From contig NZ_CP046605.1 of assembly GCF_023520795.1 (NCBI RefSeq), positions 682,001 through 746,000 of the forward strand: 64,000 nt of DNA. The letters are read 5' to 3'. Positions 1-64,000 of this stretch are shown here, piece after piece. This DNA comes from Corynebacterium accolens. Its GTDB lineage: Bacteria > Actinomycetota > Actinomycetes > Mycobacteriales > Mycobacteriaceae. Numbering within the stretch: the stretch's first letter is position 1; every line of letters starts with the position of its first letter. A program made the translations under genes and the position numbers. The notes under the pieces are model-generated. The model worked only from the letters and a program-made list of their open reading frames with translations. It was not told where the DNA came from and ran no database searches.

Positions 1-1
1 C

Positions 2-424
2 GTTATCCGCCTCTCCCATAGCGGCGCACGCGCGGCGATGATCATCGATGGCCACGTCTACATCGCCGCGGTGGCTCAATCCAGCAGCGGCGATAAGCGC
101 ATCGTCAACGCCCGCGAGGTGGGCCCTGAGGTCTCCGGCTCGGCATTATCTTTGGATTGGAATAACGATGGCTCGCTCATCGTGGGTACGTCCTCTGGGC
201 AGTCGCCGGTATGGCGCATCGAGCAAGATGGTTCCTCGGCCTCTACCATGCCGACGGGTAATATCACCGCCCCGGTAGTTGCGGTGGCTACCTCGCCATC
301 GAAGCTTTATATTACGGATTCCCATGCCATGCTGGAGCTTCCCGCCACGGTGGTCGATGAGGTGAACTGGCGCGAGGTGCCTGGCCTGCAGGGCCGGCGC
401 TCTTCGCCTATCGTGTCCAGTTAG
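2..424 (+). CDS. lpqB: LpqB family lipoprotein, C-terminal part (5' truncated by window edge)
   Basis: The reading frame is open from the first bases of the window and ends at a TAG, so only the last ~140 residues are present. The visible part (RLSHSGARAAMIIDG, then repeated short beta-strand-like segments such as SLDWNNDGSLIVGTSSG and SPVWRIEQDG) matches the C-terminal beta-propeller-like half of LpqB, the extracytoplasmic lipoprotein that in actinobacteria works with the MtrB sensor kinase. Position immediately before comF, hpf and secA is the usual mtrA-mtrB-lpqB-comF order, which supports the call. The N-terminal signal peptide and lipobox lie outside the window. Confidence 0.85.
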   Translation, partial: VIRLSHSGARAAMIIDGHVYIAAVAQSSSGDKRIVNAREVGPEVSGSALSLDWNNDGSLIVGTSSGQSPVWRIEQDGSSASTMPTGNITAPVVAVATSPSKLYITDSHAMLELPATVVDEVNWREVPGLQGRRSSPIVSS

Positions 425-471
425 AAGGCGGCGGCGCTAGGCGACGCTGCCGCAGAGGACCTTTCGGGGGG

Positions 472-1119
472 ATGGGGTGGTGTCGCGCCGTGAGCATGCG
501 AGAGCTGATTTTTCCGCGTGCGTGTGCCGGGTGCCGCGCGCCCGGCCACGTCTTGTGCCCGCAGTGCCGGGAACACCTGCGCCAGCCTCCCTACCTGGTA
601 AGCCGGCCGCGGTTGCTCGGGGCGCCGGTATTCGCCCTAGGGCCTTATTCCGATATTCGCCGCAACATCGTCATCAGCATGAAAGAACAGGGCAATAGGG
701 AAGTGCGCGATTATATAGGTGCGGTGGTGGCCGCGGGCGTGGCGCACTTGGCCGCCCGTGGCGAGATTCCCCGCGAGCTGTGCCTGGTGCCGGCCCCTAC
801 GCGGCGCCGCTCGGCGCGCATGCGCGGCGGTGATCCCGTGACGGCCATGTGCCAGGGTGCGGCGCGCCGGCAGCAGGGCCTGCGGGTGCGCGAGGCGCTT
901 GTCATGGGCGCGGATACGGCGGACCAATCCGAGCTCAATGCGCAGGATAGGTGGGCGAATCTGCAGGGGCGCGTGGGGATTAGAGCCCCGATGGGCGGTG
1001 AGCAGGCGCTGCTTGTCGATGACGTTATAACCACCGGTGCTACCCTCGCGGCCAGCATGGCGGCCCTGCGGGCCGCTGGCGCCACGGTCTATGGGGCGTT
1101 GGCTTTTGCCGATGCTTAA
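472..1119 (+). CDS. ComF family phosphoribosyltransferase-like protein
   Basis: A 215-residue protein with an N-terminal zinc-finger-like segment (ACAGCRAPG then CPQC, about residues 18-34) and a C-terminal PRPP-binding loop (LLVDDVITTGAT, about residues 183-194) typical of type I phosphoribosyltransferases. ComF proteins are linked to DNA uptake in competent bacteria, but their role in corynebacteria is not established. It lies 48 bp after lpqB. ATG at 472 is taken as the start; ATG at 496 (MRELIFPRACAGC) would resemble many ComF starts better, and neither has a strong ribosome binding site. Confidence 0.85.
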   Translation: MGWCRAVSMRELIFPRACAGCRAPGHVLCPQCREHLRQPPYLVSRPRLLGAPVFALGPYSDIRRNIVISMKEQGNREVRDYIGAVVAAGVAHLAARGEIPRELCLVPAPTRRRSARMRGGDPVTAMCQGAARRQQGLRVREALVMGADTADQSELNAQDRWANLQGRVGIRAPMGGEQALLVDDVITTGATLAASMAALRAAGATVYGALAFADA

Positions 1120-1178
1120 GTTACATCACACAGTGGGGTGTACGGTGTTACCCCCTAGTGCCATCAGGTCATAACCAC

Positions 1179-1187
1179 TGGTATTAT
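1179..1187 (+). promoter_or_regulatory. Probable extended -10 promoter of hpf
   Basis: TGGTATTAT has a TG dinucleotide one base before TATTAT, the form of an extended -10 element. It is the best match to an actinobacterial -10 in the 136 bp gap before hpf and lies ~70 bp upstream of the ATG. No convincing -35 was seen. Confidence 0.4.
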
Positions 1188-1255
1188 TAAAGGTGTCACA
1201 GAGGAACAGTTACTGTGATTGTTTCTAGTCCCCACAACCAAAGGGAGGCATCTCA

Positions 1256-1900
1256 ATGTCCCAGCCAAACAAAGCTCAGGTAACGATTACGGGCCGTAAC
1301 GTTGATGTACCGGAACACTTCCAGGAGCGCGTCAACGACAAGCTGGCAAAGATTGAACGCCTTGATCCCACACTGACCTTCTTCCATGTGGAATTGCAGC
1401 ACGAGCCAAACCCGCGCCGCGAAGCAGAGTCCGACCGCATCCAGATCACCGCGACCGGCAAGGGCCACATCGCCCGTGCAGAGGCTAAGGAAGACTCCTT
1501 CTACGCAGCTCTGGAAACCGCAATGGGGAAGATGGAACGTTCCCTGCGCAAGGTGAAGGTGCGCCGTGAATACGTCAAGGGCGGCCACCGCGCACAGAAG
1601 GGCACCGGCGAAATCGCCGCTGAGATGGTTGCGGAGGCAGAAGCACAGCGCGCTAAGGAAGAGCGTTTGGTCGATCCTTATGCCGAGACCGTCGAGGACG
1701 TTCGCCCCGGCCAGATCGTGCGCACCAAGGAGCACCCGGCCACCCCGATGAGCGTGGACGATGCTTTGAGCGAGATGGAGCTGGTTGGCCACGATTTCTT
1801 CCTCTTCGTCAACGAGGAAAACAACAAGCCATCCGTGGTTTATCGCCGCCACGCCTTCGACTACGGCATCATCTCCTTGTCTGAGGATGCAGAGGGCTAA
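1256..1900 (+). CDS. hpf: Ribosome hibernation promoting factor, long form
   Basis: This 214-residue protein has an N-terminal S30AE/RaiA fold (about residues 5-105, starting VTITGRNVDVPEHFQERVNDKLAKIERL) and a C-terminal S30AE_C dimerisation domain (about 150-205, VVYRRHAFDYGIISL near the end). Long HPF binds the 30S subunit and its C-terminal domain pairs two ribosomes into inactive 100S dimers in stationary phase. ATG at 1256 follows GGGAGG with 7 bases spacing, so the start is secure. It is immediately upstream of secA, the common actinobacterial order. Length fits the long form. Confidence 0.95.
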   Translation: MSQPNKAQVTITGRNVDVPEHFQERVNDKLAKIERLDPTLTFFHVELQHEPNPRREAESDRIQITATGKGHIARAEAKEDSFYAALETAMGKMERSLRKVKVRREYVKGGHRAQKGTGEIAAEMVAEAEAQRAKEERLVDPYAETVEDVRPGQIVRTKEHPATPMSVDDALSEMELVGHDFFLFVNEENNKPSVVYRRHAFDYGIISLSEDAEG

Positions 1901-1939
1901 AATCCCTCGTGCCCGGCTAAAGAGTTAAGCCTCTTTATT

Positions 1940-1987
1940 CCCCCTTCCTACCCATCACGTTAGAACTCGATGAGGTTTGGAAGGGGG
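1940..1987 (+). terminator. Weak inverted repeat between hpf and secA
   Basis: CCCCCTTCC at 1940-1948 can pair with GGAAGGGGG at 1979-1987 across a 30-base loop. The loop is long and the 3' T tract is poor (gatttgt), so it may be only a partial terminator after hpf. Confidence 0.35.
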
Positions 1988-2137
1988 ATTTGTCATGCTG
2001 TGAGTTATCTGTTTTCTTAGTGCCCTTAGTATGAAATCACTATCGTTTAAGGGCGGGTAGAACGCGAGAAGGGCAGTGGCGTGAGTACAATTGCGGGAAG
2101 TTAACTAATGTGTCGCGACAAGAAGGACTAACGAATA

Positions 2138-4723
2138 GTGTTTGGACTTTCCAAGCTGCTGCGCGCGGGCGAGGGCCGTACGGTCAAGCGCCTGGGCAAG
2201 ATTGCAGACGATGTAATTGCACTCGAGGATCAGTACGCGGAGCTTTCGGACGATGAGCTAAAGGCCAAGACTGACGAGTTCAAAACTCGCCTAAAGGATG
2301 GCGAAGAAAAGAACGACATCTTGCTCGATGCTTTTGCTACCGTCCGCGAGGCCGCTTGGCGCGTCCTGGGGCAAAAGCACTACCCCGTGCAGATCATGGG
2401 TGGTGCCGCCCTGCACTTTGGCAACGTGGCAGAGATGCGCACCGGTGAGGGCAAGACCCTGACCTCCTTGCTGCCCGCTTACCTCAACGCTTTGGAGGGG
2501 CAGGGCGTACACATCGTCACGGTCAATGACTACTTGGCCAAGCGTGACGCCGAGATGATGGGCCGTGTGCACCGCTGGTTGGGCCTGTCCGTGGGCGTTA
2601 TCCTGTCTGAAATGCGCCCGCAAGAGCGCAAGGAAGCCTACGACTGCGACATCACCTACGGCACCAATAACGAGCTGGGCTTTGATTACCTGCGCGATAA
2701 CATGGTGCGCACCCTCAATGATGTAGTTCAGCGCGGACACAATTTCTGCATCGTGGATGAGGTGGACTCGATTCTTATCGATGAAGCCCGTACCCCACTC
2801 ATCATTTCCGGCCCGGTTGACGGTTCCTCCCAATTCTATGGCGTCTTTGCGCAGCTGGCGCCGCGCATGCGAGAGGGAATCCACTACGAAGTGGACCACA
2901 AAAAGCGCACCATCGGCGTCTTGGAAGAAGGCGTGGAGTACGTCGAAGATCAACTCGGCATTGATAACCTCTACGCGCCGGAGCACTCCCAGTTGGTTTC
3001 CTACCTCAATAACGCGTTGAAGGCCAAGGAGCTATTTACCCGCGATAAGGACTACATCGTCCGCAACGGCGAAGTGATGATCGTGGATGGCTTTACCGGC
3101 CGCGTTCTGGCAGGACGCCGCTACAACGAGGGCATGCACCAGGCCATTGAGGCCAAGGAGCAGGTGGAGATCAAAAACGAGAACCAGACGCTGGCGACGG
3201 TTACCCTGCAGAACTTCTTCCGCCTCTATGAAAAGATTTCCGGCATGACCGGTACCGCGGAAACGGAAGCCGCGGAGCTGCATTCCATCTACGGGCTGGA
3301 TGTGGTTCCTATTCCTACCAATAAGCCGAACCAGCGCACCGACCACTCGGACCGCATTTACAAGACCCAAGAGGCAAAGTTCGCCGCGGTGGTTGATGAT
3401 ATTGCAGAACACGTCGAACACGGCCAGCCGGTCTTGGTTGGTACCACTTCTGTGGAGCGCTCCGAATACTTGTCGCAGTTGCTTAGCAAGCGCGGCGTGC
3501 AGCACAACGTGCTCAACGCCAAGCACCACGAAGAAGAGGGCCAGATCATCGCCCGTGCGGGTCGCCCCGGCACCGTGACCGTGGCAACCAACATGGCCGG
3601 CCGTGGTACCGATATCGTGCTCGGCGGTAACCCGGAAGTTATCCTCGATGAGAAGCTGCGCGAGCGCGGCCTCGACCCCTTTGAGGATGAGGAAAAGTAC
3701 CAGGAAGCCTGGGAAGCCGAGATCGACGGCGAGAAAGAGCGCTCGAAGCGCTTGGGCGATGAGGTGCGCGAATCGGGCGGACTCTATGTCTTGGGCACCG
3801 AGCGCCACGAGTCCCGCCGCATCGATAACCAGCTGCGCGGTCGTACCGGCCGTCAGGGGGACCCGGGCGAGACCCGCTTCTACCTGTCCATGCGCGATGA
3901 ATTGATGGTGCGATTTGTGGGCCAGTCCATGGAGCACATGATGAACCGCCTCAACGTGCCTGATGATGTCCCCATTGAGGCCAAGATGGTCTCGAACTCC
4001 ATTAAGGGCGCCCAGGCGCAGGTGGAGAACCAGAACTTTGAGATGCGCAAGAACGTGCTGAAGTACGATGAGGTGCTCAATGAGCAGCGCAAGGTGGTTT
4101 ACTCCACGCGCTATTCCATCCTCGATGCCGATGACATCAAGGACGATATCCGCACCATGATCGATGACACGGTCTCTGCCTACGTCGCGGGCGCTACCGC
4201 CACCGGTTATGTCGAGGACTGGAACCTCGAGGAACTCTGGAACGCTCTTGAGGCGCTCTACGGCCCCACGATGTCCCCGGAGGAACTCGTAGAAGGCTCC
4301 GAGTACGGCTCCCCAGGCGAGCTCACCGCGGAGCAGCTGCGCGATGCCCTCGTCACCGACGCGAACCGGGAGTACGACAAGCTGGAGGAAGCCGTGTCTG
4401 CCATCGGCGGAGACAAGCAGATGCGCAATACCGAGCGCATGGTCATCCTGCCGATTATTGACCAGAAATGGCGCGAGCACCTCTATGAGATGGACTACCT
4501 CAAGGAAGGCATCGGCCTGCGCGCGATGGCGCAGCGCGACCCGCTGGTGGAATACCAGAAGGAGGGTGGCGATATGTTCAATGCCATGAATGAAGGCGTG
4601 AAGGAAGAAACCGTGCGCCAGTTGTTCATGCTGCGCAAGCAGTTCAAGCAGCAGGAAGAAAACCAAGAGTCCGGCGGTGACTCGGGCTCTGGTCCTGCAG
4701 GCCAAGAAACCGTAGAGGCATAA
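2138..4723 (+). CDS. secA: Preprotein translocase ATPase SecA1
   Basis: SecA is the motor ATPase that drives unfolded preproteins through SecYEG. This 861-residue protein has the Walker A MRTGEGKT (about residue 100), the Walker B region [18 protein letters not shown] (about 206), the preprotein cross-linking domain, the second DEAD motor with [16 protein letters not shown] (about 486), and the helical scaffold domain. The C-terminal tail is short and rich in Q, E, S and G ([17 protein letters not shown]) with no zinc-binding cysteines, as is usual for actinobacterial SecA1. The start is GTG at 2138, preceded by AGAAGGA. The house-keeping SecA1 rather than accessory SecA2 is indicated by length and lpqB-comF-hpf synteny. 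Confidence 0.98.
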
Positions 4724-4740
4724 AACCTCCGCGCTCTTTT

Positions 4741-4794
4741 GCGCCCCTTCCTTTCCTCCCCACCTTCGCGTGGTGAAGAAGGAGGGAGGGGCGC
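4741..4794. terminator. Bidirectional terminator between convergent secA and the Rv3235-like gene
   Basis: GCGCCCC (4741-4747) pairs with GGGGCGC (4788-4794), with complementary pyrimidine/purine tracts inside. It sits between two convergent genes and has short T/A runs on each side, as expected for a shared terminator. Confidence 0.6.
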
Positions 4795-4802
4795 TGTTAG
4801 TT

Positions 4803-5186
4803 TTAGAGCAGCCGAAACGAGCGCAGCCCCTGGTCCGTGGCGGAGCCGGTAAAGGCGTGGCGCTGGGTGCCGATGACAGCGGAACCGAAGTATTCGCCGT
4901 TGGGACGCGCGTGCAGGCTGGTAAGGCGCAGGGCATCGGTGTCGTAGGGGCTTTTTCGACGGTGTACCCAAGAACCAATGTGCAGGCGGATGGAATCCGA
5001 AAAGCGCGGGGAATTAAGGTTTGCCAGCGGGCGGTAGCCGGCGGCGACCTCAAGGATAAAGACCACCCAGGCTTGGATATGGTGCTGGGCGGCGACCTCT
5101 GCAGTAGTGGGCAGGCGGCCGTAATGGATGCGGTGCGGGGCGATATATAGCTTGAGATGAGAGTAGCCGGGAATGGGCTCATACAT
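4803..5186 (-). CDS. Rv3235 family protein (DUF6459-like)
   Basis: A 127-residue protein of unknown function. Features visible are a central segment AWVVFILEVAAGYRPLANLNS and GYRPLxxL-type residues followed by HARPNGEYFGSAVIG and a terminal HAFTGSATDQGLRSFRLL; this pattern matches the small actinobacterial Rv3235 family found near secA1. No signal peptide or transmembrane segment is evident. It faces secA and shares a terminator with it. Family assignment is from pattern memory and the syntenic place, so function is not inferred. Confidence 0.7.
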   Translation of the reverse strand: MYEPIPGYSHLKLYIAPHRIHYGRLPTTAEVAAQHHIQAWVVFILEVAAGYRPLANLNSPRFSDSIRLHIGSWVHRRKSPYDTDALRLTSLHARPNGEYFGSAVIGTQRHAFTGSATDQGLRSFRLL

Positions 5187-5362
5187 GGTGAAATGAGTGC
5201 TCCTGCGAAAAAGGCAGGGAGGCGAACGCGTGATAATTATCTCATGGGGGCGCTGCGCGCGCTATTTCTGGCAGTTTCCTGTATGAGGCGGGCGAGAATA
5301 TAAGCGCAGTTCGCTATACTTTCGGGAGTTACAAAATATTCGTGTACTGAAGGATTAAATAT

Positions 5363-5773
5363 ATGCGTGGTCTCATCGTTGACTATGTCGGCGTCCTCGA
5401 TGGCGCTGAAGAGGACAATCGCCGCTGGAAGGCTCTTCTATCCGCGGTGAAGGCAAATGGTGCCGCAACCGCTATCTTGTCTAATGACCCGGGCGGTTCC
5501 GGCGCTGAGCACATTCGCGAGTGGGAATACCGCGGCAACGTCGATGCCGTGGTGTTGTCTGGCGAAATCGGGGCGGAAAAGCCGGAGGTTGCGGCCTTCC
5601 AAGCGGCTGCCGATGCCCTCGAGCTGCCCTTGAGCGATTGCGTCATGGTCGATGATTCGATTCTTAACGTGCGCGCCGCCGTCGATGCCGGGATGATCGG
5701 TTTCTTGTACACCAGCTTCGACCGCGTGTCCGTAGAAATTCAAGCCGTATTCGATATTGAAGGGGAATTTTAG
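5363..5773 (+). CDS. HAD-like hydrolase family protein
   Basis: A short (136 residues) haloacid-dehalogenase-like protein. Motif I is VDYVGVLDG near the N terminus (nucleophile Asp6), motif II ILSNDPGG (about residue 39), motif III lysine in EIGAEKPE (about residue 73), and motif IV CVMVDDSILNVRAA (about residue 93). No cap domain fits in this length, and motif I lacks the second aspartate of classical phosphatases (DxDG becomes DYVG), so catalysis may differ or be lost. ATG 5363 follows GAAGGA. The stop overlaps the next gene's GTG by one base, indicating translational coupling. Confidence 0.75.
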   Translation: MRGLIVDYVGVLDGAEEDNRRWKALLSAVKANGAATAILSNDPGGSGAEHIREWEYRGNVDAVVLSGEIGAEKPEVAAFQAAADALELPLSDCVMVDDSILNVRAAVDAGMIGFLYTSFDRVSVEIQAVFDIEGEF

Positions 5774-6288
5774 TGGCTGAAGCCCGCGTCTATATTCCGG
5801 CGACCTATGCCATGCTGGCGGAGCTCGCAGAAACCGGTACGCTCGCGGCGCGTTCCGGTTGGGGTTTCATGGTTACCCCGGCCCTGCGCGATTTTTATAC
5901 CGCAGGCGATGAAGAAGAGATCGCCTACTCCGCCTTCCTCGAGGCCTCCATGGCCTCGCTGCGCCTGTTGACCATTGGGGATGAGGAGAAGTTCCCGCAC
6001 CGTCGCGTGGTCATTTCCATCGACGTTGATGACACGGCAGTCACCCCGCGCCCAGATATGGGCGAGCCGGTGGTAGAGCTCCAGCCAGCGCAGTTTGGCA
6101 CCGATAACCTCGCCGCCATTCACGTGGATATTGAAGAATCCGAAGAGGCAACGGCCAAGGCCATCGAGGCCATTGATTCCGCTGACCTCGGCGATGAGGA
6201 CGCGGAGCTCGCGGTGGGCGATGCCCTGGATAACTTCATGGCCTTCTACCACCCCACGGAGCTGCCCTTCCTTGTGGAATTGCTCTAG
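5773..6288 (+). CDS. DUF6912-like conserved actinobacterial protein
   Basis: A 171-residue protein of unknown function, starting with a GTG that overlaps the HAD gene stop (TAGTG), so the two are probably co-translated. It begins ARVYIPATYAMLAELAETG and ends in an acidic stretch followed by FMAFYHPTELPFLVELL. This beginning and ending match a conserved small family in Corynebacterium and Mycobacterium. No catalytic motif, signal peptide or membrane segment can be seen. The protein is acidic overall. Confidence 0.65.
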   Translation: MAEARVYIPATYAMLAELAETGTLAARSGWGFMVTPALRDFYTAGDEEEIAYSAFLEASMASLRLLTIGDEEKFPHRRVVISIDVDDTAVTPRPDMGEPVVELQPAQFGTDNLAAIHVDIEESEEATAKAIEAIDSADLGDEDAELAVGDALDNFMAFYHPTELPFLVELL

Positions 6289-6294
6289 GCCGCG

Positions 6295-7329
6295 CTAGTT
6301 TTCCCACTCCACGTTGGTGCGCAGGGCTTGCAGCAGCCCGCGTACCGCATCGCGGCGGCGGGCGGTAGCGGTGCCCTCGGGAATGATTTCTGGATCATCG
6401 AGCCCGCATTCGGGATCCGCCGGTGGCCCCGCGTGCGTACAGCCGCGCGGGCATTCCTCAATGGCCGCGGCGAGATCCTCGAAAACGCCAAGGATGGTAT
6501 CCGCGTCCACGTGCGCCAGCCCAAAGGAGCGAATGCCCGGCGTATCGATGATCCAGCCGCCCTGGGAGTCGGTGCTAGGAGCGTCGGTGGGCAAGGGGAG
6601 GGCCACCGATTGCGTCGAGGTATGCCGGCCCTTGCCGATGCCCGATACTTCCCCCGTTTCCCTTTCCGCATCTGGGACCAGCCGGTTAACCAGCGTGGAT
6701 TTGCCCACCCCGGAATGCCCGATGAGCGCGGTGATATGCCCATCTACCTGCGCGCGCACGGCTTCCAAGCCATCCTCGACCCCGGCCTCGACCACCGTGA
6801 CATCTAGGTCAGCGAATTCTTCTGCAAACGGCGTCGGGTCCGCGAGATCCGTCTTGGTAAGGCACAAGATGGGGTGGAGGTTGCCCACGAACGCGGCAAT
6901 CAAGGCGCGCTCGACAAAACCGGACCGCGGGGGCGGGTCGGCCACGGCAGAAACGATCAGCAATTGATCGGCATTGGCCACCACGATGCGCTCATACGGA
7001 TCCGTGTCATCGGCGGTGCGACGCAGCACGGAGGTGCGATCCGCCAGCTTGACGATGCGCGCCAGCGTGTCCTTCGCACCAGAGGTATCACCAACCACGC
7101 CGACGCGGTCACCGACCTCGATGGCGGTGCGGCCCAGCTCGCGGGCGCGCATGGCGGTGACGGTGGGGCCATCGTCAAGCGCGACGCCCCACCGACCGCG
7201 GTCCTTGGTAATTACCATGCCGTATTTGGCATTTTTGTGCTTGGGCCGATCCTTGGTGCGCGGGCGCGAGCCCTTGCCGGGGCGCACGCGCACATCAGAT
7301 TCATCAAAGGAACCGAAACGTCTAGCCAT
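6295..7329 (-). CDS. rsgA: Ribosome small subunit-dependent GTPase A
   Basis: RsgA is a late 30S assembly GTPase. The 344-residue protein has the circularly permuted order of the family: an N-terminal OB-fold, then G4 (LTKTDLADP), G1 ([15 protein letters not shown]), G3 ([10 protein letters not shown]) and a C-terminal zinc-binding knuckle ([19 protein letters not shown]). The start ATG at 7329 gives [20 protein letters not shown], the usual actinobacterial beginning; a longer reading frame to 7416 is rejected. It overlaps the end of aroA by 8 bp and is its downstream operon partner, an arrangement shared with mycobacteria. Confidence 0.95.
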
Positions 7330-8611
7330 GTAAATCCTGTTGGTCGGGGTGCAGCATCGTCTCCCACATGCGGGCGAAACCGGGCAAGGTCTTGGAGGTG
7401 GTGGAAATATCCTCAATCTGGATATCAGGGACTTTCAAACCCAGAATGGCACCGGCGGTGGCCATGCGGTGATCGGCATAGCACGGCCAATTGCCGCCGT
7501 GGAGTTCGGCGGGTTCGATCACCAGGCCATCGTCAAGCTCGGTGACCCTGCCGCCCAGCGCATTGATATTCGCCGCGAGCGTCTGCAAACGGTCGGTCTC
7601 GTGGCCGCGCAGGTGGGCGATGCCCGTAAGCCGGGACGGCGTTTCCGCGAGCGCGCACAGGGCCGCAACGGTGGGGGTAAGCTCCCCGATATCGCCCATA
7701 TTGCGCTCGATGCCCTGCAGCTTGCCTGCCGGGTTGCCCTCTGCCGTGACGCTGTTGTGCTCCTGGGTTACCATCACGCCCATATCCAGCAGGATCTGGC
7801 GGATGGCATCGCCCGGCTGGGTGGTATTCGCCGGCCAATTCTTGATGGTCAGGCGCCCGCCGGTGACCGCCGCGGCGGCGAGGAACGGCGTGGCATTGGA
7901 GAGATCCGGCTCAATGAACCATTCGCGCCCGGCAATGGGGCCGGGATGCACCGTCCACGTCGTGCCATCCGAATCCACGCGCACGCCCGCCTGGCGTAGC
8001 ATGCCCACCGTCATTTCCACGTGCGGCATGGACGGCAGTTGGCCGCCCTCGTGGGTGAGCTGGATGCCCTGGGAAAAACGTGCCCCGCTGAGCAGCAGGC
8101 CGGAGACGAACTGGGAAGAACCGGAAGCATCGATGGTGACCTTCCCGCCTTCTGGCACGTCGTTGGCGGACACCGTAAAGGGCAGGCTATCGCCTTTTAC
8201 ATCAACGCCGAGGCTGCGCAGCGCATCCAGCGTCGTGGACATGGGGCGGTTATAGGCCTGCTTATCGCCATCGACGCGCACCGGGCCATCCGCCAGCGCC
8301 GCAACCGGCGGCACAAAGCGCATCACGGTGCCGGCCAGCCCACAATCCACCGTGGCACCGTGCAGCTTCCCAGGCTGGACGTGGATATCGGCGCCGTCAT
8401 GGGTGAAGCGAACCCCCATGGCACTGAGCGCGTCCTCCATCAGTTGCGTATCGCGCGATACCAGCGGGGCGTGCAGGATGGACGGGGAATCAGCCAGCGC
8501 GGCCAGGATGAAGGCGCGATTGGTAATAGATTTCGATCCTGGCACCTGGTGTTCCCCCGTAACGGGGCTGGTAGCCAGCGGGGCGGTCCAAGGTTGAGAC
8601 ATAGTGTCCAT
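7322..8611 (-). CDS. aroA: 3-phosphoshikimate 1-carboxyvinyltransferase (EPSP synthase)
   Basis: AroA joins shikimate 3-phosphate and phosphoenolpyruvate in aromatic amino acid biosynthesis. The signature [16 protein letters not shown] lies at about residue 26, followed by the conserved [20 protein letters not shown] and, near the C terminus, [13 protein letters not shown] motifs, giving the two-domain inside-out barrel of ~429 residues. Two in-frame ATGs are possible: 8611 (MDTMSQPWT) or 8602 (MSQPWT); no ribosome binding site decides between them. The gene starts only 10 bp from the divergent SRAP gene, so both promoters overlap, and it may be translated from a leaderless or near-leaderless message. 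Confidence 0.95.
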
Positions 8612-8621
8612 AATAGAGGGC

Positions 8622-9272
8622 ATGTGCGGAAGATTCGTTCTTTTTACCGAGTCCCTCCTCGATGAGGTGGGAAACCTCCCGGGTGTCCAGGAAGTCCACG
8701 CCCCACAGGGCACGCCGGGGCCGCGGTATAATATTGCCCCCACCCAGCCCATTCCCATCGTGCGCGTGCGCGAGGAGCTAGCGGAAGTCGATCCCGCGCG
8801 GTGGGCGCTCTTGCCGCAGTGGAAGAAAGACCTAGATGGCCCGCCGCTTTTTAATGCCCGGGCAGAAACGGTGGCGAGCAAGCCGTCTTTTCGCACCGCC
8901 TTTAAATCCCAGCGCTGCCTTATCCCCATGAACGGCTATTACGAGTGGCACAAGGATGGCTCCACCAAGACGCCGTACTACGTCCACCCAGACCAGGGAC
9001 TGCTGTGGGCCGCGGGGCTCTGGGATACCGGGTTGGACCGGCTCTCTGCCACCATCGTGATCACCGCGGCTACCGAAGAGATGGAGTGGCTGCACCACAG
9101 GTTGCCGCGATTCTTGGCGCCGGAGGAGATGCGCACCTGGCTCGAGGGTAGCGCCGAGGAGGCCAAGGAGCTGCTAGTGCCCACGGGCCTGCGAGGGTTT
9201 GAGTACCACGCTGTGGACAAGGCCGTGGGGACTGTCTCTAATGACTATCCGGAGCTACTCATCCGCCAGTAG
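8622..9272 (+). CDS. SOS response-associated peptidase (YedK/HMCES, SRAP family)
   Basis: SRAP proteins form a thiazolidine crosslink to abasic sites in single-stranded DNA through Cys2 and shield them from cleavage. Here the ATG at 8622 gives MCGRFVLF, placing the catalytic Cys directly after Met; other family residues are RYNIAPTQ (about residue 41), FNARAET (about 86), [12 protein letters not shown] (about 106, with the active-site Glu) and HHRLPRFL (about 159, active-site His). Upstream in-frame starts are rejected because they would bury Cys2. The 3' end overlaps the convergent YbaK-like gene by 18 bp. Confidence 0.9.
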
Positions 9273-9761
9273 ATCGGCAAAGTCTGCCCCGCACAAGTGC
9301 GCGAGGTCTTCTGCGTTGAGCTCGATATCTAGGCCGCGGCGGCCGCCGGAGATAAAGACAGTATCGAAAAGCACCGCGGATTCCTCGATCACCGTGGGCA
9401 GCGCGTTCTTTTGCCCGAGCGGGGAAATACCGCCATGCACGTAGCCTGAGGATTTCTCGGCATCGTGCACCTGCGCCATGGCGGCCTTAGATACGCCAAG
9501 GGCAGCGGCGGCCTTCTTGAGGCTTAAATGGTGCGTGGTGGGAATCACGCACACCGCCAACTCGCGGCGCGGACCTTTGCCCGCGGTGAGATCAATGATG
9601 AGCGTTTTCAGCACGCGTTCGGGTTCTACGTCTAAGGCCGCCGCGGCGTGATCACCAAAGTGATCCTTGCCCGCCTCGAAGGTGGATATGGAGTGTTTGA
9701 CTCCGGCATCTTCGATGACTTTCAGTGCCGGGGTAGCGGCATGCGGGGACTTTTTGGCCAT
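9255..9761 (-). CDS. YbaK-type Cys-tRNA(Pro)/aminoacyl-tRNA deacylase
   Basis: A 168-residue protein of the YbaK/EbsC/ProXp-like family, which hydrolyses mischarged tRNAs such as Cys-tRNA(Pro). Visible family features are the N-terminal ALKVIEDAGVKHSISTFE, LKTLIIDLTAGKGPRRELAVCVIPTTHHLSLKK in the middle (with the conserved Lys), and GYVHGGISPLGQKNALPTVIEESA (the GGxSP motif) in the second half. Its 5' end lies 36 bp from sigH on the opposite strand. No ribosome binding site precedes the ATG, so a leaderless message is possible. Confidence 0.9.
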   Translation of the reverse strand: MAKKSPHAATPALKVIEDAGVKHSISTFEAGKDHFGDHAAAALDVEPERVLKTLIIDLTAGKGPRRELAVCVIPTTHHLSLKKAAAALGVSKAAMAQVHDAEKSSGYVHGGISPLGQKNALPTVIEESAVLFDTVFISGGRRGLDIELNAEDLAHLCGADFADLLADE

Positions 9762-9797
9762 ATAGGAATTTTAGCGTGAGACGTTAGGATAGATTGT

Positions 9798-10400
9798 GTG
9801 GTTAAAGAAACAGTGAGCGAGAAGGAGCTGCAGCGCCGCTTTGAAAAGGAAGCGCTCCCGCTGCTCGATCAGCTCTATGGCGGCGCGCTGCGCATGACGC
9901 GAAACCCGCAAGACGCGGAAGACTTGGTGCAAGAGACCTATCTGAAGGCCTATAAGTCCTTTCATTCCTTTAAGCAGGGAACGAACCTGAAGGCGTGGCT
10001 GTATCGCATCATGACCAATAACTACATCAACTCTTATCGCAAGGCGAAGCGGCGCCCTACCGAGTCTTCTGCCGATGACTTGAGTGATTTTCAGCTCTAT
10101 ACCACCGCAGGCCACGATTCCACCGGCTTGGAATCGGCCGAGGTGGCAGCGCTTAAAGAGATGCCAGATAGGTCCATTTCGCAGGCCATTAATGACTTAC
10201 CGGAGGATTACCGGATGGTGGTCTACTACTCCGATGTGGAGGGCTTAGCGTACAAAGAAATCGCCGAAATCATGGATACTCCACTGGGAACGGTGATGTC
10301 CCGCCTACACCGTGGAAGAAAAATGCTCCGGAAGGCGTTGAAGGACGTAGCACGTGAACAAGGAATTGGATTAGAACACCCGGACATGGAGGACAAGTAA
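9798..10400 (+). CDS. sigH: ECF RNA polymerase sigma factor SigH
   Basis: A 200-residue group IV sigma factor. Region 2 includes [30 protein letters not shown] and [22 protein letters not shown]; region 4 is [51 protein letters not shown]. In mycobacteria and C. glutamicum SigH controls the thiol-oxidative and heat stress response (thioredoxin, mycothiol recycling, proteases). The next gene encodes its cognate zinc anti-sigma RshA with a TAATG overlap, which fixes the identity. The start is the GTG at 9798; the region just upstream has no properly spaced SigH-type GGAA/GTT promoter. Confidence 0.95.
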
Positions 10401-10672
10401 TGGAAGGCGCAACCGGAAAGAACTGTGGTGCGTGCAGCTCCACTGAGGTACACAACCTATTTTGCGAGCTTCTCGACGAATCCACGACCTATGCCCGCGC
10501 TTTAGCCATCCGCGAGCACATCGCCCAATGCGATTTTTGCCAGCAACGCCTAGAGCGCGAAGAACTCGTCCGCTCCATCGTGCGCAATTGCTGTGCCGGC
10601 CAAGCTAAGGCACCGCAATCGCTGCGCCGCCGTATCTCGGTAGAAATTACGGAGATCGAATCCCGCTGGTAA
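10400..10672 (+). CDS. rshA: Zinc-binding redox-sensing anti-sigma factor RshA
   Basis: A 90-residue anti-sigma factor of the ZAS family. The HxxxCxxC motif is clear as HIAQCDFC (about residues 36-43), with further cysteines at the N terminus (NCGACSS) and near the C terminus (RNCCAG). In the family, oxidation of the motif cysteines releases zinc and frees SigH. The ATG overlaps the sigH stop by one base, so synthesis is coupled at similar levels. The length fits mycothiol-system anti-sigma factors. Confidence 0.93.
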   Translation: MEGATGKNCGACSSTEVHNLFCELLDESTTYARALAIREHIAQCDFCQQRLEREELVRSIVRNCCAGQAKAPQSLRRRISVEITEIESRW

Positions 10673-10765
10673 GAAGCGTCCTTCAGAGCTGCGAAACCCT
10701 CTGGAGGCTTCTGGGGTTTTTGGGGTGCAGAAATTTCTTGTTTAGACCTTAACGTAGATATAGCA

Positions 10766-10815
10766 AAAGCCCGGCTGGGTAGTGCTGAAATGCACTGCCA
10801 ACTAAGCCGGGCTTT
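10766..10815. terminator. Hairpin between rshA and the bL37 gene
   Basis: AAAGCCCGGCT (10766-10776) pairs with AGCCGGGCTTT (10805-10815), and the loop contains a second smaller hairpin (AGTGC/GCACT). It lies between convergent rshA and the bL37 gene and can end both transcripts. Confidence 0.75.
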
Positions 10816-10829
10816 ATGTTTGCTGTACG

Positions 10830-10904
10830 TTATGCGCCAGGACGCTTGCCGTGATTAGCGGCCTTCTTGCGGCGATCCTTGCGCTTGCGACCACGCTTGC
10901 TCAT
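10830..10904 (-). CDS. Ribosomal protein bL37 (AURKAIP1/COX24-domain mini-protein)
   Basis: A 24-codon gene encoding MSKRGRKRKDRRKKAANHGK then RPGA and TAA. It is almost entirely Lys/Arg and matches the small actinobacterial AURKAIP1/COX24-type protein seen as an extra 50S protein (bL37) in mycobacterial ribosome structures. The ATG at 10904 is preceded on the minus strand by an AAGGAG-like sequence (gcaatgagc... is coding; upstream is cgaaggagtgcgc). It ends just before a strong terminator hairpin and lies between rshA and whiB1. Too short for normal gene callers, so commonly missed. Confidence 0.9.
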   Translation of the reverse strand: MSKRGRKRKDRRKKAANHGKRPGA

Positions 10905-11008
10905 TGCGCACTCCTTCGTTGAGGGTTTCTGAACTTTATTCAACTGTAGCGGCTAAGGGCGCCGAAACGAAAATTGGGGTAGGCGTTAGGCTCTCCGGGT
11001 CCGCGCTT

Positions 11009-11269
11009 TTAGGCGGACACGCGGGAACGGCCGCGGCCGCGGTTGCGGCGACGCTTGAGGGCGCGGCGCTCCTCTTCAGACAGGCCGCCCCAGACGCCGG
11101 CATCGAGGCCGGACTCGAGTGCCCAGTTGAGGCAGGAAGAAGCAACGGGGCAGCGGTTGCAGACCAGCTTGGCCTTAGCGATCTGGGTAAGAGCAGGGCC
11201 GGAGTTACCTACTGGGAAGAACAGCTCTGGGTCTTCGTCGCGGCAAACGGCTTCGTGGCGCCAATCCAT
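11009..11269 (-). CDS. whiB1: WhiB family iron-sulfur transcriptional regulator, WhiB1-like
   Basis: An 86-residue WhiB protein. The four [4Fe-4S]-ligand cysteines are Cys9, Cys37, Cys40 and Cys46 (CRDEDPE..., CNRCPVASSC), followed by the beta-turn GVWGG (about residue 58) and an Arg/Lys-rich DNA-binding tail (RRALKRRRNRGRGRSR). WhiB1 in M. tuberculosis is an essential NO-sensitive repressor that binds the primary sigma factor; C. glutamicum WhcE occupies the equivalent SigH-linked place. ATG 11269 follows AGGAG with 7 bases spacing. The position next to sigH-rshA matches Rv3219-Rv3223c order. Confidence 0.92.
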   Translation of the reverse strand: MDWRHEAVCRDEDPELFFPVGNSGPALTQIAKAKLVCNRCPVASSCLNWALESGLDAGVWGGLSEEERRALKRRRNRGRGRSRVSA

Positions 11270-11785
11270 GATTGATATCTCCTAACAAATTTTTGACAGC
11301 AGTAAATACGAGCGCAATCCGTGCGGGGCAGGAAAGCACCTTGATTTTTAGGTGGTGTGTGAACTGGTCTGCTAGCAGTGGGGCCCGGTCTCGAGGTCGG
11401 GCCAGCGTCGCCGCCGCCTATGGTTCACGGTGTTGTTGCCTGAAGTTTCCTCCAGGTTAAGAAGAGGTTTACGCCCTCTTTCTTTTTGCTACTAGAGAAT
11501 CATGACATGTTTACCCGATCGCCGCTAGGGTTAAAGGCTAAATTGTGGTTAACATCACGCAAATAGGCGCAGTGTGGGGGCCATAAATGTCAAAATCAAA
11601 TTTTAAAGAAGCCTGTGAGAATCGCCGTGAGCTGCAGCTATAGGTGCTATGTTGTGAGTGTGGTGAGGGAGAGACCGTCAAATCTCCCAGTTCAGCCCCC
11701 TGCCCCCGCGCCACTGCAGGCAGCATCGAGGCCCGCCGTGGGTGGCACAGAAAAAATCCGCGCCGGATTAGTAGACTGTGGCTTT
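11270..11785. other. Long intergenic region upstream of whiB1
   Basis: These 516 bp separate whiB1 from the divergent membrane protein gene. No gene is supported: the short frames present lack ribosome binding sites or family resemblance. Visible items are the whiB1 Shine-Dalgarno (AGGAG, minus strand), an inverted repeat with GGCCCG/CGGGCC arms near 11383-11404, and TAGACT at 11772-11777 about 8 bases before the GTG of the membrane protein gene. The length suggests a long regulated whiB1 leader, but no promoter was fixed. Confidence 0.5.
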
Positions 11786-12265
11786 GTGTCTAAGCAGAAC
11801 AAACGCCAGGTAAATAAACAGCAGCGAGATAAGGCGGCAGCGCCCGCAGCGGCACCGGATAGTGCCCCGCAGTCGGTGCTGATAGGCGCTGGCATTGCCA
11901 CGGTGCAATCCATCGCGGTTATTTGTTTTGGTATTTTCCTCATCGTGCGCGAAGCGATGGGCGCGGAAAATGACTCTATGGTTTCTGATTCCGGATCAGG
12001 AAGCTTTGTGGGGCTTGGCACCGCCATCTTTATCTTCATCGTCTTTGGTTTCGTCATCGCAGGCGCCTGGGCCATGGTGAAGGGAAAGCGATGGGGAAGA
12101 GGTGCCGTGGTCCTCGTAGAGCTCATCTTGGGCGCGAGCGCGTTTCAAATGTATAGCGGTGGATCCCCGGTACTGGGGACTATCACCCTGTTAAGCGCGG
12201 TTGCGGTGCTTTATCTCTTGATGTTTAGGCGCGAGTCCTCGGAGTGGGCCGCCTCGAATTTCTAA
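11786..12265 (+). CDS. Small integral membrane protein, unknown function
   Basis: With GTG 11786 as start the protein is 159 residues: a basic N-terminal tail (SKQNKRQVNKQQRDK), then about four hydrophobic segments (around residues 35-55, 76-98, 107-122 and 130-148) and a short cytoplasmic end. It resembles the unnamed membrane proteins found near whiB1/Rv3217c, but no functional motif is visible. TAGACT eight bases before the GTG and no ribosome binding site suggest a leaderless message. A longer frame reaching 11615 is rejected as its extra 57 residues are non-membrane and low quality. Confidence 0.65.
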   Translation: MSKQNKRQVNKQQRDKAAAPAAAPDSAPQSVLIGAGIATVQSIAVICFGIFLIVREAMGAENDSMVSDSGSGSFVGLGTAIFIFIVFGFVIAGAWAMVKGKRWGRGAVVLVELILGASAFQMYSGGSPVLGTITLLSAVAVLYLLMFRRESSEWAASNF

Positions 12266-12315
12266 GGGTCACTCGCGTTTGGGCCATTCGCGCGGGAGCA
12301 GCGAGTGGCACTCGC

Positions 12316-13554
12316 TTAGTCGCTGCTGAGGCCAACGACGGTATCGCCGCGGGTTTCTACAATGGTCTCGCCCGCCAACGTGAGGTGGACAGGACCGCGG
12401 TAATCTCCGCGGTCGACGGCAATTTCGCGCAGTACCTCCCCGGTAGACCAGTCCACCACTGATATGCCCTTTTCGGTGGGCATCAGCATGCGCCCAGCTA
12501 CTGAAATCGGGGTGCCGATGGCGCCGTCAATGACGTGATCGATCCGCAAATCACTGGGCGTTAAAAGGTAGAGGCGCTGCCCATCAAACCACGTCATATG
12601 GTGCGGGAGATCCGCAACGGCCGGGGCGAAAGGGCTTGTGCCGGAATCGATGGCGTCGGAAGGCTTTACTGGGGTAGAAGAAAGCTTGTCGCCCTCGTTG
12701 TTATAGGACTCAATGCGGGGTTCTGGGCCGGGGATATAGACCGCGGCGGCGTCTTGGCCCACCGCGATAAGCCGCGCCCCATCGCGATCGACGGAGACAT
12801 CCGCGTCCATTTCTGGTTCCCGGGAGTCCTCCGGGGTGGTGGTTTGAAACCTTAACCAGGTGGTGTGAGGTTCCTCCGGGCACGATTCCGTCAGCGCGAG
12901 ATTCTCGGTACGCGTCAACGCCGAAGAAATGGTGCACTCCTCGTGCGGTTGCTTCTGTGCCTCCTGCTTGGCCTCCACGTCGCCGTATTCCACGGTGCGC
13001 ACGAGATCTGAGCGCCATAGATCGATTCGCCCGGCAGAAACGGTCCCTACCCGGTCATTGGATTGCACGGGTACAACATCCGGGGAATTAATAGCGCTGC
13101 GGGTGGAGTCATATTCGCCCGTCGCCGCATCGATGGCAACCGTATCCCCGCAACCCACGCCCGTGCGATAGGTGGCAACCACCTTGCCCCAGGCGGTCGA
13201 TAGCGAGCAGATCTCGGCATCACTGCGGGAATAGGTCCAAGCCGTGGAACCGTCGCCATTGGTGGCAGTGAGCACATCGCCATCGTGGCTAATGCTCAAC
13301 CCGTGGGCGGAAATGGCGCGGTATTGGCCGGGTACGGGCTGGATGGGCAGGCTGTAGGCAGTGGTGAGGGAGGAGGGGATATCGGCAAGCACAGCGGCAT
13401 CGCTTTCCCCAGGAACGGCCTCTTGGTGCAGGTCAGCCTGGTGGATATTGGCCGTGGCGACCGCCCCGCCCACCGCGATGGCGCAGATAGCGCCGATGAT
13501 GCCGGTGGCCTTCCAATCTGCCGCGGTTGCCCGCAAGATGGGGGCCTTAGTCAT
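12316..13554 (-). CDS. Membrane-anchored beta-propeller-like protein (Rv3212-like)
   Basis: A 412-residue protein with a single N-terminal transmembrane helix (about residues 16-36, ATGIIGAICAIAVGGAVATA) and an extracytoplasmic domain of repeated short strands typical of PQQ/WD-like propellers (LTATNGDGSTAWTYS, GKVVATYRTGVGCGDTVAIDAATG, GISVVDWSTGEVLREI). Cysteines in the exported part may form disulfides. The ATGA overlap with rhlE shows they are one operon, as for M. tuberculosis Rv3211-Rv3212. Function is unknown. Confidence 0.75.
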   Translation of the reverse strand: MTKAPILRATAADWKATGIIGAICAIAVGGAVATANIHQADLHQEAVPGESDAAVLADIPSSLTTAYSLPIQPVPGQYRAISAHGLSISHDGDVLTATNGDGSTAWTYSRSDAEICSLSTAWGKVVATYRTGVGCGDTVAIDAATGEYDSTRSAINSPDVVPVQSNDRVGTVSAGRIDLWRSDLVRTVEYGDVEAKQEAQKQPHEECTISSALTRTENLALTESCPEEPHTTWLRFQTTTPEDSREPEMDADVSVDRDGARLIAVGQDAAAVYIPGPEPRIESYNNEGDKLSSTPVKPSDAIDSGTSPFAPAVADLPHHMTWFDGQRLYLLTPSDLRIDHVIDGAIGTPISVAGRMLMPTEKGISVVDWSTGEVLREIAVDRGDYRGPVHLTLAGETIVETRGDTVVGLSSD

Positions 13555-14909
13555 CGGCGCCCTCCTCGGGGCGTGCCCTTGCCGCGCCGAGCTCCGGAAC
13601 GGGACCGCGACCGCGACTGGGACCGGGATTGAGCCTGTCCCGCGGACCGCTTATGCGCCGGAAGCTGGCCAATCACGTTGGTGGCAGGTCCCACCTTTTC
13701 CTGCACACCAGCGGGGATGGACAGCGCCTGGGCAAGCTCCGGCGAGGTGGAAAACCACTGTGGTGGCGTGGCCGTATCTAGGCCTAACTCATCGTTGATG
13801 ACCCGCCATTTGGCCAGCTCATCGTAGCCAACGAGGGTGACGGCGGTGCCGGTATGCCCAGCGCGGCCGGTGCGCCCGATGCGGTGGATAAACGTCATGG
13901 GATCATCGGGAACCTGGTAGTTGATGACGTGGGTGACATCATCGACGTCGATGCCGCGCGCGGCGATATCAGTGGCGACGAGGATGTCCACCTCGCCCGA
14001 GCGGAAGGCCTGCAGGGACTTCTCCCGGGACTTTTGGCCCAAGTCACCGTGCACGGCACCGACGTGGAAGCCGCGCTCAGCAAGGTCATCGGCCAATTGC
14101 GCCGCCGAGCGTTTAGTGCGGGTAAAGATGATGCTGCGCCCCCGGCCCTGGGCCTGCAGGATATGCGCGATGACCGCCACCTTATCCATGCGGTGGGCCT
14201 GAAAGGTGACCTTGCGGGTGGTTTCGTGCGTGACCTCATCCGCCTCCGATTCGGCCCGAATGTGTACGGGCTTATGCATGAACTGGCGCGATAGGTTCAA
14301 GATTGCGCCCGGCATGGTGGCAGAAAACAGCATTGTTTGGTGCGCATTGCCATCGAGTGCTTCCAAAATGGCCTCTATGGAAGGCAAAAATCCCAGGTCC
14401 AGCATCTCGTCGGCCTCATCGAGCACCACGATGGCGACGTGGCGCAGGACCAGATCGCCGCGCTCATGCAGATCGAGCAGGCGGCCTGGCGTGCCGATGA
14501 CCACGTCGACGCCGCGCTGGAGGAGCTTAATTTGCTCCTCATAGGGGCGCCCGCCGTAGATAGCAGCGAGGCGGACCGGCAGGTGCGCGGCCGCGTCCTG
14601 CAGATCAGCGGTGACCTGCTGGGCTAGCTCGCGGGTGGGCACGACGATGAGAGCCCGCGGCGTCCCATCCGGTGGGGCAATATCCGCGTCATCAAAAACG
14701 CGATCGAGCAGCGGTACGCCAAAGCCAAAGGTCTTGCCCATGCCGGTGCGCGCCTGGCCAATGAGGTCTTGGCCATTGAGCGCAATGGGCAGGGTTAATT
14801 CCTGGATTGCAAAGGTTCGCGCGATGCCACGGTCAGCGAGCCCATCGCAGATTTCGGCGGCGACGCCGAGTTCCGCGAAGGTCGGTGGCTGGGTTTTTAT
14901 GACAGACAC
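13551..14909 (-). CDS. rhlE: DEAD-box ATP-dependent RNA helicase
   Basis: A 452-residue DEAD-box helicase with Q motif, Walker A variant ARTGMGKT (about residue 54), motif Ia PTRELAQQ, motif II VLDEADEML, motif III SAT, motif IV IIFTRTKRSA, motif V ATDIAARGIDVDDVTHVINY and motif VI HRIGRTGRAG. The C-terminal tail is basic with S/R repeats (QSRSQSRSRSRSGARRGKG), a likely RNA-binding tail. Such helicases unwind RNA in ribosome assembly or decay. It starts with GTG at 14909 and overlaps the downstream propeller gene by 4 bp. Called rhlE by synteny with Rv3211. Confidence 0.9.
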   Translation of the reverse strand: MSVIKTQPPTFAELGVAAEICDGLADRGIARTFAIQELTLPIALNGQDLIGQARTGMGKTFGFGVPLLDRVFDDADIAPPDGTPRALIVVPTRELAQQVTADLQDAAAHLPVRLAAIYGGRPYEEQIKLLQRGVDVVIGTPGRLLDLHERGDLVLRHVAIVVLDEADEMLDLGFLPSIEAILEALDGNAHQTMLFSATMPGAILNLSRQFMHKPVHIRAESEADEVTHETTRKVTFQAHRMDKVAVIAHILQAQGRGRSIIFTRTKRSAAQLADDLAERGFHVGAVHGDLGQKSREKSLQAFRSGEVDILVATDIAARGIDVDDVTHVINYQVPDDPMTFIHRIGRTGRAGHTGTAVTLVGYDELAKWRVINDELGLDTATPPQWFSTSPELAQALSIPAGVQEKVGPATNVIGQLPAHKRSAGQAQSRSQSRSRSRSGARRGKGTPRGGRR

Positions 14910-14983
14910 ACCTTGATAGTAGCCGGGATGGTTATAGTGGGGCCATTGGCATGTAAAACTCTCGTTAGAGGAGGATAATTTTT

Positions 14984-15208
14984 ATGGATATCAAGTTTGG
15001 TTTTGCAGATACCCCGCGCGAGCTGATCATTAGCACCACCGGCGAGCAGGCGGAGCTGACGAAAAAGATTAATAGCGCCTTGGCGGAAAACTCCACGTTG
15101 GAGCTAGAAGATGACAAGGGCCGCAAGTACCTCGTGCGCACGGACCGCGTGGTGTACGTCGAGGTTGGTGCCGCGAAGAAGCAATCTGTCGGTTTCGCCG
15201 GCGCCTAA
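14984..15208 (+). CDS. DUF3107 family protein
   Basis: A 74-residue protein (MDIKFGFADTPRELII...) matching the actinobacterial DUF3107 family (M. tuberculosis Rv3208A/TB9.4). It is likely a small soluble alpha/beta protein; no catalytic motif is visible. ATG follows a strong AGAGGAGG at 9 bases spacing, indicating high translation. It lies divergent from rhlE with a 74 bp gap that must hold both promoters. Function unknown. Confidence 0.88.
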   Translation: MDIKFGFADTPRELIISTTGEQAELTKKINSALAENSTLELEDDKGRKYLVRTDRVVYVEVGAAKKQSVGFAGA

Positions 15209-15268
15209 GCTTGGGGCTTTCTAAAGGTTTGCTAATTCAGTGTGTGAATAAGCAACCGGGTATCCTCA

Positions 15269-16225
15269 ATGCCTATGGAAAGTAGGCAGAATCGCAAGGC
15301 TCAACAGGGCCATAGGCGAATTCCGGATCACCCGAACCCGGTGGTCCGGTTCGCCCACCGCTACGGCTGGTGGCGTGTGGTGGCTATCCCTGTGATGGTG
15401 CTGCTTACCGTCTGGGTGATTGTGGATATCGCGTCTGGCTCTTCGGCCGATGACAATGGCGATGCATCCAGCGCGGAGACTACCGCCGCCACTCCTACCC
15501 ACGAAGATCTCACGGGCCCGGATCCCGCAAATGCGGAGGCGGTAGAGCGCGAGATGAGTGAGATGCCCCCTGGAAGTGACTTCACCAAAAAGGGCAAGGG
15601 CACTTTCCACGCAATCGGCCGCCCCGGTGCTGTAGCCGGTGAAGGCGGCGAGAAGAAGGTCCGCTATTCCATCGAGGTAGAAGATGGACTTAATACCGCT
15701 CCCTACGGCGGCGATGATGCCTTTGCCGCAATGGTGGAGGCAACCCTTGCGGATCCACGCGGGTGGACCGCCCAAGGTGACTTCGAATTCGAGCATGTCG
15801 CCTCCGCTGATAATCCCGATACCCGCATCCAGCTGACCTCATTAGGTACGGCCGCGGAGCGGTGTGGCGAGAAGATCGAAACGGAAACCTCTTGCCATAC
15901 AAAGTTCACCGGCGAATCCACCACCATCATTAATGAAGCGCGGTGGGTGCGCGGGGCCACGCCCTTTGAGGGCGATTTGGGCAATTACCGCCAATACGTC
16001 ATCAACCACGAATTGGGCCACGCCATTGGCTATGCCTCCCACCAGCAATGCGGCGGCGAGGGCAAATTGGCCCCGGTGATGATGCAGCAGACGCTGAGCT
16101 TGAACAATAAACAATTGCATGACCGCAATCCCAAGGAGGTCTATCCTGATGAGGATGTGACCTGCGAGCCTAACCCGTGGCCATATCCCAATCCGGAGCA
16201 CAAGGATCCCCACCAACCCCAATAA
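15269..16225 (+). CDS. DUF3152 membrane-anchored zinc metalloprotease-like protein
   Basis: A 318-residue protein with one N-terminal transmembrane helix (about residues 36-56, VVAIPVMVLLTVWVIVDIA), a low-complexity linker, and a C-terminal extracytoplasmic domain containing VINHELGHAIGY (HELGH at about residues 247-251), the HExxH zinc motif of metallopeptidases, with a further His in the following ASHQQC. DUF3152 proteins (Rv3207c) are of unknown substrate. Cysteines in the exported domain (RCGEK, TSCHT, QQCGG, VTCEP) could form two disulfides. ATG 15275 is an alternative start. Confidence 0.88.
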   Translation: MPMESRQNRKAQQGHRRIPDHPNPVVRFAHRYGWWRVVAIPVMVLLTVWVIVDIASGSSADDNGDASSAETTAATPTHEDLTGPDPANAEAVEREMSEMPPGSDFTKKGKGTFHAIGRPGAVAGEGGEKKVRYSIEVEDGLNTAPYGGDDAFAAMVEATLADPRGWTAQGDFEFEHVASADNPDTRIQLTSLGTAAERCGEKIETETSCHTKFTGESTTIINEARWVRGATPFEGDLGNYRQYVINHELGHAIGYASHQQCGGEGKLAPVMMQQTLSLNNKQLHDRNPKEVYPDEDVTCEPNPWPYPNPEHKDPHQPQ

Positions 16226-16235
16226 GGAGTACTGG

Positions 16236-17024
16236 ATGCCGCTTCCCCCAGAGCATGTTTTAAGCGCCTTCCATGCAGAAACCGGAGCGACTGGGTCGCG
16301 CCGGGCCCAAGGCGATCAGCTGGGCCCAGTATGGGATAACGGCATCAAGGTGGGCGACGTTGTCTACTCCCAGGCCGGCCCTTTCGCGGCGTGGTCTGCC
16401 AAGGTGCGCGAAAGGCTCAGCGTGCCGGGCGCGCGGGTATCGCGGCCGGTTCTCGCGAGCGACGGGCGCCATACCGCGGCCGGGTGGAAGGCGACGCAGT
16501 TCCTTCCCGGCGAGGTCACCGGGCGCATCGATGAAGCGGCGCAGACGGCCTTGCGCTTGGACGATGCCATGGCCAATGCACCTGCGCCGCCGGGTGCGCA
16601 CCGCGATGATGCCTTTGCCCGCGCGGAGCGCACCGCCTGGGCGGAGACGGGGGAGGCCTACGATAAGGCCGCGCTTGCCGATGTCCCCTTGGTCACCGCT
16701 CATACCGCTCTGCTGACCACCACGGTCTTTTATGGCGCGCACCCACCGGGAATCGTGGATCTCGTGCCGAGCCAATCTGCCCGCCCGGCGGGGTGGAGCG
16801 CAGCGCTCGTGATCGTGGACGGTTTGATCGCACAGGTGGTAGATGATGATATCTGCCAGCGGTTTGGCCACGTGCCGGGCATGCAGGAGCTTTTGCTGCG
16901 GGCGGTGTCTTACCGCCGGCATATCAATGATCTGAATCCGCGGTCGCGCTCGAATGTGCGTTCTAATATTGAGCGGGTAGAACAGTTTCTTGTGTCTAGG
17001 GCATCTGCGATACTGGGGCGGTGA
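16236..17024 (+). CDS. TIGR02569 family conserved actinobacterial protein
   Basis: A 262-residue protein of the actinobacterial TIGR02569 family (M. tuberculosis Rv3205c-like). It has the expected PEHVLSAFHAETG start, WKATQFLPGEVTGRIDE, LDDAMANAP and the terminal HINDLNPRSRSNVRSNIERVEQFL. A distant resemblance to aminoglycoside-kinase-like folds has been noted for such proteins, but no catalytic loop is convincing here. It lies 10 bp after the DUF3152 gene and its stop overlaps the GTG of adnA, so it is part of the same operon. Confidence 0.8.
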   Translation: MPLPPEHVLSAFHAETGATGSRRAQGDQLGPVWDNGIKVGDVVYSQAGPFAAWSAKVRERLSVPGARVSRPVLASDGRHTAAGWKATQFLPGEVTGRIDEAAQTALRLDDAMANAPAPPGAHRDDAFARAERTAWAETGEAYDKAALADVPLVTAHTALLTTTVFYGAHPPGIVDLVPSQSARPAGWSAALVIVDGLIAQVVDDDICQRFGHVPGMQELLLRAVSYRRHINDLNPRSRSNVRSNIERVEQFLVSRASAILGR

Positions 17025-20000
17025 CTTACAATCCCCATTCCACCGCCCGCGCGGGAGTGGTCTTACCGCCGTCGCCCGAGGTACGACTCATCGCCCGCAC
17101 CCCGTCCGCATACGCTCGTTCCTGGCCTGTTGAGCTGCCGGAAACCGGTACCTGGAAGGTAACCGGCACCGCTGGAACCGGCGTATCCAGTTTTCTTATC
17201 GATACCGTCATTCATGCCCTCGACCGCGCCCAGGAGACGGGGGCAGATCCCTCCGGCATCCTCGTTGTCGCCGCCTCCAAGGAATCCGGCGCCCGCCTGC
17301 GCCGCGAGCTTTCGGAACGCCTCGAAGATTATGCGGCACAATCCTCCATGGTCCGCTCCATCCACTCCTTGGCCTTTGCCCTTCTGCGCAGTGCAAGCGA
17401 CGAGGAATTGCGCCTTATTACCGGCGCGGAACAAGATGCCGTTATCCGGGAATTGCTCGAAGGCCACGCTGAATCCGGCCACGGCGACTGGCCAGAGGAA
17501 GTCCGCCCCGCCCTTGAGTACGTAGGCTTTGCCCGCCAACTGCGCGATTTTCTTTTGCGCTCCATTGAACGAGGACTTAGCCCCGCGGATTTAGAGAGCC
17601 TCGGAGCTAAGTACGGCCGCGGTATGTGGAGTGCTGCCGGTACGTTCCTGCGCGAATATGAACGCGTCCAAGCCCTATCCGGGGCGCATTCCTATTCCGC
17701 GGCCGAGTTAGTCAACCAAGTCTTGCTGCGCCCAGAACTTACGAGTTCGCACCCGTGGCACACCATCGTGGTCGATGATGCCCAGCTATTAGATCCCACC
17801 GCGGGCAAGCTCATCTCCCGCCTGGCGCCCGATGCACAATTGCTGGTCATCGGCGGCGATGCGGACCAATCCGTCTTTGCCTTCCGCGGTGCGAATTCGC
17901 AGTTCCTCGAGGAATTTCCCGCGGAGAACTCCGTCGAGCTTTCGCAGCCGCACCGCAGCGGATCTCCGGCCTGCGTTTCCATCGTGGATTCTGAGGGCCG
18001 CCTGCGCGATGTGGTGGCAGATACCGTGCGCCGCCGCCATTTGGACGATGGCGTGCAGTGGCGCGATATCGCCGTCATCGTGCGCTCAACGGCGGATATT
18101 GGCCAGATGCGCCGCACCTTGCTGGCCGCCGGTGTACCCGTGCATATCAGCCCAACCGACGTGATTTTGGCAGAACAGCGCCTAGTATCCGCCATGCTCC
18201 TTGCCCTGCGCGCCTTGGAAGAAGACCTCAGCAATGCAGAGCTTGAGGAATTGCTTACTGGGCCCGTGGGCGGGTCGGATCCCGTCACCCTGCGCCGCCT
18301 GATTCGCGGTTTGCGCCGGTGGGCGCCCGATACGCGCGGCATGGATAGCCTGCGCGAGCTCTTGCACGGCGAGCTACCGGACTTCAACGGACAGCTCACC
18401 GAACGCGAGTTTTCCATCCTGGAGCGCGTGCGCGCGGTACTCGCCGCGGGCCGGCAGGCCATGCAAGCCCAAGCTTCTGTGGAAGAGATCCTGTGGGAAG
18501 TATGGAGCGCTACCGAGCTGGATATGCGCCTGCAGGCATCCGCCTTGCGCGGCGGCGCCACCGGCTCCCAAGCAGACCGCGACCTCGATGCCATGATGGC
18601 GCTCTTTGACGCCGCCGGTGATTACTCCGAGCGCCGTCCCGGCTCCTCGCTGCAGTCCTTTTTAACCCACATCACCGAACAAGAACTGCCCACCGGCGTC
18701 CGCGACCGCCGCACCGCCATCCCGCAGGCCGTAGAGATCATCACTGCCCACGGTGCCGTTGGCCGCGAATGGGATACCGTCATCGTCGCCGGAGCCCAAG
18801 AAGGCGCGTGGCCCTCGCTGGGGGAGACCGGATCCATTTTTGGCCAAGAAGATCTCATCGATCTTCTGGACCGCGATATTGAGCCTGATACCCCTGTTAG
18901 CCACATTGCCTCCCGTCTGGCAGAAGAGCGCCGGCTCTTCCACGTCGCCACCACGCGCCACCGGAGCCGGTTACTCATCGCCGCGGTGGAAAACTCCAAT
19001 GAGGATGCCTTTGCAGAGCCTTCCCGCTTCATCGCGGAATTTACTGGGCGCGGGGTTGATGTTCCCGGGACTATGGCGCGCCGGGAAGCCAGCCGCGCCT
19101 TGCGCGCCACCCAATTTCCCCGCGAGCTGGGCTTAGACGTTCCCGAGCCAGCACCGGTGTCCCTGCGCGATGGACTCGAGGTCGATCCCCTCGATATATC
19201 GGTGCTGTCTGTACCTTCCTTCGTGGCGCAATTGCGCCGCGTGGTCGCGAACCCAGAATCCGGCGAGGCGGAGCGGCGTCAGGCGGCCCGGCAGCTGGCG
19301 CGTTTAGCGCAGGCGGAAATCCCAGGCGCCCACCCAGACCAGTGGTTCTCCGCGCGCTCTGTGGCATCGCATACGCAGCTGCGCGGTAGCAAGAGCCTAT
19401 CGCCATCCCGGGTCGAAGCCCTGCTCAACTGCCCGCTCAAGGCGATTGTGGGAAACTTGGCCGAAGATCCCAGCGGCGCCGAGCACCTCCTGCGCGGCAC
19501 CATGGCACACGCCTTCTTGGAGGCCATCGGCCGCGGCATGGATGCGGAAAAGGCCCGCCTGCTCGTCATGGAAGCCTATGAGCTCATCCTGGACGTTCCG
19601 CAGTGGCAACTACAGAGCAAGTTGGAAGAATTCTCCCGCCTGTTAGAGCGCACGCAGCAATGGGCACAGCAATCCGAGGTTAAAAATGAACTCGCCGGGG
19701 TGGAAGTACTCGTCTACGTCGAGGTCGCCCCGGATATTCGGGTAGGTGGATTCATGGACCGCTTGATGAAGGACGGGGATGGAAATTACCTGGTCGTGGA
19801 CCTCAAGACCGGCAAATCTGCAGCGACGCAGGCAGAGGCAGAAGAAAACCGTCAGCTAATGACCTACCAATTGGCCTTGTCCCGGGGCAGCTTCGACGGG
19901 CAACGCGTGCGCGATGGCGAAGGTATGCCGCGCGCGGGCGGGGTGCTTGTTTATCCCGGAAAAGATTCCAGCAAAATTACCACCCGCACACAAAGCCAGC

Positions 20001-20164
20001 TTACCGCAGAGGCCCTGGAAGAATTCTCCGCACTTTTGCCATCACTGGCAGCGGAGTTGCGCGGCCCGCAGCTTACCGCCCGCACCAATAAAGATTGCGA
20101 TAAGTGCCCCATTCGTACCATCTGCCCAGTGCAGGAGGAAGGAAAGATGACCATCCATGCCTAA
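17021..20164 (+). CDS. adnA: AdnA subunit of the AdnAB helicase-nuclease
   Basis: AdnAB resects double-strand breaks in actinobacteria in place of RecBCD. This 1047-residue UvrD-like protein is fused to a RecB-type nuclease. The nuclease motif VVDLKTGKS is at about residues 922-930, and cysteines in LNCPLKA (about 804) and CDKCPIRTIC (about 1027-1036) form the AddB-like iron-sulfur cluster site. The N-terminal motor is degenerate: the Walker A is GTAGTGVSS with Val55 instead of Lys, and Walker B reads VDDAQ instead of DExQ. That agrees with AdnB being the main motor. GTG start overlaps the previous stop; it overlaps adnB by 8 bp. Confidence 0.92.
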   Translation: MTYNPHSTARAGVVLPPSPEVRLIARTPSAYARSWPVELPETGTWKVTGTAGTGVSSFLIDTVIHALDRAQETGADPSGILVVAASKESGARLRRELSERLEDYAAQSSMVRSIHSLAFALLRSASDEELRLITGAEQDAVIRELLEGHAESGHGDWPEEVRPALEYVGFARQLRDFLLRSIERGLSPADLESLGAKYGRGMWSAAGTFLREYERVQALSGAHSYSAAELVNQVLLRPELTSSHPWHTIVVDDAQLLDPTAGKLISRLAPDAQLLVIGGDADQSVFAFRGANSQFLEEFPAENSVELSQPHRSGSPACVSIVDSEGRLRDVVADTVRRRHLDDGVQWRDIAVIVRSTADIGQMRRTLLAAGVPVHISPTDVILAEQRLVSAMLLALRALEEDLSNAELEELLTGPVGGSDPVTLRRLIRGLRRWAPDTRGMDSLRELLHGELPDFNGQLTEREFSILERVRAVLAAGRQAMQAQASVEEILWEVWSATELDMRLQASALRGGATGSQADRDLDAMMALFDAAGDYSERRPGSSLQSFLTHITEQELPTGVRDRRTAIPQAVEIITAHGAVGREWDTVIVAGAQEGAWPSLGETGSIFGQEDLIDLLDRDIEPDTPVSHIASRLAEERRLFHVATTRHRSRLLIAAVENSNEDAFAEPSRFIAEFTGRGVDVPGTMARREASRALRATQFPRELGLDVPEPAPVSLRDGLEVDPLDISVLSVPSFVAQLRRVVANPESGEAERRQAARQLARLAQAEIPGAHPDQWFSARSVASHTQLRGSKSLSPSRVEALLNCPLKAIVGNLAEDPSGAEHLLRGTMAHAFLEAIGRGMDAEKARLLVMEAYELILDVPQWQLQSKLEEFSRLLERTQQWAQQSEVKNELAGVEVLVYVEVAPDIRVGGFMDRLMKDGDGNYLVVDLKTGKSAATQAEAEENRQLMTYQLALSRGSFDGQRVRDGEGMPRAGGVLVYPGKDSSKITTRTQSQLTAEALEEFSALLPSLAAELRGPQLTARTNKDCDKCPIRTICPVQEEGKMTIHA

Positions 20165-23100
20165 GCAGGATTTTTCCCCGGAACAAATAGCGAAAGCACT
20201 GGGCAAGGACTACCCACCCACTGAGGAACAAGCCCACGTCATCGAGGGTCCTTTTGGCCCCAAGCTCGTGGTGGCTGGGGCCGGTGCCGGTAAGACGGAA
20301 ACCATGGCCTCCCGCGTGGTCTATTTGGTAGCCAATGGCTACGTGCGCCCAGAGGAAGTGCTGGGGCTGACCTTTACGCGCAAGGCGGCGCAGCAGCTAG
20401 AACAGCGCATTCGCCGCCAGCTCATTCAGCTGCGCGATTCCGGGCTCATCGTCCCCGGCAGCCCCGCTGCGGAGGCGCTTAACAATATCGCACCTACCGT
20501 GGCCACCTATGATTCTTATGCCGGCGAGCTCGTGCGCGAATACGGCCTCCTGGTCCCAGTAGAGCCCTCGGCGCGCATCATCACGGAAGCAGAGCGCTTC
20601 GCCATTGCCTACGACGTGGTGAAAAACTACGGCGGCAAATTATCGGATGAAAAGACCTTGGGTTCCATTACGGAAGTCCTGCTCAAGATCACCTCCGATA
20701 TGGACAATTCCTTGAAGGATCCGGATGATATCGCCGAATTCGCACGGGATTTTCGCGCCGATATAGACAACCTGGAAAAGGCCCCGAGGACGAAGGGCGA
20801 GTATTCCAAGGACCTGCAGAAGTACATCAATGTCCAGGATCTACGCGTGCAGTACGTGCCTTTGATCGAGGAACTCAAGCGCACGCAGGCAGAGCAGCAG
20901 GTCATCACTTTTGGCGAGCAGATGTCTGTGGCAGCGCGCCTTGCGCAAGAGCACCCGGCGGTGGGCAAGCAACAGGCGCAGCGCTACCGCGTGGTCATGC
21001 TGGATGAATATCAAGATACGTCTTATGCCCAGCGCGTACTCCTGCGCAGCCTCTTTGGTGGGGAACACAAGGACATTTCCGTGACCGCGGTGGGCGATCC
21101 CATGCAGGCCATTTACGGCTGGCGCGGGGCTACCTCAGAAAACCTCACCGCGTTTGTGGAGGATTTCCCGCAAGCCGATGGCACGCCTGCTCCCAAGGAT
21201 CAGCTGACTACCTCGTGGCGCAACCCGTCGGGTGCCTTGGAGCTGGCCAACTCGGTGGCGGCCGGGGTCTTTGGGGGCGGCCCGCGGCCCGTCGATGAGC
21301 TGCACGCGGCCCCGCACAAGGGCGAAGGCGAGATTGAGCTGGGCTATTTCGCCAGCGAAGATGAGGAACACGAGTTTATTGCGCAGAAATTAAAGCAGCA
21401 GTGGGATGCGCGCGAGGGCGATGGCTTTCGCGCAGCGGTGCTGGTGCGTACCAACCGGCAAACCGCGGCCATTGCAGCAGCCTTGGATGCCGTCGATGTC
21501 CCCAATGAAATCAATGGCCTGGGTGGACTGCTGTGGCAACCGGAAATCCAGGACCTCGTAGCGCTGGCGACCATGCTGGTGCGGCCGGAAGACGCGCAAG
21601 CGGCCCTCCGCATTTTCGCCGGGCCCATTTGCGGGCTGGGAATGGGCGATATTCAAGCCCTTGCCGCGCGCCAAAAGAACCTGGCGGGGGCAAAACAAGA
21701 GCGCCTGCAGTGGGAAGAGGGTATGGATCCTGAGGAGTATCTGCGCGCCCAATTAGCGCAGCTTACGGCTGAGGGCCCAGATCAAACGGTGGGGCTTGCC
21801 GATGCCCTGGCGGACCTCGGCGAGCGCGACCGCTATACCCCGCAGGGCTTGGCGCGCATGGAAGAGGTATCTGCCAAGCTGCGCTACCTGCGCACCTACT
21901 CGCTATCCAAGCCTTTAAGCGATCTCTTTGCGGACATCGAGGCCATCTTCAATATCCGTACCGAGGTCCTTGCCCGCGGCAGCGCCGGGGGAGCCACCCA
22001 CCTAGATAAATTCGCCGATATCGTCGCCGGATTCCACGGGGATTCCCTGTATGCGCTCCTAGATTATTTGGAGCTCGCACGCGAGCATGAAGATGGCCTT
22101 GAGCTCGGGGAGGTGCCCGCCTCAACGGATCGCGTACAAATCATGACCGTGCATAAGGCCAAGGGCCTGGAGTGGGAACACGTCTATGTCGTGCACGCTG
22201 ACTCTTCGAGCTATAAGGCCCAAGCAGAGACCTTTTTGTCCAAGATCGAAAAGGTGCCCGGTGACAATGACTACATCGAGGTCTCACCGGATGCGGTTAC
22301 CCGCTCAGAATTCGAAAAAGCCTGCAAGGCATTCTTGGATGATGACCGCGCGCATAACGCGGAGGAAGCGGCTCGCCTGTTTTATGTGGCCCTCACCAGA
22401 ACCGAGTCCACGTTGACCGTTACCGGCTCCGGCACGAATAACCGGACGGGCAAGGCTAAGAAGGGCCCGTACGAGTACCTCGAAAGGCTAAAAGAAACCT
22501 TCCCCCAGTACGTAGGGGAATGGACGGTGCCCGAAGAGCCGGTGGAAACCTCGGCTCATGCGGCAGAAAGTGGGCTCTTCCCGGCCCTTGAAGCAGATCC
22601 GGATTCCCTAGCCGGCGCGGATGCGGTCCTAGCCGCGATGGAGGACCTTCCTGAGTTAAGCCACGGCGAGACCTTCGAGTTGTGGGAACAGGATGCGGGC
22701 GCGCTCATTGAGGAATACAAGTCCTTGCAGCAACCGGTTGTGGATGTGGAACTTCCCAGTGAACTTACCGCTTCTGACATGGTGGCCCTGGGCAGCGATC
22801 CGCTACAGTTTGCGCGCCGGCAACGCCGCCCCGTGCCGTTTAAGCCCAATTCCTATGCCAAGCGGGGTACCGCCTTCCACGCGTGGCTGGAAGAGCGCTT
22901 TGGCAGCCCCGCGCTGCTAGGGGAAGAGGAATTGCCGGGCATCGATGAGCCGGAGGATTTCGATCTGGAAGAGCTTAAGGAATCTTTCCTGAATTCCGAG
23001 TGGGCGCAGCGCCAGCCGGACTTTGTGGAGGCGCCGTTTGAAATTACCATCGGCAGCGCGGTGGTGCGCGGGCGAATGGATGCCGTCTTCCGCTTGGCAG

Positions 23101-23336
23101 ATGACACCTGGATGGTGGTGGATTGGAAGACCGGGCGGCCGCCGAAGGGTACTGCCATGGAAGCGGCGAAGATTCAGTTGGCGGTCTATGCCGAAGCCTG
23201 GCGGCGCATCCACGGCGGCGATAAAATCCGCGCCGCTTTCCATTACGTTCACGATGGTTATACTTTTGAGCCAGATACTTTAGCCCAAGGTGAGGAGCTG
23301 CGTAGCCTGCTTGAATCGTCAGTAGCAGGCCACTAG
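20157..23336 (+). CDS. adnB: AdnB subunit of the AdnAB helicase-nuclease
   Basis: The partner of AdnA, 1059 residues. It has an intact UvrD-type motor: Walker A GAGAGKTETMAS (about residue 37-48), motif Ia LTFTRKAAQQLEQR, Walker B VMLDEYQDTSYAQ (about 281), QAIYGWRGA, and motif V/VI IMTVHKAKGLEWEHVYV and LFYVALTRTES. The C-terminal RecB-like nuclease has RMDAVFRL and VVDWKTGRPPKG (about residue 987), followed by QLAVYAEAWRR. No iron-sulfur cysteines are seen at the C terminus, as expected since they are in AdnA. In the known complex AdnB powers translocation. Confidence 0.95.
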   Translation: MPKQDFSPEQIAKALGKDYPPTEEQAHVIEGPFGPKLVVAGAGAGKTETMASRVVYLVANGYVRPEEVLGLTFTRKAAQQLEQRIRRQLIQLRDSGLIVPGSPAAEALNNIAPTVATYDSYAGELVREYGLLVPVEPSARIITEAERFAIAYDVVKNYGGKLSDEKTLGSITEVLLKITSDMDNSLKDPDDIAEFARDFRADIDNLEKAPRTKGEYSKDLQKYINVQDLRVQYVPLIEELKRTQAEQQVITFGEQMSVAARLAQEHPAVGKQQAQRYRVVMLDEYQDTSYAQRVLLRSLFGGEHKDISVTAVGDPMQAIYGWRGATSENLTAFVEDFPQADGTPAPKDQLTTSWRNPSGALELANSVAAGVFGGGPRPVDELHAAPHKGEGEIELGYFASEDEEHEFIAQKLKQQWDAREGDGFRAAVLVRTNRQTAAIAAALDAVDVPNEINGLGGLLWQPEIQDLVALATMLVRPEDAQAALRIFAGPICGLGMGDIQALAARQKNLAGAKQERLQWEEGMDPEEYLRAQLAQLTAEGPDQTVGLADALADLGERDRYTPQGLARMEEVSAKLRYLRTYSLSKPLSDLFADIEAIFNIRTEVLARGSAGGATHLDKFADIVAGFHGDSLYALLDYLELAREHEDGLELGEVPASTDRVQIMTVHKAKGLEWEHVYVVHADSSSYKAQAETFLSKIEKVPGDNDYIEVSPDAVTRSEFEKACKAFLDDDRAHNAEEAARLFYVALTRTESTLTVTGSGTNNRTGKAKKGPYEYLERLKETFPQYVGEWTVPEEPVETSAHAAESGLFPALEADPDSLAGADAVLAAMEDLPELSHGETFELWEQDAGALIEEYKSLQQPVVDVELPSELTASDMVALGSDPLQFARRQRRPVPFKPNSYAKRGTAFHAWLEERFGSPALLGEEELPGIDEPEDFDLEELKESFLNSEWAQRQPDFVEAPFEITIGSAVVRGRMDAVFRLADDTWMVVDWKTGRPPKGTAMEAAKIQLAVYAEAWRRIHGGDKIRAAFHYVHDGYTFEPDTLAQGEELRSLLESSVAGH

Positions 23337-23435
23337 GGCTAAGGTATGGGGACGGAACGCGGACGATGAATGGATAGTTGCGTCCCCGTATAACCGGCGG
23401 AATCAAAAATCGATCCAGAAAAGAAGGCTGGGCCA

Positions 23436-24554
23436 GTGGCCAAAAAACATGCGAAGGTGCTCAAAGGGCGTATTAAACAGCGCTTTTTGCCGCAGGTCGA
23501 GTTGTCCTCGCAACCTGATCACGCGCTCCTTGATGTCATCACTGTGCCCAAGGATCAAAACGCCAGCCCGTGGCGCCAGTTGGCCAAACGCGCGCTGTGG
23601 GCATTTGGCATCCTCATCTTTGTCACCATCGTGGTGTACTTAGACGGTGAGGGCTATAGCGAGGACATGTCGCTTTTGGATTCCTCCTACTATGCCGCCG
23701 TCACGCTGACCACCGTGGGGTATGGCGATATCGTTCCGGTTACGGAGCAATCGCGGTTTATCAACCTCGTACTTATTACCCCAGCCCGCCTCGTCTTCCT
23801 TGTGCTGTTGGTTGGTGCGACGCTATCCGTGCTCACGGACAAGGCCCGCCGCACCTTTGAAATCCAGAACTGGAGAAAGCAATTGCGTAACCACACCGTC
23901 GTTATCGGCTATGGAACGAAGGGCGCTGGGGCAGTCGCCGCGCTCTTGGCAGATGACGTGCCCACCTCCCAGATTGTGGTCATCGATAATAACCGCGCCT
24001 CGCTGGCTCATGCGGAACACCATGGGCTGGTCACCATCTTTGGCTCGGGCACCAAGCAGGACGTGCTTAAGATCGCCGGGGTGGAGCACGCAAACTCCAT
24101 TGTGGTCACCCCGTCCTCGGACGATACCGCGGTGCTGTGCTGCCTATCCGTGCGCGAGCTTGCCCCCAAGGCCAAGATTGTGGCCTCGGTGCGCGAGTCC
24201 GAAAACCGCCATCTCTTGCTCCAATCCGGTGCAGATTCCGTGGTGACGTCTGCAGAGACCGCCGGCCGTCTGCTGGGGCTTGCCACCGTGACCCCCACCG
24301 TGGTGGAAATGATGGAGGACCTGCTTTCTCCTAACGAGGGCTTTTCCGTATCAGAGCGCGCCGTGCGCGAGTTCGAGGTTGGTTCCAACCCGCGCCACCT
24401 GGCGGATATCGTGCTCGCGGTGCTGCGCAATAACGAACTTCACCGCGTTGATACCGCTGATGCCTCCGCACTGAAACCGGGCGACCGCCTGCTGTATATC
24501 AAGCATGACTTGGAACAACCCGTGGAAGTGCAAGATGAGGACGAGGAGGATTAA
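23436..24554 (+). CDS. Two-helix potassium channel with RCK (TrkA-N/TrkA-C) domains
   Basis: A 372-residue K+ channel. Two transmembrane helices (about residues 50-70 and 105-127) flank a pore loop with the selectivity filter TTVGYGD (about residues 90-96). A cytoplasmic TrkA-N Rossmann domain follows (VVIGYGTKGAGAVAALL at about 151) with FGSGTKQDVLKIAGVEHA, then a C-terminal TrkA-C domain. RCK domains gate the pore on ligand binding. The same gene follows adnB in mycobacteria (Rv3200c), and C. glutamicum has the related CglK needed for growth at acidic pH. Start is GTG 23436. The acidic end (VQDEDEED) is a short tail. Confidence 0.93.
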   Translation: MAKKHAKVLKGRIKQRFLPQVELSSQPDHALLDVITVPKDQNASPWRQLAKRALWAFGILIFVTIVVYLDGEGYSEDMSLLDSSYYAAVTLTTVGYGDIVPVTEQSRFINLVLITPARLVFLVLLVGATLSVLTDKARRTFEIQNWRKQLRNHTVVIGYGTKGAGAVAALLADDVPTSQIVVIDNNRASLAHAEHHGLVTIFGSGTKQDVLKIAGVEHANSIVVTPSSDDTAVLCCLSVRELAPKAKIVASVRESENRHLLLQSGADSVVTSAETAGRLLGLATVTPTVVEMMEDLLSPNEGFSVSERAVREFEVGSNPRHLADIVLAVLRNNELHRVDTADASALKPGDRLLYIKHDLEQPVEVQDEDEED

Positions 24555-25286
24555 TTGTATTTGCCCGTAACGCACACGGGTCTAGTGCCTGCCACCGCGA
24601 GCGGGGATGCCGCGTTGGTGGAGCAATTGCCGGAGAGCGTGGGGACACCGGAGATGGTGGACATCGGCACGCTGCACGTTTTTGCCTGCCCGGAAGCAAT
24701 TGCGCGGCGGATGGGGCAGTTGCAACCTGCGACCTTTTTCGCCGATGATTCCCTCGTCATGCAGGCCATTGCCTTGATTCGCAACCGGCTGGAGCAACGC
24801 TTCGATCCGCGCACGGGCCACCCGTTGGACTATCCCACGCCGGGTATTATTGGCCGCGATCCGCAGGATTCGCGCCGCATGGTGTTTCCGCGCCTAGACC
24901 CGGCGGTTATCGGGCTCATTGAACTCAAGGGCGAGGAGCAGATTTTGCTGGCGCGCAATCGCGGGCGCAATAGCTTCTTTTCCTTGATCGCCGGATACGT
25001 GGAACCGGGAGAGACCATTGAGGCCGCCTTTGCCCGCGAAACCATGGAGGAAACCGGGCGGCGCATTGAGAATCTTCGCTACTGGGGATCCCAGCCGTGG
25101 CCGCCGAGTGGCTCGCTTATGCTGGGCTTTCACGCAGAGACATCGGATGTCCAGCCCACCTGCCATACTGATGGGGAACTGGAAGAAATTCGTTGGGTGA
25201 CCCGCGCCGAGCTGCTTGAGCTCCCGTTGGCCACCGCGGGTTCTATCGCACACACGATGATTATGGAGTGGTATCACGGTGAATAA
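24555..25286 (+). CDS. nudC: NudC-like NADH pyrophosphatase (Nudix), zinc ribbon lost
   Basis: NudC hydrolyses NAD(H) to NMN(H) and AMP and can remove NAD caps from RNA. The 243-residue protein has the Nudix box GYVEPGETIEAAFARETMEETG (about residues 146-167) followed by the NudC-specific SQPWPPSGSLM. In place of the four-cysteine zinc ribbon of NudC, the segment FDPRTGHPLDYPTPGIIGRD has no cysteine at all. TTG at 24555, directly after the K+ channel stop, follows GAGGAGG with 5 bases spacing and is the start. Its stop overlaps uvrD2, so the channel, nudC and uvrD2 are one operon. Confidence 0.88.
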   Translation: MYLPVTHTGLVPATASGDAALVEQLPESVGTPEMVDIGTLHVFACPEAIARRMGQLQPATFFADDSLVMQAIALIRNRLEQRFDPRTGHPLDYPTPGIIGRDPQDSRRMVFPRLDPAVIGLIELKGEEQILLARNRGRNSFFSLIAGYVEPGETIEAAFARETMEETGRRIENLRYWGSQPWPPSGSLMLGFHAETSDVQPTCHTDGELEEIRWVTRAELLELPLATAGSIAHTMIMEWYHGE

Positions 25287-27333
25287 GCCGGATTTGTCCC
25301 TGCTGGATGAGGATCAACGCCGCGCGGCCACCGCCCCGCGCGGGCCGGTGTGCATTTTGGCGGGCGCGGGCACCGGTAAGACGCGCACCATTACCTATCG
25401 CATCGCCAATATGGTGGATCAAGGGTTCGTAAACCCCCAGCGCGTTTTGGCCGTGACCTTTACCGCGCGTGCGGCAGGAGAAATGCGGGATCGCCTGCGC
25501 ATGATGGGCGTTGCTGGCGTGCAAGCCCAAACCTTCCACGCGGCCGCGCGGCGGCAGCTGAAGTATTTCTGGCCGCAGGTCGCAGGCGATCTGCCGTGGA
25601 CTCTATTGGACAATAAATTCCCGCTGGTAGCCCGCGCGGTGCGCTCGGTGGGGCTGGATAATTCCAAAGACATGATCCGTGACGTGCTGGCGGAAATCGA
25701 ATGGGCGAAATCCGCACTGGTCAGTGCGGAGGACTATGAGAGCGTCATCGCGGAAACGGATCGCACCGCCCCGGCCGATGCCGCCAAGGTGGCCGAGGCC
25801 TTCCGGCGCTACGAGAAGGCCAAGGCTACGCCGGATATGATGCATTTGGACTTCGATGATCTGCTCATGCACATCGCTGGCGCCATCGAGAACGTCCCGG
25901 CCATTGCGGAGACCTTCCGCGAGCAGTACCGCACCTTCGTCGTTGACGAGTACCAGGACGTCACGCCCCTGCAGCAGCGCGTGCTGAATGCTTGGCTGGG
26001 CGATCGCGATGATCTCACCGTGGTGGGCGATGCCAACCAGACCATCTATTCCTTCAATGGCGCATCGCCGGAGTACCTGTTGAATTTTTCGCGCAGCTAT
26101 CCGGACGGGACCATCGTCAAGCTGCAGCGCGACTATCGCTCTACGCCGCAGGTCACGGACCTGGCTAATCGGGTCATCGGCAAGGCTACGGGGCGCGCGG
26201 CGGGCACCCGCTTGGAGCTGCAGGGCATGCGCGAGCCTGGGCCGGAGCCGACGTTTAAGGCCTACGAGTCCGAGGAAAATGAGGCGCAAGAGGTGGCCGG
26301 GCAGGTGCTGACCCTGCTCAACCAGGGCGTGCCGGCCTCAGAGATTGCCATCTTGTACCGCATTAACGCCCAGTCGGAGCAGTTTGAGCAGGCGCTTGCC
26401 GATGCCGGAGTGGTCTACCAAGTCCGCGGCGGTGAAGGTTTCTTCCGCCGCCCGGAGATTCTGGAGGCCATTCGCGTGCTCATTGCCGCCACGCGCCGCG
26501 ATGATTTGCCGGAGGACCCCGTGGCGATTGCGCGGGCCGCCTTCGTCGAGCTTGGGCTCAGCGCCACCGAACCGCAGGGCGCGCAGGCCCGCGAGCGCTG
26601 GCAATCGCTGAACGCGCTGGTGGGATTGATTGAGAAGATCGTGGAATCCACCCCGGGCATCGATCTCAACGGGGTGCTGGGTGAGCTGCGCCGCCGCTCT
26701 ACCGATAAGCAAGCCCCCGCCATGGAGGGCGTTACTCTCGCTACGGTGCACGCGGCAAAGGGCTTGGAGTGGGACGCCGTCTTCCTCGTCGGACTGAGCG
26801 AAAAGCTCATGCCCATCAACCACGCCATTAAGGCGGGTAACGAGCAGATCGAGGAAGAGCGCCGCCTGTTTTATGTAGGCATTACCCGCGCCCGCGAGCA
26901 CCTAGCCCTGTCGTGGGCATTGGCGAAGACCGCCGGTTCCAGGGCCTCCCGGGAGCGCACTCGGTTCCTCGACGGCATCGCGCCAGGCGTGGAATCGGCT
27001 GCGGGAAGTGGGCGCTCCCGTCGCCCGAAGCGCTGCCGCGTATGCAGCGGTGTTCTAGAGACCCCAGCGGAAAAAGTCATTGGCCGGCATGAAGACTGTG
27101 AGGGCAATGGCGATGACGAGGTCTTTTCCGCATTGCGCTCGTGGCGGGCGCAGGTGGCCCGTGAGGAAAAGGTTCCGGCCTATGTCATCTTTACGGATGC
27201 CACGCTGCAGGCCATCTCGGAAGAGTTGCCGGCAGATGAGGCGGAGCTGCTGTCCATTTCCGGAATAGGGCCCAATAAGCTGGAGCGCTACGGCGAGCAA
27301 ATCCTAGAGGTCATTCGCTCTGTGCGGGTGTAG
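25279..27333 (+). CDS. uvrD2: UvrD2-type 3'-5' DNA helicase with HRDC domain
   Basis: A 684-residue superfamily 1A helicase. Walker A AGAGTGKTRTITYR is at about residue 30, Walker B VVDEYQDVTPLQQ at about 221, motif III VVGDANQTIYSFNGA, motif V VHAAKGLEWDAVFLVG and motif VI LFYVGITRARE. A linker with three cysteines (RCRVCSGVL and HEDC, about 585-615) resembles the tetracysteine module of mycobacterial UvrD2, and an HRDC domain follows at the C terminus (YVIFTDATLQAISEELP...ISGIGPNKLERYG). GTG start overlaps nudC by 8 bp. The 3' end overlaps the convergent E1-like gene by 23 bp. Confidence 0.94.
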   Translation: MNKPDLSLLDEDQRRAATAPRGPVCILAGAGTGKTRTITYRIANMVDQGFVNPQRVLAVTFTARAAGEMRDRLRMMGVAGVQAQTFHAAARRQLKYFWPQVAGDLPWTLLDNKFPLVARAVRSVGLDNSKDMIRDVLAEIEWAKSALVSAEDYESVIAETDRTAPADAAKVAEAFRRYEKAKATPDMMHLDFDDLLMHIAGAIENVPAIAETFREQYRTFVVDEYQDVTPLQQRVLNAWLGDRDDLTVVGDANQTIYSFNGASPEYLLNFSRSYPDGTIVKLQRDYRSTPQVTDLANRVIGKATGRAAGTRLELQGMREPGPEPTFKAYESEENEAQEVAGQVLTLLNQGVPASEIAILYRINAQSEQFEQALADAGVVYQVRGGEGFFRRPEILEAIRVLIAATRRDDLPEDPVAIARAAFVELGLSATEPQGAQARERWQSLNALVGLIEKIVESTPGIDLNGVLGELRRRSTDKQAPAMEGVTLATVHAAKGLEWDAVFLVGLSEKLMPINHAIKAGNEQIEEERRLFYVGITRAREHLALSWALAKTAGSRASRERTRFLDGIAPGVESAAGSGRSRRPKRCRVCSGVLETPAEKVIGRHEDCEGNGDDEVFSALRSWRAQVAREEKVPAYVIFTDATLQAISEELPADEAELLSISGIGPNKLERYGEQILEVIRSVRV

Positions 27334-28207
27334 CCAGGTTGACCTTGCCGCCGAAGCACACCGGGCACCGCGGATGGGCGATGGCCGTGCGCTGCTGGTG
27401 GCGGCCGTAGACGTCTACCTCCCATTGTTGGCCTGGGCGCGAAAATGAGGTTGGCGCGCCTGGCGGGAGGGGGCGTTTGCTTAGGCGGCGGATCACCACC
27501 TGTGCTTGGGCCGCTACCGCATCGATGACCAGCTTTTCTGGCTGCCTGCGCACGCTGGTGAGCTGGGAGGCAATGGTGCTCCACTGCGGATCCGCATCCA
27601 CGCGGAATAAGTGAATGCACAGCGGGCAGGGGCCTTGCCCTTCCACACGCAGGGGCCCGATGATGCCGCGGTTATCTTGTAAGGAAATGGGCAGCCAGGT
27701 TGTCGGGGTGCCGGCAAGCGCATTGGCGCAATCGATGGGGCAGTGGAGCTGGTCGATGGCAAGCACCGTAAAAAGCCCATCGAGGTCGTGGATATAGGAA
27801 AAGATATTGTCCTCATCAAGGGGGATGCGCACCGTATATCCATCTGCTGCCAAGCGGGCGCGCAACTCCAGAGCAAGCGGGGATTCACCCAGCATGATGA
27901 TGGTTTCATGCTGCTCGGGATGTGGTGGCTGGGGCCAGAGGATGCCATAGTCCAGAGCATCATCGATGAGGCTGCTGGCGGCGGCGCTATCCAAGCCGGC
28001 CGCTTCCAACCGCGCCGCCAATTCCCCGGAATCGACCGGCTGATGGGCCGTGGCAAAAGCGCGGGCCACACCTTGCGCATTGCCCGTATCCGCCACCGCC
28101 ACCCGGGTGGCGTCCATCCCAAATTGCACCACGGAATCCTCGCGGCAAAATACGCCACACCCTGGAGCTAATGTCACACGTTGAGCCGTGCCTTGTGAGG
28201 CAGTCAC
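27311..28207 (-). CDS. Lone E1/cyclodehydratase-like protein (Rv3196-like)
   Basis: A 298-residue protein resembling the ThiF/E1-like leader-binding proteins of thiazole/oxazole-modified microcin (TOMM) biosynthesis, as does Rv3196 in the same place in M. tuberculosis. Features: an N-terminal winged-helix-like part, a Rossmann-like region with IIMLGESPLALELRARLAADGYTV, then two CPxC pairs (GPCPLC at about 193 and RCPVC at about 281) that would bind a structural zinc. No YcaO cyclodehydratase, peptide substrate or dehydrogenase gene is in the window. GTG 28207 follows GAGGGG and is preferred over an upstream frame to 28330. Function unknown. Confidence 0.7.
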   Translation of the reverse strand: MTASQGTAQRVTLAPGCGVFCREDSVVQFGMDATRVAVADTGNAQGVARAFATAHQPVDSGELAARLEAAGLDSAAASSLIDDALDYGILWPQPPHPEQHETIIMLGESPLALELRARLAADGYTVRIPLDEDNIFSYIHDLDGLFTVLAIDQLHCPIDCANALAGTPTTWLPISLQDNRGIIGPLRVEGQGPCPLCIHLFRVDADPQWSTIASQLTSVRRQPEKLVIDAVAAQAQVVIRRLSKRPLPPGAPTSFSRPGQQWEVDVYGRHQQRTAIAHPRCPVCFGGKVNLATPAQSE

Positions 28208-28297
28208 TGGTTTTCCCCTCGATTCCCTTTTTATCACCCCGAATACGGCATATGTGCCGCATGTGCGTCCATTGCACCACAGGTACAATGGCCTGTC

Positions 28298-28819
28298 ATG
28301 TCGAGCACGCAACCACCAGGACGTACCCACCCTGAGGTCAAGGTTATCCGCTCTGCGCGGCGGCGAAAGTCCGTGCAGGCGCGCATGGTGGCCGGGGTAT
28401 TAGAAGTGCGCATTCCGGCCTGGATGTCCGCCTGCGAGGAAAACGAGGCGGTACAGGACATGCTTGCGCGCTTAGAAAAGAAAACCGGTGGTGCGGCGAA
28501 GACCGATGCGGCGCTCCTCCAGCGCGCCGAACAGCTCAACGCACAGTACCTGGACGGGCGTGCATGGATTGGGTCCATCCGGTGGGTGAGCAATCAAAAT
28601 GCGCGGTGGGGTAGTTGTACTACCTCCACCGCGGATATCCGGCTGAGCAACCGCTTACAGCAGGTGCCGGATTATGTGTTGGATTCGGTCATCATCCATG
28701 AGTTGACCCATACCTTCATCCCGCGTCATGGGCGCGAATTCTGGCAGTGGGCCGATAGGGCACCCCACGCCGAGCGGGCCAAGGGCTACCTTGAGGCCTA
28801 CCAGCGCTGGGGCGGTTAG
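28298..28819 (+). CDS. YgjP/DUF45-type metallopeptidase (M48 family)
   Basis: A 173-residue protein with HELTHTFIPRHGREFW at about residues 134-149: HExxH zinc motif plus the third His of RHGREFW, the pattern of YgjP/SprT-like DUF45 proteins. WIGSIRWVSNQNARWGSCT in the middle is the conserved strand-rich motif of the family. The enzyme would be a soluble zinc protease of unknown substrate. It is divergent from the E1-like gene (90 bp gap) and its 3' end is 6 bp from the DUF2342 gene on the other strand. No ribosome binding site is obvious before ATG 28298. Confidence 0.85.
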   Translation: MSSTQPPGRTHPEVKVIRSARRRKSVQARMVAGVLEVRIPAWMSACEENEAVQDMLARLEKKTGGAAKTDAALLQRAEQLNAQYLDGRAWIGSIRWVSNQNARWGSCTTSTADIRLSNRLQQVPDYVLDSVIIHELTHTFIPRHGREFWQWADRAPHAERAKGYLEAYQRWGG

Positions 28820-28825
28820 CGCGAG

Positions 28826-30283
28826 CTACTTATCCTCGCCGCCGTTGTCCTTTTCGGAGCTGTTGTCGCCGTCGTCCGCGTCGTCGCTGCTCTGCGCGTC
28901 CTTGTCTTCTGCAGAATCCTTGTCCTCTTCGGACTTGCTTTCGGAGTCCTCGCCGGAGCCCTCGCCGTTTTTGAGCATCTCTTCGAGCTTGGCAAATTCT
29001 TCCTCGAAGCCCTCATCCGGCTCATCATCCAAGAGGGAATCGATGAAGGCGGCCGGGTTATCGAGGTGCTCTGCGGTGGGCAGGAAGTCTGGGTGGTCCC
29101 AGGCCTTATCGCGCTTTTCGGCACCTACGGCCACGGTGGCGCGGCGCCACAGCTCGGCGGCCTCGGTGACCTTGGGGGCGTTGAGCTCGATGCCCACGAC
29201 CTTGCTAAAGGCCCGCTCGGCAGACCCGCCGGTGCTGCGGCGGTGTGCCCAGGCCTCAGTGAGCTTGGAGGTGGAGGGGATGCGCTCGCCCAAGGCCTCG
29301 CTTACGACGTGCTCGGCCCAGCCCTCGACCAAGGCCAGCAGGGTTTCCAGCCTGGAGGCGGCGGCGGTGTTCTTGGAGGTAACCCGCGGAGAGAGATCCA
29401 TTCCCTGCAGTTTGCTCATGGCTTCCTGGATGGCCTGCGGGTCGCCGGATTCCAGGTTCAGCTCGCGGGCGAGCTCTTCAATGTGGGAGGTATCAATGAC
29501 CAAGCCGATGGCGTATTCCTCCACGGAGGAGACGATGCGCTCTACCAGCCACGGCACGTGCTTAAACAGGCGCTGGCGGGCGGCCTCGCGCGCGGCGATA
29601 TAAACCAGTACCTCTTGGCCCGGAACGTTGAGCTCGCGCGCGACCTTCTGAATGGTATGCGGCAAAAGCGCCACCGTATTGGCCGGGGCGATGGGCAGGC
29701 CAAAATCGGAGCCGGTCAGTGCCTGGCTGGCCAGATCGCCCAGGGCGTGGCCTAGCTGCATGCCGAAATTCATGCTGGACATCTGGCCCATCATCTTGGT
29801 CATCGGGCCCATCATTTCGCGAGCCTCTTCCGGCATGGATTCCAGCTGGGCATCATTCATGTGCTGGGCCACGGGGGTGACCATGCGTTCCCAGGCGGGC
29901 ATGGTTTCTTCCAGCCACTGCTTGGAATCCCATGCCTGCGTGGTACCGGAAGCGGTGGGGAGAATAGAGGCATCGTCAAGCCAGAGCTCCGCCAGGCGCA
30001 CCGATTCTTCTACTGCCTTGGAATCTTCCGCGCTGATGTCTTTTGACTTGGGGATCTGCTGCAGGGCGATGCGCTTGGCCATATCGTAATTGACCGGCCC
30101 GGAGTTCTGGGGCGAGTTCATGGACGAGCCCATGCCGGATAGCATCTGACCGAACTGGTTCAGCATGTCTCCGAGGCCGCCACCATTACCGCCGCCGAAT
30201 GCGCCGAACGGGTTCTGGTCACGACGGCCGTCATTATCGTCGTCATCGTTATTTGGGAAAGAAAAACCGAATCCGTTGCTCAT
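28826..30283 (-). CDS. Zinc-dependent metalloprotease-like protein (DUF2342 family)
   Basis: A 485-residue protein matching the actinobacterial DUF2342/Rv3195 family. It starts with a Gly/Asn/Asp-rich segment (FPNNDDDDNDGRRDQNPFGAFGGG), continues into an alpha-helical domain with AAREAARQRLFKHVPWL and LALVEGWAEHVV as the conserved helix motifs, and ends in a ~50-residue Glu/Asp/Ser-rich tail. The HExxH motif is not in canonical form, so protease activity is uncertain. ATG 30283 (MSNGFGFSFP) is the start; the long upstream frame lies antisense to the PDZ gene and is rejected. Preceded by GGAG. Confidence 0.82.
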   Translation of the reverse strand: MSNGFGFSFPNNDDDDNDGRRDQNPFGAFGGGNGGGLGDMLNQFGQMLSGMGSSMNSPQNSGPVNYDMAKRIALQQIPKSKDISAEDSKAVEESVRLAELWLDDASILPTASGTTQAWDSKQWLEETMPAWERMVTPVAQHMNDAQLESMPEEAREMMGPMTKMMGQMSSMNFGMQLGHALGDLASQALTGSDFGLPIAPANTVALLPHTIQKVARELNVPGQEVLVYIAAREAARQRLFKHVPWLVERIVSSVEEYAIGLVIDTSHIEELARELNLESGDPQAIQEAMSKLQGMDLSPRVTSKNTAAASRLETLLALVEGWAEHVVSEALGERIPSTSKLTEAWAHRRSTGGSAERAFSKVVGIELNAPKVTEAAELWRRATVAVGAEKRDKAWDHPDFLPTAEHLDNPAAFIDSLLDDEPDEGFEEEFAKLEEMLKNGEGSGEDSESKSEEDKDSAEDKDAQSSDDADDGDNSSEKDNGGEDK

Positions 30284-30376
30284 GCGCTCCAATCTACCGG
30301 CACCGTGCGGAAAGTTTCCATGATCACAGCAACGCTGACAGCGAACAGTACGCCAAAGGTTGTAGGCTATTGCTTC

Positions 30377-31441
30377 GTGAATTCTCCTGCTAGCCGTCGC
30401 GTCCGCACCATCGCCTGGGGTGCTATCCCCGTTGTGCTTACCGGTGCGTTGGTATCGCTTGACCATATCCCGGGCACCGATGTCTCGCTGACCGTTCCTT
30501 ATGCCGCCGAAGGCCCTGGCCCCACCGTGGATACGCTGGGCGAGGTTGATGGCACCCAAGTCGTTGATGTGCAGGCGCCAAAGACCTATAAGCCCAGTGG
30601 GCACCTGAATATGACCACCGTATCCGTGCGCACCAATATGACCTTGGCGCAGGCGTTGGGGCGCTGGACGCTTACCGATGACACCCTGGTGCCCATCGAT
30701 ACCGTCATTCCGCAAAACATGACCGATGAAGAGGTCCAAGAATCCAATAAGCAGGCCTTTACCCAATCGGAGTCCGCGGCCACCATCGCGGCGATGGACT
30801 ATTTGCACCTGCCGGTCAAAATCACCGTGGCCGAGGTCATCGAGGACGGCGCCGCTTCGGAGCACCTTAAAAAGGACGATGTCATCACCGCCGTCGATGG
30901 CACCGAGGTCACCGAGCCAAGCGAGGTCCAAGACATGATCAAGGACAAAAGCCCCGGCGATAAGGTAAAAATCAGCGTCACCCGCGGGGACAAAGAGCTC
31001 AGCGAAGAGATTGAATTGGGCGAAAACCCGCACGATAAGGGCAAGGCGTTGCTGGGAATCGCCATGCTATCGCAGCCCAAGGACGATATTTCGGTGAACT
31101 ACAACCTGCAGGATATCGGCGGGCCATCAGCGGGAATGATGTTTACCCTGGCGGTCATCGATAAGCTCAGCGATGAAGACTTAACCGGCGGTACCTTCGT
31201 GGCCGGCACCGGTACCATTCAGGCCGATAGCAAGGTTGGGCCAATTGGTGGCATCGAGCATAAAATCGCCGCCGCGCACGAGGCAGGCGCTGAGCTCTTC
31301 TTGGCGCCTAAGGACAACTGTTCAGCGGCGGCCGGCAGCGACCACGGCGATATGACCATTGCGCAGGTAGAAAACCTCGACGATGCCGTGGCGGCCATGA
31401 AGGACTTTGCGGCGGGCAAAGACGTCAAGGAATGCACCTAA
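30377..31441 (+). CDS. Membrane-anchored PDZ and Lon-type (S16) protease-like protein
   Basis: A 354-residue protein with an N-terminal transmembrane helix (about residues 13-30), a PDZ domain (KITVAEVIEDGAASEHLKKDDVITAVDG, about 150-220) and a C-terminal Lon-like proteolytic domain. The S16 dyad is visible: Ser251 in GGPSAGMMF and Lys296 in IGGIEHKIAAAHEAG. The domain faces outward. Rv3194c is the syntenic homologue. GTG at 30377 is chosen because it fits the family N terminus and a TAGGCT element lies 8 bp upstream (leaderless); ATG 30320 with nearby GGAAAG is the alternative. Divergent from the DUF2342 gene. Confidence 0.85.
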   Translation: MNSPASRRVRTIAWGAIPVVLTGALVSLDHIPGTDVSLTVPYAAEGPGPTVDTLGEVDGTQVVDVQAPKTYKPSGHLNMTTVSVRTNMTLAQALGRWTLTDDTLVPIDTVIPQNMTDEEVQESNKQAFTQSESAATIAAMDYLHLPVKITVAEVIEDGAASEHLKKDDVITAVDGTEVTEPSEVQDMIKDKSPGDKVKISVTRGDKELSEEIELGENPHDKGKALLGIAMLSQPKDDISVNYNLQDIGGPSAGMMFTLAVIDKLSDEDLTGGTFVAGTGTIQADSKVGPIGGIEHKIAAAHEAGAELFLAPKDNCSAAAGSDHGDMTIAQVENLDDAVAAMKDFAAGKDVKECT

Positions 31442-31463
31442 TAAAAACTCATAAGGCCGGGGC

Positions 31464-32129
31464 CTAGTCCTTTACTAGGCCCAATTCCTTAATTTTTTCT
31501 TCCGGGTCCACCTGGTCAGAAGAGATCATCTGCTGCATGACCAGGCCTTCCTTATTATCCACCACGGTGATAACGGCCGTGGCGCCCAACGTGGACCAGC
31601 CGACGACGCGATCGCCATCGTCTTCGATGGCATGGGAGCTGCGCAGCTCTGTAAGTACCTGGGTGGTCTGGGAGGCCTTGGAGTGGGACTTAAAGAATTG
31701 GAATTGCCCCACCTTAGGACCGGAGCAATTGTAGGAAGAATCCCCGCCGGTGGAATCGCAGCGCTCAAACTGGGCGAATAGGTCCTTGGGCGCCAGCGAC
31801 TTATAAACGTCATAGACCTTGGCCACCGACTTATCCAGCTCACTGCTAGCGCTCGGCTCGCGGGTGGTGCTTTCTTCGGAAGCCTCGTCCTCGTCCTTGT
31901 CTGCCGATTCTGACAACGTGGAAGACGTGGAGGATTCGGTGCTTGATGCCGCGGACTCCTCGTCGTTTTCAGAGGTCGTGGTGGTGGCCGCAGAGGTGGT
32001 CTCTACGGGGGCATCGTCAGGCGCATCGGCATCGGAGGAACAACTTGCCGCAGCCACGCTGAGCCCTAGTAGCGCCGCCGCGGTAGCGGTACGGGCAGGA
32101 AAACGGCGGGAGAAGGAAAGGCGTCGCAC
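31464..32129 (-). CDS. Secreted Ser/Glu-rich lipoprotein, unknown function
   Basis: A 221-residue exported protein. The signal peptide runs through TATAAALLGLSVAAASC, with lipobox AAASC (Cys about residue 30) for lipid anchoring. About 80 residues of low-complexity Thr/Ser/Glu/Asp follow, then a folded C-terminal part with two cysteines (FERCDSTGG and SYNCSGP). GTG 32129 is preferred to an ATG at 32165 because AAGGAG lies 8 bases ahead and the signal peptide then starts normally. It is in line after the PPA1309-like gene. Family not recognised. Confidence 0.75.
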   Translation of the reverse strand: MRRLSFSRRFPARTATAAALLGLSVAAASCSSDADAPDDAPVETTSAATTTTSENDEESAASSTESSTSSTLSESADKDEDEASEESTTREPSASSELDKSVAKVYDVYKSLAPKDLFAQFERCDSTGGDSSYNCSGPKVGQFQFFKSHSKASQTTQVLTELRSSHAIEDDGDRVVGWSTLGATAVITVVDNKEGLVMQQMISSDQVDPEEKIKELGLVKD

Positions 32130-32165
32130 TGTATAGAACTCCTTGGTTGCGGGCTTAATTGCCAC

Positions 32166-32702
32166 TTAGTCTAGTTCATCCGGATCCTGGTTGAGGCCAT
32201 AGCGCAGCGCGGCGATTACGCCAGGGGCCACCTGCGGGCCGCCGCGGAGCTGAATATCGTCTTCAGCAAAGGGGCCGGCCGCCTCAAGCTCTTCTTCAGT
32301 GGGCCGCAGCTGCAGCAAGGTGGTCTCAATTCCTTCCTCGCGCAGGGCACCCGAATACAGGCGCGCCGGGCGAGGGGAGGGGTCCTCGCTAGAAGTATCC
32401 CGGAACTTGATCTCCTGGGCCAAGATGGCGCCCGCGACCTCGCGCGGCCAGGCCAAGCGGGAGACGTAATCAGCCAATTCCTCGGAACCCGGCTCGATGT
32501 TTTCCGGGACATTGTCTTGCACGATAAGGGTCAGCGGGGACGCGGTTTCCTCATCCATGGCCGCTAGCTGGTCCGCCACCAGATGGGTGGGAACAAGGGC
32601 GAAGATGGTGGGGCGGGCGTCCCAACCTTCAGCATGGACGAACTCCACGGCCTCCGTCATAGCGCGGTTTAAAGCTGGCTGAGATAATTCGGGGGAACTC
32701 AT
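32166..32702 (-). CDS. PPA1309 family protein
   Basis: A 178-residue acidic cytosolic protein of the actinobacterial PPA1309 family (visible features LVPTHLVADQLAA, YVSRLAWPREVAGAILAQEI, and the terminal PGVIAALRYGLNQDPDELD). Function unknown. ATG 32702 is preferred over 32708 because AAGG is 6-7 bases ahead of it. It is divergent from the UPF0182 gene with only ~90 bp between, the conserved arrangement beside Rv3193c. Its stop is 36 bp from the start of the lipoprotein gene downstream. Confidence 0.8.
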   Translation of the reverse strand: MSSPELSQPALNRAMTEAVEFVHAEGWDARPTIFALVPTHLVADQLAAMDEETASPLTLIVQDNVPENIEPGSEELADYVSRLAWPREVAGAILAQEIKFRDTSSEDPSPRPARLYSGALREEGIETTLLQLRPTEEELEAAGPFAEDDIQLRGGPQVAPGVIAALRYGLNQDPDELD

Positions 32703-32792
32703 AGGCATCCTTATTCGTTATCTGGGTATTGATTCCTTAAACTGGAAAAAGTCTACATGTTTAATATTCGCACTATTTGATTGGAGCTGGCG

Positions 32793-35700
32793 TTGTCCCT
32801 AGGGTCATCCACACCAGCCGCCCCATTGAAGCGGCCACCTAAGGTCGCGGCAATTATTGCGGCCATCATTGCCGTCCTCTTATTCTTCGGACCCATGCTC
32901 GTGGGTATGTACACGGATTGGAGGTGGTTTGGCTCCATTGATTACCGCAGTGTTTTCACCACCGCGATTATTGCGCGCATAGTCCTCTTTATCATCTTCG
33001 GGCTCGTTGCTGCCGCAGTGGTGTGGGCAGCCGGGTTCTTTGCTTGGCGCGGCCGCCCCGACTCCCTGGATATGGGGGATTTGAATTCGCCGGTCTATCA
33101 GTACCGCCAGTCCATTGAGAAGTCCATGGGCGTGCTGTTCAAGGTCATCCCGGCCATCGTGGGCATCATCGCCGGTTTCATCGGCCAGTCCCACTGGCGC
33201 GATGTGATGCTATTCCTCAATGGTCAGGACTTCGGCGTACAAGACCCCCAATTCCACCACGACTTGGGCTTTTATGCCTTTAGCCTGCCCGTGCTGCAGA
33301 TGGTGGTCAGCACCCTGTCCATCCTGCTTGTACTCGCCTTCCTCATTGCCCTATTCGGCCACTACATCTTGGGCGGAATCCGCATTGGCAATAAGGCCGC
33401 GGGCGTGCGCGGCTCTATCTCCCGCTCGGCGCGCCTGCAGCTTGCCATTACGGCCGGGCTGTGGATGGTGGCCCAGGTCGCCGGATACTGGCTGGAGCGC
33501 TACGGGCTGCTGTATTCCGAGCACGACCTGTTTACCGGTGGTTCCTACACGGATATCCACGCCTACCTGCCCGCCAAGATCATTTTGATGATCATCGGCG
33601 TCTTCGTCGCTATTGCGCTCTTTATGGCCATCGTCATCAAGGACCTGCGCATCCCTGGCCTCGCCGTCGTGCTCATGCTCGCGTCCTCGCTCATCATCGG
33701 CCAGGCATGGCCGCTGCTCATGGAGCGCTTCTCGGTACAGCCAAACCGCCAGGCGAAGGAAAACGAGTCCATTGCCCGCAATATCGAGGCCACGCGGTAT
33801 GCCTATGGGCTTACCGATGACCACGTGACCTACAAGGAAAACTGGGGCGGCGACAACGTATCGGATGACAAGGTTGCCTCCGATAACGCCACCATCAATA
33901 ACCTGCGCTTGCTGGATCCAGAGATTTTGTCGCCGACGTTTACCCAGATGCAGCAGCTGAAGAACTTCTATGGGTTCCCAGAAACGCTGTCCATGGACCG
34001 CTATGAAATCGATGGCAAGATGCGCGACTTCGTCGTTGCAGCCCGCGAGCTGGACCCGAATGAGCTGCGCGAAAACCAGTCCGACTGGATCAACCGCCAC
34101 ACCGTATATACCCACGGCAATGGCTTCGTAGCCGCGCAGGCCAATACCGTCGATGAGGTTGCCCGCGATGCCGGTTCTGCTCGCGGTGGTTACCCCATCT
34201 TCACCGTCTCTGACCTACAGACCCAGGCCGGCGAGTCCGAGGGTGAGGGCGAGACCCAAGATGCCGAGAAGTCCTTGGGCATCAAGGTAGACCAGCCCCG
34301 CATTTACTACGGCCCGGTCATCGCTAGTGCCGCAGATAATTTGGACTACGCCATTACCGGTACCACCGGCGAGAACCCAGTGGAGTACGACACCGATAGC
34401 ACCAACTACACCTATGACGGTGAGGGCGGCGTTGAGATTGGCAATCTCTTTGACCGCACCATGTATGCCGCCAAGTACCGCGAGCTGAACTTCCTGCTTT
34501 CGGACCGCGTGGGCAGCGAATCCAAGCTGCTTTATGACCGCGACCCCCGCGAGCGCGTGGAGAAGGTTGCCCCATGGCTGACCACCGATTCCGCTACCTA
34601 CCCGGCCGTTATTGATGGTCATCTGAAGTGGATCGTCGATGGTTACACCACCCTGGACTCCCTGCCGTACTCGCAGCGCGCTTCGCTTTCCGATGCCACC
34701 CAGGACGCCCTCAACCCCGATGGCACAACCCAGCGCTTGGTCAATGACCGGGTGGGCTATATCCGCAACTCCGTGAAGGCGACCGTGGATGCCTATGACG
34801 GCAGCGTGGACCTCTACGAGTTCGACAAGGAAGACCCCGTTCTCAAGGCCTGGGAAGGTGTCTTCCCGGATGTGGTGAAGCCGGAATCCGAGATCTCCGA
34901 TGAGCTGCGCGAGCACTTCCGCTACCCAGAGGACATGTTCAAGGTGCAGCGTGACCTCTTGGCCCGCTACCACGTTGATGACCCGAACGTCTTCTTCAAT
35001 AACGACGCCTTCTGGTCCGTACCGAATGACCCGACCGCAGAGGAATCCCGTGACCTGAACCAGCCGCCGTACTACGTGATGGCTGCCGATCCGGAAACCG
35101 GCGACCCGAGCTTCCAGCTGACCACCTCGTACCGTGGTCTGAACCGTGAGTTCCTGTCCGCACACATGGCGGTATCTTCCGATCCGGATACCTACGGCGA
35201 TATCACCGTGCGCGTGCTGCCAACCAATACGCAGACCCAGGGTCCGAAGCAGGCACAGGACGCCATGATGTCTTCTGACCAGGTTGCCCGCGACCGCACC
35301 CTGTGGGAAGGCACCAACGATCTGCACAACGGTAACCTGCTGGCCTTGCCGGTCGGCGGCGGCGAGATCCTCTACCTCGAGCCGATTTACTCGCAGCGCA
35401 AGGATCAGGCATCCGCCTTCCCGAAGCTGCTGCGTGTGCTCGTGTCCTACAAGGGCCGCGTGGGCTACGCACCGACTATCGGTGATGCCCTTGAGCAGGT
35501 GGGAATCGACGCCAAGTCCGCCCAGGACATCGAAGAGATCGAGGGTGACTCCGGCGACGACGATGCCGCTAAGGACAGCTCTTCTGCGGACAAGAAGGAC
35601 GAGAAGAAGGAATCTACTGAGGAATCCGCTCCGGCTTCGGCCCCTCGTTCCTCCGATGAAGCAGGCGCTATCGAGGACATCAACAAGGCCCTGAAGGGCC

Positions 35701-35795
35701 TGGAGGATGCCCGCAATGGCTCCTTTGAAGAGTACGGCCGCGCCTTGGATGAGTTGGACAAGGCAGTTGAGTCCTACCAGAAGTCCGAGGGCTAA
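32793..35795 (+). CDS. UPF0182 family large membrane protein
   Basis: A 1000-residue protein. The N-terminal third has about seven transmembrane helices (around residues 17-37, 58-80, 105-125, 160-185, 205-225, 255-275 and 285-300), beginning with the family pattern [14 protein letters not shown] and FFAWRGRP. The rest is a large extracytoplasmic domain ([37 protein letters not shown]) ending in an acidic Lys/Glu-rich tail. Function unknown; M. tuberculosis Rv3193c is the homologue. The TTG at 32793 is chosen over TTG 32781 because GGAG (32783-32786) precedes it by 6 bases. Confidence 0.9.
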   Translation: [1000 protein letters not shown]

Positions 35796-35830
35796 AGCCT
35801 CTCACTTCGCGTAGTAGAAACTCAGGAAAT

Positions 35831-35865
35831 AAGGCACCTACCCAGGGGATTTGGGTAGGTGCCTT
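35831..35865 (+). terminator. Terminator of the UPF0182 gene
   Basis: AAGGCACCTACCCA (35831-35844) is the perfect complement of TGGGTAGGTGCCTT (35852-35865) with a 7-base loop. It lies 36 bp after the UPF0182 stop and before the initiator tRNA. Confidence 0.85.
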
Positions 35866-35957
35866 CCTGTCTGTATAGTTACAGAAGTCGCCGGGATAGA
35901 GCGAATACATTAAGTATTAACGCACTGTTCAAGCGCAGATGATGGAAGTCATCTCGA

Positions 35958-36034
35958 CGCGGGGTGGAGCAGCTCGGTAGCTCGCTGGGCTCATAACCCA
36001 GAGGTCGTAGGTTCGAATCCTGCCCCCGCTACCA
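35958..36034 (+). tRNA. Initiator tRNA-Met (fMet), anticodon CAT
   Basis: A 77-base tRNA with encoded CCA. The anticodon loop CTCATAA is closed by a stem with three consecutive G:C pairs (GGG/CCC), the hallmark of bacterial initiator tRNA. Position 1 is C and its partner 72 is T, so the acceptor stem lacks the first pair (C1xU72), the property recognised by the formyltransferase; most bacteria use C1xA72. T arm GTAGG/CCTGC is normal. A terminator follows 7 bp later. Confidence 0.95.
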
Positions 36035-36040
36035 ACTTCC

Positions 36041-36079
36041 AGGCCCTGGCCAGAAAAGATTCTGGCCGGGGCCTTTATT
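36041..36079 (+). terminator. Terminator after the initiator tRNA
   Basis: AGGCCCTGGCCAGA (36041-36054) pairs with TCTGGCCGGGGCCT (36061-36074) with one G.T pair and a 6-base loop, followed by TTATTT. A classical Rho-independent terminator. Confidence 0.92.
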
Positions 36080-36122
36080 TATGCGCCACCCTAGTGGGTG
36101 GGCTTAACCCTTGGGCGTAGAC

Positions 36123-36953
36123 CTAAGCCGGTTTCCTGAGTGGAACGATGAGTGGATCTCCAGTCTCCGGATCCTCAATGACCCGCGCCCGCAGATCAAA
36201 AGCCTCCTGCAGGAGCTCTGCGGTGATGACCTCTGCGGGTGTACCGGAAGCAATGACCTGGCCGTCTTTCATAACCACGAGATAATCGGAGTAGCGCACC
36301 GCCAGGTTGAGATCGTGTAGCACCATTACCACCGTTCTGCCTAGTTCCTGGCGCAGGCTATCGACTAGTTCGAGGATGTCCACGGAGGTCGCGAGATCAA
36401 GGTACGTCGTCGGCTCGTCTAGGAAGAGGATGTCGGTGTTTTGCGCCAACACCATGGAGATCCATACGCGCTGGCGTTGGCCGCCGGAAAGCTCATCCAG
36501 CGTGCGGCTAGCAAGATCTGCAGAACCGGTTTGCTTTAGGGCCTCGAATACTGCGTCTTCGTCTGTGGAGGACCACTGGCGGAACCACGCCTGATGTGGG
36601 TGCCGCCCGCGGGCCACCAGATCGGAGACCAACAGGCCTTCAGGGGCCACGGGGGATTGGGGCAGCATGCCCAGTATGCGGGCGACGTCCTTGCGCTTCA
36701 TGTCCGAGATATTCTGGCCATCCACACTCACGGTCCCGGTATCAAGGTTGAGCAGGCCAGACATGGCGCGCAGCAAGGTTGATTTACCGCATCCGTTGGG
36801 CCCCACGATGGTGGTGATCTTTCCGGCCGGGAACGTGGCGCTGAGATCGCGGATAATGGTGCGCTGTCCGTAGCCCACCGTGACCGAGGAAGCGACGACG
36901 CCACCGGCGGTATTTGGTCGGTCTGCGTTTGGCTGGGGAATGGGGGAGGTCAT
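36123..36953 (-). CDS. Iron-siderophore ABC transporter, ATP-binding protein (FecE/FepC type)
   Basis: A 276-residue ABC ATPase of the iron-siderophore/B12 importer family. Walker A GPNGCGKSTLLRAMSG (about residue 52), Q loop MLPQSPVAPEG, ABC signature LSGGQRQRVWIS (about 153) and Walker B ILFLDEPTTYLD (about 174), plus the His switch LHDLNLA. Pairs with the two FecCD permeases upstream. It starts within the ATGA overlap with the second permease, so the three genes are co-translated. Energises uptake of ferric siderophore delivered by the binding lipoproteins across the intergenic region. Confidence 0.93.
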   Translation of the reverse strand: MTSPIPQPNADRPNTAGGVVASSVTVGYGQRTIIRDLSATFPAGKITTIVGPNGCGKSTLLRAMSGLLNLDTGTVSVDGQNISDMKRKDVARILGMLPQSPVAPEGLLVSDLVARGRHPHQAWFRQWSSTDEDAVFEALKQTGSADLASRTLDELSGGQRQRVWISMVLAQNTDILFLDEPTTYLDLATSVDILELVDSLRQELGRTVVMVLHDLNLAVRYSDYLVVMKDGQVIASGTPAEVITAELLQEAFDLRARVIEDPETGDPLIVPLRKPA

Positions 36954-38062
36954 GCGTCTGTGCTCCTAGTGCGTTGAACGAGTAGGTAGATGAGGAAGAT
37001 GCCGCCCAGTGCGGAGGTGACAATACCCACCGGAAGTTCCACCGGCAGAACCGCTTGGGTGACGATGTCCGCGCCGAGCAGCAGTACTGCGCCGGTAAGC
37101 GCCGACGCCGCAAGCGGGGGACTGGGTACGCCACACAACCGAAGGGCCACCTGGGGCGCTACGAAGGCGATGAAGCCGATGGGCCCGGCAGCGGAGACCG
37201 CTACCGCAGCTAGGGCTACGGCCAATGCCAGCATCGCTACCTGCACGGCGTTGACTCGCTGGCCCAGCGCTCTGGCGAGGTCGGGGCCCAGAGTGGTGGC
37301 CAGTGCATGGTAGGCGATCCAGGCCAGCAACGGGGCGCAGACGATCACAAGGACGGCGATGGGGATGGTGGTACTCCACTCCGACCTCGCTAGGGAACCG
37401 GTGAGCCAGAACTGTGCCTGGCTTGCATCCCGCAGCTCCGCGCGGACCATGAGGAAATTGATGTAGGAACTCAGCAGCGCGGTAATAATGATGCCCACGA
37501 GGACGAGACGGTAGGAATCGGCTTGGCGTCGCCAAGCCAGCGCCCAAATCACCGTGGCGCTCAGGATCGCGCCCAGCAACGCGGCCAGAGGAATGCCGAT
37601 TCCGGCGAGCCAACCGGCGAACCCACCGCCACTGCCGAGGACGATGACCGTGACGGCCATGGCCGAGGCTCCCGTGGTGATGCCGAGGATATCGGGGCTG
37701 GCCAGCGCGTTGCGGGTGACTGTTTGGGTGAGCGCGCCGGACAGCCCCAGCGCGCAGCCGACCGCGATGGCGGTGGCCACGCGGGGCATGCGCCATTCCA
37801 AAACCACGAGTTTTTCCACGCGGCTTCCTTCCCCTTGGAAGATCACCTCAAGTACCCGGGGAACGGAGATGGGGTAATCGCCCAGCCCAATGGAAAGGGC
37901 ACCCAAAAAGACAATGAGCGCTGCGGCGATAACGCATACCAGCACCACCCTCGGGCGCCAGAGGAAGGAGATGGGCCCAGCCCGGAATGGTACCCCGCCC
38001 GGCATCTGCCACGAAGCGCTTTGTTTATCTTGTACGGCCTGCGCAGCCTTGTTGCGTCGCAT
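36950..38062 (-). CDS. Iron-siderophore ABC transporter permease (FecCD type), second subunit
   Basis: A 370-residue FecCD family permease with about nine or ten transmembrane helices. Family features: LEWRMPRVATAIAVGCALGLSGALTQTVTRNALASPDILGITTGASAMAV near the first third, and SAAGPIGFIAFVAPQVALRL and GADIVTQAV in the C-terminal half (coupling-helix region). ATG 38062 overlaps the upstream permease stop (TGATG) and follows the charged leader SASWQMPGG; a longer frame reaching 38233 is rejected as shadow of the first permease. A subunit of the same importer as the neighbours. Confidence 0.92.
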   Translation of the reverse strand: MRRNKAAQAVQDKQSASWQMPGGVPFRAGPISFLWRPRVVLVCVIAAALIVFLGALSIGLGDYPISVPRVLEVIFQGEGSRVEKLVVLEWRMPRVATAIAVGCALGLSGALTQTVTRNALASPDILGITTGASAMAVTVIVLGSGGGFAGWLAGIGIPLAALLGAILSATVIWALAWRRQADSYRLVLVGIIITALLSSYINFLMVRAELRDASQAQFWLTGSLARSEWSTTIPIAVLVIVCAPLLAWIAYHALATTLGPDLARALGQRVNAVQVAMLALAVALAAVAVSAAGPIGFIAFVAPQVALRLCGVPSPPLAASALTGAVLLLGADIVTQAVLPVELPVGIVTSALGGIFLIYLLVQRTRSTDA

Positions 38063-39087
38063 CACAGCGTCATCACCTTCTTCCGGTAAATCAAGGCGAT
38101 GAAGAACGGTGCACCAACGAAGGCCAAAACGATGCCCACTTGGAGCTCGCCGGGGCGGGCGATGAGGCGGCCTACCACGTCCGCACACAGCAATAGCGCC
38201 GCGCCGGCAAGTGCTGAGTACGGCAAAATCCACTTATAATCTGGGCCGGTAAGAGCCCGGACGATATGGGGCACTACCAGGCCAATGAAGCCCAGCGGGC
38301 CCGCGGCAGCCGTGGCCGCGCCGGCCAGCAGCGCGATGATGCCCATGCCGCCCAGCCTTGCGGCCGCGGTATTGATGCCGAGCCCTGCGGCGACGTCGTC
38401 GCCTAAGTTCAAGATATTCAGCTGCGGGCCGGTGGCGAACGCCAGGACCAGCCCCAGCACCACGAACGGCAAGATGCCGAGCGCAATGTTCATATCCCTG
38501 CCGGCCAGGGAGCCAACGGTCCAAAAGCGCATCCGGTCCAGGTTATTCTCATTGGTGAGAACGAATGCGCTGGTAATAGCGCTTAAGACCGCCGACAGCG
38601 CGGCACCGCCTAGCACTAAGGTCAAAGGATCGACCGCTGCCTTGCCCGCGGAGGCCAGGCCAAAGACGAGTGCGGTGGCCGCAATCGCGCCGAGGAACGC
38701 TACCACGACGGTGGCCCACGGGGCGCTGATGCCAAATAAAGCGAAGCTGACCACAACGCTGAGCGCCGCGCCGGAACTGACACCCAGGATTCCCGGATCC
38801 GCCAGGGGATTGCGGGTGTGGCCTTGGATGAGAGCACCGGCGACTCCGAGTGCTGCCCCCACGATGATGGCCAGGATGGTGCGCGGCAGCCGCAGCTCAG
38901 CTACCACGCGTTGGTTGGTGGAAACTTCCTCCTGGCCACCGCGTGCGGCCGGGAGTTCCCGCAGCGCAGTCCACACGTCCTCCGCAGGAATGGAACGGGC
39001 GCCATACAGCAAACTGCAGATAGTGCCAACGAGGACCAGCAGGAGCAGCGCCCCTAGACCCAGGAGGCGGGTAGTGCGCACACTCAT
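38062..39087 (-). CDS. Iron-siderophore ABC transporter permease (FecCD type), first subunit
   Basis: A 341-residue FecCD permease. It has the family motif LRLPRTILAIIVGAALGVAGALIQGHTRNPLADPGILGVSSGAALSVV, and FVGAP near the end after GADVVGRLIARPGELQVGI. About nine transmembrane helices. GGAGG precedes ATG 39087 with 7 bases spacing. First gene of the permease-permease-ATPase operon; the promoter is probably about 260 bp upstream next to a DtxR-like box, so the message has a long leader. Confidence 0.92.
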   Translation of the reverse strand: MSVRTTRLLGLGALLLLVLVGTICSLLYGARSIPAEDVWTALRELPAARGGQEEVSTNQRVVAELRLPRTILAIIVGAALGVAGALIQGHTRNPLADPGILGVSSGAALSVVVSFALFGISAPWATVVVAFLGAIAATALVFGLASAGKAAVDPLTLVLGGAALSAVLSAITSAFVLTNENNLDRMRFWTVGSLAGRDMNIALGILPFVVLGLVLAFATGPQLNILNLGDDVAAGLGINTAAARLGGMGIIALLAGAATAAAGPLGFIGLVVPHIVRALTGPDYKWILPYSALAGAALLLCADVVGRLIARPGELQVGIVLAFVGAPFFIALIYRKKVMTL

Positions 39088-39343
39088 GGCGTGGCCTCCA
39101 ATCGCTGCTTCCGCTTGCCGATGCCCCCACGCCCAGCCAATAGTGCCCAGCGAGCACCGGTGCTGCGGAGTGACGCCACGGAAAGTACTGGCTCACAGGT
39201 TGCGATGGGATTCCCTAAGTCGCGGGGTGGAGAAAGGTACCTAGCTACTCCCGCTGGGCGGGGAGGGGAGCTTCGCCCGAGGCGTGGCTCAGGCTGTTGC
39301 TGGGTGTGATTGTCAATCATGGACAAGCATATTACCGTCTTCA

Positions 39344-39362
39344 TGTAAGGTAAGCCTTCATT
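39344..39362 (-). promoter_or_regulatory. DtxR-like iron box upstream of the permease operon
   Basis: The sequence TGTAAGGTAAGCCTTCATT reads on the minus strand as AATGAAGGCTTACCTTACA. The core AAGGTAAGCCTT is a palindrome (AAGG/CCTT) and fits most of the DtxR consensus TTAGGTTAGSCTAACCTAA. Upstream of a siderophore uptake operon this is most simply an iron-dependent operator. Binding is inferred. Confidence 0.6.
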
Positions 39363-39536
39363 TAATTAAAAGACTGTAAAAGTGAAGGGCTGCAAGTCAT
39401 CGCAACTGGCCCTAGGCGCCCACTATTTAGGTGAAACTCTATGCGGCACCTTTTGTAGTGTCTGTCTCAAAGTTGAGTGTGCTGCATGTGCATCGCATAG
39501 GCGGTAGCTGGAAATCTTTTGGTGACCAGCGTAACA

Positions 39537-39566
39537 TTGATTATTTAGGCAAGCCTAAGTTATCTT
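39537..39566 (+). promoter_or_regulatory. Promoter with overlapping DtxR-like box before the first binding lipoprotein
   Basis: -35 TTGATT (39537-39542) and -10 TATCTT (39561-39566), spaced 18 bp, with the palindrome TTAGGCAAGCCTAA (39545-39558) lying in the spacer. DtxR-iron bound there would block RNA polymerase. Same layout as 59302-59331. Confidence 0.65.
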
Positions 39567-39717
39567 TTTATCGTGCGAGAATATGTCATTGTCTCCAACG
39601 ATTGGGGAACTTGGTTGCCCCCCATTTGGGTATAACCAACCAAATATTCTGAACTTTCCCATTTGTGAACGGGCTAGGCCTTGCGCTGAGATCCGTCACC
39701 AGTAATAACGGAGAAAA

Positions 39718-40734
39718 ATGACACTCAAGAAAATTCTTGTCGGTACTGCTACTGTGCTGGCTCTGGGCACCGCGGTGACGGCGTGTTCGACTGATGACCA
39801 GTCCGAAAACTCTGCAGACTCCCAGGCGGTCAACGCCGAGCAAGGCGCATTCCCCACCACCATCGAGCATCGCTATGGTTCCACCGAAATCAAGGAAGCC
39901 CCACAGCGTGTGGTCTCCCTAGGCTATACGGATCAGGACGCGCTGCTGGCGCTCGGAATCACGCCGGTTTCCGTGAAGTATTGGGATAGCATGACCCCAG
40001 ACGGGCAGGCTGCGGGCAACTGGTCTAACGACAAGATCGAGGGGGATACCCCTCGAATCGATAAAGACACAGAGGTCAATGCGGAAGCCATTGCTAAAGA
40101 CAAACCAGATCTCATCGTGGCCGTGTACTCGGATATTGATGAAAATACATACAAGAAACTCTCCGATATCGCCCCTGTCGTCGTGCAAAAGGGTGAATAT
40201 AAAGAGCTGCAGCAACCGTGGGACGTGACTACGGAAGAGATTGGGCAAGCCGTAGGAAAGCCTAAAGAAGCAAAACGTCAGGTGGAGCAGGTTAAAGCGA
40301 AGTTTGCAGACCTAAAGGGCCGTCACCCAGAGTGGGCCGAGAAGGAACTCGGTGTGGCCACCGTCTCTGCCGACAGCCTGGCCGTCTTTGCTGAAGAAGA
40401 TCCGCGCAGCCGCTTCTTTACCGAGCTGGGGTTCAAGATCAACCCCGCCTACGCGGCAATCACCAAGGATAAATTCTACGGCGAGGTCTCCAAGGAAAAC
40501 GCTGACCAGGTTGATTCCGACGTACTGGTGTGGGACCAGTTGTCCTACGCTCCGACGCAGGACAAGGCATCTGTTACCGAGGATCCAATCGTGAGCAAGC
40601 TACCCGCCGTTAAGGACGGGCACAGTGTCTACTTGGAAGGTGACCTAGAAAAGGCCTTCGGATGGCAGACCGTGCTGAGCTTGGACTACCTGTTGGATAA
40701 GATCGAGCAGCCGTTGGCGGACGCCACGAAGTAA
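39718..40734 (+). CDS. Iron-siderophore ABC transporter substrate-binding lipoprotein 1
   Basis: A 338-residue lipoprotein with signal peptide ending at the lipobox VTACST (Cys about residue 22). The mature protein is a FhuD/FepB-like periplasmic-binding-protein fold: RVVSLGYTDQDALLALGITPVSVKYW, KPDLIVAVYSDIDENTYKKLSDIAPVVVQ, and VLSLDYLLDKIEQPL near the C terminus. It captures a ferric siderophore outside the membrane for the divergent ABC permeases. GGAG precedes ATG 39718. A DtxR-like box overlaps the promoter. It is separated from the second binding protein by its own terminator. Confidence 0.92.
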   Translation: MTLKKILVGTATVLALGTAVTACSTDDQSENSADSQAVNAEQGAFPTTIEHRYGSTEIKEAPQRVVSLGYTDQDALLALGITPVSVKYWDSMTPDGQAAGNWSNDKIEGDTPRIDKDTEVNAEAIAKDKPDLIVAVYSDIDENTYKKLSDIAPVVVQKGEYKELQQPWDVTTEEIGQAVGKPKEAKRQVEQVKAKFADLKGRHPEWAEKELGVATVSADSLAVFAEEDPRSRFFTELGFKINPAYAAITKDKFYGEVSKENADQVDSDVLVWDQLSYAPTQDKASVTEDPIVSKLPAVKDGHSVYLEGDLEKAFGWQTVLSLDYLLDKIEQPLADATK

Positions 40735-40750
40735 TAGGAGTCAATCGCTG

Positions 40751-40784
40751 AACCGCTCCCGCATGAATGTGAGGGGGCGGTTTT
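40751..40784 (+). terminator. Terminator after binding lipoprotein 1
   Basis: AACCGC-T-CCC (40751-40760) pairs with GGG-G-GCGGTT (40773-40782), ending in TTTT. Lies 17 bp after the stop codon. Confidence 0.8.
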
Positions 40785-40957
40785 CGCTGTGTGGGAAGCC
40801 GGTCGCACCGCCGATCCGCTGCCCGGAAGTGCATCGTCAAGCAGCATTTTCTTTGGCCCCCGCACTTTTATAGCTAGGGGAATGGGTCTTGTGCAGGTGT
40901 GGGCTTAGGGGTCCTGTAAATAGGAAATATCTATAGGAAAATAGTTTAACAAATCTA

Positions 40958-40988
40958 TTGCAACGTGGCCCAGGTAACGCTAACCTAA
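40958..40988 (+). promoter_or_regulatory. Promoter with DtxR box before binding lipoprotein 2
   Basis: -35 TTGCAA (40958-40963) and -10 TAACCT (40981-40986), spaced 17 bp. The 19-base segment 40970-40988 (CCAGGTAACGCTAACCTAA) matches the DtxR consensus at 15 or so positions and covers the -10, so repression by iron-loaded DtxR is expected. This is the best DtxR box in the window. Confidence 0.75.
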
Positions 40989-41073
40989 CTTAAAAGTTGC
41001 CTTCGGGTCTACCGGAAAATCCGATGAAAAGAGCTGAAAGGCAACCTCAGGAAACCGACTTTAAGGAAAAGGG

Positions 41074-42057
41074 ATGTCAGTAAAAAGGGGCGCGCGTTCA
41101 TTTATCGCTGCCGCTATCTGTGCCGGATTGGTTCTGTCAGGTTGCTCGTCGAACGATTCAACCGATGAAGCGGCAACAACCTCCGAAGTCGCAGAGGACG
41201 TGACCATTGAGCACGCACGCGGCACGGATACGTATCCGGTCAACCCGCAGAACGTGGTTGCCGTGGGGCCGGCCGTTGATAACCTGCTGGAACTTGGAAT
41301 TAAACCGGCAGCCGTCGTGCAGAATGCAAAAGACAAGAACTCGCCCTGGCGCGAGGGCAAGCTTGATGGCGTCAAGGTGATCGACCAGACAGACTTCAAG
41401 ACTCTGCCCCAGGAACAGATTGCGGCAATCGAACCCGACTTCATCGTTGGTGACTACTGGACAATTTCCGAGGCTAATTACAAGGAATTGTCTGCAATCG
41501 CACCGACTCTCGGCGGAATCTCCGATAAGGGTGAGGGAATTGGCTGGGAATCTCAGCTAGAAGCTTTGGGCAAGATCTTCAATAAGGAATCCGAAGCGAA
41601 GAAAGCCATTGAAGAGGATCAGAAGCGTTTCTCCGACGTGAAGGAGAAACTGCCTAACCTCTCCGGTAAGACCGGCATTGTTTCCCAGTTCGCCCAAGGC
41701 TCCTTTGGCGCCGTTGCTGACCCTGAGGATCCGGGTGCCTCCTTCATCTACGATTTGGGCATGAAGTTCCCAGACAAGCTGACGGACGGTTCCGTGCCTG
41801 TTGATAAGGGTCGCGTCACGCTTTCTCCGGAAAACGTGTCCTACCTGGCCGCTGATTTCATGGTTATTTATAACCGCACCGGCTCAATCGAAGAGGTTGA
41901 AAATATTCCGGGATACAAAGATCTGCCACAGGTGAAATCCGATGCGACTCTCGCTGGCGATGAAGCTGTCGTCGCCGGACTCAACAACCCCACGAGCTTG
42001 AGCCGAGCTTGGGTGCTGGATAAGACGATGCCGACGCTGGAAAAAGTTGGAAAGTAG
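41074..42057 (+). CDS. Iron-siderophore ABC transporter substrate-binding lipoprotein 2
   Basis: A 327-residue lipoprotein with lipobox LSGCSS (Cys about residue 24). The folded part shows the class III binding-protein pattern PQNVVAVGPAVDNLLELGIKPAAVV, EPDFIVGDYWTISEANYKELSAIAPTLGG, and KIFNKESEAKK. It differs strongly from lipoprotein 1, so it probably recognises a different siderophore. No permease/ATPase follows it; it must use the divergent importer or one elsewhere. AAGGAAAAGGG precedes the ATG. It has its own DtxR-box promoter and a terminator downstream. Confidence 0.9.
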   Translation: MSVKRGARSFIAAAICAGLVLSGCSSNDSTDEAATTSEVAEDVTIEHARGTDTYPVNPQNVVAVGPAVDNLLELGIKPAAVVQNAKDKNSPWREGKLDGVKVIDQTDFKTLPQEQIAAIEPDFIVGDYWTISEANYKELSAIAPTLGGISDKGEGIGWESQLEALGKIFNKESEAKKAIEEDQKRFSDVKEKLPNLSGKTGIVSQFAQGSFGAVADPEDPGASFIYDLGMKFPDKLTDGSVPVDKGRVTLSPENVSYLAADFMVIYNRTGSIEEVENIPGYKDLPQVKSDATLAGDEAVVAGLNNPTSLSRAWVLDKTMPTLEKVGK

Positions 42058-42393
42058 TCAAGGTCCGCACAACCCTGATACCTGCTAGAAGAGGCTCGCT
42101 CCGTTGCAGCAGGTAGTCATGAACGCCTTCCGATTTATCGGGAGGCGTTCTCTTCAATGGACTGTACCCAAGGCAGTGGTGCGTCCGTTCTTGCCCTTCG
42201 AAAACCGAAAACCTGGCCTCACGCTTCCCGCATATTCGCTCATCGGCACAGCACGATGACTGTATTAAAGGTGAGTAGGTGAGCCGGAAAATGCTTGGCG
42301 CTGGGAGAGGCGTTCAAGGCGTCAGCACAACTTAATAAGACAATTTAGGCCATTGAATAAAGTGAAATAAAAGCCATCAAAACCGAGAGGGGT
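42058..42393. other. Intergenic region before the reductase-methyltransferase gene
   Basis: 336 bp. Contains the terminator at 42121-42150 and then AT-richer sequence up to the start of the fusion gene. No gene and no good DtxR box were seen; the promoter of the fusion gene is probably in 42320-42390 but could not be fixed. Confidence 0.55.
42121..42150 (+). terminator. Terminator after binding lipoprotein 2
   Basis: GAACGCCTTCCGA (42121-42133) pairs with TCGGGAGGCGTTC (42138-42150) with a 4-base loop, followed by TCTT. Confidence 0.85.
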
Positions 42394-44262
42394 ATGGTCT
42401 CAAAAATGCCAAGGAACAGCCGGAGCAGGGAAATTTATCCAATTTCTTACCGGGAATTGTATGTGGAAAATATCGAAGATATATCGCCAGCCATGCGGCG
42501 AATTACGCTCAGCGGGGAGCAACTCCGAGACCACGATCGCGATGGTATTTCCGTTCCTTCGCTGGTAAGCCATGGTTTTGACGACGACGTTCGGCTCATC
42601 TTCCCGGATCCGGAAACGGGGGAGCGGCCGCACCCAATAGCGCAAAATGATGGCAACTTATTGTGGCCAGAAGCCGTTAAAAACCTATTCCGCACATACA
42701 CGGTTCGCTACTTTGACGTTGTACGCGGGCGATTAGCCATAGATTTCGCGCGCCATGGTCAGGGCTTGGCCGAAAACTGGTCCCAGAATGCCCGCATCGG
42801 TGACCCCATTTTTGTGGCAGGGCCGAAATCGTGTGCACAGTTACCCACGCATACCGATTGGCTTTTCTTGGCAGGAGACGAGACGGCGCTCCCAGCAATC
42901 GGCCGCTGCCTGGAATCACTCTCGCCAGGGCATCGCGCGGTTGCGGTGGTAGAGGTTCCGACGAGCGCTGATATTCAAGATTTAGACATTCCAGATTCAG
43001 TACAGATCCACTGGGCAGTACGTGACCAGGGTGAGGACTTCGTAGAAAAGTCACGTGCGCTTTTTGAGGGGACTTCTCAGTCGGCATTGCCAGGTGGCGA
43101 AGCATACGCATGGGCGGCGGGGGAGGCCTCCCGGCTGAAACCGCTGCGGCGTTTGTTTAAGGCTTCCGGAATTTCCCCTGAGCATCGGGAAATCACAGGC
43201 TACTGGCGGCGTACCAGCCAAAGCGACGCTAAAGAAAGCGCATCGAGCAGCAGCAATAGTGTTTTGCACAATATCCATGATCTGGCTGAGCTGAATTCAG
43301 CCTTTGCGCTCCGCACTGCCGTGCGTTTAGGGCTCTTCCAAGAAATCGATGCAGGTGCGAACACGGTCCCTGCTCTTGCTGCTGCGACAGAACTGCACGA
43401 GGAGGCGCTCCGGAGGTTTATCCGTTATCTGGCGGCTCTTCAACTCGTCGAAGTACGCGAGCGCACCCTCGCGTTGACCGCAATGGGCGTGGAACTGGCG
43501 GATCCAGATTCCAATGCGGTGCGTTGGTTAAGCGGGCCTGCGCATCTTGAGGCGATGGCGCTGATGCGCCTCGAGGACAGCCTTCGCGCCGGTGGGCCAA
43601 CGCTTCAAGGCGAAAAGGGATTGCCGTGGTCAGAATATCTTGGCCAAGACCCGCACCTGGCAGCCGAACGCTTTGAGCAAAAGAATGTGAGTGCTGGGTG
43701 GACTGCTCCTTCCGCGGCAAAGGAACTGCAGCAGTACCTGGATGACACCGCTCGCGTTCTCATCATTGGCCAGGGAGGTGCAGTATATGCGGATGAAATT
43801 CTCCGCCGATGCGAACATGCTGAGTGCCGGATTATCACCGATGCGTCCTCGGAAGCGGTGCTACGGGAAATCGCAGGAGCTTCTCGTGAACGATGCGAAA
43901 CGAGTGGCGGCGAAAGCGGCTTTTCTCCCACCGAAGCAGACTATGTGTGGGCAACTGACGTTATTTTCATCGATCCCTGGAGCGTCTTTGGTAGCGAGGC
44001 GGTGGCCGCCGAATTAGGCCGCGCGGTTGGTGGGGATAAGTCCCGCCGGGCTTATATCCTTACCGAGGTCCTCGAGGAAGCCGGCGGCGATGAGCATTCC
44101 TATGAAGAGGACTTGGTAAGGCTTTCCATGTTCGGCACCAAGGTGCCGACCCAGGACGATGTCAGCGCTGCTACCGCTGATAGCCGCGCTCTTATTTCTT
44201 CTGCCACGGCTGTTGGCTGGGGCAAACACCTCTTCGTCCTGGAAGCAGAAGCGAATTCCTAA
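42394..44262 (+). CDS. Siderophore-interacting FAD reductase fused to an O-methyltransferase-like domain
   Basis: A 622-residue two-module protein. Residues ~10-280 are a ViuB/SIP-type reductase: FAD-binding barrel (TYTVRYFDVVRGRLAIDFARHGQGLAENW) and NAD(P)H-side motifs GDETALPAIGRCLES (about 170) and AWAAGEASRLKPLRRLF (about 239). These release iron by reducing ferric siderophores in the cytoplasm. Residues ~290-620 resemble the plant-COMT-like O-methyltransferases: a winged-helix dimerisation part (FALRTAVRLGLFQEID), a degenerate SAM loop (VLIIGQGGAVYADEIL), then YILTEVLEEAG and DLVRLSMFGTKVPTQDDV. The single frame has no stop, so it is a true fusion. ATG 42406 is a possible alternative start. 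Confidence 0.85.
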   Translation: MVSKMPRNSRSREIYPISYRELYVENIEDISPAMRRITLSGEQLRDHDRDGISVPSLVSHGFDDDVRLIFPDPETGERPHPIAQNDGNLLWPEAVKNLFRTYTVRYFDVVRGRLAIDFARHGQGLAENWSQNARIGDPIFVAGPKSCAQLPTHTDWLFLAGDETALPAIGRCLESLSPGHRAVAVVEVPTSADIQDLDIPDSVQIHWAVRDQGEDFVEKSRALFEGTSQSALPGGEAYAWAAGEASRLKPLRRLFKASGISPEHREITGYWRRTSQSDAKESASSSSNSVLHNIHDLAELNSAFALRTAVRLGLFQEIDAGANTVPALAAATELHEEALRRFIRYLAALQLVEVRERTLALTAMGVELADPDSNAVRWLSGPAHLEAMALMRLEDSLRAGGPTLQGEKGLPWSEYLGQDPHLAAERFEQKNVSAGWTAPSAAKELQQYLDDTARVLIIGQGGAVYADEILRRCEHAECRIITDASSEAVLREIAGASRERCETSGGESGFSPTEADYVWATDVIFIDPWSVFGSEAVAAELGRAVGGDKSRRAYILTEVLEEAGGDEHSYEEDLVRLSMFGTKVPTQDDVSAATADSRALISSATAVGWGKHLFVLEAEANS

Positions 44263-44302
44263 AGAGGAACCTCGGTAGGACAAATGCCTCGAGCTTCACC
44301 TT

Positions 44303-45664
44303 TTATTTTCGGACCACGGTCCCGCGTGGGAGGCGGGTAGCCGTTACAGCCATAAGTGTGGTGAACACGGTGAAGTAGGCGAACGTTGTCCAGCCGACCC
44401 CGTGGGTGAGGGTCATCAGCACCGTGCAGACGGATACGCCTAGTGCGCTGCCAAGTTGGGTCGCTATGCGGCCCGCAGCGCTGGCATGGACGACTTCATC
44501 TTTGGTTAAGCCGTGGTAGGTCGCGGACATCGTGAGCACCGTAAGGGCTCCGATGCCGCCACCGCGCACGAATAGCGCGCAGCCTTGAAGGATGAGCCAG
44601 CCTGCCGCCTGGCCGGTGGGAAAAGCGAAAGGTAGCGTTCCGATAATAGTGGCGACAATGCACATGTAGACGGTCTTCCGCGTACCCCATCGGGCGATGA
44701 ATTTTTTCGATGCCGAGCGGCTGAAATAGGCGCCCACGCTTTGTAGGGCCAGCAGAAGTCCCGCATGCAGTGCGGTGTAGGCGTAGTTGCTCTGATAGTG
44801 CAGTGGAATGAGGAAGAGCCCGCCATAAAATACGGTGCTTGCAATGGCCAGTGTTGCCCATGCTGAGGAAAAGGAGGGGTGGGTAAATAGGCGGGCATCG
44901 ATAAGCGGAGACGGCGCCCGGAGCGCATGCAGCACAAAGTAGCCAATCAGCCCCGCGCCGGCGGCGAGGAGAATTACGCTTGCCCAAGAACTCATGTGCC
45001 CGACGGTGGTAAAGCCATAAACCGCCGCGAGCAAACCTGGCGGGAGTAAGAGGTATCCCATGCGGTCCATCTGGGCTGCAGGGGCTGCTGGGGTCCGTTC
45101 TAGATAGTGCACGGCAAGGGCAATCGCGGCGATGCCGATGGGGACGTTGATGAGGAAGATGGCGCGCCAGCCGATGGCATCGACAAGCAGCCCGCCCAGT
45201 AGTGGGGCAATCGCAGGCGCAATGACCGCTGGTAGACCGATTGCGGTGATGGCACGTGTGGACTGGTCCTTTCCGGCATTAGTGACGATGAGGGTCTGCA
45301 TCACCGCCACCGAGAAGCCCGCAGCGAATCCCTGCAGGATGCGGAAGGCGATGAGCATGTCTATATGCGTAGACATCGCGCACAGGATTGAAGCGACGGT
45401 GAAGGTTGCGAGCGCGGTAATCCAGAGATTTTTGGCGCCGAAGCGGCGCGTTGCCCAGCTGCTGAGCGGAATGGCCATGGTGGAGGCCAACCCGTAGCTG
45501 GTGATGACCCATTGGGCGAGGACGATAGGTGCGTGGAACGCCTCGCTGATGGAATGAATGGCGACGTTAACGATGCTGATATCTAGCAGCGGCAAAATTG
45601 AGCCGAAGACAAGGGCGATGACTACCCGCCTAGTCTGGGGGTCGAGTTTTTCTTCTTCCTGCAT
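44303..45664 (-). CDS. MFS transporter, DHA2-type drug/proton antiporter
   Basis: A 453-residue major facilitator with about 12-14 transmembrane helices. Features of the EmrB/QacA family include DISIVNVAIHSISEAF in helix 1, WVITSYGLASTMAIPLSSW, and the antiporter motif C-like GLPAVIAPAIAPLLGGLLVD in helix 5. Substrate unknown: drug efflux is most typical, but its location beside siderophore genes also allows siderophore export. A MarR regulator lies 75 bp upstream on the same strand and likely controls it. It faces the fusion gene tail to tail with a 40 bp gap. Confidence 0.88.
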   Translation of the reverse strand: MQEEEKLDPQTRRVVIALVFGSILPLLDISIVNVAIHSISEAFHAPIVLAQWVITSYGLASTMAIPLSSWATRRFGAKNLWITALATFTVASILCAMSTHIDMLIAFRILQGFAAGFSVAVMQTLIVTNAGKDQSTRAITAIGLPAVIAPAIAPLLGGLLVDAIGWRAIFLINVPIGIAAIALAVHYLERTPAAPAAQMDRMGYLLLPPGLLAAVYGFTTVGHMSSWASVILLAAGAGLIGYFVLHALRAPSPLIDARLFTHPSFSSAWATLAIASTVFYGGLFLIPLHYQSNYAYTALHAGLLLALQSVGAYFSRSASKKFIARWGTRKTVYMCIVATIIGTLPFAFPTGQAAGWLILQGCALFVRGGGIGALTVLTMSATYHGLTKDEVVHASAAGRIATQLGSALGVSVCTVLMTLTHGVGWTTFAYFTVFTTLMAVTATRLPRGTVVRK

Positions 45665-45738
45665 CAGGGGTTTCCTTCGAAGTGCGTGCGCAGATGGCGT
45701 GGTGAGGTGTGGTCATGATGGAGAGAGTGATGGAGGTA

Positions 45739-46182
45739 TTAGGAGGCGAATGGTCCGTCGTGGGTGAGGGCGGTGAGCATTTCCGCGAATTGTTGTTGCG
45801 CGGGCTCCGGCCAGCGGGCGAGGAATTCTTCCAATTGTTGGGTCAGGCGCGAGCGCATCACGGCGACGTTGTCTTGGCCCAGTGGGGTTAGCGACAGTTG
45901 TATCCATCGCGCGTCGCGGGGATCGGTAGCGCGCGCGATGAGTCCGGCCTTTTCTAGGGCCGAGGCGTGGCGGGATACCACTGAGCGGTCTAGGCCGATG
46001 ACTGAGGCGAGCTCTTTCGGAGTGGAGGGTCCACAGCGGTCTAGGCCGCTGAGCACCAAATATGTGGATTCGTTGATTTCTTCACCGAGCCCCTCGGTGA
46101 GATGGGCGTACATACGTCGACGGAGGCTGCGCTGGGAAAGTAGTCCCAGTGCGTCGGCGACTTGTTTGCTTGGAGTGTCCAT
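45739..46182 (-). CDS. MarR family transcriptional regulator
   Basis: A 147-residue winged-helix regulator: MYAHLTEGLGEEINESTYLVLSGLDRCG helix 1-2, recognition region TPKELASVIGLDRSVVSRHASALEKAGLI, and wing ATDPRDARWIQLSLTPLGQD. MarR proteins usually repress adjacent efflux genes and release DNA on ligand binding; the downstream MFS gene (75 bp) is the obvious target. ATG 46182 (MDTPSKQVADALG) is used; a frame from 46197 adds five residues. No ribosome binding site is seen for either. The sequence ahead has TGCACTGTGCA, a small palindrome, as a possible operator. Confidence 0.85.
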   Translation of the reverse strand: MDTPSKQVADALGLLSQRSLRRRMYAHLTEGLGEEINESTYLVLSGLDRCGPSTPKELASVIGLDRSVVSRHASALEKAGLIARATDPRDARWIQLSLTPLGQDNVAVMRSRLTQQLEEFLARWPEPAQQQFAEMLTALTHDGPFAS

Positions 46183-46484
46183 GCCAGAAGAATACATGCA
46201 CTGTGCACGCGTGTTTATTGCACGCTAGCTTTGGCGAAATGATCGCGGTAAAGACCGGAAAGCGTATAAAGCAACCGCGTTTGTCCATTTTTCGGGTCGA
46301 TTTTTGGTGAAACGCGGTTGTTTTGGACAACGTGGCGCTCCCCCGAGTCTGTTTATGCTGGGCCGGCGTCTCAAACGTGCGAAAAGCGATGCCGATTCTT
46401 CCATTCTCGGTTCCCGTGCACGCACCTTAACTTTCTGGAACGCTAGGATAGGAGAAAATAGATCTAGTTAAGGAGTACAAAGCA

Positions 46485-47108
46485 ATGGCTAAAGAAACTG
46501 CACGCGCCCTTGGCCACGAAGTAGACGTGGATCGCGAGAAATTTACTTACCTAGCATCCACTGATGCCGAGGGCAACAAGATTGAATCCGGAAAGGCTGC
46601 GGCAGCGGGAGCTGGGGCCGCAGGAGCTGCAGCTGCTGGAACTGCTGCTGCTGGCGCCGCCGCAACGGCAAGCGCAGATGAGCAAAATGATGCTGCGGCG
46701 CAGAGTGATTACGAGCCGAAGAATCACGTCGTTACCGGCGCTGAGGAAGAGCACGTCGGCACTGCGGCGGAGCAGCCCGATCTGCAGGAACAGCTGGATG
46801 AGGGTAACGCGGACTATGAGCCCTCACAGCATGTGGTGGGCGAGGTCGAAGAAGAGCACATCGGTACCGCGCCGGAGCAGCCGGAAGAGAATGCGGCAGA
46901 TGATGAGCGCGATGACTTCGATGACCTGAAGGATAAGGTCACCGAGGCCGGCAATGTCGTTGAAGAGGCCATCAACCGTGCGAAGGACTTCGTGGAAGAC
47001 AAGGCGCAGGAATACCAGGAAGGATCCCGTAAGAAGGGCGGATTCTTTGACCGCGTGAAAGACGTTGTGCGCGAGGCTCGCGATAATCTCGATGAGAAGC
47101 GCAAGTAG
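46485..47108 (+). CDS. Acidic repeat protein with Ala-rich segment and helical tail
   Basis: A 207-residue protein with no recognised family. Residues 38-64 are almost pure Ala/Gly. Two diverged repeats follow: DYEPKNHVVTGAEEEHVGTAAEQP (75-98) and DYEPSQHVVGEVEEEHIGTAPEQP (110-133). The C terminus (about 145-207) is predicted amphipathic helix with alternating charge (DKVTEAGNVVEEAINRAKDF, FFDRVKDVVREARDNL), similar to LEA/YtxH-like stress proteins. No signal peptide. AAGGAG precedes the ATG by 10 bases. A terminator follows. The gene is not in an operon. Confidence 0.8.
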   Translation: MAKETARALGHEVDVDREKFTYLASTDAEGNKIESGKAAAAGAGAAGAAAAGTAAAGAAATASADEQNDAAAQSDYEPKNHVVTGAEEEHVGTAAEQPDLQEQLDEGNADYEPSQHVVGEVEEEHIGTAPEQPEENAADDERDDFDDLKDKVTEAGNVVEEAINRAKDFVEDKAQEYQEGSRKKGGFFDRVKDVVREARDNLDEKRK

Positions 47109-47120
47109 TTAACTACGCGT

Positions 47121-47161
47121 AGGCCGCTGCTTTTCCCGTAGGGGGAGAGGCAGCGGCCTTT
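47121..47161. terminator. Bidirectional terminator after the acidic repeat gene
   Basis: AGGCCGCTGC (47121-47130) is complementary to GCAGCGGCCT (47150-47159) with a 19-base loop and a short T run. It lies between convergent genes and can serve both. Confidence 0.75.
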
Positions 47162-47172
47162 GTGCTGCCACG

Positions 47173-47613
47173 CTAGTCCAGCGCGTGCAGGTAGAACCGG
47201 CGGATGAGCAGGCGGCGGGGGATATCGACAAGCGGGCGCAAGAAGGGCAGGAAGGGCTCGGAGGCGGCATCGATAAGCAGCAGCGTCCGCCCATCGCGCA
47301 GGCGCTCTAAGGTGAAGGTTTCCTCGCCGCGCTCGAGGTGTCCGGGCAAGGTGCCGTAGGTAAAGCCGCAGCGGCCATCGCCGGCGAAGGTCTCGACCAC
47401 GCGGCAGCGGAAATCAAATGGGCCAAGGCCCATGGTGATTTCGGCGCCTTCTTGGACGACCGGGTGGGTAGGTCGCACGCGGAAGAGGCCGCTGCGCTGG
47501 ATGCCCCAGCGAAAGAGCCGGTGGGCTGCGGTATCGAAATCGGCGTCGATGACCCGGCTCATGTGCAGCTGCGGGAATCCGGCGGTATCGGAATAAGAAA
47601 GTGGCTCTGGCAT
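47173..47613 (-). CDS. DUF1990 family protein
   Basis: A 146-residue protein with the DUF1990 patterns: DTAAHRLFRWGIQRSGLF, EGAEITMGLGPFDFRCRVVE and YGTLPGHLERGEETF. DUF1990 is a START-like/bet-v1-type fold found in actinobacteria and plants; function unknown. No signal or membrane segment. It faces the acidic repeat gene. The start ATG 47613 is the only reasonable one. Confidence 0.82.
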   Translation of the reverse strand: MPEPLSYSDTAGFPQLHMSRVIDADFDTAAHRLFRWGIQRSGLFRVRPTHPVVQEGAEITMGLGPFDFRCRVVETFAGDGRCGFTYGTLPGHLERGEETFTLERLRDGRTLLLIDAASEPFLPFLRPLVDIPRRLLIRRFYLHALD

Positions 47614-47823
47614 CTCAAGCGCCAGCGTTTATCTGTGGGGAGCTCATGGGGGTAAAGAATAGGGCATCGAAAAGTTTTGGGGACGGATTGATCGCGGGAT
47701 CACCCCCGAAACCTGAAAGAACGGTAACGGCTTGGAAACAGTCACAGGACTTAGCTGCTTTCACACGCGATCCATGTCAGGATTTAGCTAGCACGATCTT
47801 GACAACTGAAAGAAGGTAGTTTG

Positions 47824-48915
47824 ATGCTTCGCATTCCGCACCTAAAGAAAGTCCTGGTGGGCTCGGCTTTCGCTGGTGCGTTTTTCTTGGGTTCCCCGGC
47901 AGCAGGAGCCCAAGAATTGCCCCAACCGGATATTGACTCGGCAGGGTTTATCAACCACGTGCGCGAGGGCCTCGCGGGCTTTGGTGTTGAGACCCCAGAG
48001 GTGGATAAGCAGGTCACCGATACCGTGGATTCCGCGCTGCAAAACGCCCGCGACACGGTGGCAAGTAACGTCCAGCAGGGGGCTCAGTATGCGGAGCCGG
48101 CCACCAACCCGAACCCCTTCGGGCTGCTGGAACAAGCCACCCAGGTAGAGCAAAAGCCCTTGGGCAATAACCCCAACTACCAGTGGAAAAATGATGGCTT
48201 TTCCAAGGTAGCTGCGGGAAAGCCTGACGCGGACTTTGTCCTGCACCGCGTGCCGGGTTCCCTTTTCGATGCCCCGCGCATCCCCGAAGAATCCGATGCC
48301 GCCATGAATCAGGGCAAGTCCCTGTATGGCCCCGGCACCCCTATCTACGTCAATGGTGAGACCATGTGCACCTTGAGCGTTGCCGGCAATGACGCCGCCG
48401 GCCGCAAGGTGGGGCTAACCGCAGGACACTGCGGCAACGAGGGCGATGCGATTACCTCGGCCGATTCTGATCACATTGGCCCGACGGGCACCATCGTGTC
48501 CAAGAACGCTGCGTTGGATTACTCGGTGATCGAATTCGGCTCCAACGCTGAGGTCACCCGCACCTACAACGGGGTTACCGTTAACTCCCTAGGCGGGACC
48601 GTCAACCCGGGTGAGACCGTGTGCAAGCAAGGCGTTGCCACCGGCAAAACCTGCGGTATGACCTATCAGCAGGCGCAAAGCGTCCAGGTCAACCAGGTCT
48701 GCGCCATGATGGGCGATTCCGGCGCGCCGCTGCTTGCCGGTGACCGCCTCATCGGTTCCATCTCCGGCGGCTTCCTGCCGGTGAACTTCCCGTGCCGCAC
48801 CCCGCTGCAGGGCGCGGTTCACAACCCCACCGCCGCTACCAATATGGATACCGTGTTGGCGGATATGAACCGCCGCGGTGGCGTTGGCGCAGGGTTCAAG
48901 CTCCCCGAAGCATAA
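47824..48915 (+). CDS. Secreted trypsin-like serine protease with long propeptide
   Basis: A 363-residue S1 family protein. The signal peptide (LVGSAFAGAFFLGSPAAGA, cleavage before QELPQ) is followed by a ~135-residue region that is probably a propeptide, then the protease domain. The catalytic triad is His202 (LTAGHCGN), Asp232 (AALDYSVIEF) and Ser299 (MGDSGAPLL). Paired cysteines fit this fold (TMCTL/GHCGN, TVCKQ/KTCGM, QVCAMM/FPCRT). ATG 47824 follows GAAGG with 7 bases spacing; TTG 47821 is rejected. A strong terminator follows, so it is single-cistron. Likely a secreted protease acting on host or surface proteins. Confidence 0.92.
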   Translation: MLRIPHLKKVLVGSAFAGAFFLGSPAAGAQELPQPDIDSAGFINHVREGLAGFGVETPEVDKQVTDTVDSALQNARDTVASNVQQGAQYAEPATNPNPFGLLEQATQVEQKPLGNNPNYQWKNDGFSKVAAGKPDADFVLHRVPGSLFDAPRIPEESDAAMNQGKSLYGPGTPIYVNGETMCTLSVAGNDAAGRKVGLTAGHCGNEGDAITSADSDHIGPTGTIVSKNAALDYSVIEFGSNAEVTRTYNGVTVNSLGGTVNPGETVCKQGVATGKTCGMTYQQAQSVQVNQVCAMMGDSGAPLLAGDRLIGSISGGFLPVNFPCRTPLQGAVHNPTAATNMDTVLADMNRRGGVGAGFKLPEA

Positions 48916-48928
48916 CCGCGAAGCAGGT

Positions 48929-48970
48929 AGCGCCCCATTCGGCATCGAAAGCCGGACGGGGCGCTTTTTT
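48929..48970 (+). terminator. Terminator after the serine protease
   Basis: AGCGCCCC...GGC (48929-48943) pairs with GCC...GGGGCGCT (48951-48965), followed by TTTTTT. Confidence 0.92.
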
Positions 48971-49154
48971 GTGCGCAATTTCTATAGCCATATAACGCGC
49001 ATCCGCCCCGCCAAAGTGGGGGAAAGCGAAGGCTATCCTTGTTCGCGGACAGCGGCCTAAACCAAACTGAGATTTACCTATTGGCCACTTAGGGTTAGTC
49101 AATATCTGCTGTGGATGCCCCGTCCACAGCTAAGTTTGAACCGAGGTTTCCCCC

Positions 49155-49439
49155 ATGCACAAAACCCATTCCGCCCCACCTGAAACCGGTCCCATGCGCG
49201 CGGACCAAGCACCCACCGATGCCGTGGTGGAACTATCCGCTGATTGCCTGCACAACGCAAACGAGACCCAACCGGCGCTGGCCGTGCGGCTGCGCGAGCT
49301 GGGCTTTCGGCCCGGCACCCGCGTGCAGATTGGCCGCACCGTCGCAGGTGGCACGCGCGTGGTGAGCGTGGGCACGGCCCGCTATGCGGTGGATGCGCAC
49401 ACGCTGCGCCAACTCGAAGTCATTCCAGTGGAGGCATAA
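49155..49439 (+). CDS. feoA: Ferrous iron transport protein A
   Basis: A 94-residue FeoA: the SH3-like domain pattern ALAVRLRELGFRPGTRVQIGRTVAGGTRVVSVGTARYAVDAHTLRQLEVIPVEA is clear. FeoA is a cytoplasmic partner that supports FeoB. The N-terminal ~35 residues are less conserved; ATG 49194 could be used instead. It lies 3 bp before feoB. The intact gene next to a broken feoB suggests the interruption is recent. A weak DtxR-like half-site (TTAGGGTTAGTC) is seen at 49089-49100. Confidence 0.88.
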   Translation: MHKTHSAPPETGPMRADQAPTDAVVELSADCLHNANETQPALAVRLRELGFRPGTRVQIGRTVAGGTRVVSVGTARYAVDAHTLRQLEVIPVEA

Positions 49440-49442
49440 GCC

Positions 49443-51380
49443 ATGGCACATAACTCCACGGCCCCAGCAAGCTGCCACAGCACCTCCACCATGCGGATAG
49501 CGGCGGAAGGCACGCCCGTCCTGGCACTGGTGGGCGCGCCGAATTCCGGAAAATCCACACTCTTTAACGCATTGACCGGCGCGAAGGTCCAGACCGGCAA
49601 CTGGCCGGGCACCTCGGTCGAGGTCAGCCGCGGGCTCTGGAATGCGCAGCCAGAGGCCTTCGACATCATCGACCTGCCCGGCGCCTATTCCCTAGACCCC
49701 ATGAGCCCCGATGAGGCCTTTACTAAGCAGATGCTCATTGACTGCCCCGCAGACGAGCGCCCCGATGTCGTCGTGGTCCTCGTGGACGCAACGGCCCCGG
49801 CCCGCGGGCTCAACTTGGCGCTGCAAATCGCCGCCGAGCCATACCGCGTCGTCCTCGGCGTGACCAAGGAGGATATGGCCGAGCAGCAGGGCATTAGCAT
49901 CGATACTGACGCGCTCTCCCGCGCTACCGGCATGCCAGTGGTCAGCGTCAATGGTCGGCGCCGGCGCAACCTCGACGGGTTGGAAAGCGCCGTGGCGCAG
50001 GCCATGCGCGCCGAGCCAATCATCATTCGCGAGGATTCTGGCCTGGATCAGCGCTTCGCGGATCTCGATGCCGCCGAAAAGGCCGCGGTCCACCGCGTGG
50101 AGGTGGGTGAGACCCTCACCTAGCGCGTCGACCGCGTGGTGCTGCACCCGGTGGTGGGCCCGCTGCTCTTCCTCGCGGTGATGTGGGCGGTCTTCTTCAT
50201 CACCACCACGGTGGCAGGGCCCATGCAGGATGGCCTCGAGGACCTTATTACCGGTCCGGTCTCGGACGCTGCTCGCGCCGGGCTGGAAGCCATTGGCCTC
50301 GACCATTGGCTGATTACGGGCTTGCTTGTTGATGGCCTCATTGGCGGCGTCGGCATGGTCCTGACCTTCGCCCCGCTGCTGGCGCTGATGTTCTTGTGCC
50401 TCGCGGTGCTGGAGGATTCCGGCTATATGGCGCGCGCCGCGGTGGTCACCGATAGGGTGATGCGCTCGATTGGTCTGCCTGGCAAGGCCTTTATCCCCAT
50501 CGTGGTGGGCTATGGCTGCAACGTGCCAGCGATTTCGGCCACGCGCGTGCTTGGCGATGTCCGCCACCGCATCCTTACCTGCCTGCTCATCCCGTTTACC
50601 TCGTGCTCGGCGCGCCTTATCGTCTTTATGATGCTGGCGCAGGTCTTTTTCCCCGATCACGCCGGCTCGGCAGTCTTTGGCATGTATGTCTTATCCATCG
50701 TCTTGGTGGTTGCCGTGGGCTTAGCGCTGCGCAAAACGGTCTGGCGCGCCATGCCGTCCGAGGCGCTCGTTATTGACCTGCCGTCGTATCAGCTGCCCAC
50801 GCTCAAACTATCGGTCTCGGTGATGTGGGTGCGCTTGAAGGGATTTCTTCACACCACAGGCGGCATCATCGTGGCCACGGTGGTGGTCATTTGGCTGCTC
50901 ATGTCCATCCCAGTTACCGGTGGGCATTCCTTTGACGAGGAAGCCGTCCCGCCGGAGGACTCCGCCTATGGCGCGGTTTCAAAGGCGATATCCCCGGCCT
51001 TCGCGCCGGCAGGCTTCGATTCATGGTCCCTGACCGGCCCGCTGGTAACAGGTTTTGTGGCGAAGGAAACGCTGATTTCCACCTGGGCGCAGACCTACGC
51101 CGTCGATGACGTCACGGATGCCGATCCTGAAGAACAAGCCGAGTCTTCGCTGGCCGATCACATCCGCAGCGATTTCGATGCCGCCTCCGGTGGGCACGGG
51201 CTGGCCGCGGTGTGGGCATATATGGTCTTTCTCTTGGCCTATACCCCGTGCGTGTCTACGGTGGCCGCGCAGCGGCGCGAAATCGGCTGGAAGTGGACGC
51301 TCATCGGCTTTGTGCTGCAGCTCGTCACGGCGTGGGTCTTGGCCGTCGGCGTCTTCCAGGTGCTGAGGTTATTCCTATGA
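49443..51380 (+). pseudogene. feoB: Ferrous iron transporter FeoB, interrupted by an in-frame TAG
   Basis: The frame encodes an N-terminal G domain (residues 1-226; G1 GAPNSGKSTLFNAL, G2 NWPGTS, G3 DLPG, G4 VTKED) and a C-terminal membrane domain starting RVDRVVLHPVVGPLLFLAVMW, with the FeoB gate motifs ARAAVVTDRVMRSIGLPGKAFIPIVVGYGCNVPAISATR and SCSARLIVFMMLAQ. Between them, after GETLT, position 50121-50123 is TAG in an otherwise continuous frame, where FeoB proteins have LTxRIDRxxLHP. GTG codons at 50136/50139 could restart the membrane part (414 residues), but no ribosome binding site is close. Probably CAG or GAG changed to TAG. It may also be natural splitting or a sequencing error. Confidence 0.85.
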
Positions 51381-51637
51381 GCCCTACAGACAAGGTAAAA
51401 GAAGCGATCCGCGGCGGTCACTCCACGCCCGCGGATATCGCTCGGGCAACGGGATTAGGCCAGGGGACGGTGGAGGTTATCCTCGCCCACTTGGAACACA
51501 GCGCGCAGCTCGTGCGCGAATCGCTCTCCTCGTGCCCGACGGGCGGCTGCGGTAGTTGCTCGCACAGTGATGGCTGCTCGGGCGCCGAAGGCGGGCGCCG
51601 TGAACCGGTCTTATTGAAGCTTTCGGCCCACCCTTAA
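51377..51637 (+). CDS. FeoC-like winged-helix protein with Cys-rich tail
   Basis: An 86-residue protein overlapping the feoB stop (ATGA), so it is the third feo gene. Residues 4-50 are a small winged helix ([40 protein letters not shown]). A Cys/Gly-rich wing follows ([18 protein letters not shown], four cysteines) that in FeoC-type proteins binds an iron-sulfur cluster and may signal iron or oxygen state. It faces hisN, their ends overlapping by 4 bp. Could be called an Fe-S-cluster winged-helix FeoC; the sequence is short so confidence is moderate. Confidence 0.78.
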
Positions 51638-52416
51638 TCCTGCAGCATCTCCAATGCGGCCTTGTGCAGGCGGCCATTGGAGGCAATGGCCGATCCGCCG
51701 TGCGGCCCGGGATTGCCGGATAGATCCGTAAACGTACCGCCGGCCTCGGTCACGAGCAGGGACGGGGCGGCGAGATCCCAGAGGGAGACCTCCGGCTCGG
51801 TGGCGATATCGACGGCACCCTCTGCCACGAGGCAATAAGACCAGAAATCGCCATAGCCGCGCAGACGCCATGTCTTATCCGTCAAGTTGAGGAACTTATC
51901 GCGCAACCCGCGCTCGGACCAGCCGGTCAGCGAGCTCATGGCCAGGGATGCGTGCCCAAGCTTTTCGATCTGAGAGACGTGCAGGCGCTTCGGCTCGCCG
52001 CCAAAAACACGGTAGGCACCGGCGCCTTTCGCCGCGTACCAGCGACGGCGCAGGGCAGGCGCGGAGACCACGGAGACGACCGGTTCGCCGTCCTCAAGCA
52101 GGGAAATAAGCGTGGCCCATACCGGCACGCCGCGCACGAAGTTCTTCGTACCATCGATGGGATCGATAACCCACTGGCGGCCCTCGTAGCAGGCCTGGCC
52201 GCCGAATTCTTCGCCCAAAACCTCATCGCGCGGGCGGGAGCGCTTCAGCGAATCGCGGATGTGCTTCTCGCAGTTCAGATCCGCATCCGAAACCGGGGTC
52301 AGGTCCGGCTTTTCCTTGACGGAAAGGTCGGTGGCCTCAAAGCGATGCATCGTGACCACATCGGCGTGACCGGCTAACTCGAGAGCGAGACCTAAGTCTT
52401 CTTTGAATTTACCCAC
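51634..52416 (-). CDS. hisN: Histidinol-phosphatase, inositol-monophosphatase-like
   Basis: HisN removes phosphate from histidinol phosphate in histidine biosynthesis in actinobacteria. The 260-residue protein has the IMPase metal motifs: GEEFGG (about residue 68), [22 protein letters not shown] (about 82) and, at the C terminus, [19 protein letters not shown]. The [16 protein letters not shown] version is typical of HisN rather than general IMPase. It overlaps impA by 8 bp at its 5' end, so it is the second gene of a two-gene unit, as cg0910-cg0911 are adjacent in C. glutamicum. Start ATG 52416. Confidence 0.9.
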
Positions 52417-53236
52417 GGAGCCATTCCTCCATTTGTTGAACTACCTGTTTATTTCCGGCCAAGCACCACTCGACGCCACCGGCTTCTACCTTGCGGGCGG
52501 CACCACCGGCGGCTTCAATGAGAGCCTTGCCGGGGAACCAATCCCAATCCGCTACCGAATGCTGCATCCATGCGCCCCACGTGCCTTCTGCCGCGGAGGC
52601 CAAGTCCACCGAACCGGCACCAAGCATACGGACTGTAGCAAAGTTTTCGGCCACCCGCTGCCACGCGGCACGAATTTCTGGATCCGCCAGCGACGTTGGG
52701 TGTAGGTAGGACGAGAGAGAGATTTCTTCTGCCGGCTTATCCTGCAGCTTGGCAACGTCCTTGCCATCGAGCGAGGTAGGGTAGTCGCGCCCGCCAAACC
52801 AGGTATAGCCCATGGCGGGGCGGTGGACGGCGCCGAGGGCGATCCCGGAGGCATCGGTAAGCGCGAGCGCCGAGCACCAATAATCCGAGCCAGAGGTGAA
52901 ATTGTAGGTGCCATCCACCGGATCGATGACCCAATTGCGCCCAGACTGGGACTCGCGGGCGGTGCCTTCCTCGCCCACCAAGCCGTCCTCGGGGCGCACG
53001 GCCTCTAGCACGCCGGCGATAAAGCGCTCGGCGGCGCGGTCCGCATCCGTGACCACGTCAGAAATAGAGGTTTTCTGCTCAACCGAGACGCCCATCTCGC
53101 GCAAGCGCCAAGCCAAGCGTCCGGCGTTATACACAAGCGCCTGCGCCAAATGGGCATCCCCATCGTCTGCATGCGCGACAATAAACGTTTTGATGACCGC
53201 ATCGATCATCTCCTGCAAGCTTGGCTTTTGATCCAT
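52409..53236 (-). CDS. impA: Inositol monophosphatase family protein (ImpA-like)
   Basis: A 275-residue IMPase-family phosphatase with [14 protein letters not shown] (about residue 60), [21 protein letters not shown] (about 104) and a C-terminal [17 protein letters not shown] motif. It likely dephosphorylates myo-inositol phosphate, needed for mycothiol and phosphatidylinositol, although sequence alone does not separate this from other sugar phosphates. ATG 53236 is chosen ([10 protein letters not shown]); ATG 53245 is possible. Divergent from prfB with ~70 bp between, and 8 bp overlap with hisN. Confidence 0.88.
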
Positions 53237-53305
53237 GCACACCATTGTCGCCCTAAATCCAGCCAATGGCTAATTCTGTGGGGGAGGTGGGTAAGATTGG
53301 GGCCT

Positions 53306-54409
53306 ATGCGTCCCGAAGTAATTACACGGCTCAAGCAATTGGACACCACCCTGACCACCATTGAAAAGGTCATGGATCCGGAAGCCTTGGCTGCGCGCAT
53401 TCGGGAGTTGGAAGCCCAAGCTGGGGATCCCTCGCTGTGGGATGACCCCGAGCACGCACAAAAGGTCACCTCTGAGCTGTCTTCAGCACAGGCAAAGGTC
53501 CGCAAACTGGAATCCTTGCGCGGGCGCTTAGATGATATGCCGGTGATGTACGAGCTCGCGGAGGAAGAAGGTACCGTCTCCGTTGCCGATGAAGACCTTG
53601 CTGAGCTGGAAAGCGCCATCGAATCCCTCGAGGTAACAACCATGCTCTCCGGGGAATATGACCCGCGCGAGGCCGTGATCAATATCCGGTCGGGTGCCGG
53701 CGGGGTAGACGCGGCCGATTGGGCGGAGATGCTCATGCGCATGTACACCCGCTGGGCCGGAAAGCACGACCACAAGGTGGATATTTACGATATTTCCTAT
53801 GCTGAGGAAGCAGGAATTAAATCCGCCACCTTCGTGGTGCATGGGGAATACATGTACGGCCAGCTTTCCGTGGAACAGGGCGCGCACCGCCTCGTGCGCC
53901 TTTCGCCCTTTGACAACCAGGGCCGGCGCCAAACCTCCTTCGCAGAGGTCGAGGTCCTTCCTGTAGTGGAGCAAACGGACCACATCGACGTGCCAGATAA
54001 TGAGGTGCGCGTGGACGTGTACCGTTCCTCTGGCCCCGGTGGACAGTCCGTTAACACCACCGATTCCGCGGTGCGCCTGACCCATATCCCCACCGGCATC
54101 GTGGTCACCTGCCAGAACGAGAAGTCGCAGATCCAAAACAAGGCTTCTGCCATGCGGGTGTTGCAGGCAAAGCTTCTGGAACGCAAACGCCAGGAGGAGC
54201 GGGCGGAGCTCGATGCGCTTGGCGCTGGCGGCAATGCCTCTTGGGGTAACCAGATGCGCTCTTATGTTTTGCACCCGTACCAAATGGTTAAAGACCTGCG
54301 CACCAATTTTGAAATGGGCGATCCCTCCAAGGTACTCGACGGGGATATCGACGGCTTCTTGGAAGCCGGCATCCGCTGGCGCATGCAACAAGAGCGCGGC
54401 GAGGATTAA
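53306..54409 (+). CDS. prfB: Peptide chain release factor 2
   Basis: RF2 releases peptides at UGA and UAA. The 367-residue protein has the stop-codon recognition tripeptide SPF in [16 protein letters not shown] (about residue 200) and the GGQ in [17 protein letters not shown] (about 245). The gene is one open frame, so it has no programmed frameshift at the CTTTGA site used by E. coli prfB; this is usual in actinobacteria. ATG 53306 ([13 protein letters not shown]) is chosen; a longer frame from 53150 reads into the impA promoter region and is rejected. Confidence 0.96.
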
Positions 54410-54430
54410 CCTCAACCGCGCCCTGCAGGA

Positions 54431-56059
54431 TTAAGCCGGGTAGTGCATCGGCGCGCCCGGTCCAAGTGGGATACCCAGCAGGTACCACACGATAAAGAAG
54501 ATGAACCAGCCAACGATCATGGCGATGGAATACGGCAGCGCCAGCGACATCAGCGTGCCAACACCCGCCGGCTTGTAGTAGCGCTGCAGGAAGGTCAGTG
54601 CGAGGGCGAAGTACGGCGACATCGGGGTGATGATATTTGTCGGCGAGTCACCGATACGGAAGAGCATCTGGGAGACCTCGGGCGAGATGCCCACGTACAT
54701 CATCATCGGGACGATCACCGGCGCCATCAGTGCCCACTGCGCGGAACCTGAGGTAATGAACAGGTTGAGGACTGCCACCATGGCCACGAGCGCGGCGAAC
54801 ATCAAGATGGGCGGCAGCGACCAAGCCTGCAGCAGCTCAGAGCCCTTAATGGCGGTCCACACACCGAGGTTGGACCACTGGAACCACGCCAAGAATTGGG
54901 CGACGGCGAAGAAGAGCACCAGCATGGGAACCAAGGTCTTAATGCCTTTAGCCATAAAGTCTGGCACGTCAGAGGCGGACTTCAGCGTGCCGGCGTAGAT
55001 GCCGTAGACGATGCCGCAGACCAAAAAGGCCAGGGCAATGGGAACCGCAATCGCGCTAATGAGCGGCGATTCCATGAAGCTATCTTCCTGGCTAGCGAGC
55101 GGAGAGCCCGGGATAAAGAGCAGGGCGAAGAAACCAGCGAGGAAGATGAGCAGCGCGATGCCAGAGGCGGTCAAGCCCTTTTGTTCCTCCGGCTTTACCC
55201 GCAGCTCGTCTTCTTCTTCCTCGAAATCAACGTCGCCTTCTTCCGCGTCCTCGTCCGCCTCATTATCAGCGGCGCCGGCGGCCTGGGAGAAGGAGACTTC
55301 CTCGTAATTGATCTTGTCGTGGTTGACCAGCTCACGGGCCTTTTTCACCATGAACCATTCCGTGACGGCGGTGATGATAAGGGACAGCACGATGGCGGAT
55401 GGAATGACGAAGAAGATATTGGCCAGCGGGCTGACCTCGTAGGCTTCATCTACGAACTGGGCGGCGGGAGTGGAAATACCGGCCAGCAGGAGGTCAGTGA
55501 TGTTGAGGATCAGCGAGGCGTTGAAGCCCGCCGAGGATGCCGCAAAGGCCACCATGGCACCCACGATGGGGGAGCGGCCGACCGAGTGGAAGGCCATCGC
55601 GCCCAGCGGGATGAGGATGACATAAATGGCATCCGAAGCCACGGAACCGGTCACGCCGGCCAGGGCGACGATGAAGGTCAGGAACTTCGGGCTGACCTTG
55701 GTCACCATGGCGCGCACGAGCGCGGACAAAAGCCCGGACTGCTCAGCCACGGCCACACCCAGCATCACGGCAAGGATGACGCCCAATGGCGGGAAGCTCG
55801 TGAAGTTCTCCACCGCGTCCGTGACCATGCGCGAGATATTCTCGGTGGTCAGGAGGGATTCAACCTCGATGGTATCGCCGGATTTGGGATCCTCGGCGCT
55901 CATGCCAATTAAGTGGCCAATCCAGGAGGTAATGGCGACGATGATCGCGAGGATGACGAAGAGCCAGAAAGGATCGGGGAGTTTATTGCCAATCTTTTCT
56001 ACGGTGCCTAAAAAGCCGCTTGCTTTCTCCGGTTTATCTTTGGTTTTAGTCTCGGCCAT
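54431..56059 (-). CDS. AbgT family transporter
   Basis: A 542-residue membrane protein with about 12 helices and the AbgT family patterns PLGVILAVMLGVAVAEQSGLLSALVRAM, FAASSAGFNASLILNITDLLLAGISTPAAQ, ITSGSAQWALMAPVIVPMMMYVGISPEVSQMLFRIGDSPTNIITPMSPYFALALTFLQRY. AbgT proteins take up p-aminobenzoyl-glutamate or export sulfonamides. A long acidic cytosolic loop (about residues 260-300, EADEDAEEGDVDFEEEEDELR) is unusual. It lies tail-to-tail with prfB (21 bp) and has no operon partner. Start ATG 56059. Confidence 0.92.
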   Translation of the reverse strand: MAETKTKDKPEKASGFLGTVEKIGNKLPDPFWLFVILAIIVAITSWIGHLIGMSAEDPKSGDTIEVESLLTTENISRMVTDAVENFTSFPPLGVILAVMLGVAVAEQSGLLSALVRAMVTKVSPKFLTFIVALAGVTGSVASDAIYVILIPLGAMAFHSVGRSPIVGAMVAFAASSAGFNASLILNITDLLLAGISTPAAQFVDEAYEVSPLANIFFVIPSAIVLSLIITAVTEWFMVKKARELVNHDKINYEEVSFSQAAGAADNEADEDAEEGDVDFEEEEDELRVKPEEQKGLTASGIALLIFLAGFFALLFIPGSPLASQEDSFMESPLISAIAVPIALAFLVCGIVYGIYAGTLKSASDVPDFMAKGIKTLVPMLVLFFAVAQFLAWFQWSNLGVWTAIKGSELLQAWSLPPILMFAALVAMVAVLNLFITSGSAQWALMAPVIVPMMMYVGISPEVSQMLFRIGDSPTNIITPMSPYFALALTFLQRYYKPAGVGTLMSLALPYSIAMIVGWFIFFIVWYLLGIPLGPGAPMHYPA

Positions 56060-56179
56060 AGTATCGGCACTTTCTGTCGATCGGGTCGGGCATCATTGCG
56101 TACCAGATTTTGTGTTCTAGACTACACTACTAAATAGCGTTCACAGGTCACTGTCAACTTTGGTTGCTACAGTGGCGGG

Positions 56180-56878
56180 GTGATTACTTTCAATAACGTG
56201 ACTAAGGTGTATTCCGCCCAGTCCCGCCCCGCGCTCGATGGGGTGTCTTTTGAAATTGCGGACGGTGAGTTTGCGTTCCTCATCGGCTCTTCGGGGTCCG
56301 GAAAGTCCACTTTTCTTGAGCTCATGGTGCGCTATAGCAATGTGACCTCGGGCGATATTTACTTCGGTGACTTCCACGTCAATGAGTTGAAGGGCAAGGA
56401 TATTAACGCCCTGCGCCAATCCATTGGCTACGTATTCCAAGATTTTCGGCTGCTTCCCAAGCTGAACGTGTACCAGAATGTGGCGTTTGCCCTGGAGGTC
56501 ATCGGCAAGAGCAAGCACCGCATCTCCACCGCGGTGCCGCAGGTGCTGGAGATGGTGGGGCTGGAAAACCGCCACCATGCGATGCCGCACGAGCTTTCCG
56601 GCGGTGAGCAGCAGCGCGTTGCTATCGCCCGCGCCCTGGTCAATCGGCCGAAGCTGCTGCTTGCCGATGAACCCACGGGCAACCTCGATCCCGCCACCGC
56701 CGACGGGATCATGGACTTGCTGTTGCGCATCAACAAGCGTGGCACCACCGTAGTGATGTCCACGCACAATTCCCGCGCCGTGGATAAGGCGAAGAGGCGC
56801 GTGCTGGAATTGCGCGATGGCACGCTCGTTCGCGATGAACACAACGCCGCCTATTCGGCGCAGGAGGAGCAGGCATGA
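56180..56878 (+). CDS. ftsE: Cell-division ABC ATPase FtsE
   Basis: The 232-residue FtsE has Walker A GSSGSGKSTFLELMVR (about residue 36), Q-loop YVFQDFRLLP, signature LSGGEQQRVAIARALVNRP and Walker B LLLADEPTGNLDPAT. With FtsX it activates RipC-like hydrolases at the septum. GTG 56180 is the start; TACAGT ends 6 bases before it, suggesting a leaderless message. A 4 bp overlap (ATGA) joins it to ftsX. Order prfB-ftsE-ftsX-smpB is conserved in actinobacteria, though abgT has been inserted here. Confidence 0.93.
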   Translation: MITFNNVTKVYSAQSRPALDGVSFEIADGEFAFLIGSSGSGKSTFLELMVRYSNVTSGDIYFGDFHVNELKGKDINALRQSIGYVFQDFRLLPKLNVYQNVAFALEVIGKSKHRISTAVPQVLEMVGLENRHHAMPHELSGGEQQRVAIARALVNRPKLLLADEPTGNLDPATADGIMDLLLRINKRGTTVVMSTHNSRAVDKAKRRVLELRDGTLVRDEHNAAYSAQEEQA

Positions 56879-57777
56879 ACCTAGGATTCATCTTCCGCGA
56901 GGCCACCAAGGGCTTGGGCCGCAACCTGACGATGACCATCGCGATGCTCATTACCACAGCCATTTCTGTCGGCGCCGTGGTTGCCGGCATCATGGTCACC
57001 AACCTCACCAAGGATACGAAGGATATCTACTTGGACCGCGTCGAGGTTATGGTGCAGCTCAACGAGGATATTTCAGCCACGGATCCAAACTGCTCCACTC
57101 CCGCATGCGCGGACTTAAAGGACCAGTTGGAATCCGATAGTTCCGTAGAGTCCGTGGAATTTCGCAACCGGGAGGCTTCCTACGAGCGCTTCCGTGAGCT
57201 CTTCCAGGACACGGATCCGGTGATGGTGGAACAAACCTCGCCGGATGCGCTGCCTGCAGCATTGCACGTGCGCCTCGTTGATCCGGAGGAAGCCTCCGCT
57301 ATCGATGCCGTGCGGGATAACCCGGCGGTAGAAGAGGTCGTGGACCAGCAGGAAGAGGTGCGCGAGGCGGCAAGCAACCTCGATTCCATCCGCACCGCCA
57401 CCTTCATCGTGGCCATCGTGATGTCCATTGCAGCCATCTTCTTGGTGGCCAATATGGTGCAAATCGCCGCCTTCCACCGCACCCGGGAGACCGAAATTAT
57501 GCGCATGGTGGGCGCCTCGCGCTGGATGACGCAAGCGCCGTTCGTGGTAGAAGCGGTGCTCGCCTCCCTTATCGGTGTGGTCCTGGGCGGTGCCGGGCTG
57601 CTCGTGGCGAAGTCCCAAGTGATCGATCCTGCGCTGCAGGGCCTGTATGAATCGCAGTTGCTGGCACCGATGAAGTTAAGCGATCTGTGGATAGCACTGC
57701 CGCTGGTGGGGCTGCTCGCCTTGGCGGTTACCGCTGCCACCGCGCAGATTACCCTGCGTTCCTATGTCCGCCGCTAA
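56875..57777 (+). CDS. ftsX: Cell-division permease-like protein FtsX
   Basis: A 300-residue FtsX: one N-terminal transmembrane helix (about residues 20-45, NLTMTIAMLITTAISVGAVV), an extracellular domain with a cysteine pair (DPNCSTPACADLK), and three further helices around 175-195, 225-245 and 265-290. FIVAIVMSIAAIFLVANMVQIAAFHRTRETEIMRMVGASRWM is the family motif. It couples FtsE to cell-wall hydrolases. Its start overlaps the ftsE stop. Confidence 0.93.
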   Translation: MNLGFIFREATKGLGRNLTMTIAMLITTAISVGAVVAGIMVTNLTKDTKDIYLDRVEVMVQLNEDISATDPNCSTPACADLKDQLESDSSVESVEFRNREASYERFRELFQDTDPVMVEQTSPDALPAALHVRLVDPEEASAIDAVRDNPAVEEVVDQQEEVREAASNLDSIRTATFIVAIVMSIAAIFLVANMVQIAAFHRTRETEIMRMVGASRWMTQAPFVVEAVLASLIGVVLGGAGLLVAKSQVIDPALQGLYESQLLAPMKLSDLWIALPLVGLLALAVTAATAQITLRSYVRR

Positions 57778-57821
57778 GCCGTTTGCCGGGTGCGGTAAAC
57801 GAGCAGTACACTGAGGCAATT

Positions 57822-58325
57822 ATGGCTAAAAAGGGCAAGAAGAATAAGAAGGCGGCTTCCGGGGACGCCACGCTTGCGACCAACCGCCGGGCCCGGCACG
57901 ACTATAAGATCCTCGAAGAATTCGAGTGCGGCATCGTCCTGCTCGGCACGGAGATCAAATCCCTCCGGGAAGGCAAGATCTCGCTTAATGATGCCTTCGC
58001 CACCATTGATAATGGCGAGGTGTACTTGCGGAATCTACACATTCCGGAGTATTCGATGGGGTCCTGGACCAACCACAGCCCGCGGCGCACCCGCAAGCTC
58101 TTGCTGCACCGCCGGGAGATCGACAAGCTCTACGGGCAGGTGCGCAACGGCAATAAAACCTTGGTGCCGCTCAAGGTGTACCTCAAAAATGGGTACGCGA
58201 AGTTGTCGCTGGCGCTCGCGCAGGGTAAGCAGGATTATGACAAGCGCGAAGACATCAAGCGGCGCGACCAGAACCGCGAAATCACCCGCGAGCTCGGCCG
58301 CCGCGTGAAGGGGATTAATGCTTAA
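57822..58325 (+). CDS. smpB: SsrA-binding protein SmpB
   Basis: SmpB delivers tmRNA to stalled ribosomes. The 167-residue protein has the family motifs NRRARHDYKILEEFECGIVLLGTEIKSLREGK, LRNLHIPEYSMGSWTNHSPRRTRKLLLHRREI, and the basic tail DIKRRDQNREITRELGRRVK that mimics an anticodon. Its partner ssrA is 425 bp downstream. ATG 57822 (MAKKGKKNKKAASGD) is chosen over a longer frame. An overlap of 8 bp follows into the DUF488 gene. Confidence 0.95.
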   Translation: MAKKGKKNKKAASGDATLATNRRARHDYKILEEFECGIVLLGTEIKSLREGKISLNDAFATIDNGEVYLRNLHIPEYSMGSWTNHSPRRTRKLLLHRREIDKLYGQVRNGNKTLVPLKVYLKNGYAKLSLALAQGKQDYDKREDIKRRDQNREITRELGRRVKGINA

Positions 58326-58683
58326 AACGGTAAAGGTTCACGATGCAGTCAAGGGCGAGGACTCCATTTCCGGAACCGGCGTATTGGTAGACCGCCTGTG
58401 GCCGCGGGGCATCGCCAAGGCGGACCTGGACTATGACGAATGGTTTAAGGACGTGGCGCCCAGCCCCGAGCTGCGCAAGTGGTGGGGCCATGACGATGAT
58501 TCCTTCCAGGAGTTTTCGCGCCGCTACCGCGCCGAGCTCGATGACCGCGAGTCCGAGGAACTCACCCGGTTGCTCTCCTTGGCAAAGGAGGGGGACCTCA
58601 CCCTGCTCTTTGGTGCTGCCGACCGCGAGATTAACCACGCGGTGGTCTTAAAAGACTGGCTGGAAGAGCACTTGGAGAAATAA
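58318..58683 (+). CDS. DUF488 family protein
   Basis: A 121-residue protein of the DUF488/YeaO family with VLVDRLWPRGIAKADLDYDEWFKDVAPSPELRKWWGHD at the N-terminal third and FSRRYRAEL. Function unknown; the RLWPRG motif is the family hallmark. Overlap with smpB (8 bp) indicates one message. Small and soluble with no membrane segment. Confidence 0.85.
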   Translation: MLKTVKVHDAVKGEDSISGTGVLVDRLWPRGIAKADLDYDEWFKDVAPSPELRKWWGHDDDSFQEFSRRYRAELDDRESEELTRLLSLAKEGDLTLLFGAADREINHAVVLKDWLEEHLEK

Positions 58684-58749
58684 AAGCGTCTGCGGTAGTG
58701 TTGGAATAACCGTAGGGAATGATGCACTATCCCGTCCCTACAGTGCTAT

Positions 58750-59132
58750 GGGGTTGATTTGGTTTCGACTTCGTACACTGCGCCAGGGGAAGCGTGCCGG
58801 TGAAGGCTATCGACCACCGTTTAAGCGTCGTAGCAAACAAATAAACGCAGAGAAGAACTCTCAGCGTGACTACGCCCTCGCTGCCTAATTACAGCGACGC
58901 GTGTCTGTCAGCCTAGGTTTCGTTCCTGACCTAGAACCTGGCATCGACTAAGGAACTTGCCGTCTGGCTGTGTCATCAGGACCAGATGGGACTCTTACTG
59001 GTGACTGGGCCCATCATCCGGTACGAGTTCGCCCGAACCGGAGGGCCGAGCAGAGATCATGTGCGAACTGCGCACGGAGAAGCCCTGGCAAGGTGACGAA
59101 GGACCCGGGTTCAAGTCCCGGCAGCTCCACCA
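58750..59132 (+). ncRNA. ssrA: Transfer-messenger RNA (tmRNA)
   Basis: The 5' end GGGGTTG pairs with CAGCTCC before ACCA at the 3' end, giving the tRNA-like acceptor, and GGTTCAAGTCCCGG carries the T-loop. The resume codon is GCA at 58847, giving tag AEKNSQRDYALAA and TAA at 58886-58888. This is the actinobacterial type. Length 383 nt. Encoded next to smpB. Confidence 0.96.
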
Positions 59133-59134
59133 AG

Positions 59135-59169
59135 AGCCCCAGCTAGATTCAGTTCTAGCTGGGGCTTTT
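59135..59169 (+). terminator. Terminator after ssrA
   Basis: AGCCCCAGCTAGA (59135-59147) pairs with TCTAGCTGGGGCT (59154-59166) with a 6-base loop, followed by TTTTC. Confidence 0.93.
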
Positions 59170-59301
59170 CTCATAAAATCCATCCGCGCGGGGGTAGGGT
59201 AGGCGGGTATCGATTTGTCCTCGCAACAGGGGTTTTCTTTCGCAAATGCAGCGCGTTTCTATGGTCGGGACGATGCTCTTTAGGAAAGGTTACCCTCAAC
59301 C

Positions 59302-59331
59302 TTGATTGGTTAGGGTGACTTAAGATAAGTT
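59302..59331 (+). promoter_or_regulatory. Promoter with DtxR-like box before the third binding lipoprotein
   Basis: -35 TTGATT (59302-59307) and -10 TAAGTT (59326-59331), spaced 18 bp. The spacer holds TTAGGGTGACTTAAGATAA (59310-59328), which matches the DtxR consensus at 13 of 19 positions. Layout same as the promoter at 39537-39566. Confidence 0.6.
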
Positions 59332-59368
59332 AATGGGGCATTTGTTTCTCGTCTATAAGGAAAGCACA

Positions 59369-60361
59369 ATGAAGAAAATTCATCGCGCTCTTTTGTCTGT
59401 CGTAGCTGTCGCCTCCTTGGCACTTACCGCATGTAGCACTGCGGAAGAAGAGGACCAGGGTTCGAATAAGGGGACATCGGAAAGCGCACTGCAGATCGAA
59501 GATAATAACGGCACCCACGAGCTGGACGTACCGTTCGAGCGCGTCGCGGTAACGGATAACCGCGCCTTCGAAATCCTCGCGGACTGGGACCTCAATATCG
59601 TGGCTGCCCCGCTCGGCATTGTCCCAGATACCCTCTCGGACAAGATCAATGAAGACTCGATCGAGGCCAACCTGGGTATGCACCGCGAACCTGACCTGGA
59701 AGCACTGGTTGCCGCAGAGCCGGACATCGTCATCAACGGTCAGCGCTTCACCCAGCACCAGGCTGATATCGAGGCACTGATGGAAGATACCCCGGTCCTC
59801 GACTTCTCCCCGCGCGACGATAAGGACATGGCGGAAGAACTCATCCGCCAGACCGAAGCACTGGGCAAGATCTTTGACCACGAAGATGAAGCAAAGAAGC
59901 TTGTCGATGACTTCAACAAGGCGCTGGACCGCGCCAAGGATGCCTACGATCCTGAGAAGACCGTCATGGCAGTCAACACCTCCGGTGGCGATATTAACTA
60001 CATCGCCCCAGGCAAGGGCCGCTTCTTCGGGCCATTCTTTGACCTGCTGGGCATGAAGCCATCCCTCGAGGTGGAAAACGCCAGCGATGACCACGAGGGC
60101 GATGACATCTCCGTCGAGGCAATCGCTGATTCCAACCCTGACTACATCCTCATCATGGACCGCGACGGTGCTATTGCCAAGGATGAAGCAGGCTACACCC
60201 CAGGTAAGAAGCTGGTAGAGGATTCCGCGGCACTCAAGAACGTGGCTGCCGTGAAGGAAGGCAAGATCGTTGCCGCTCCGCAGGATACCTACACCAATGA
60301 AAACATCATTACCTTCACGGAGACGCTCAACGCGATGGCAGACGCGTTTGAAAAGAACTAG
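59369..60361 (+). CDS. Iron-siderophore ABC transporter substrate-binding lipoprotein (FatB/CeuE type)
   Basis: A 330-residue lipoprotein; signal peptide with lipobox LTACST (Cys about residue 22). The mature protein has the FatB/CeuE-like pattern VPFERVAVTDNRAFEILADWDLNIVAAPLGIVP, EPDIVINGQRFTQHQADIEALMEDTPVLDFSP and TVMAVNTSGGDINYIAPGKGRFFGPFFDLLG. These bind catecholate-type ferric siderophores. AAGGA precedes ATG 59369. First gene of a four-gene operon with a hairpin between it and the first permease, which gives excess binding protein over permease. Confidence 0.92.
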   Translation: MKKIHRALLSVVAVASLALTACSTAEEEDQGSNKGTSESALQIEDNNGTHELDVPFERVAVTDNRAFEILADWDLNIVAAPLGIVPDTLSDKINEDSIEANLGMHREPDLEALVAAEPDIVINGQRFTQHQADIEALMEDTPVLDFSPRDDKDMAEELIRQTEALGKIFDHEDEAKKLVDDFNKALDRAKDAYDPEKTVMAVNTSGGDINYIAPGKGRFFGPFFDLLGMKPSLEVENASDDHEGDDISVEAIADSNPDYILIMDRDGAIAKDEAGYTPGKKLVEDSAALKNVAAVKEGKIVAAPQDTYTNENIITFTETLNAMADAFEKN

Positions 60362-60378
60362 CCACCACTAAAAACCGG

Positions 60379-60409
60379 AAACCGGAGGGATTTTGTGCCC
60401 TCCGGTTTT
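60379..60409 (+). terminator. Intra-operon hairpin after the FatB-like gene
   Basis: AAACCGGAGGG (60379-60389) pairs with CCCTCCGGTTT (60398-60408), with a T-rich 3' side. It lies between binding protein and permease and would partly terminate transcription or stabilise the lipoprotein message. Confidence 0.75.
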
Positions 60410-60429
60410 CAGGTGCGTAAAGGATAGTT

Positions 60430-61395
60430 ATGGAAACCACCACCCGCACAAAGGTCTGGGACTGGAAGCTGGGCCTTGGCATACTCATCGTCGCCGCGTT
60501 GCTCGTTACCTCTTTGTTGACCGGGCAGTACGACGTTTTTGGCGCTGATGATGGCGCCGCCATGTTCGGCATTACCCGCTTACCGCGCACCATTGCCTTG
60601 GTGCTCGCCGGCGCGGCCATGGCCGTTAGCGGCCTGGTCATGCAGCTGCTTACCCAAAACCGCTTCGTTGAACCATCTACCACCGGCACCACGGAGTGGG
60701 CCGGGCTGGGCCTGCTCTTCGTCATGGTCGTCGCACCCACGTCCTCGATTCTAGTGAAGATGATAGGTGCGGTGATCTTTTCCTTCCTGGGTACCGTCGT
60801 ATTCTTCCTCTTCTTACGCCGGGTGACCCTGCGCTCCTCGCTCATCGTGCCGATCATCGGCATCATGCTGGGTGCCGTGGTGTCTGCGGTCTCGACGTTT
60901 TTCGCCCTGATGACGGATATGCTCCAGCAATTGGGAATCTGGTTCATGGGTTCATTCACCGCGGTATATAAGGGCCAATACGAGGTTTTGTGGCTGGTCC
61001 TCTTGGTGCTGGTGGCGGTGTATATCTATGCTGACCGCCTCACGGTTGTTGGTTTGGGCGAGGACGTTGCTACCAACGTTGGGCTGAACTATAACCGCAT
61101 GTTGTTGCTTGGAACCGGCCTCATTGCCATTGCTACGGGCGTGGTCACCGTTGTCGTAGGATCTCTGCCATTCCTCGGGCTTATCGTGCCCAATATCGTC
61201 TCTATGGTGCGCGGCGATGACCTGCGTTCCAACGTGCCCTGGGTGTGCTTGCTGGGCATCGGCATCGTCACGGTATGTGACCTGGTGGGCCGCGTGATCA
61301 TCGCCCCATTCGAGATGCCGGTTTCGGTGATTCTGGGAGTCATCGGCGCCATCGTCTTCATCATCATGATTGTGAGGTCGACCCGTGCGAACTAA
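60430..61395 (+). CDS. Iron-siderophore ABC permease 1 (FatD/YclN type)
   Basis: A 321-residue FecCD-family permease with about nine helices. Family features: ITRLPRTIALVLAGAAMAVSGLVMQLLTQNRFVEPSTTGTTEWAGLGLL and GSLPFLGLIVPNIVSMVRGDDLRSNVPW in the coupling region. AAAGGA precedes the ATG. Pairs with the next permease as a heterodimer. The QLLTQNRFVEPST motif is typical of the enterobactin/petrobactin-type (YclN, VctD) branch rather than Fhu. Confidence 0.92.
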   Translation: METTTRTKVWDWKLGLGILIVAALLVTSLLTGQYDVFGADDGAAMFGITRLPRTIALVLAGAAMAVSGLVMQLLTQNRFVEPSTTGTTEWAGLGLLFVMVVAPTSSILVKMIGAVIFSFLGTVVFFLFLRRVTLRSSLIVPIIGIMLGAVVSAVSTFFALMTDMLQQLGIWFMGSFTAVYKGQYEVLWLVLLVLVAVYIYADRLTVVGLGEDVATNVGLNYNRMLLLGTGLIAIATGVVTVVVGSLPFLGLIVPNIVSMVRGDDLRSNVPWVCLLGIGIVTVCDLVGRVIIAPFEMPVSVILGVIGAIVFIIMIVRSTRAN

Positions 61396-62374
61396 GATGT
61401 CCGCCCCGCCCAAGAAATACTGGATCACCCTGGCCTGCGTATGGGGCCTAGCTGTGGCGCTGGCCTTTGCGTACCTGGCCTATGGCAACCCGATGGAATT
61501 TGGCACCCGCAAGTTTTGGCTCATTGCCCAGCGGCGTGCTGATGCCCTCATTGCCATGGCGATTGTCGCCGTGTGCCAAGCCATGGCCACGGTGTCTTTT
61601 CATACCGTGACGAATAACCGTATTTTGACGCCATCCATCATGGGCTTTGAGTCACTGTATGTTGCCATCAATACGGCGACCATTTTCTTCCTGGGTGCTA
61701 GTGGGCTTAACGATGCCCGCACTGTGCCCACCTTCCTGATGCAAATGGCCGTCATGGTGGGGCTTTCCTTGGTGCTCTACTCGTGGTTGCTGACCAATAG
61801 GAAGCAGAATATGCATGCCATGCTGCTGGTCGGTGTGGTCATCGGTGGTGGCCTGGGCTCGCTATCGACCTTTATGCAGCGCATGCTTTCCCCCAGCGAA
61901 TTCGACGTGCTTACCGCGCGCCTGTTTGGCTCCGTCAACAACGCCGAATCCGAGTACTATCCCATTGCCATTCCCGTCGTGGCCATTGCCACCACGCTTC
62001 TGGTGCTCAATGCGCGTAAGCTCAATGTGATTTCCTTAGGCGCTGACGTCAGCACCAACCTGGGCGTGAACCATAAAGTGCATGCGATCTACACGCTGAT
62101 TTTGGTCTCGTTGTTGATGGCGACGACGACCGCGCTGGTAGGTCCTATGACCTTCCTGGGCTTTTTGGTAGCGACGCTGGCCTATCAATTCGCCGATACC
62201 TACGATCACCGCTATATCTTTCCGATGGCGGTGGGGCTAGCATTCTTCGTGCTCATTGCGGCGTACTTCCTCATGCAACACGTATTTTCCGCCCAAGGCG
62301 TGGTGTCCATCATCATTGAGCTAGTAGGTGGCTCCGTGTTCCTGTTTGTCATTATGCGAAAGGGCCGACTGTGA
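61385..62374 (+). CDS. Iron-siderophore ABC permease 2 (FatC/YclO type)
   Basis: A 329-residue FecCD permease, partner of the previous gene. Motifs: ALIAMAIVAVCQAMATVSFHTVTNNRILTPSIMGFESLYVAINTA, and ALVGPMTFLGFLVATLAYQFADTYDHRYIFPM. GTG 61385 is selected because GAGG lies 7 bases ahead (61374-61377); it overlaps permease 1 by 11 bp. ATG 61397 would be the alternative. Followed by the ATPase with GTGA overlap. Confidence 0.9.
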   Translation: MRTKMSAPPKKYWITLACVWGLAVALAFAYLAYGNPMEFGTRKFWLIAQRRADALIAMAIVAVCQAMATVSFHTVTNNRILTPSIMGFESLYVAINTATIFFLGASGLNDARTVPTFLMQMAVMVGLSLVLYSWLLTNRKQNMHAMLLVGVVIGGGLGSLSTFMQRMLSPSEFDVLTARLFGSVNNAESEYYPIAIPVVAIATTLLVLNARKLNVISLGADVSTNLGVNHKVHAIYTLILVSLLMATTTALVGPMTFLGFLVATLAYQFADTYDHRYIFPMAVGLAFFVLIAAYFLMQHVFSAQGVVSIIIELVGGSVFLFVIMRKGRL

Positions 62375-63126
62375 TCGAATTAAAAAACGTTTCTAAAACC
62401 TATTCCGCCGAAACTGCTATTGGTCCGCTCAACCTGACCATCCCGCAGGGAGGCATTACCGCGTTGGTGGGGCCGAATGGTGCGGGCAAGTCCACGATGC
62501 TCACCATGGTTGGGCGGCTGCTCGACATGGATGAAGGCAGCATCGAAATCGCCGGCTATGACATCCAATCCAGCAAGTCCGCTGACTTAGCGAAGATCGT
62601 GTCCATCCTGCGGCAAGAAAATCACTTCGTCACGAAACTTACCGTGCGCCAGCTCGTGGGCTTTGGCCGCTTCCCGTACACCAAGGGGAGGCTCAACCAA
62701 CACGATGAAGAGGTTATTTCTAAATACATCCACTTCCTGCACTTGGAAGAATTGCAGCACCGTTACCTTGACCAGCTTTCCGGTGGTCAGCGCCAGCGCG
62801 CCTACGTAGCTATGGTGCTGTGCCAAGAAACCGATTACGTCTTATTGGATGAGCCGCTAAATAACCTGGACATTTCGCACTCGGTGGACATGATGCGCCA
62901 CCTGCGCGAAGCCGCCCAGGAGCTGGGCCGCACAGTCATCGTGGTCTTGCATGACATCAACTTTGCTGCGCGCTACGCGGACTATATCTGCGCCTGCAAA
63001 AACGGCCAGATTGTCGAATTCGGCCCAGCCGAGGACATTATGCGGGACGATATCTTGACCCCCATCTTTAATACTCCGGTCCGCGTAATCGATGGGCCCG
63101 ATGGAAAGATCGCCTGTTATCACTAA
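62371..63126 (+). CDS. Iron-siderophore ABC ATP-binding protein (YclP type)
   Basis: A 251-residue ABC ATPase: Walker A GPNGAGKSTMLTMVGR (about residue 33), signature LSGGQRQRAYVAMVL (about 134), Walker B YVLLDEPLNNLDISH (about 155) and switch VVLHDINFAARYAD. GTG start overlaps permease 2. It completes the second ferric-siderophore importer of the window. No clear terminator follows before the rRNA promoter. Confidence 0.92.
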   Translation: MIELKNVSKTYSAETAIGPLNLTIPQGGITALVGPNGAGKSTMLTMVGRLLDMDEGSIEIAGYDIQSSKSADLAKIVSILRQENHFVTKLTVRQLVGFGRFPYTKGRLNQHDEEVISKYIHFLHLEELQHRYLDQLSGGQRQRAYVAMVLCQETDYVLLDEPLNNLDISHSVDMMRHLREAAQELGRTVIVVLHDINFAARYADYICACKNGQIVEFGPAEDIMRDDILTPIFNTPVRVIDGPDGKIACYH

Positions 63127-63248
63127 AAACAGGCGCTGTGCTGGGGGTTTGCGTTGTGTTGTGGGGTGGTATAAATTTTAGCGAGTCGCCGAGAGGTAGC
63201 CGGTTGGTTACTTTTGAGTGACTTTTTGTACTGACTTGGCTCGAGGAT

Positions 63249-63277
63249 TTGACTTGGTTCAGGTTGTTGGGTAGGTT
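63249..63277 (+). promoter_or_regulatory. rRNA operon promoter
   Basis: -35 TTGACT (63249-63254) and -10 TAGGTT (63272-63277), spaced 17 bp, about 440 bp before the 16S gene. Strong actinobacterial housekeeping-type promoter; other upstream promoters are possible. Confidence 0.7.
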
Positions 63278-63333
63278 GGTACGAGCCGCCGCTGAGAGGT
63301 TAACGTTTGGTTAATTTTCTTGTGGTGTGTGGA

Positions 63334-63360
63334 TGTTGTTTGAGAACTCAATAGTGTGCC
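63334..63360 (+). promoter_or_regulatory. rRNA leader antitermination/processing element
   Basis: TGTTGTTTGAGAACTCAATA followed by GTGTGCC. The TTTGAGAACTCAATAG segment is a conserved rRNA leader element in actinobacteria, comparable to the TTTGAAAACT-type boxA-like leader of other Gram-positives; it is used in antitermination or rRNA processing. Confidence 0.6.
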
Positions 63361-63714
63361 AATGTACTTATTTTTTATTTTTGTGTGCATGGTTGTGTGT
63401 TGATTGGTCTGTTGGCCGGCAAGCCTAGATTTGGTTTGTTGGTTGGTGTGTGCCGGTAAGGTGTTGGAATACGCATCTTTTTGAATACTGTTTAGTGTTT
63501 CGGCTGCATTGATGGATTGGTTGGCATGTGATTGTGTTCAACTTTTTTGTCTCCCTTTTTTGTGCCCCGTCGGGTTGGGGAGGCAGTGATTTTTTCTTTG
63601 TAGTAATTTTTGGACGCCAGCATGGGCCTGCTTTTGTGGGTTTGTGGTGGTTTGTTCTTTTGGTTAGGTTTGGGCTTTTCACGGCCTTTTCAGGATTTTG
63701 TTGTTCTGAAATTC

Positions 63715-64000
63715 TTTTTGTGGAGAGTTTGATCCTGGCTCAGGACGAACGCTGGCGGCGTGCTTAACACATGCAAGTCGAACGGAAAGGCCCTGCTTGC
63801 AGGGTACTCGAGTGGCGAACGGGTGAGTAACACGTGGGTGATCTGCCCTGCACTTCGGGATAAGCTTGGGAAACTGGGTCTAATACCGGATAGGAACCAT
63901 CTTTAGTGTGGTGGTTGGAAAGTTTTTTCGGTGTAGGATGAGCTCGCGGCCTATCAGCTTGTTGGTGGGGTAATGGCCTACCAAGGCGGCGACGGGTAGC
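63715..64000 (+). rRNA. rrs: 16S ribosomal RNA, 5' part (continues beyond window)
   Basis: Contains the universal AGAGTTTGATCCTGGCTCAG primer site at 63723-63742 and continues GACGAACGCTGGCGGCGTGCT through the V1/V2 region to the window end. The mature 5' end is set a few bases before GGAGAGTTTG and may be off by up to ten bases. Actinobacterial features agree with Corynebacterium. Confidence 0.97.

Follow-up and report, generated by a model that had tools for sequence, protein, structure and literature searches.

Reductases of the siderophore-interacting protein (SIP) family are usually single chains of about 250-300 residues, although this size is no functional requirement. Why, then, should one of them carry a second half? 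The question is raised by a gene of Corynebacterium accolens that lies in the 64,000-nucleotide stretch of contig NZ_CP046605.1 analysed here (hereafter the window). The gene is a single open frame on the forward strand, which runs from ATG to stop at 42394-44262 and encodes 622 residues. The protein is thus outside the usual SIP size, and the solved SIPs that it matches have 251-301 residues. Only shorter frames, of up to 144 residues, are found antisense to it. An earlier note had described the gene as a SIP reductase joined in one frame to an O-methyltransferase-like module, and this description was confirmed by the Pfam SIP domains and by the homology of the C-terminal half described below. 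The same note had proposed that iron release may be coupled to methylation or, failing that, that the tail may be only a dimerisation or binding module.

The SIP half is complete. The FAD-binding domain (PF08021, FAD_binding_9; 83.2 bits against a cut-off of 23) covers residues 24-146 (42463-42831), and the NAD(P)H-binding SIP domain (PF04954; 107.2 bits against 26.3) covers residues 155-273 (42856-43212), with GYWRR at its end. Both domains were matched in all 51 rows of an alignment of 51 fusions (hereafter A1). Residues 100-105 read RTYTVR, in agreement with RxYT[VI]R, which we take to be the flavin-binding motif of SIP reductases; Y102 and T103 are invariant in the 51 rows of A1, and R100, V104 and R105 are conserved at 90% or more. 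The best solved relative of this half is 4yhb (E 4.6e-43), presumably FscN of Thermobifida fusca. The window protein resembles FscN-like SIPs in its two complete SIP domains, its RxYTVR motif and the GYWRR near the end of the SIP half, but differs from them in having about 340 further residues after it. The window protein would be a cytosolic ferric-siderophore reductase. Both domains being present, the SIP half is expected from its family to bind FAD, reduce an imported ferric siderophore with NAD(P)H and free Fe(II). According to a published discussion, one subgroup of SIPs has an additional helix at the C-terminus that is connected with a less accessible FAD pocket, whereas FscN belongs to the subgroup that lacks this helix; one SIP is reported to break the subgroup rule (PMC11965169). 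The tail of the window protein would join the SIP half at the point where other SIPs either end or carry this extra helix, which is thought to restrict access to FAD.

A fusion of this kind could be an artefact of annotation, a sequencing error or a frameshift. Among the matches listed, however, relatives 94 to 81% identical to the window protein have the same full-length fusion, the closest named ones being Corynebacterium sp. ACRPS (94%), KPL1814 (86%), MSK130 (85%) and C. macginleyi (83%). The fusion is therefore not a sequencing or annotation artefact, and the same frame is found in close and distant relatives alike. Nor is it restricted to its own genome, since copies occur across Corynebacterium and other Actinomycetes. 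The survey of Corynebacterium genomes that the earlier note had suggested found the fusion in at least 58 of 242, or at least 55 without the three visibly shortened tails; any match at E<=1e-10 occurs in at least 147 of the 242, many of them SIP only. The fetched Corynebacterium loci contained 65 frames with SIP plus tail, from 58 genomes; this set leaves out one locus at a contig end (L009), one with a stop between the halves (L064) and three with SIP only (L074-L076), and six duplicate loci (L031-L036) were removed. Full-length fusions were also found in other genera of the same family. Further full-length fusions come from other families of the order (L117, L118, L121, L122) and from elsewhere in the class Actinomycetes (L123-L132). 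In a plasmid collection, 2 of 319 matching records, from Tsukamurella tyrosinosolvens and Pseudonocardia, span at least 80% of the protein; they are labelled 'siderophore-interacting protein' and 'SIP domain-containing protein'. The idea that this gene is the best candidate in the window for an undescribed system needs qualification, since many Actinomycetes share the architecture and both plasmid copies bear plain SIP labels. A description of a SIP/O-methyltransferase fusion was not found in open-licence PMC papers, and the term 'pseudo-methyltransferase' was not found in the part of that literature that was sampled.

What is the tail? Its first recognisable part, residues 303-358 (43300-43467), matched the winged-helix O-methyltransferase dimerisation domain (PF08100) at 27.0 bits, barely above the Pfam cut-off of 25.6, and the same domain was matched in 43 of the 51 rows of A1. 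Of the Pfam domains that the earlier note had suggested looking for, FAD_binding_9, SIP and Dimerisation were thus found in the window protein, but Methyltransf_2 (PF00891) was unmatched in it at E<=1. Across A1, Methyltransf_2 was matched at E<=0.01 in only 8 of 51 rows (best E 5.2e-17), and NCBIfam gave two weak methyltransferase matches for the window protein, both far under their cut-offs. Clear signals came from comparison with O-methyltransferases themselves: in phmmer, the C-terminal half matched the O-methyltransferase DnrK (PDB 7phf) with E 2e-16, and hhalign aligned 41 Corynebacterium tails with 14 standalone O-methyltransferases over 323 columns (probability 100, E 1.5e-41). By these alignments, homology to O-methyltransferases extends over all of the C-terminal half. 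Residues 455-622 (43756-44259) would correspond to the Rossmann methyltransferase fold, in which residues 455-470 form a degenerate motif I. The altered glycine loop pointed out in the earlier note is indeed present, as IIGQGGAVYADEIL, and so is the C-terminal LSMFG motif.

A winged helix might also be read as a regulator, binding DNA or a partner protein and so tying the state of the reductase to the expression of iron-uptake genes. Matches of this kind do exist: HVO_A0261_N was matched as well (E 7.9e-4, under the cut-off; 12 of 51 rows), as was MarR_2 in 6 of 51 rows. The best domain match, however, is the O-methyltransferase dimerisation domain, which is continuous with the O-methyltransferase fold, and in O-methyltransferases the winged-helix domain serves for dimerisation. 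We consider a regulatory tail very improbable.

To judge the active site, the tails were compared with standalone O-methyltransferases. In 41 genomes of the order, PF00891 was matched at 30 loci, 28 of which were processed to yield 27 frames; 16 of these matched the tail of L121, a fusion with a canonical site, and 14 were long enough. No PF00891 match was present in the window's own genome at E<=1e-15. The fusion rows were thinned by similarity from 99 to 69, and four loci in which the motif region is unrecognisable (L058, L059, L072 and L111) were left out of the motif counts. Four SAM-site or catalytic letters were counted, the roles of which are general knowledge of class I methyltransferases. 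The motif-I Asp is present in 14/14 standalone enzymes and 0/69 fusions (Ile in the window protein), and the acid after strand 2 in 14/14 and 12/69 (Thr in the window protein), six of the 57 fusions that lack it having a gap. The motif-IV His is found in 11/14 against 0/69, and the motif-IV Trp in 13/14 against 1/69. All four letters occur together in 11 of the 14 standalone enzymes, a set which leans towards canonical forms as it was chosen partly by likeness to the canonical L121 tail, whereas 56 of the 69 fusions have none and 13 have one; the window protein has none. The unthinned set of 99 rows gave 72 with none and 27 with one. Pattern counts that are independent of alignment columns agree with these letter counts: [HN][DN]W was found in 0/69 fusions against 11/14 standalone enzymes, and a D-x-G-type motif anywhere in 1/69 against 12/14.

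These counts bear directly on the proposal that the protein is a bifunctional enzyme, in which iron would be set free by the SIP half and the release then made irreversible by the tail through methylation of the siderophore left behind or of a catechol fragment. The tail does have the fold of SAM-dependent O-methyltransferases, its relative L121 retains all four site letters, and Methyltransf_2 is still matched in a few rows of A1. With none of the four letters in the window protein and at most one in any of the 69 fusions, however, an active methyltransferase was rejected as the best reading. In addition, relatives in which the tail is lost or shortened keep the SIP half. The coupling of iron release to methylation put forward in the earlier note thus finds no support in these letters, which 11 of the 14 standalone enzymes possess in full, and we regard the bifunctional enzyme as highly unlikely.

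The glycines of the site have fared differently from its other letters. G-x-G is partly kept in the fusions, the first glycine in 62/69 and the third in 46/69, and weak or different nucleotide binding by the fusion tails is possible on this pattern. The tail might then hold SAM or another nucleotide as a cofactor that is not consumed, in the way that RdmB employs SAM when it hydroxylates, or it might act on the reductase as a regulatory sensor. RdmB is among the structure matches (1qzz, E 3.8e-13) and belongs to the same superfamily as the fusion tail. RdmB, whose hydroxylation reaction requires SAM, is believed no longer to act as a methyltransferase, so that it offers a precedent for this fold leaving methylation behind while still needing SAM (PMC10491745). 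The intact SAM site to be expected of an RdmB-like hydroxylase was not found in the fusion tails when the same four letters were inspected: 57/69 fusions lack the acid after strand 2 that should bind the ribose, and the motif-I Asp is missing in 69/69. RdmB still needs SAM but the fusions are without the letters expected for it, and the comparison is therefore only partial. A tail that uses a bound nucleotide in one of these ways seems to us unlikely, though less so than the two preceding proposals.

L121 (1504-3291 of its locus, forward strand), from another family of the order, is alone among the fusions seen in having a canonical SAM site; VDVGGGTG, LVE and LHDW are all present, which makes it a natural reference for the pseudo-methyltransferase tail. 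Its position differed between trees. In a tree of 84 rows L121 joined the standalone O-methyltransferases with support of 100/99, but in a tree of 39 rows the fusions and L121 stood together on one side of a branch against the standalone enzymes (98/89). When a nearer standalone enzyme, L224, was added, L121 paired with it (83/82), and in this set a single origin of the fusion was not rejected (p-AU 0.31). In view of the conflicting trees and this p-AU value, we claim neither one origin nor two; L121 may be an early branch that has kept the site, or a second, independent fusion. Genes like L121 were not found again in 17 genomes of its genus and family. In 397 genomes of the order there were 13 matches, seven of which were inspected at the locus level: apart from the standalone L224, these are six fusions without a canonical motif I, among which L223 is identical with the L122 gene.

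If the tail does not methylate, is it maintained at all? In 64 pairs of close relatives, which are not independent of each other, the median dN/dS was 0.20 for the tail and 0.145 for the SIP half, and the tail had the higher value in 54 of the 64 pairs. The tail is under purifying selection and has not simply decayed. The fusions also share a signature of their own near the C-terminus, GW followed by G, S or D, in 65 of the 69 fusions and in none of 15 comparison forms (the 14 standalone enzymes plus L121). In the window protein it is G608-W609-G610 (44215-44223); these positions are conserved in 69, 66 and 57 of the 69 fusions, respectively, and are not conserved in the comparison forms. E571 is also frequent, in 54/69 fusions, as is H568, in 49/69 fusions and 6/15 comparison forms.

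Some lineages have dispensed with the tail. In the tree of the SIP half, two loci with shortened tails (L058 and L072) and one SIP-only locus (L074) nest within the fusion clade. L074 (3905-4834, forward strand, genome G213), a 310-residue frame among Corynebacterium fusions, is sister to the group of the window protein (100/85) and represents a natural loss of the whole tail. The shortened tails retain the winged helix and the extreme end, but their Rossmann motifs are unrecognisable. The single-domain SIPs L133-L137 were also placed among the fusions, with weak support (84/74). From the nesting of L058, L072 and L074 it follows that the SIP half can do without an active tail. That a few species manage in this way could also be a sign that the contribution of the tail is small. 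One of three loci in genome G119 (L064, 3164-5050, reverse strand) is interrupted by a stop codon where the SIP half and the tail meet, although each half can otherwise be recognised; it would be either an inactivated copy or two separate proteins.

It would be conceivable from such cases that the tail is decaying and persists as a passenger for no other reason than that translation of the fusion runs on through it. Its higher dN/dS, its shortening or absence in some lineages and the stop in L064 are in line with this idea. On the other side stand the low median dN/dS of the tail, the near-universal GWG signature and the fact that at least 55 of the 242 Corynebacterium genomes have the frame at full length, and we judge a mere passenger improbable.

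The surroundings of the gene point to iron uptake. As the earlier note had stated, two genes for siderophore-binding proteins (Peripla_BP_2, PF01497) lie upstream on the same strand, at 39718-40734 (E 6.6e-27) and, directly before the fusion, at 41074-42057 (E 5.7e-21). The best NCBIfam match of the former is a model of an Fe-enterobactin binding protein, under its cut-off; the latter adjoins the fusion in the close relatives L140-L144 too. Divergently oriented are FecCD-type permeases and an ABC ATPase on the reverse strand (36123-39087). Pfam identified FecCD at 38062-39087 (E 7.8e-94) and ABC_tran at 36123-36953 (E 2.1e-31), and the middle frame (36950-38233) was named a permease from its position and from matches in relatives. 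Scored against a generic DtxR box consensus, DtxR-like iron boxes were found upstream of both binding-protein genes: overlapping boxes (15/19) at 40970-40993 on the forward strand, ahead of the binding-protein/fusion pair, and one box (14/19) at 39545-39563, also forward, in the divergent promoter region. A convergent MFS exporter and MarR gene (44303-46197) were rejected as part of the unit, as they stand beside the fusion in the closest relatives only (both in L141 and L142, the MFS gene in L140, neither in L143 or L144). Further along, at 46485-47108 on the forward strand, there is an acidic low-complexity frame of 207 residues with a two-fold repeated stretch (HVV..EEEH.GTA..QP).

This association was followed in the 70 loci for which flanking sequence was retrieved (some 9 kb for 40 of them and some 4 kb for 30, shorter where a contig ended) rather than in all matches, some being close relatives; neighbours were called by matches to the window's own proteins. 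A binding-protein gene lies within 4 kb of the fusion in 32 of the 70 loci. A binding-protein or FecCD gene lies within 4 kb in 43 (29 of the 50 Corynebacterium loci and 14 of the 20 others) and within 1 kb in 34; in 27 loci neither was found within 4 kb. As the window's own genome has only 7 binding-protein genes in 2.47 Mb, we estimate the chance of such proximity at a few per cent. In 22 of the 70 loci the box upstream of the fusion was outscored by at most one of 25 pieces drawn at random from that locus, about 5 being expected by rank, in a comparison that favours the upstream piece because the random pieces are mostly coding. An iron box upstream of the fusion is not universal. Pfam analysis of 93 of 213 predicted neighbours, a hand-picked set in which several loci with obvious transporter neighbours are absent, identified 13 binding proteins, 6 AMP-binding enzymes, 6 ABC ATPases, 5 FecCD permeases and 3 lysine/ornithine monooxygenases. 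Pieces of all five very long neighbouring frames scanned (in L146, L148, L165, L167 and L172) contained NRPS-type domains, and a chorismate-binding enzyme is near the fusion in L172. In the window's genome no NRPS condensation domain was found at E<=0.01. The organism therefore probably uses siderophores made by others, and the window fusion probably serves imported siderophores.

Two other loci of the same genome belong to this subject. A further Peripla_BP_2 gene lies in the window at 59543-60286 on the forward strand (G000:C1:741543-742286), with DtxR-like boxes just upstream at 59280-59328; gene and boxes probably represent one more uptake system under iron control. A second, different SIP-type gene is found at G000:C1:448567-448938 on the reverse strand (L213, a 403-residue open frame), near a binding-protein gene at 449720.

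The reading that we favour, and hold to be reasonably probable, is that the window protein is a ferric-siderophore reductase with a non-catalytic pseudo-methyltransferase tail for dimerisation and substrate handling. By its sequence, the tail descends from a DnrK-type O-methyltransferase: the winged-helix dimerisation domain is still there and so is the fold, but the letters expected to serve SAM binding and catalysis are gone. It shares both of these domains with DnrK-type enzymes (7phf, 5eeg), but differs from them in the missing letters, in the new GWG and in its covalent attachment to a SIP. The winged helix would make the reductase a dimer. The former pocket for an aromatic substrate, or the new face around GWG, might recognise the siderophore or gate the flavin pocket, and methylation would play no part. 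The fallback idea of the earlier note, that the tail may be only a dimerisation or binding module, seems to have been right. A bolder extension, which we offer tentatively and think rather unlikely as a whole, would be that the fusions form an actinobacterial class of reductases that are obligate dimers by way of a dead methyltransferase, in which the old substrate pocket, remodelled around GWG, takes up the ferric siderophore (or the ligand once freed) and offers it to the flavin, so that a pseudoenzyme would set the siderophore specificity; L121 would then be the active ancestor or a second fusion that is still active.

To our knowledge, little is understood of the way in which cytosolic reductases select and hold ferric siderophores, which are large, and all solved SIPs found here are small proteins of a single chain. 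The annotation labels seen, 'siderophore-interacting protein' and 'SIP domain-containing protein', hide half of the protein. If the favoured reading is true, the widespread fusion would clearly illustrate how an enzyme can become a domain that assists iron release, its SAM site gone and the domain nevertheless kept by selection.
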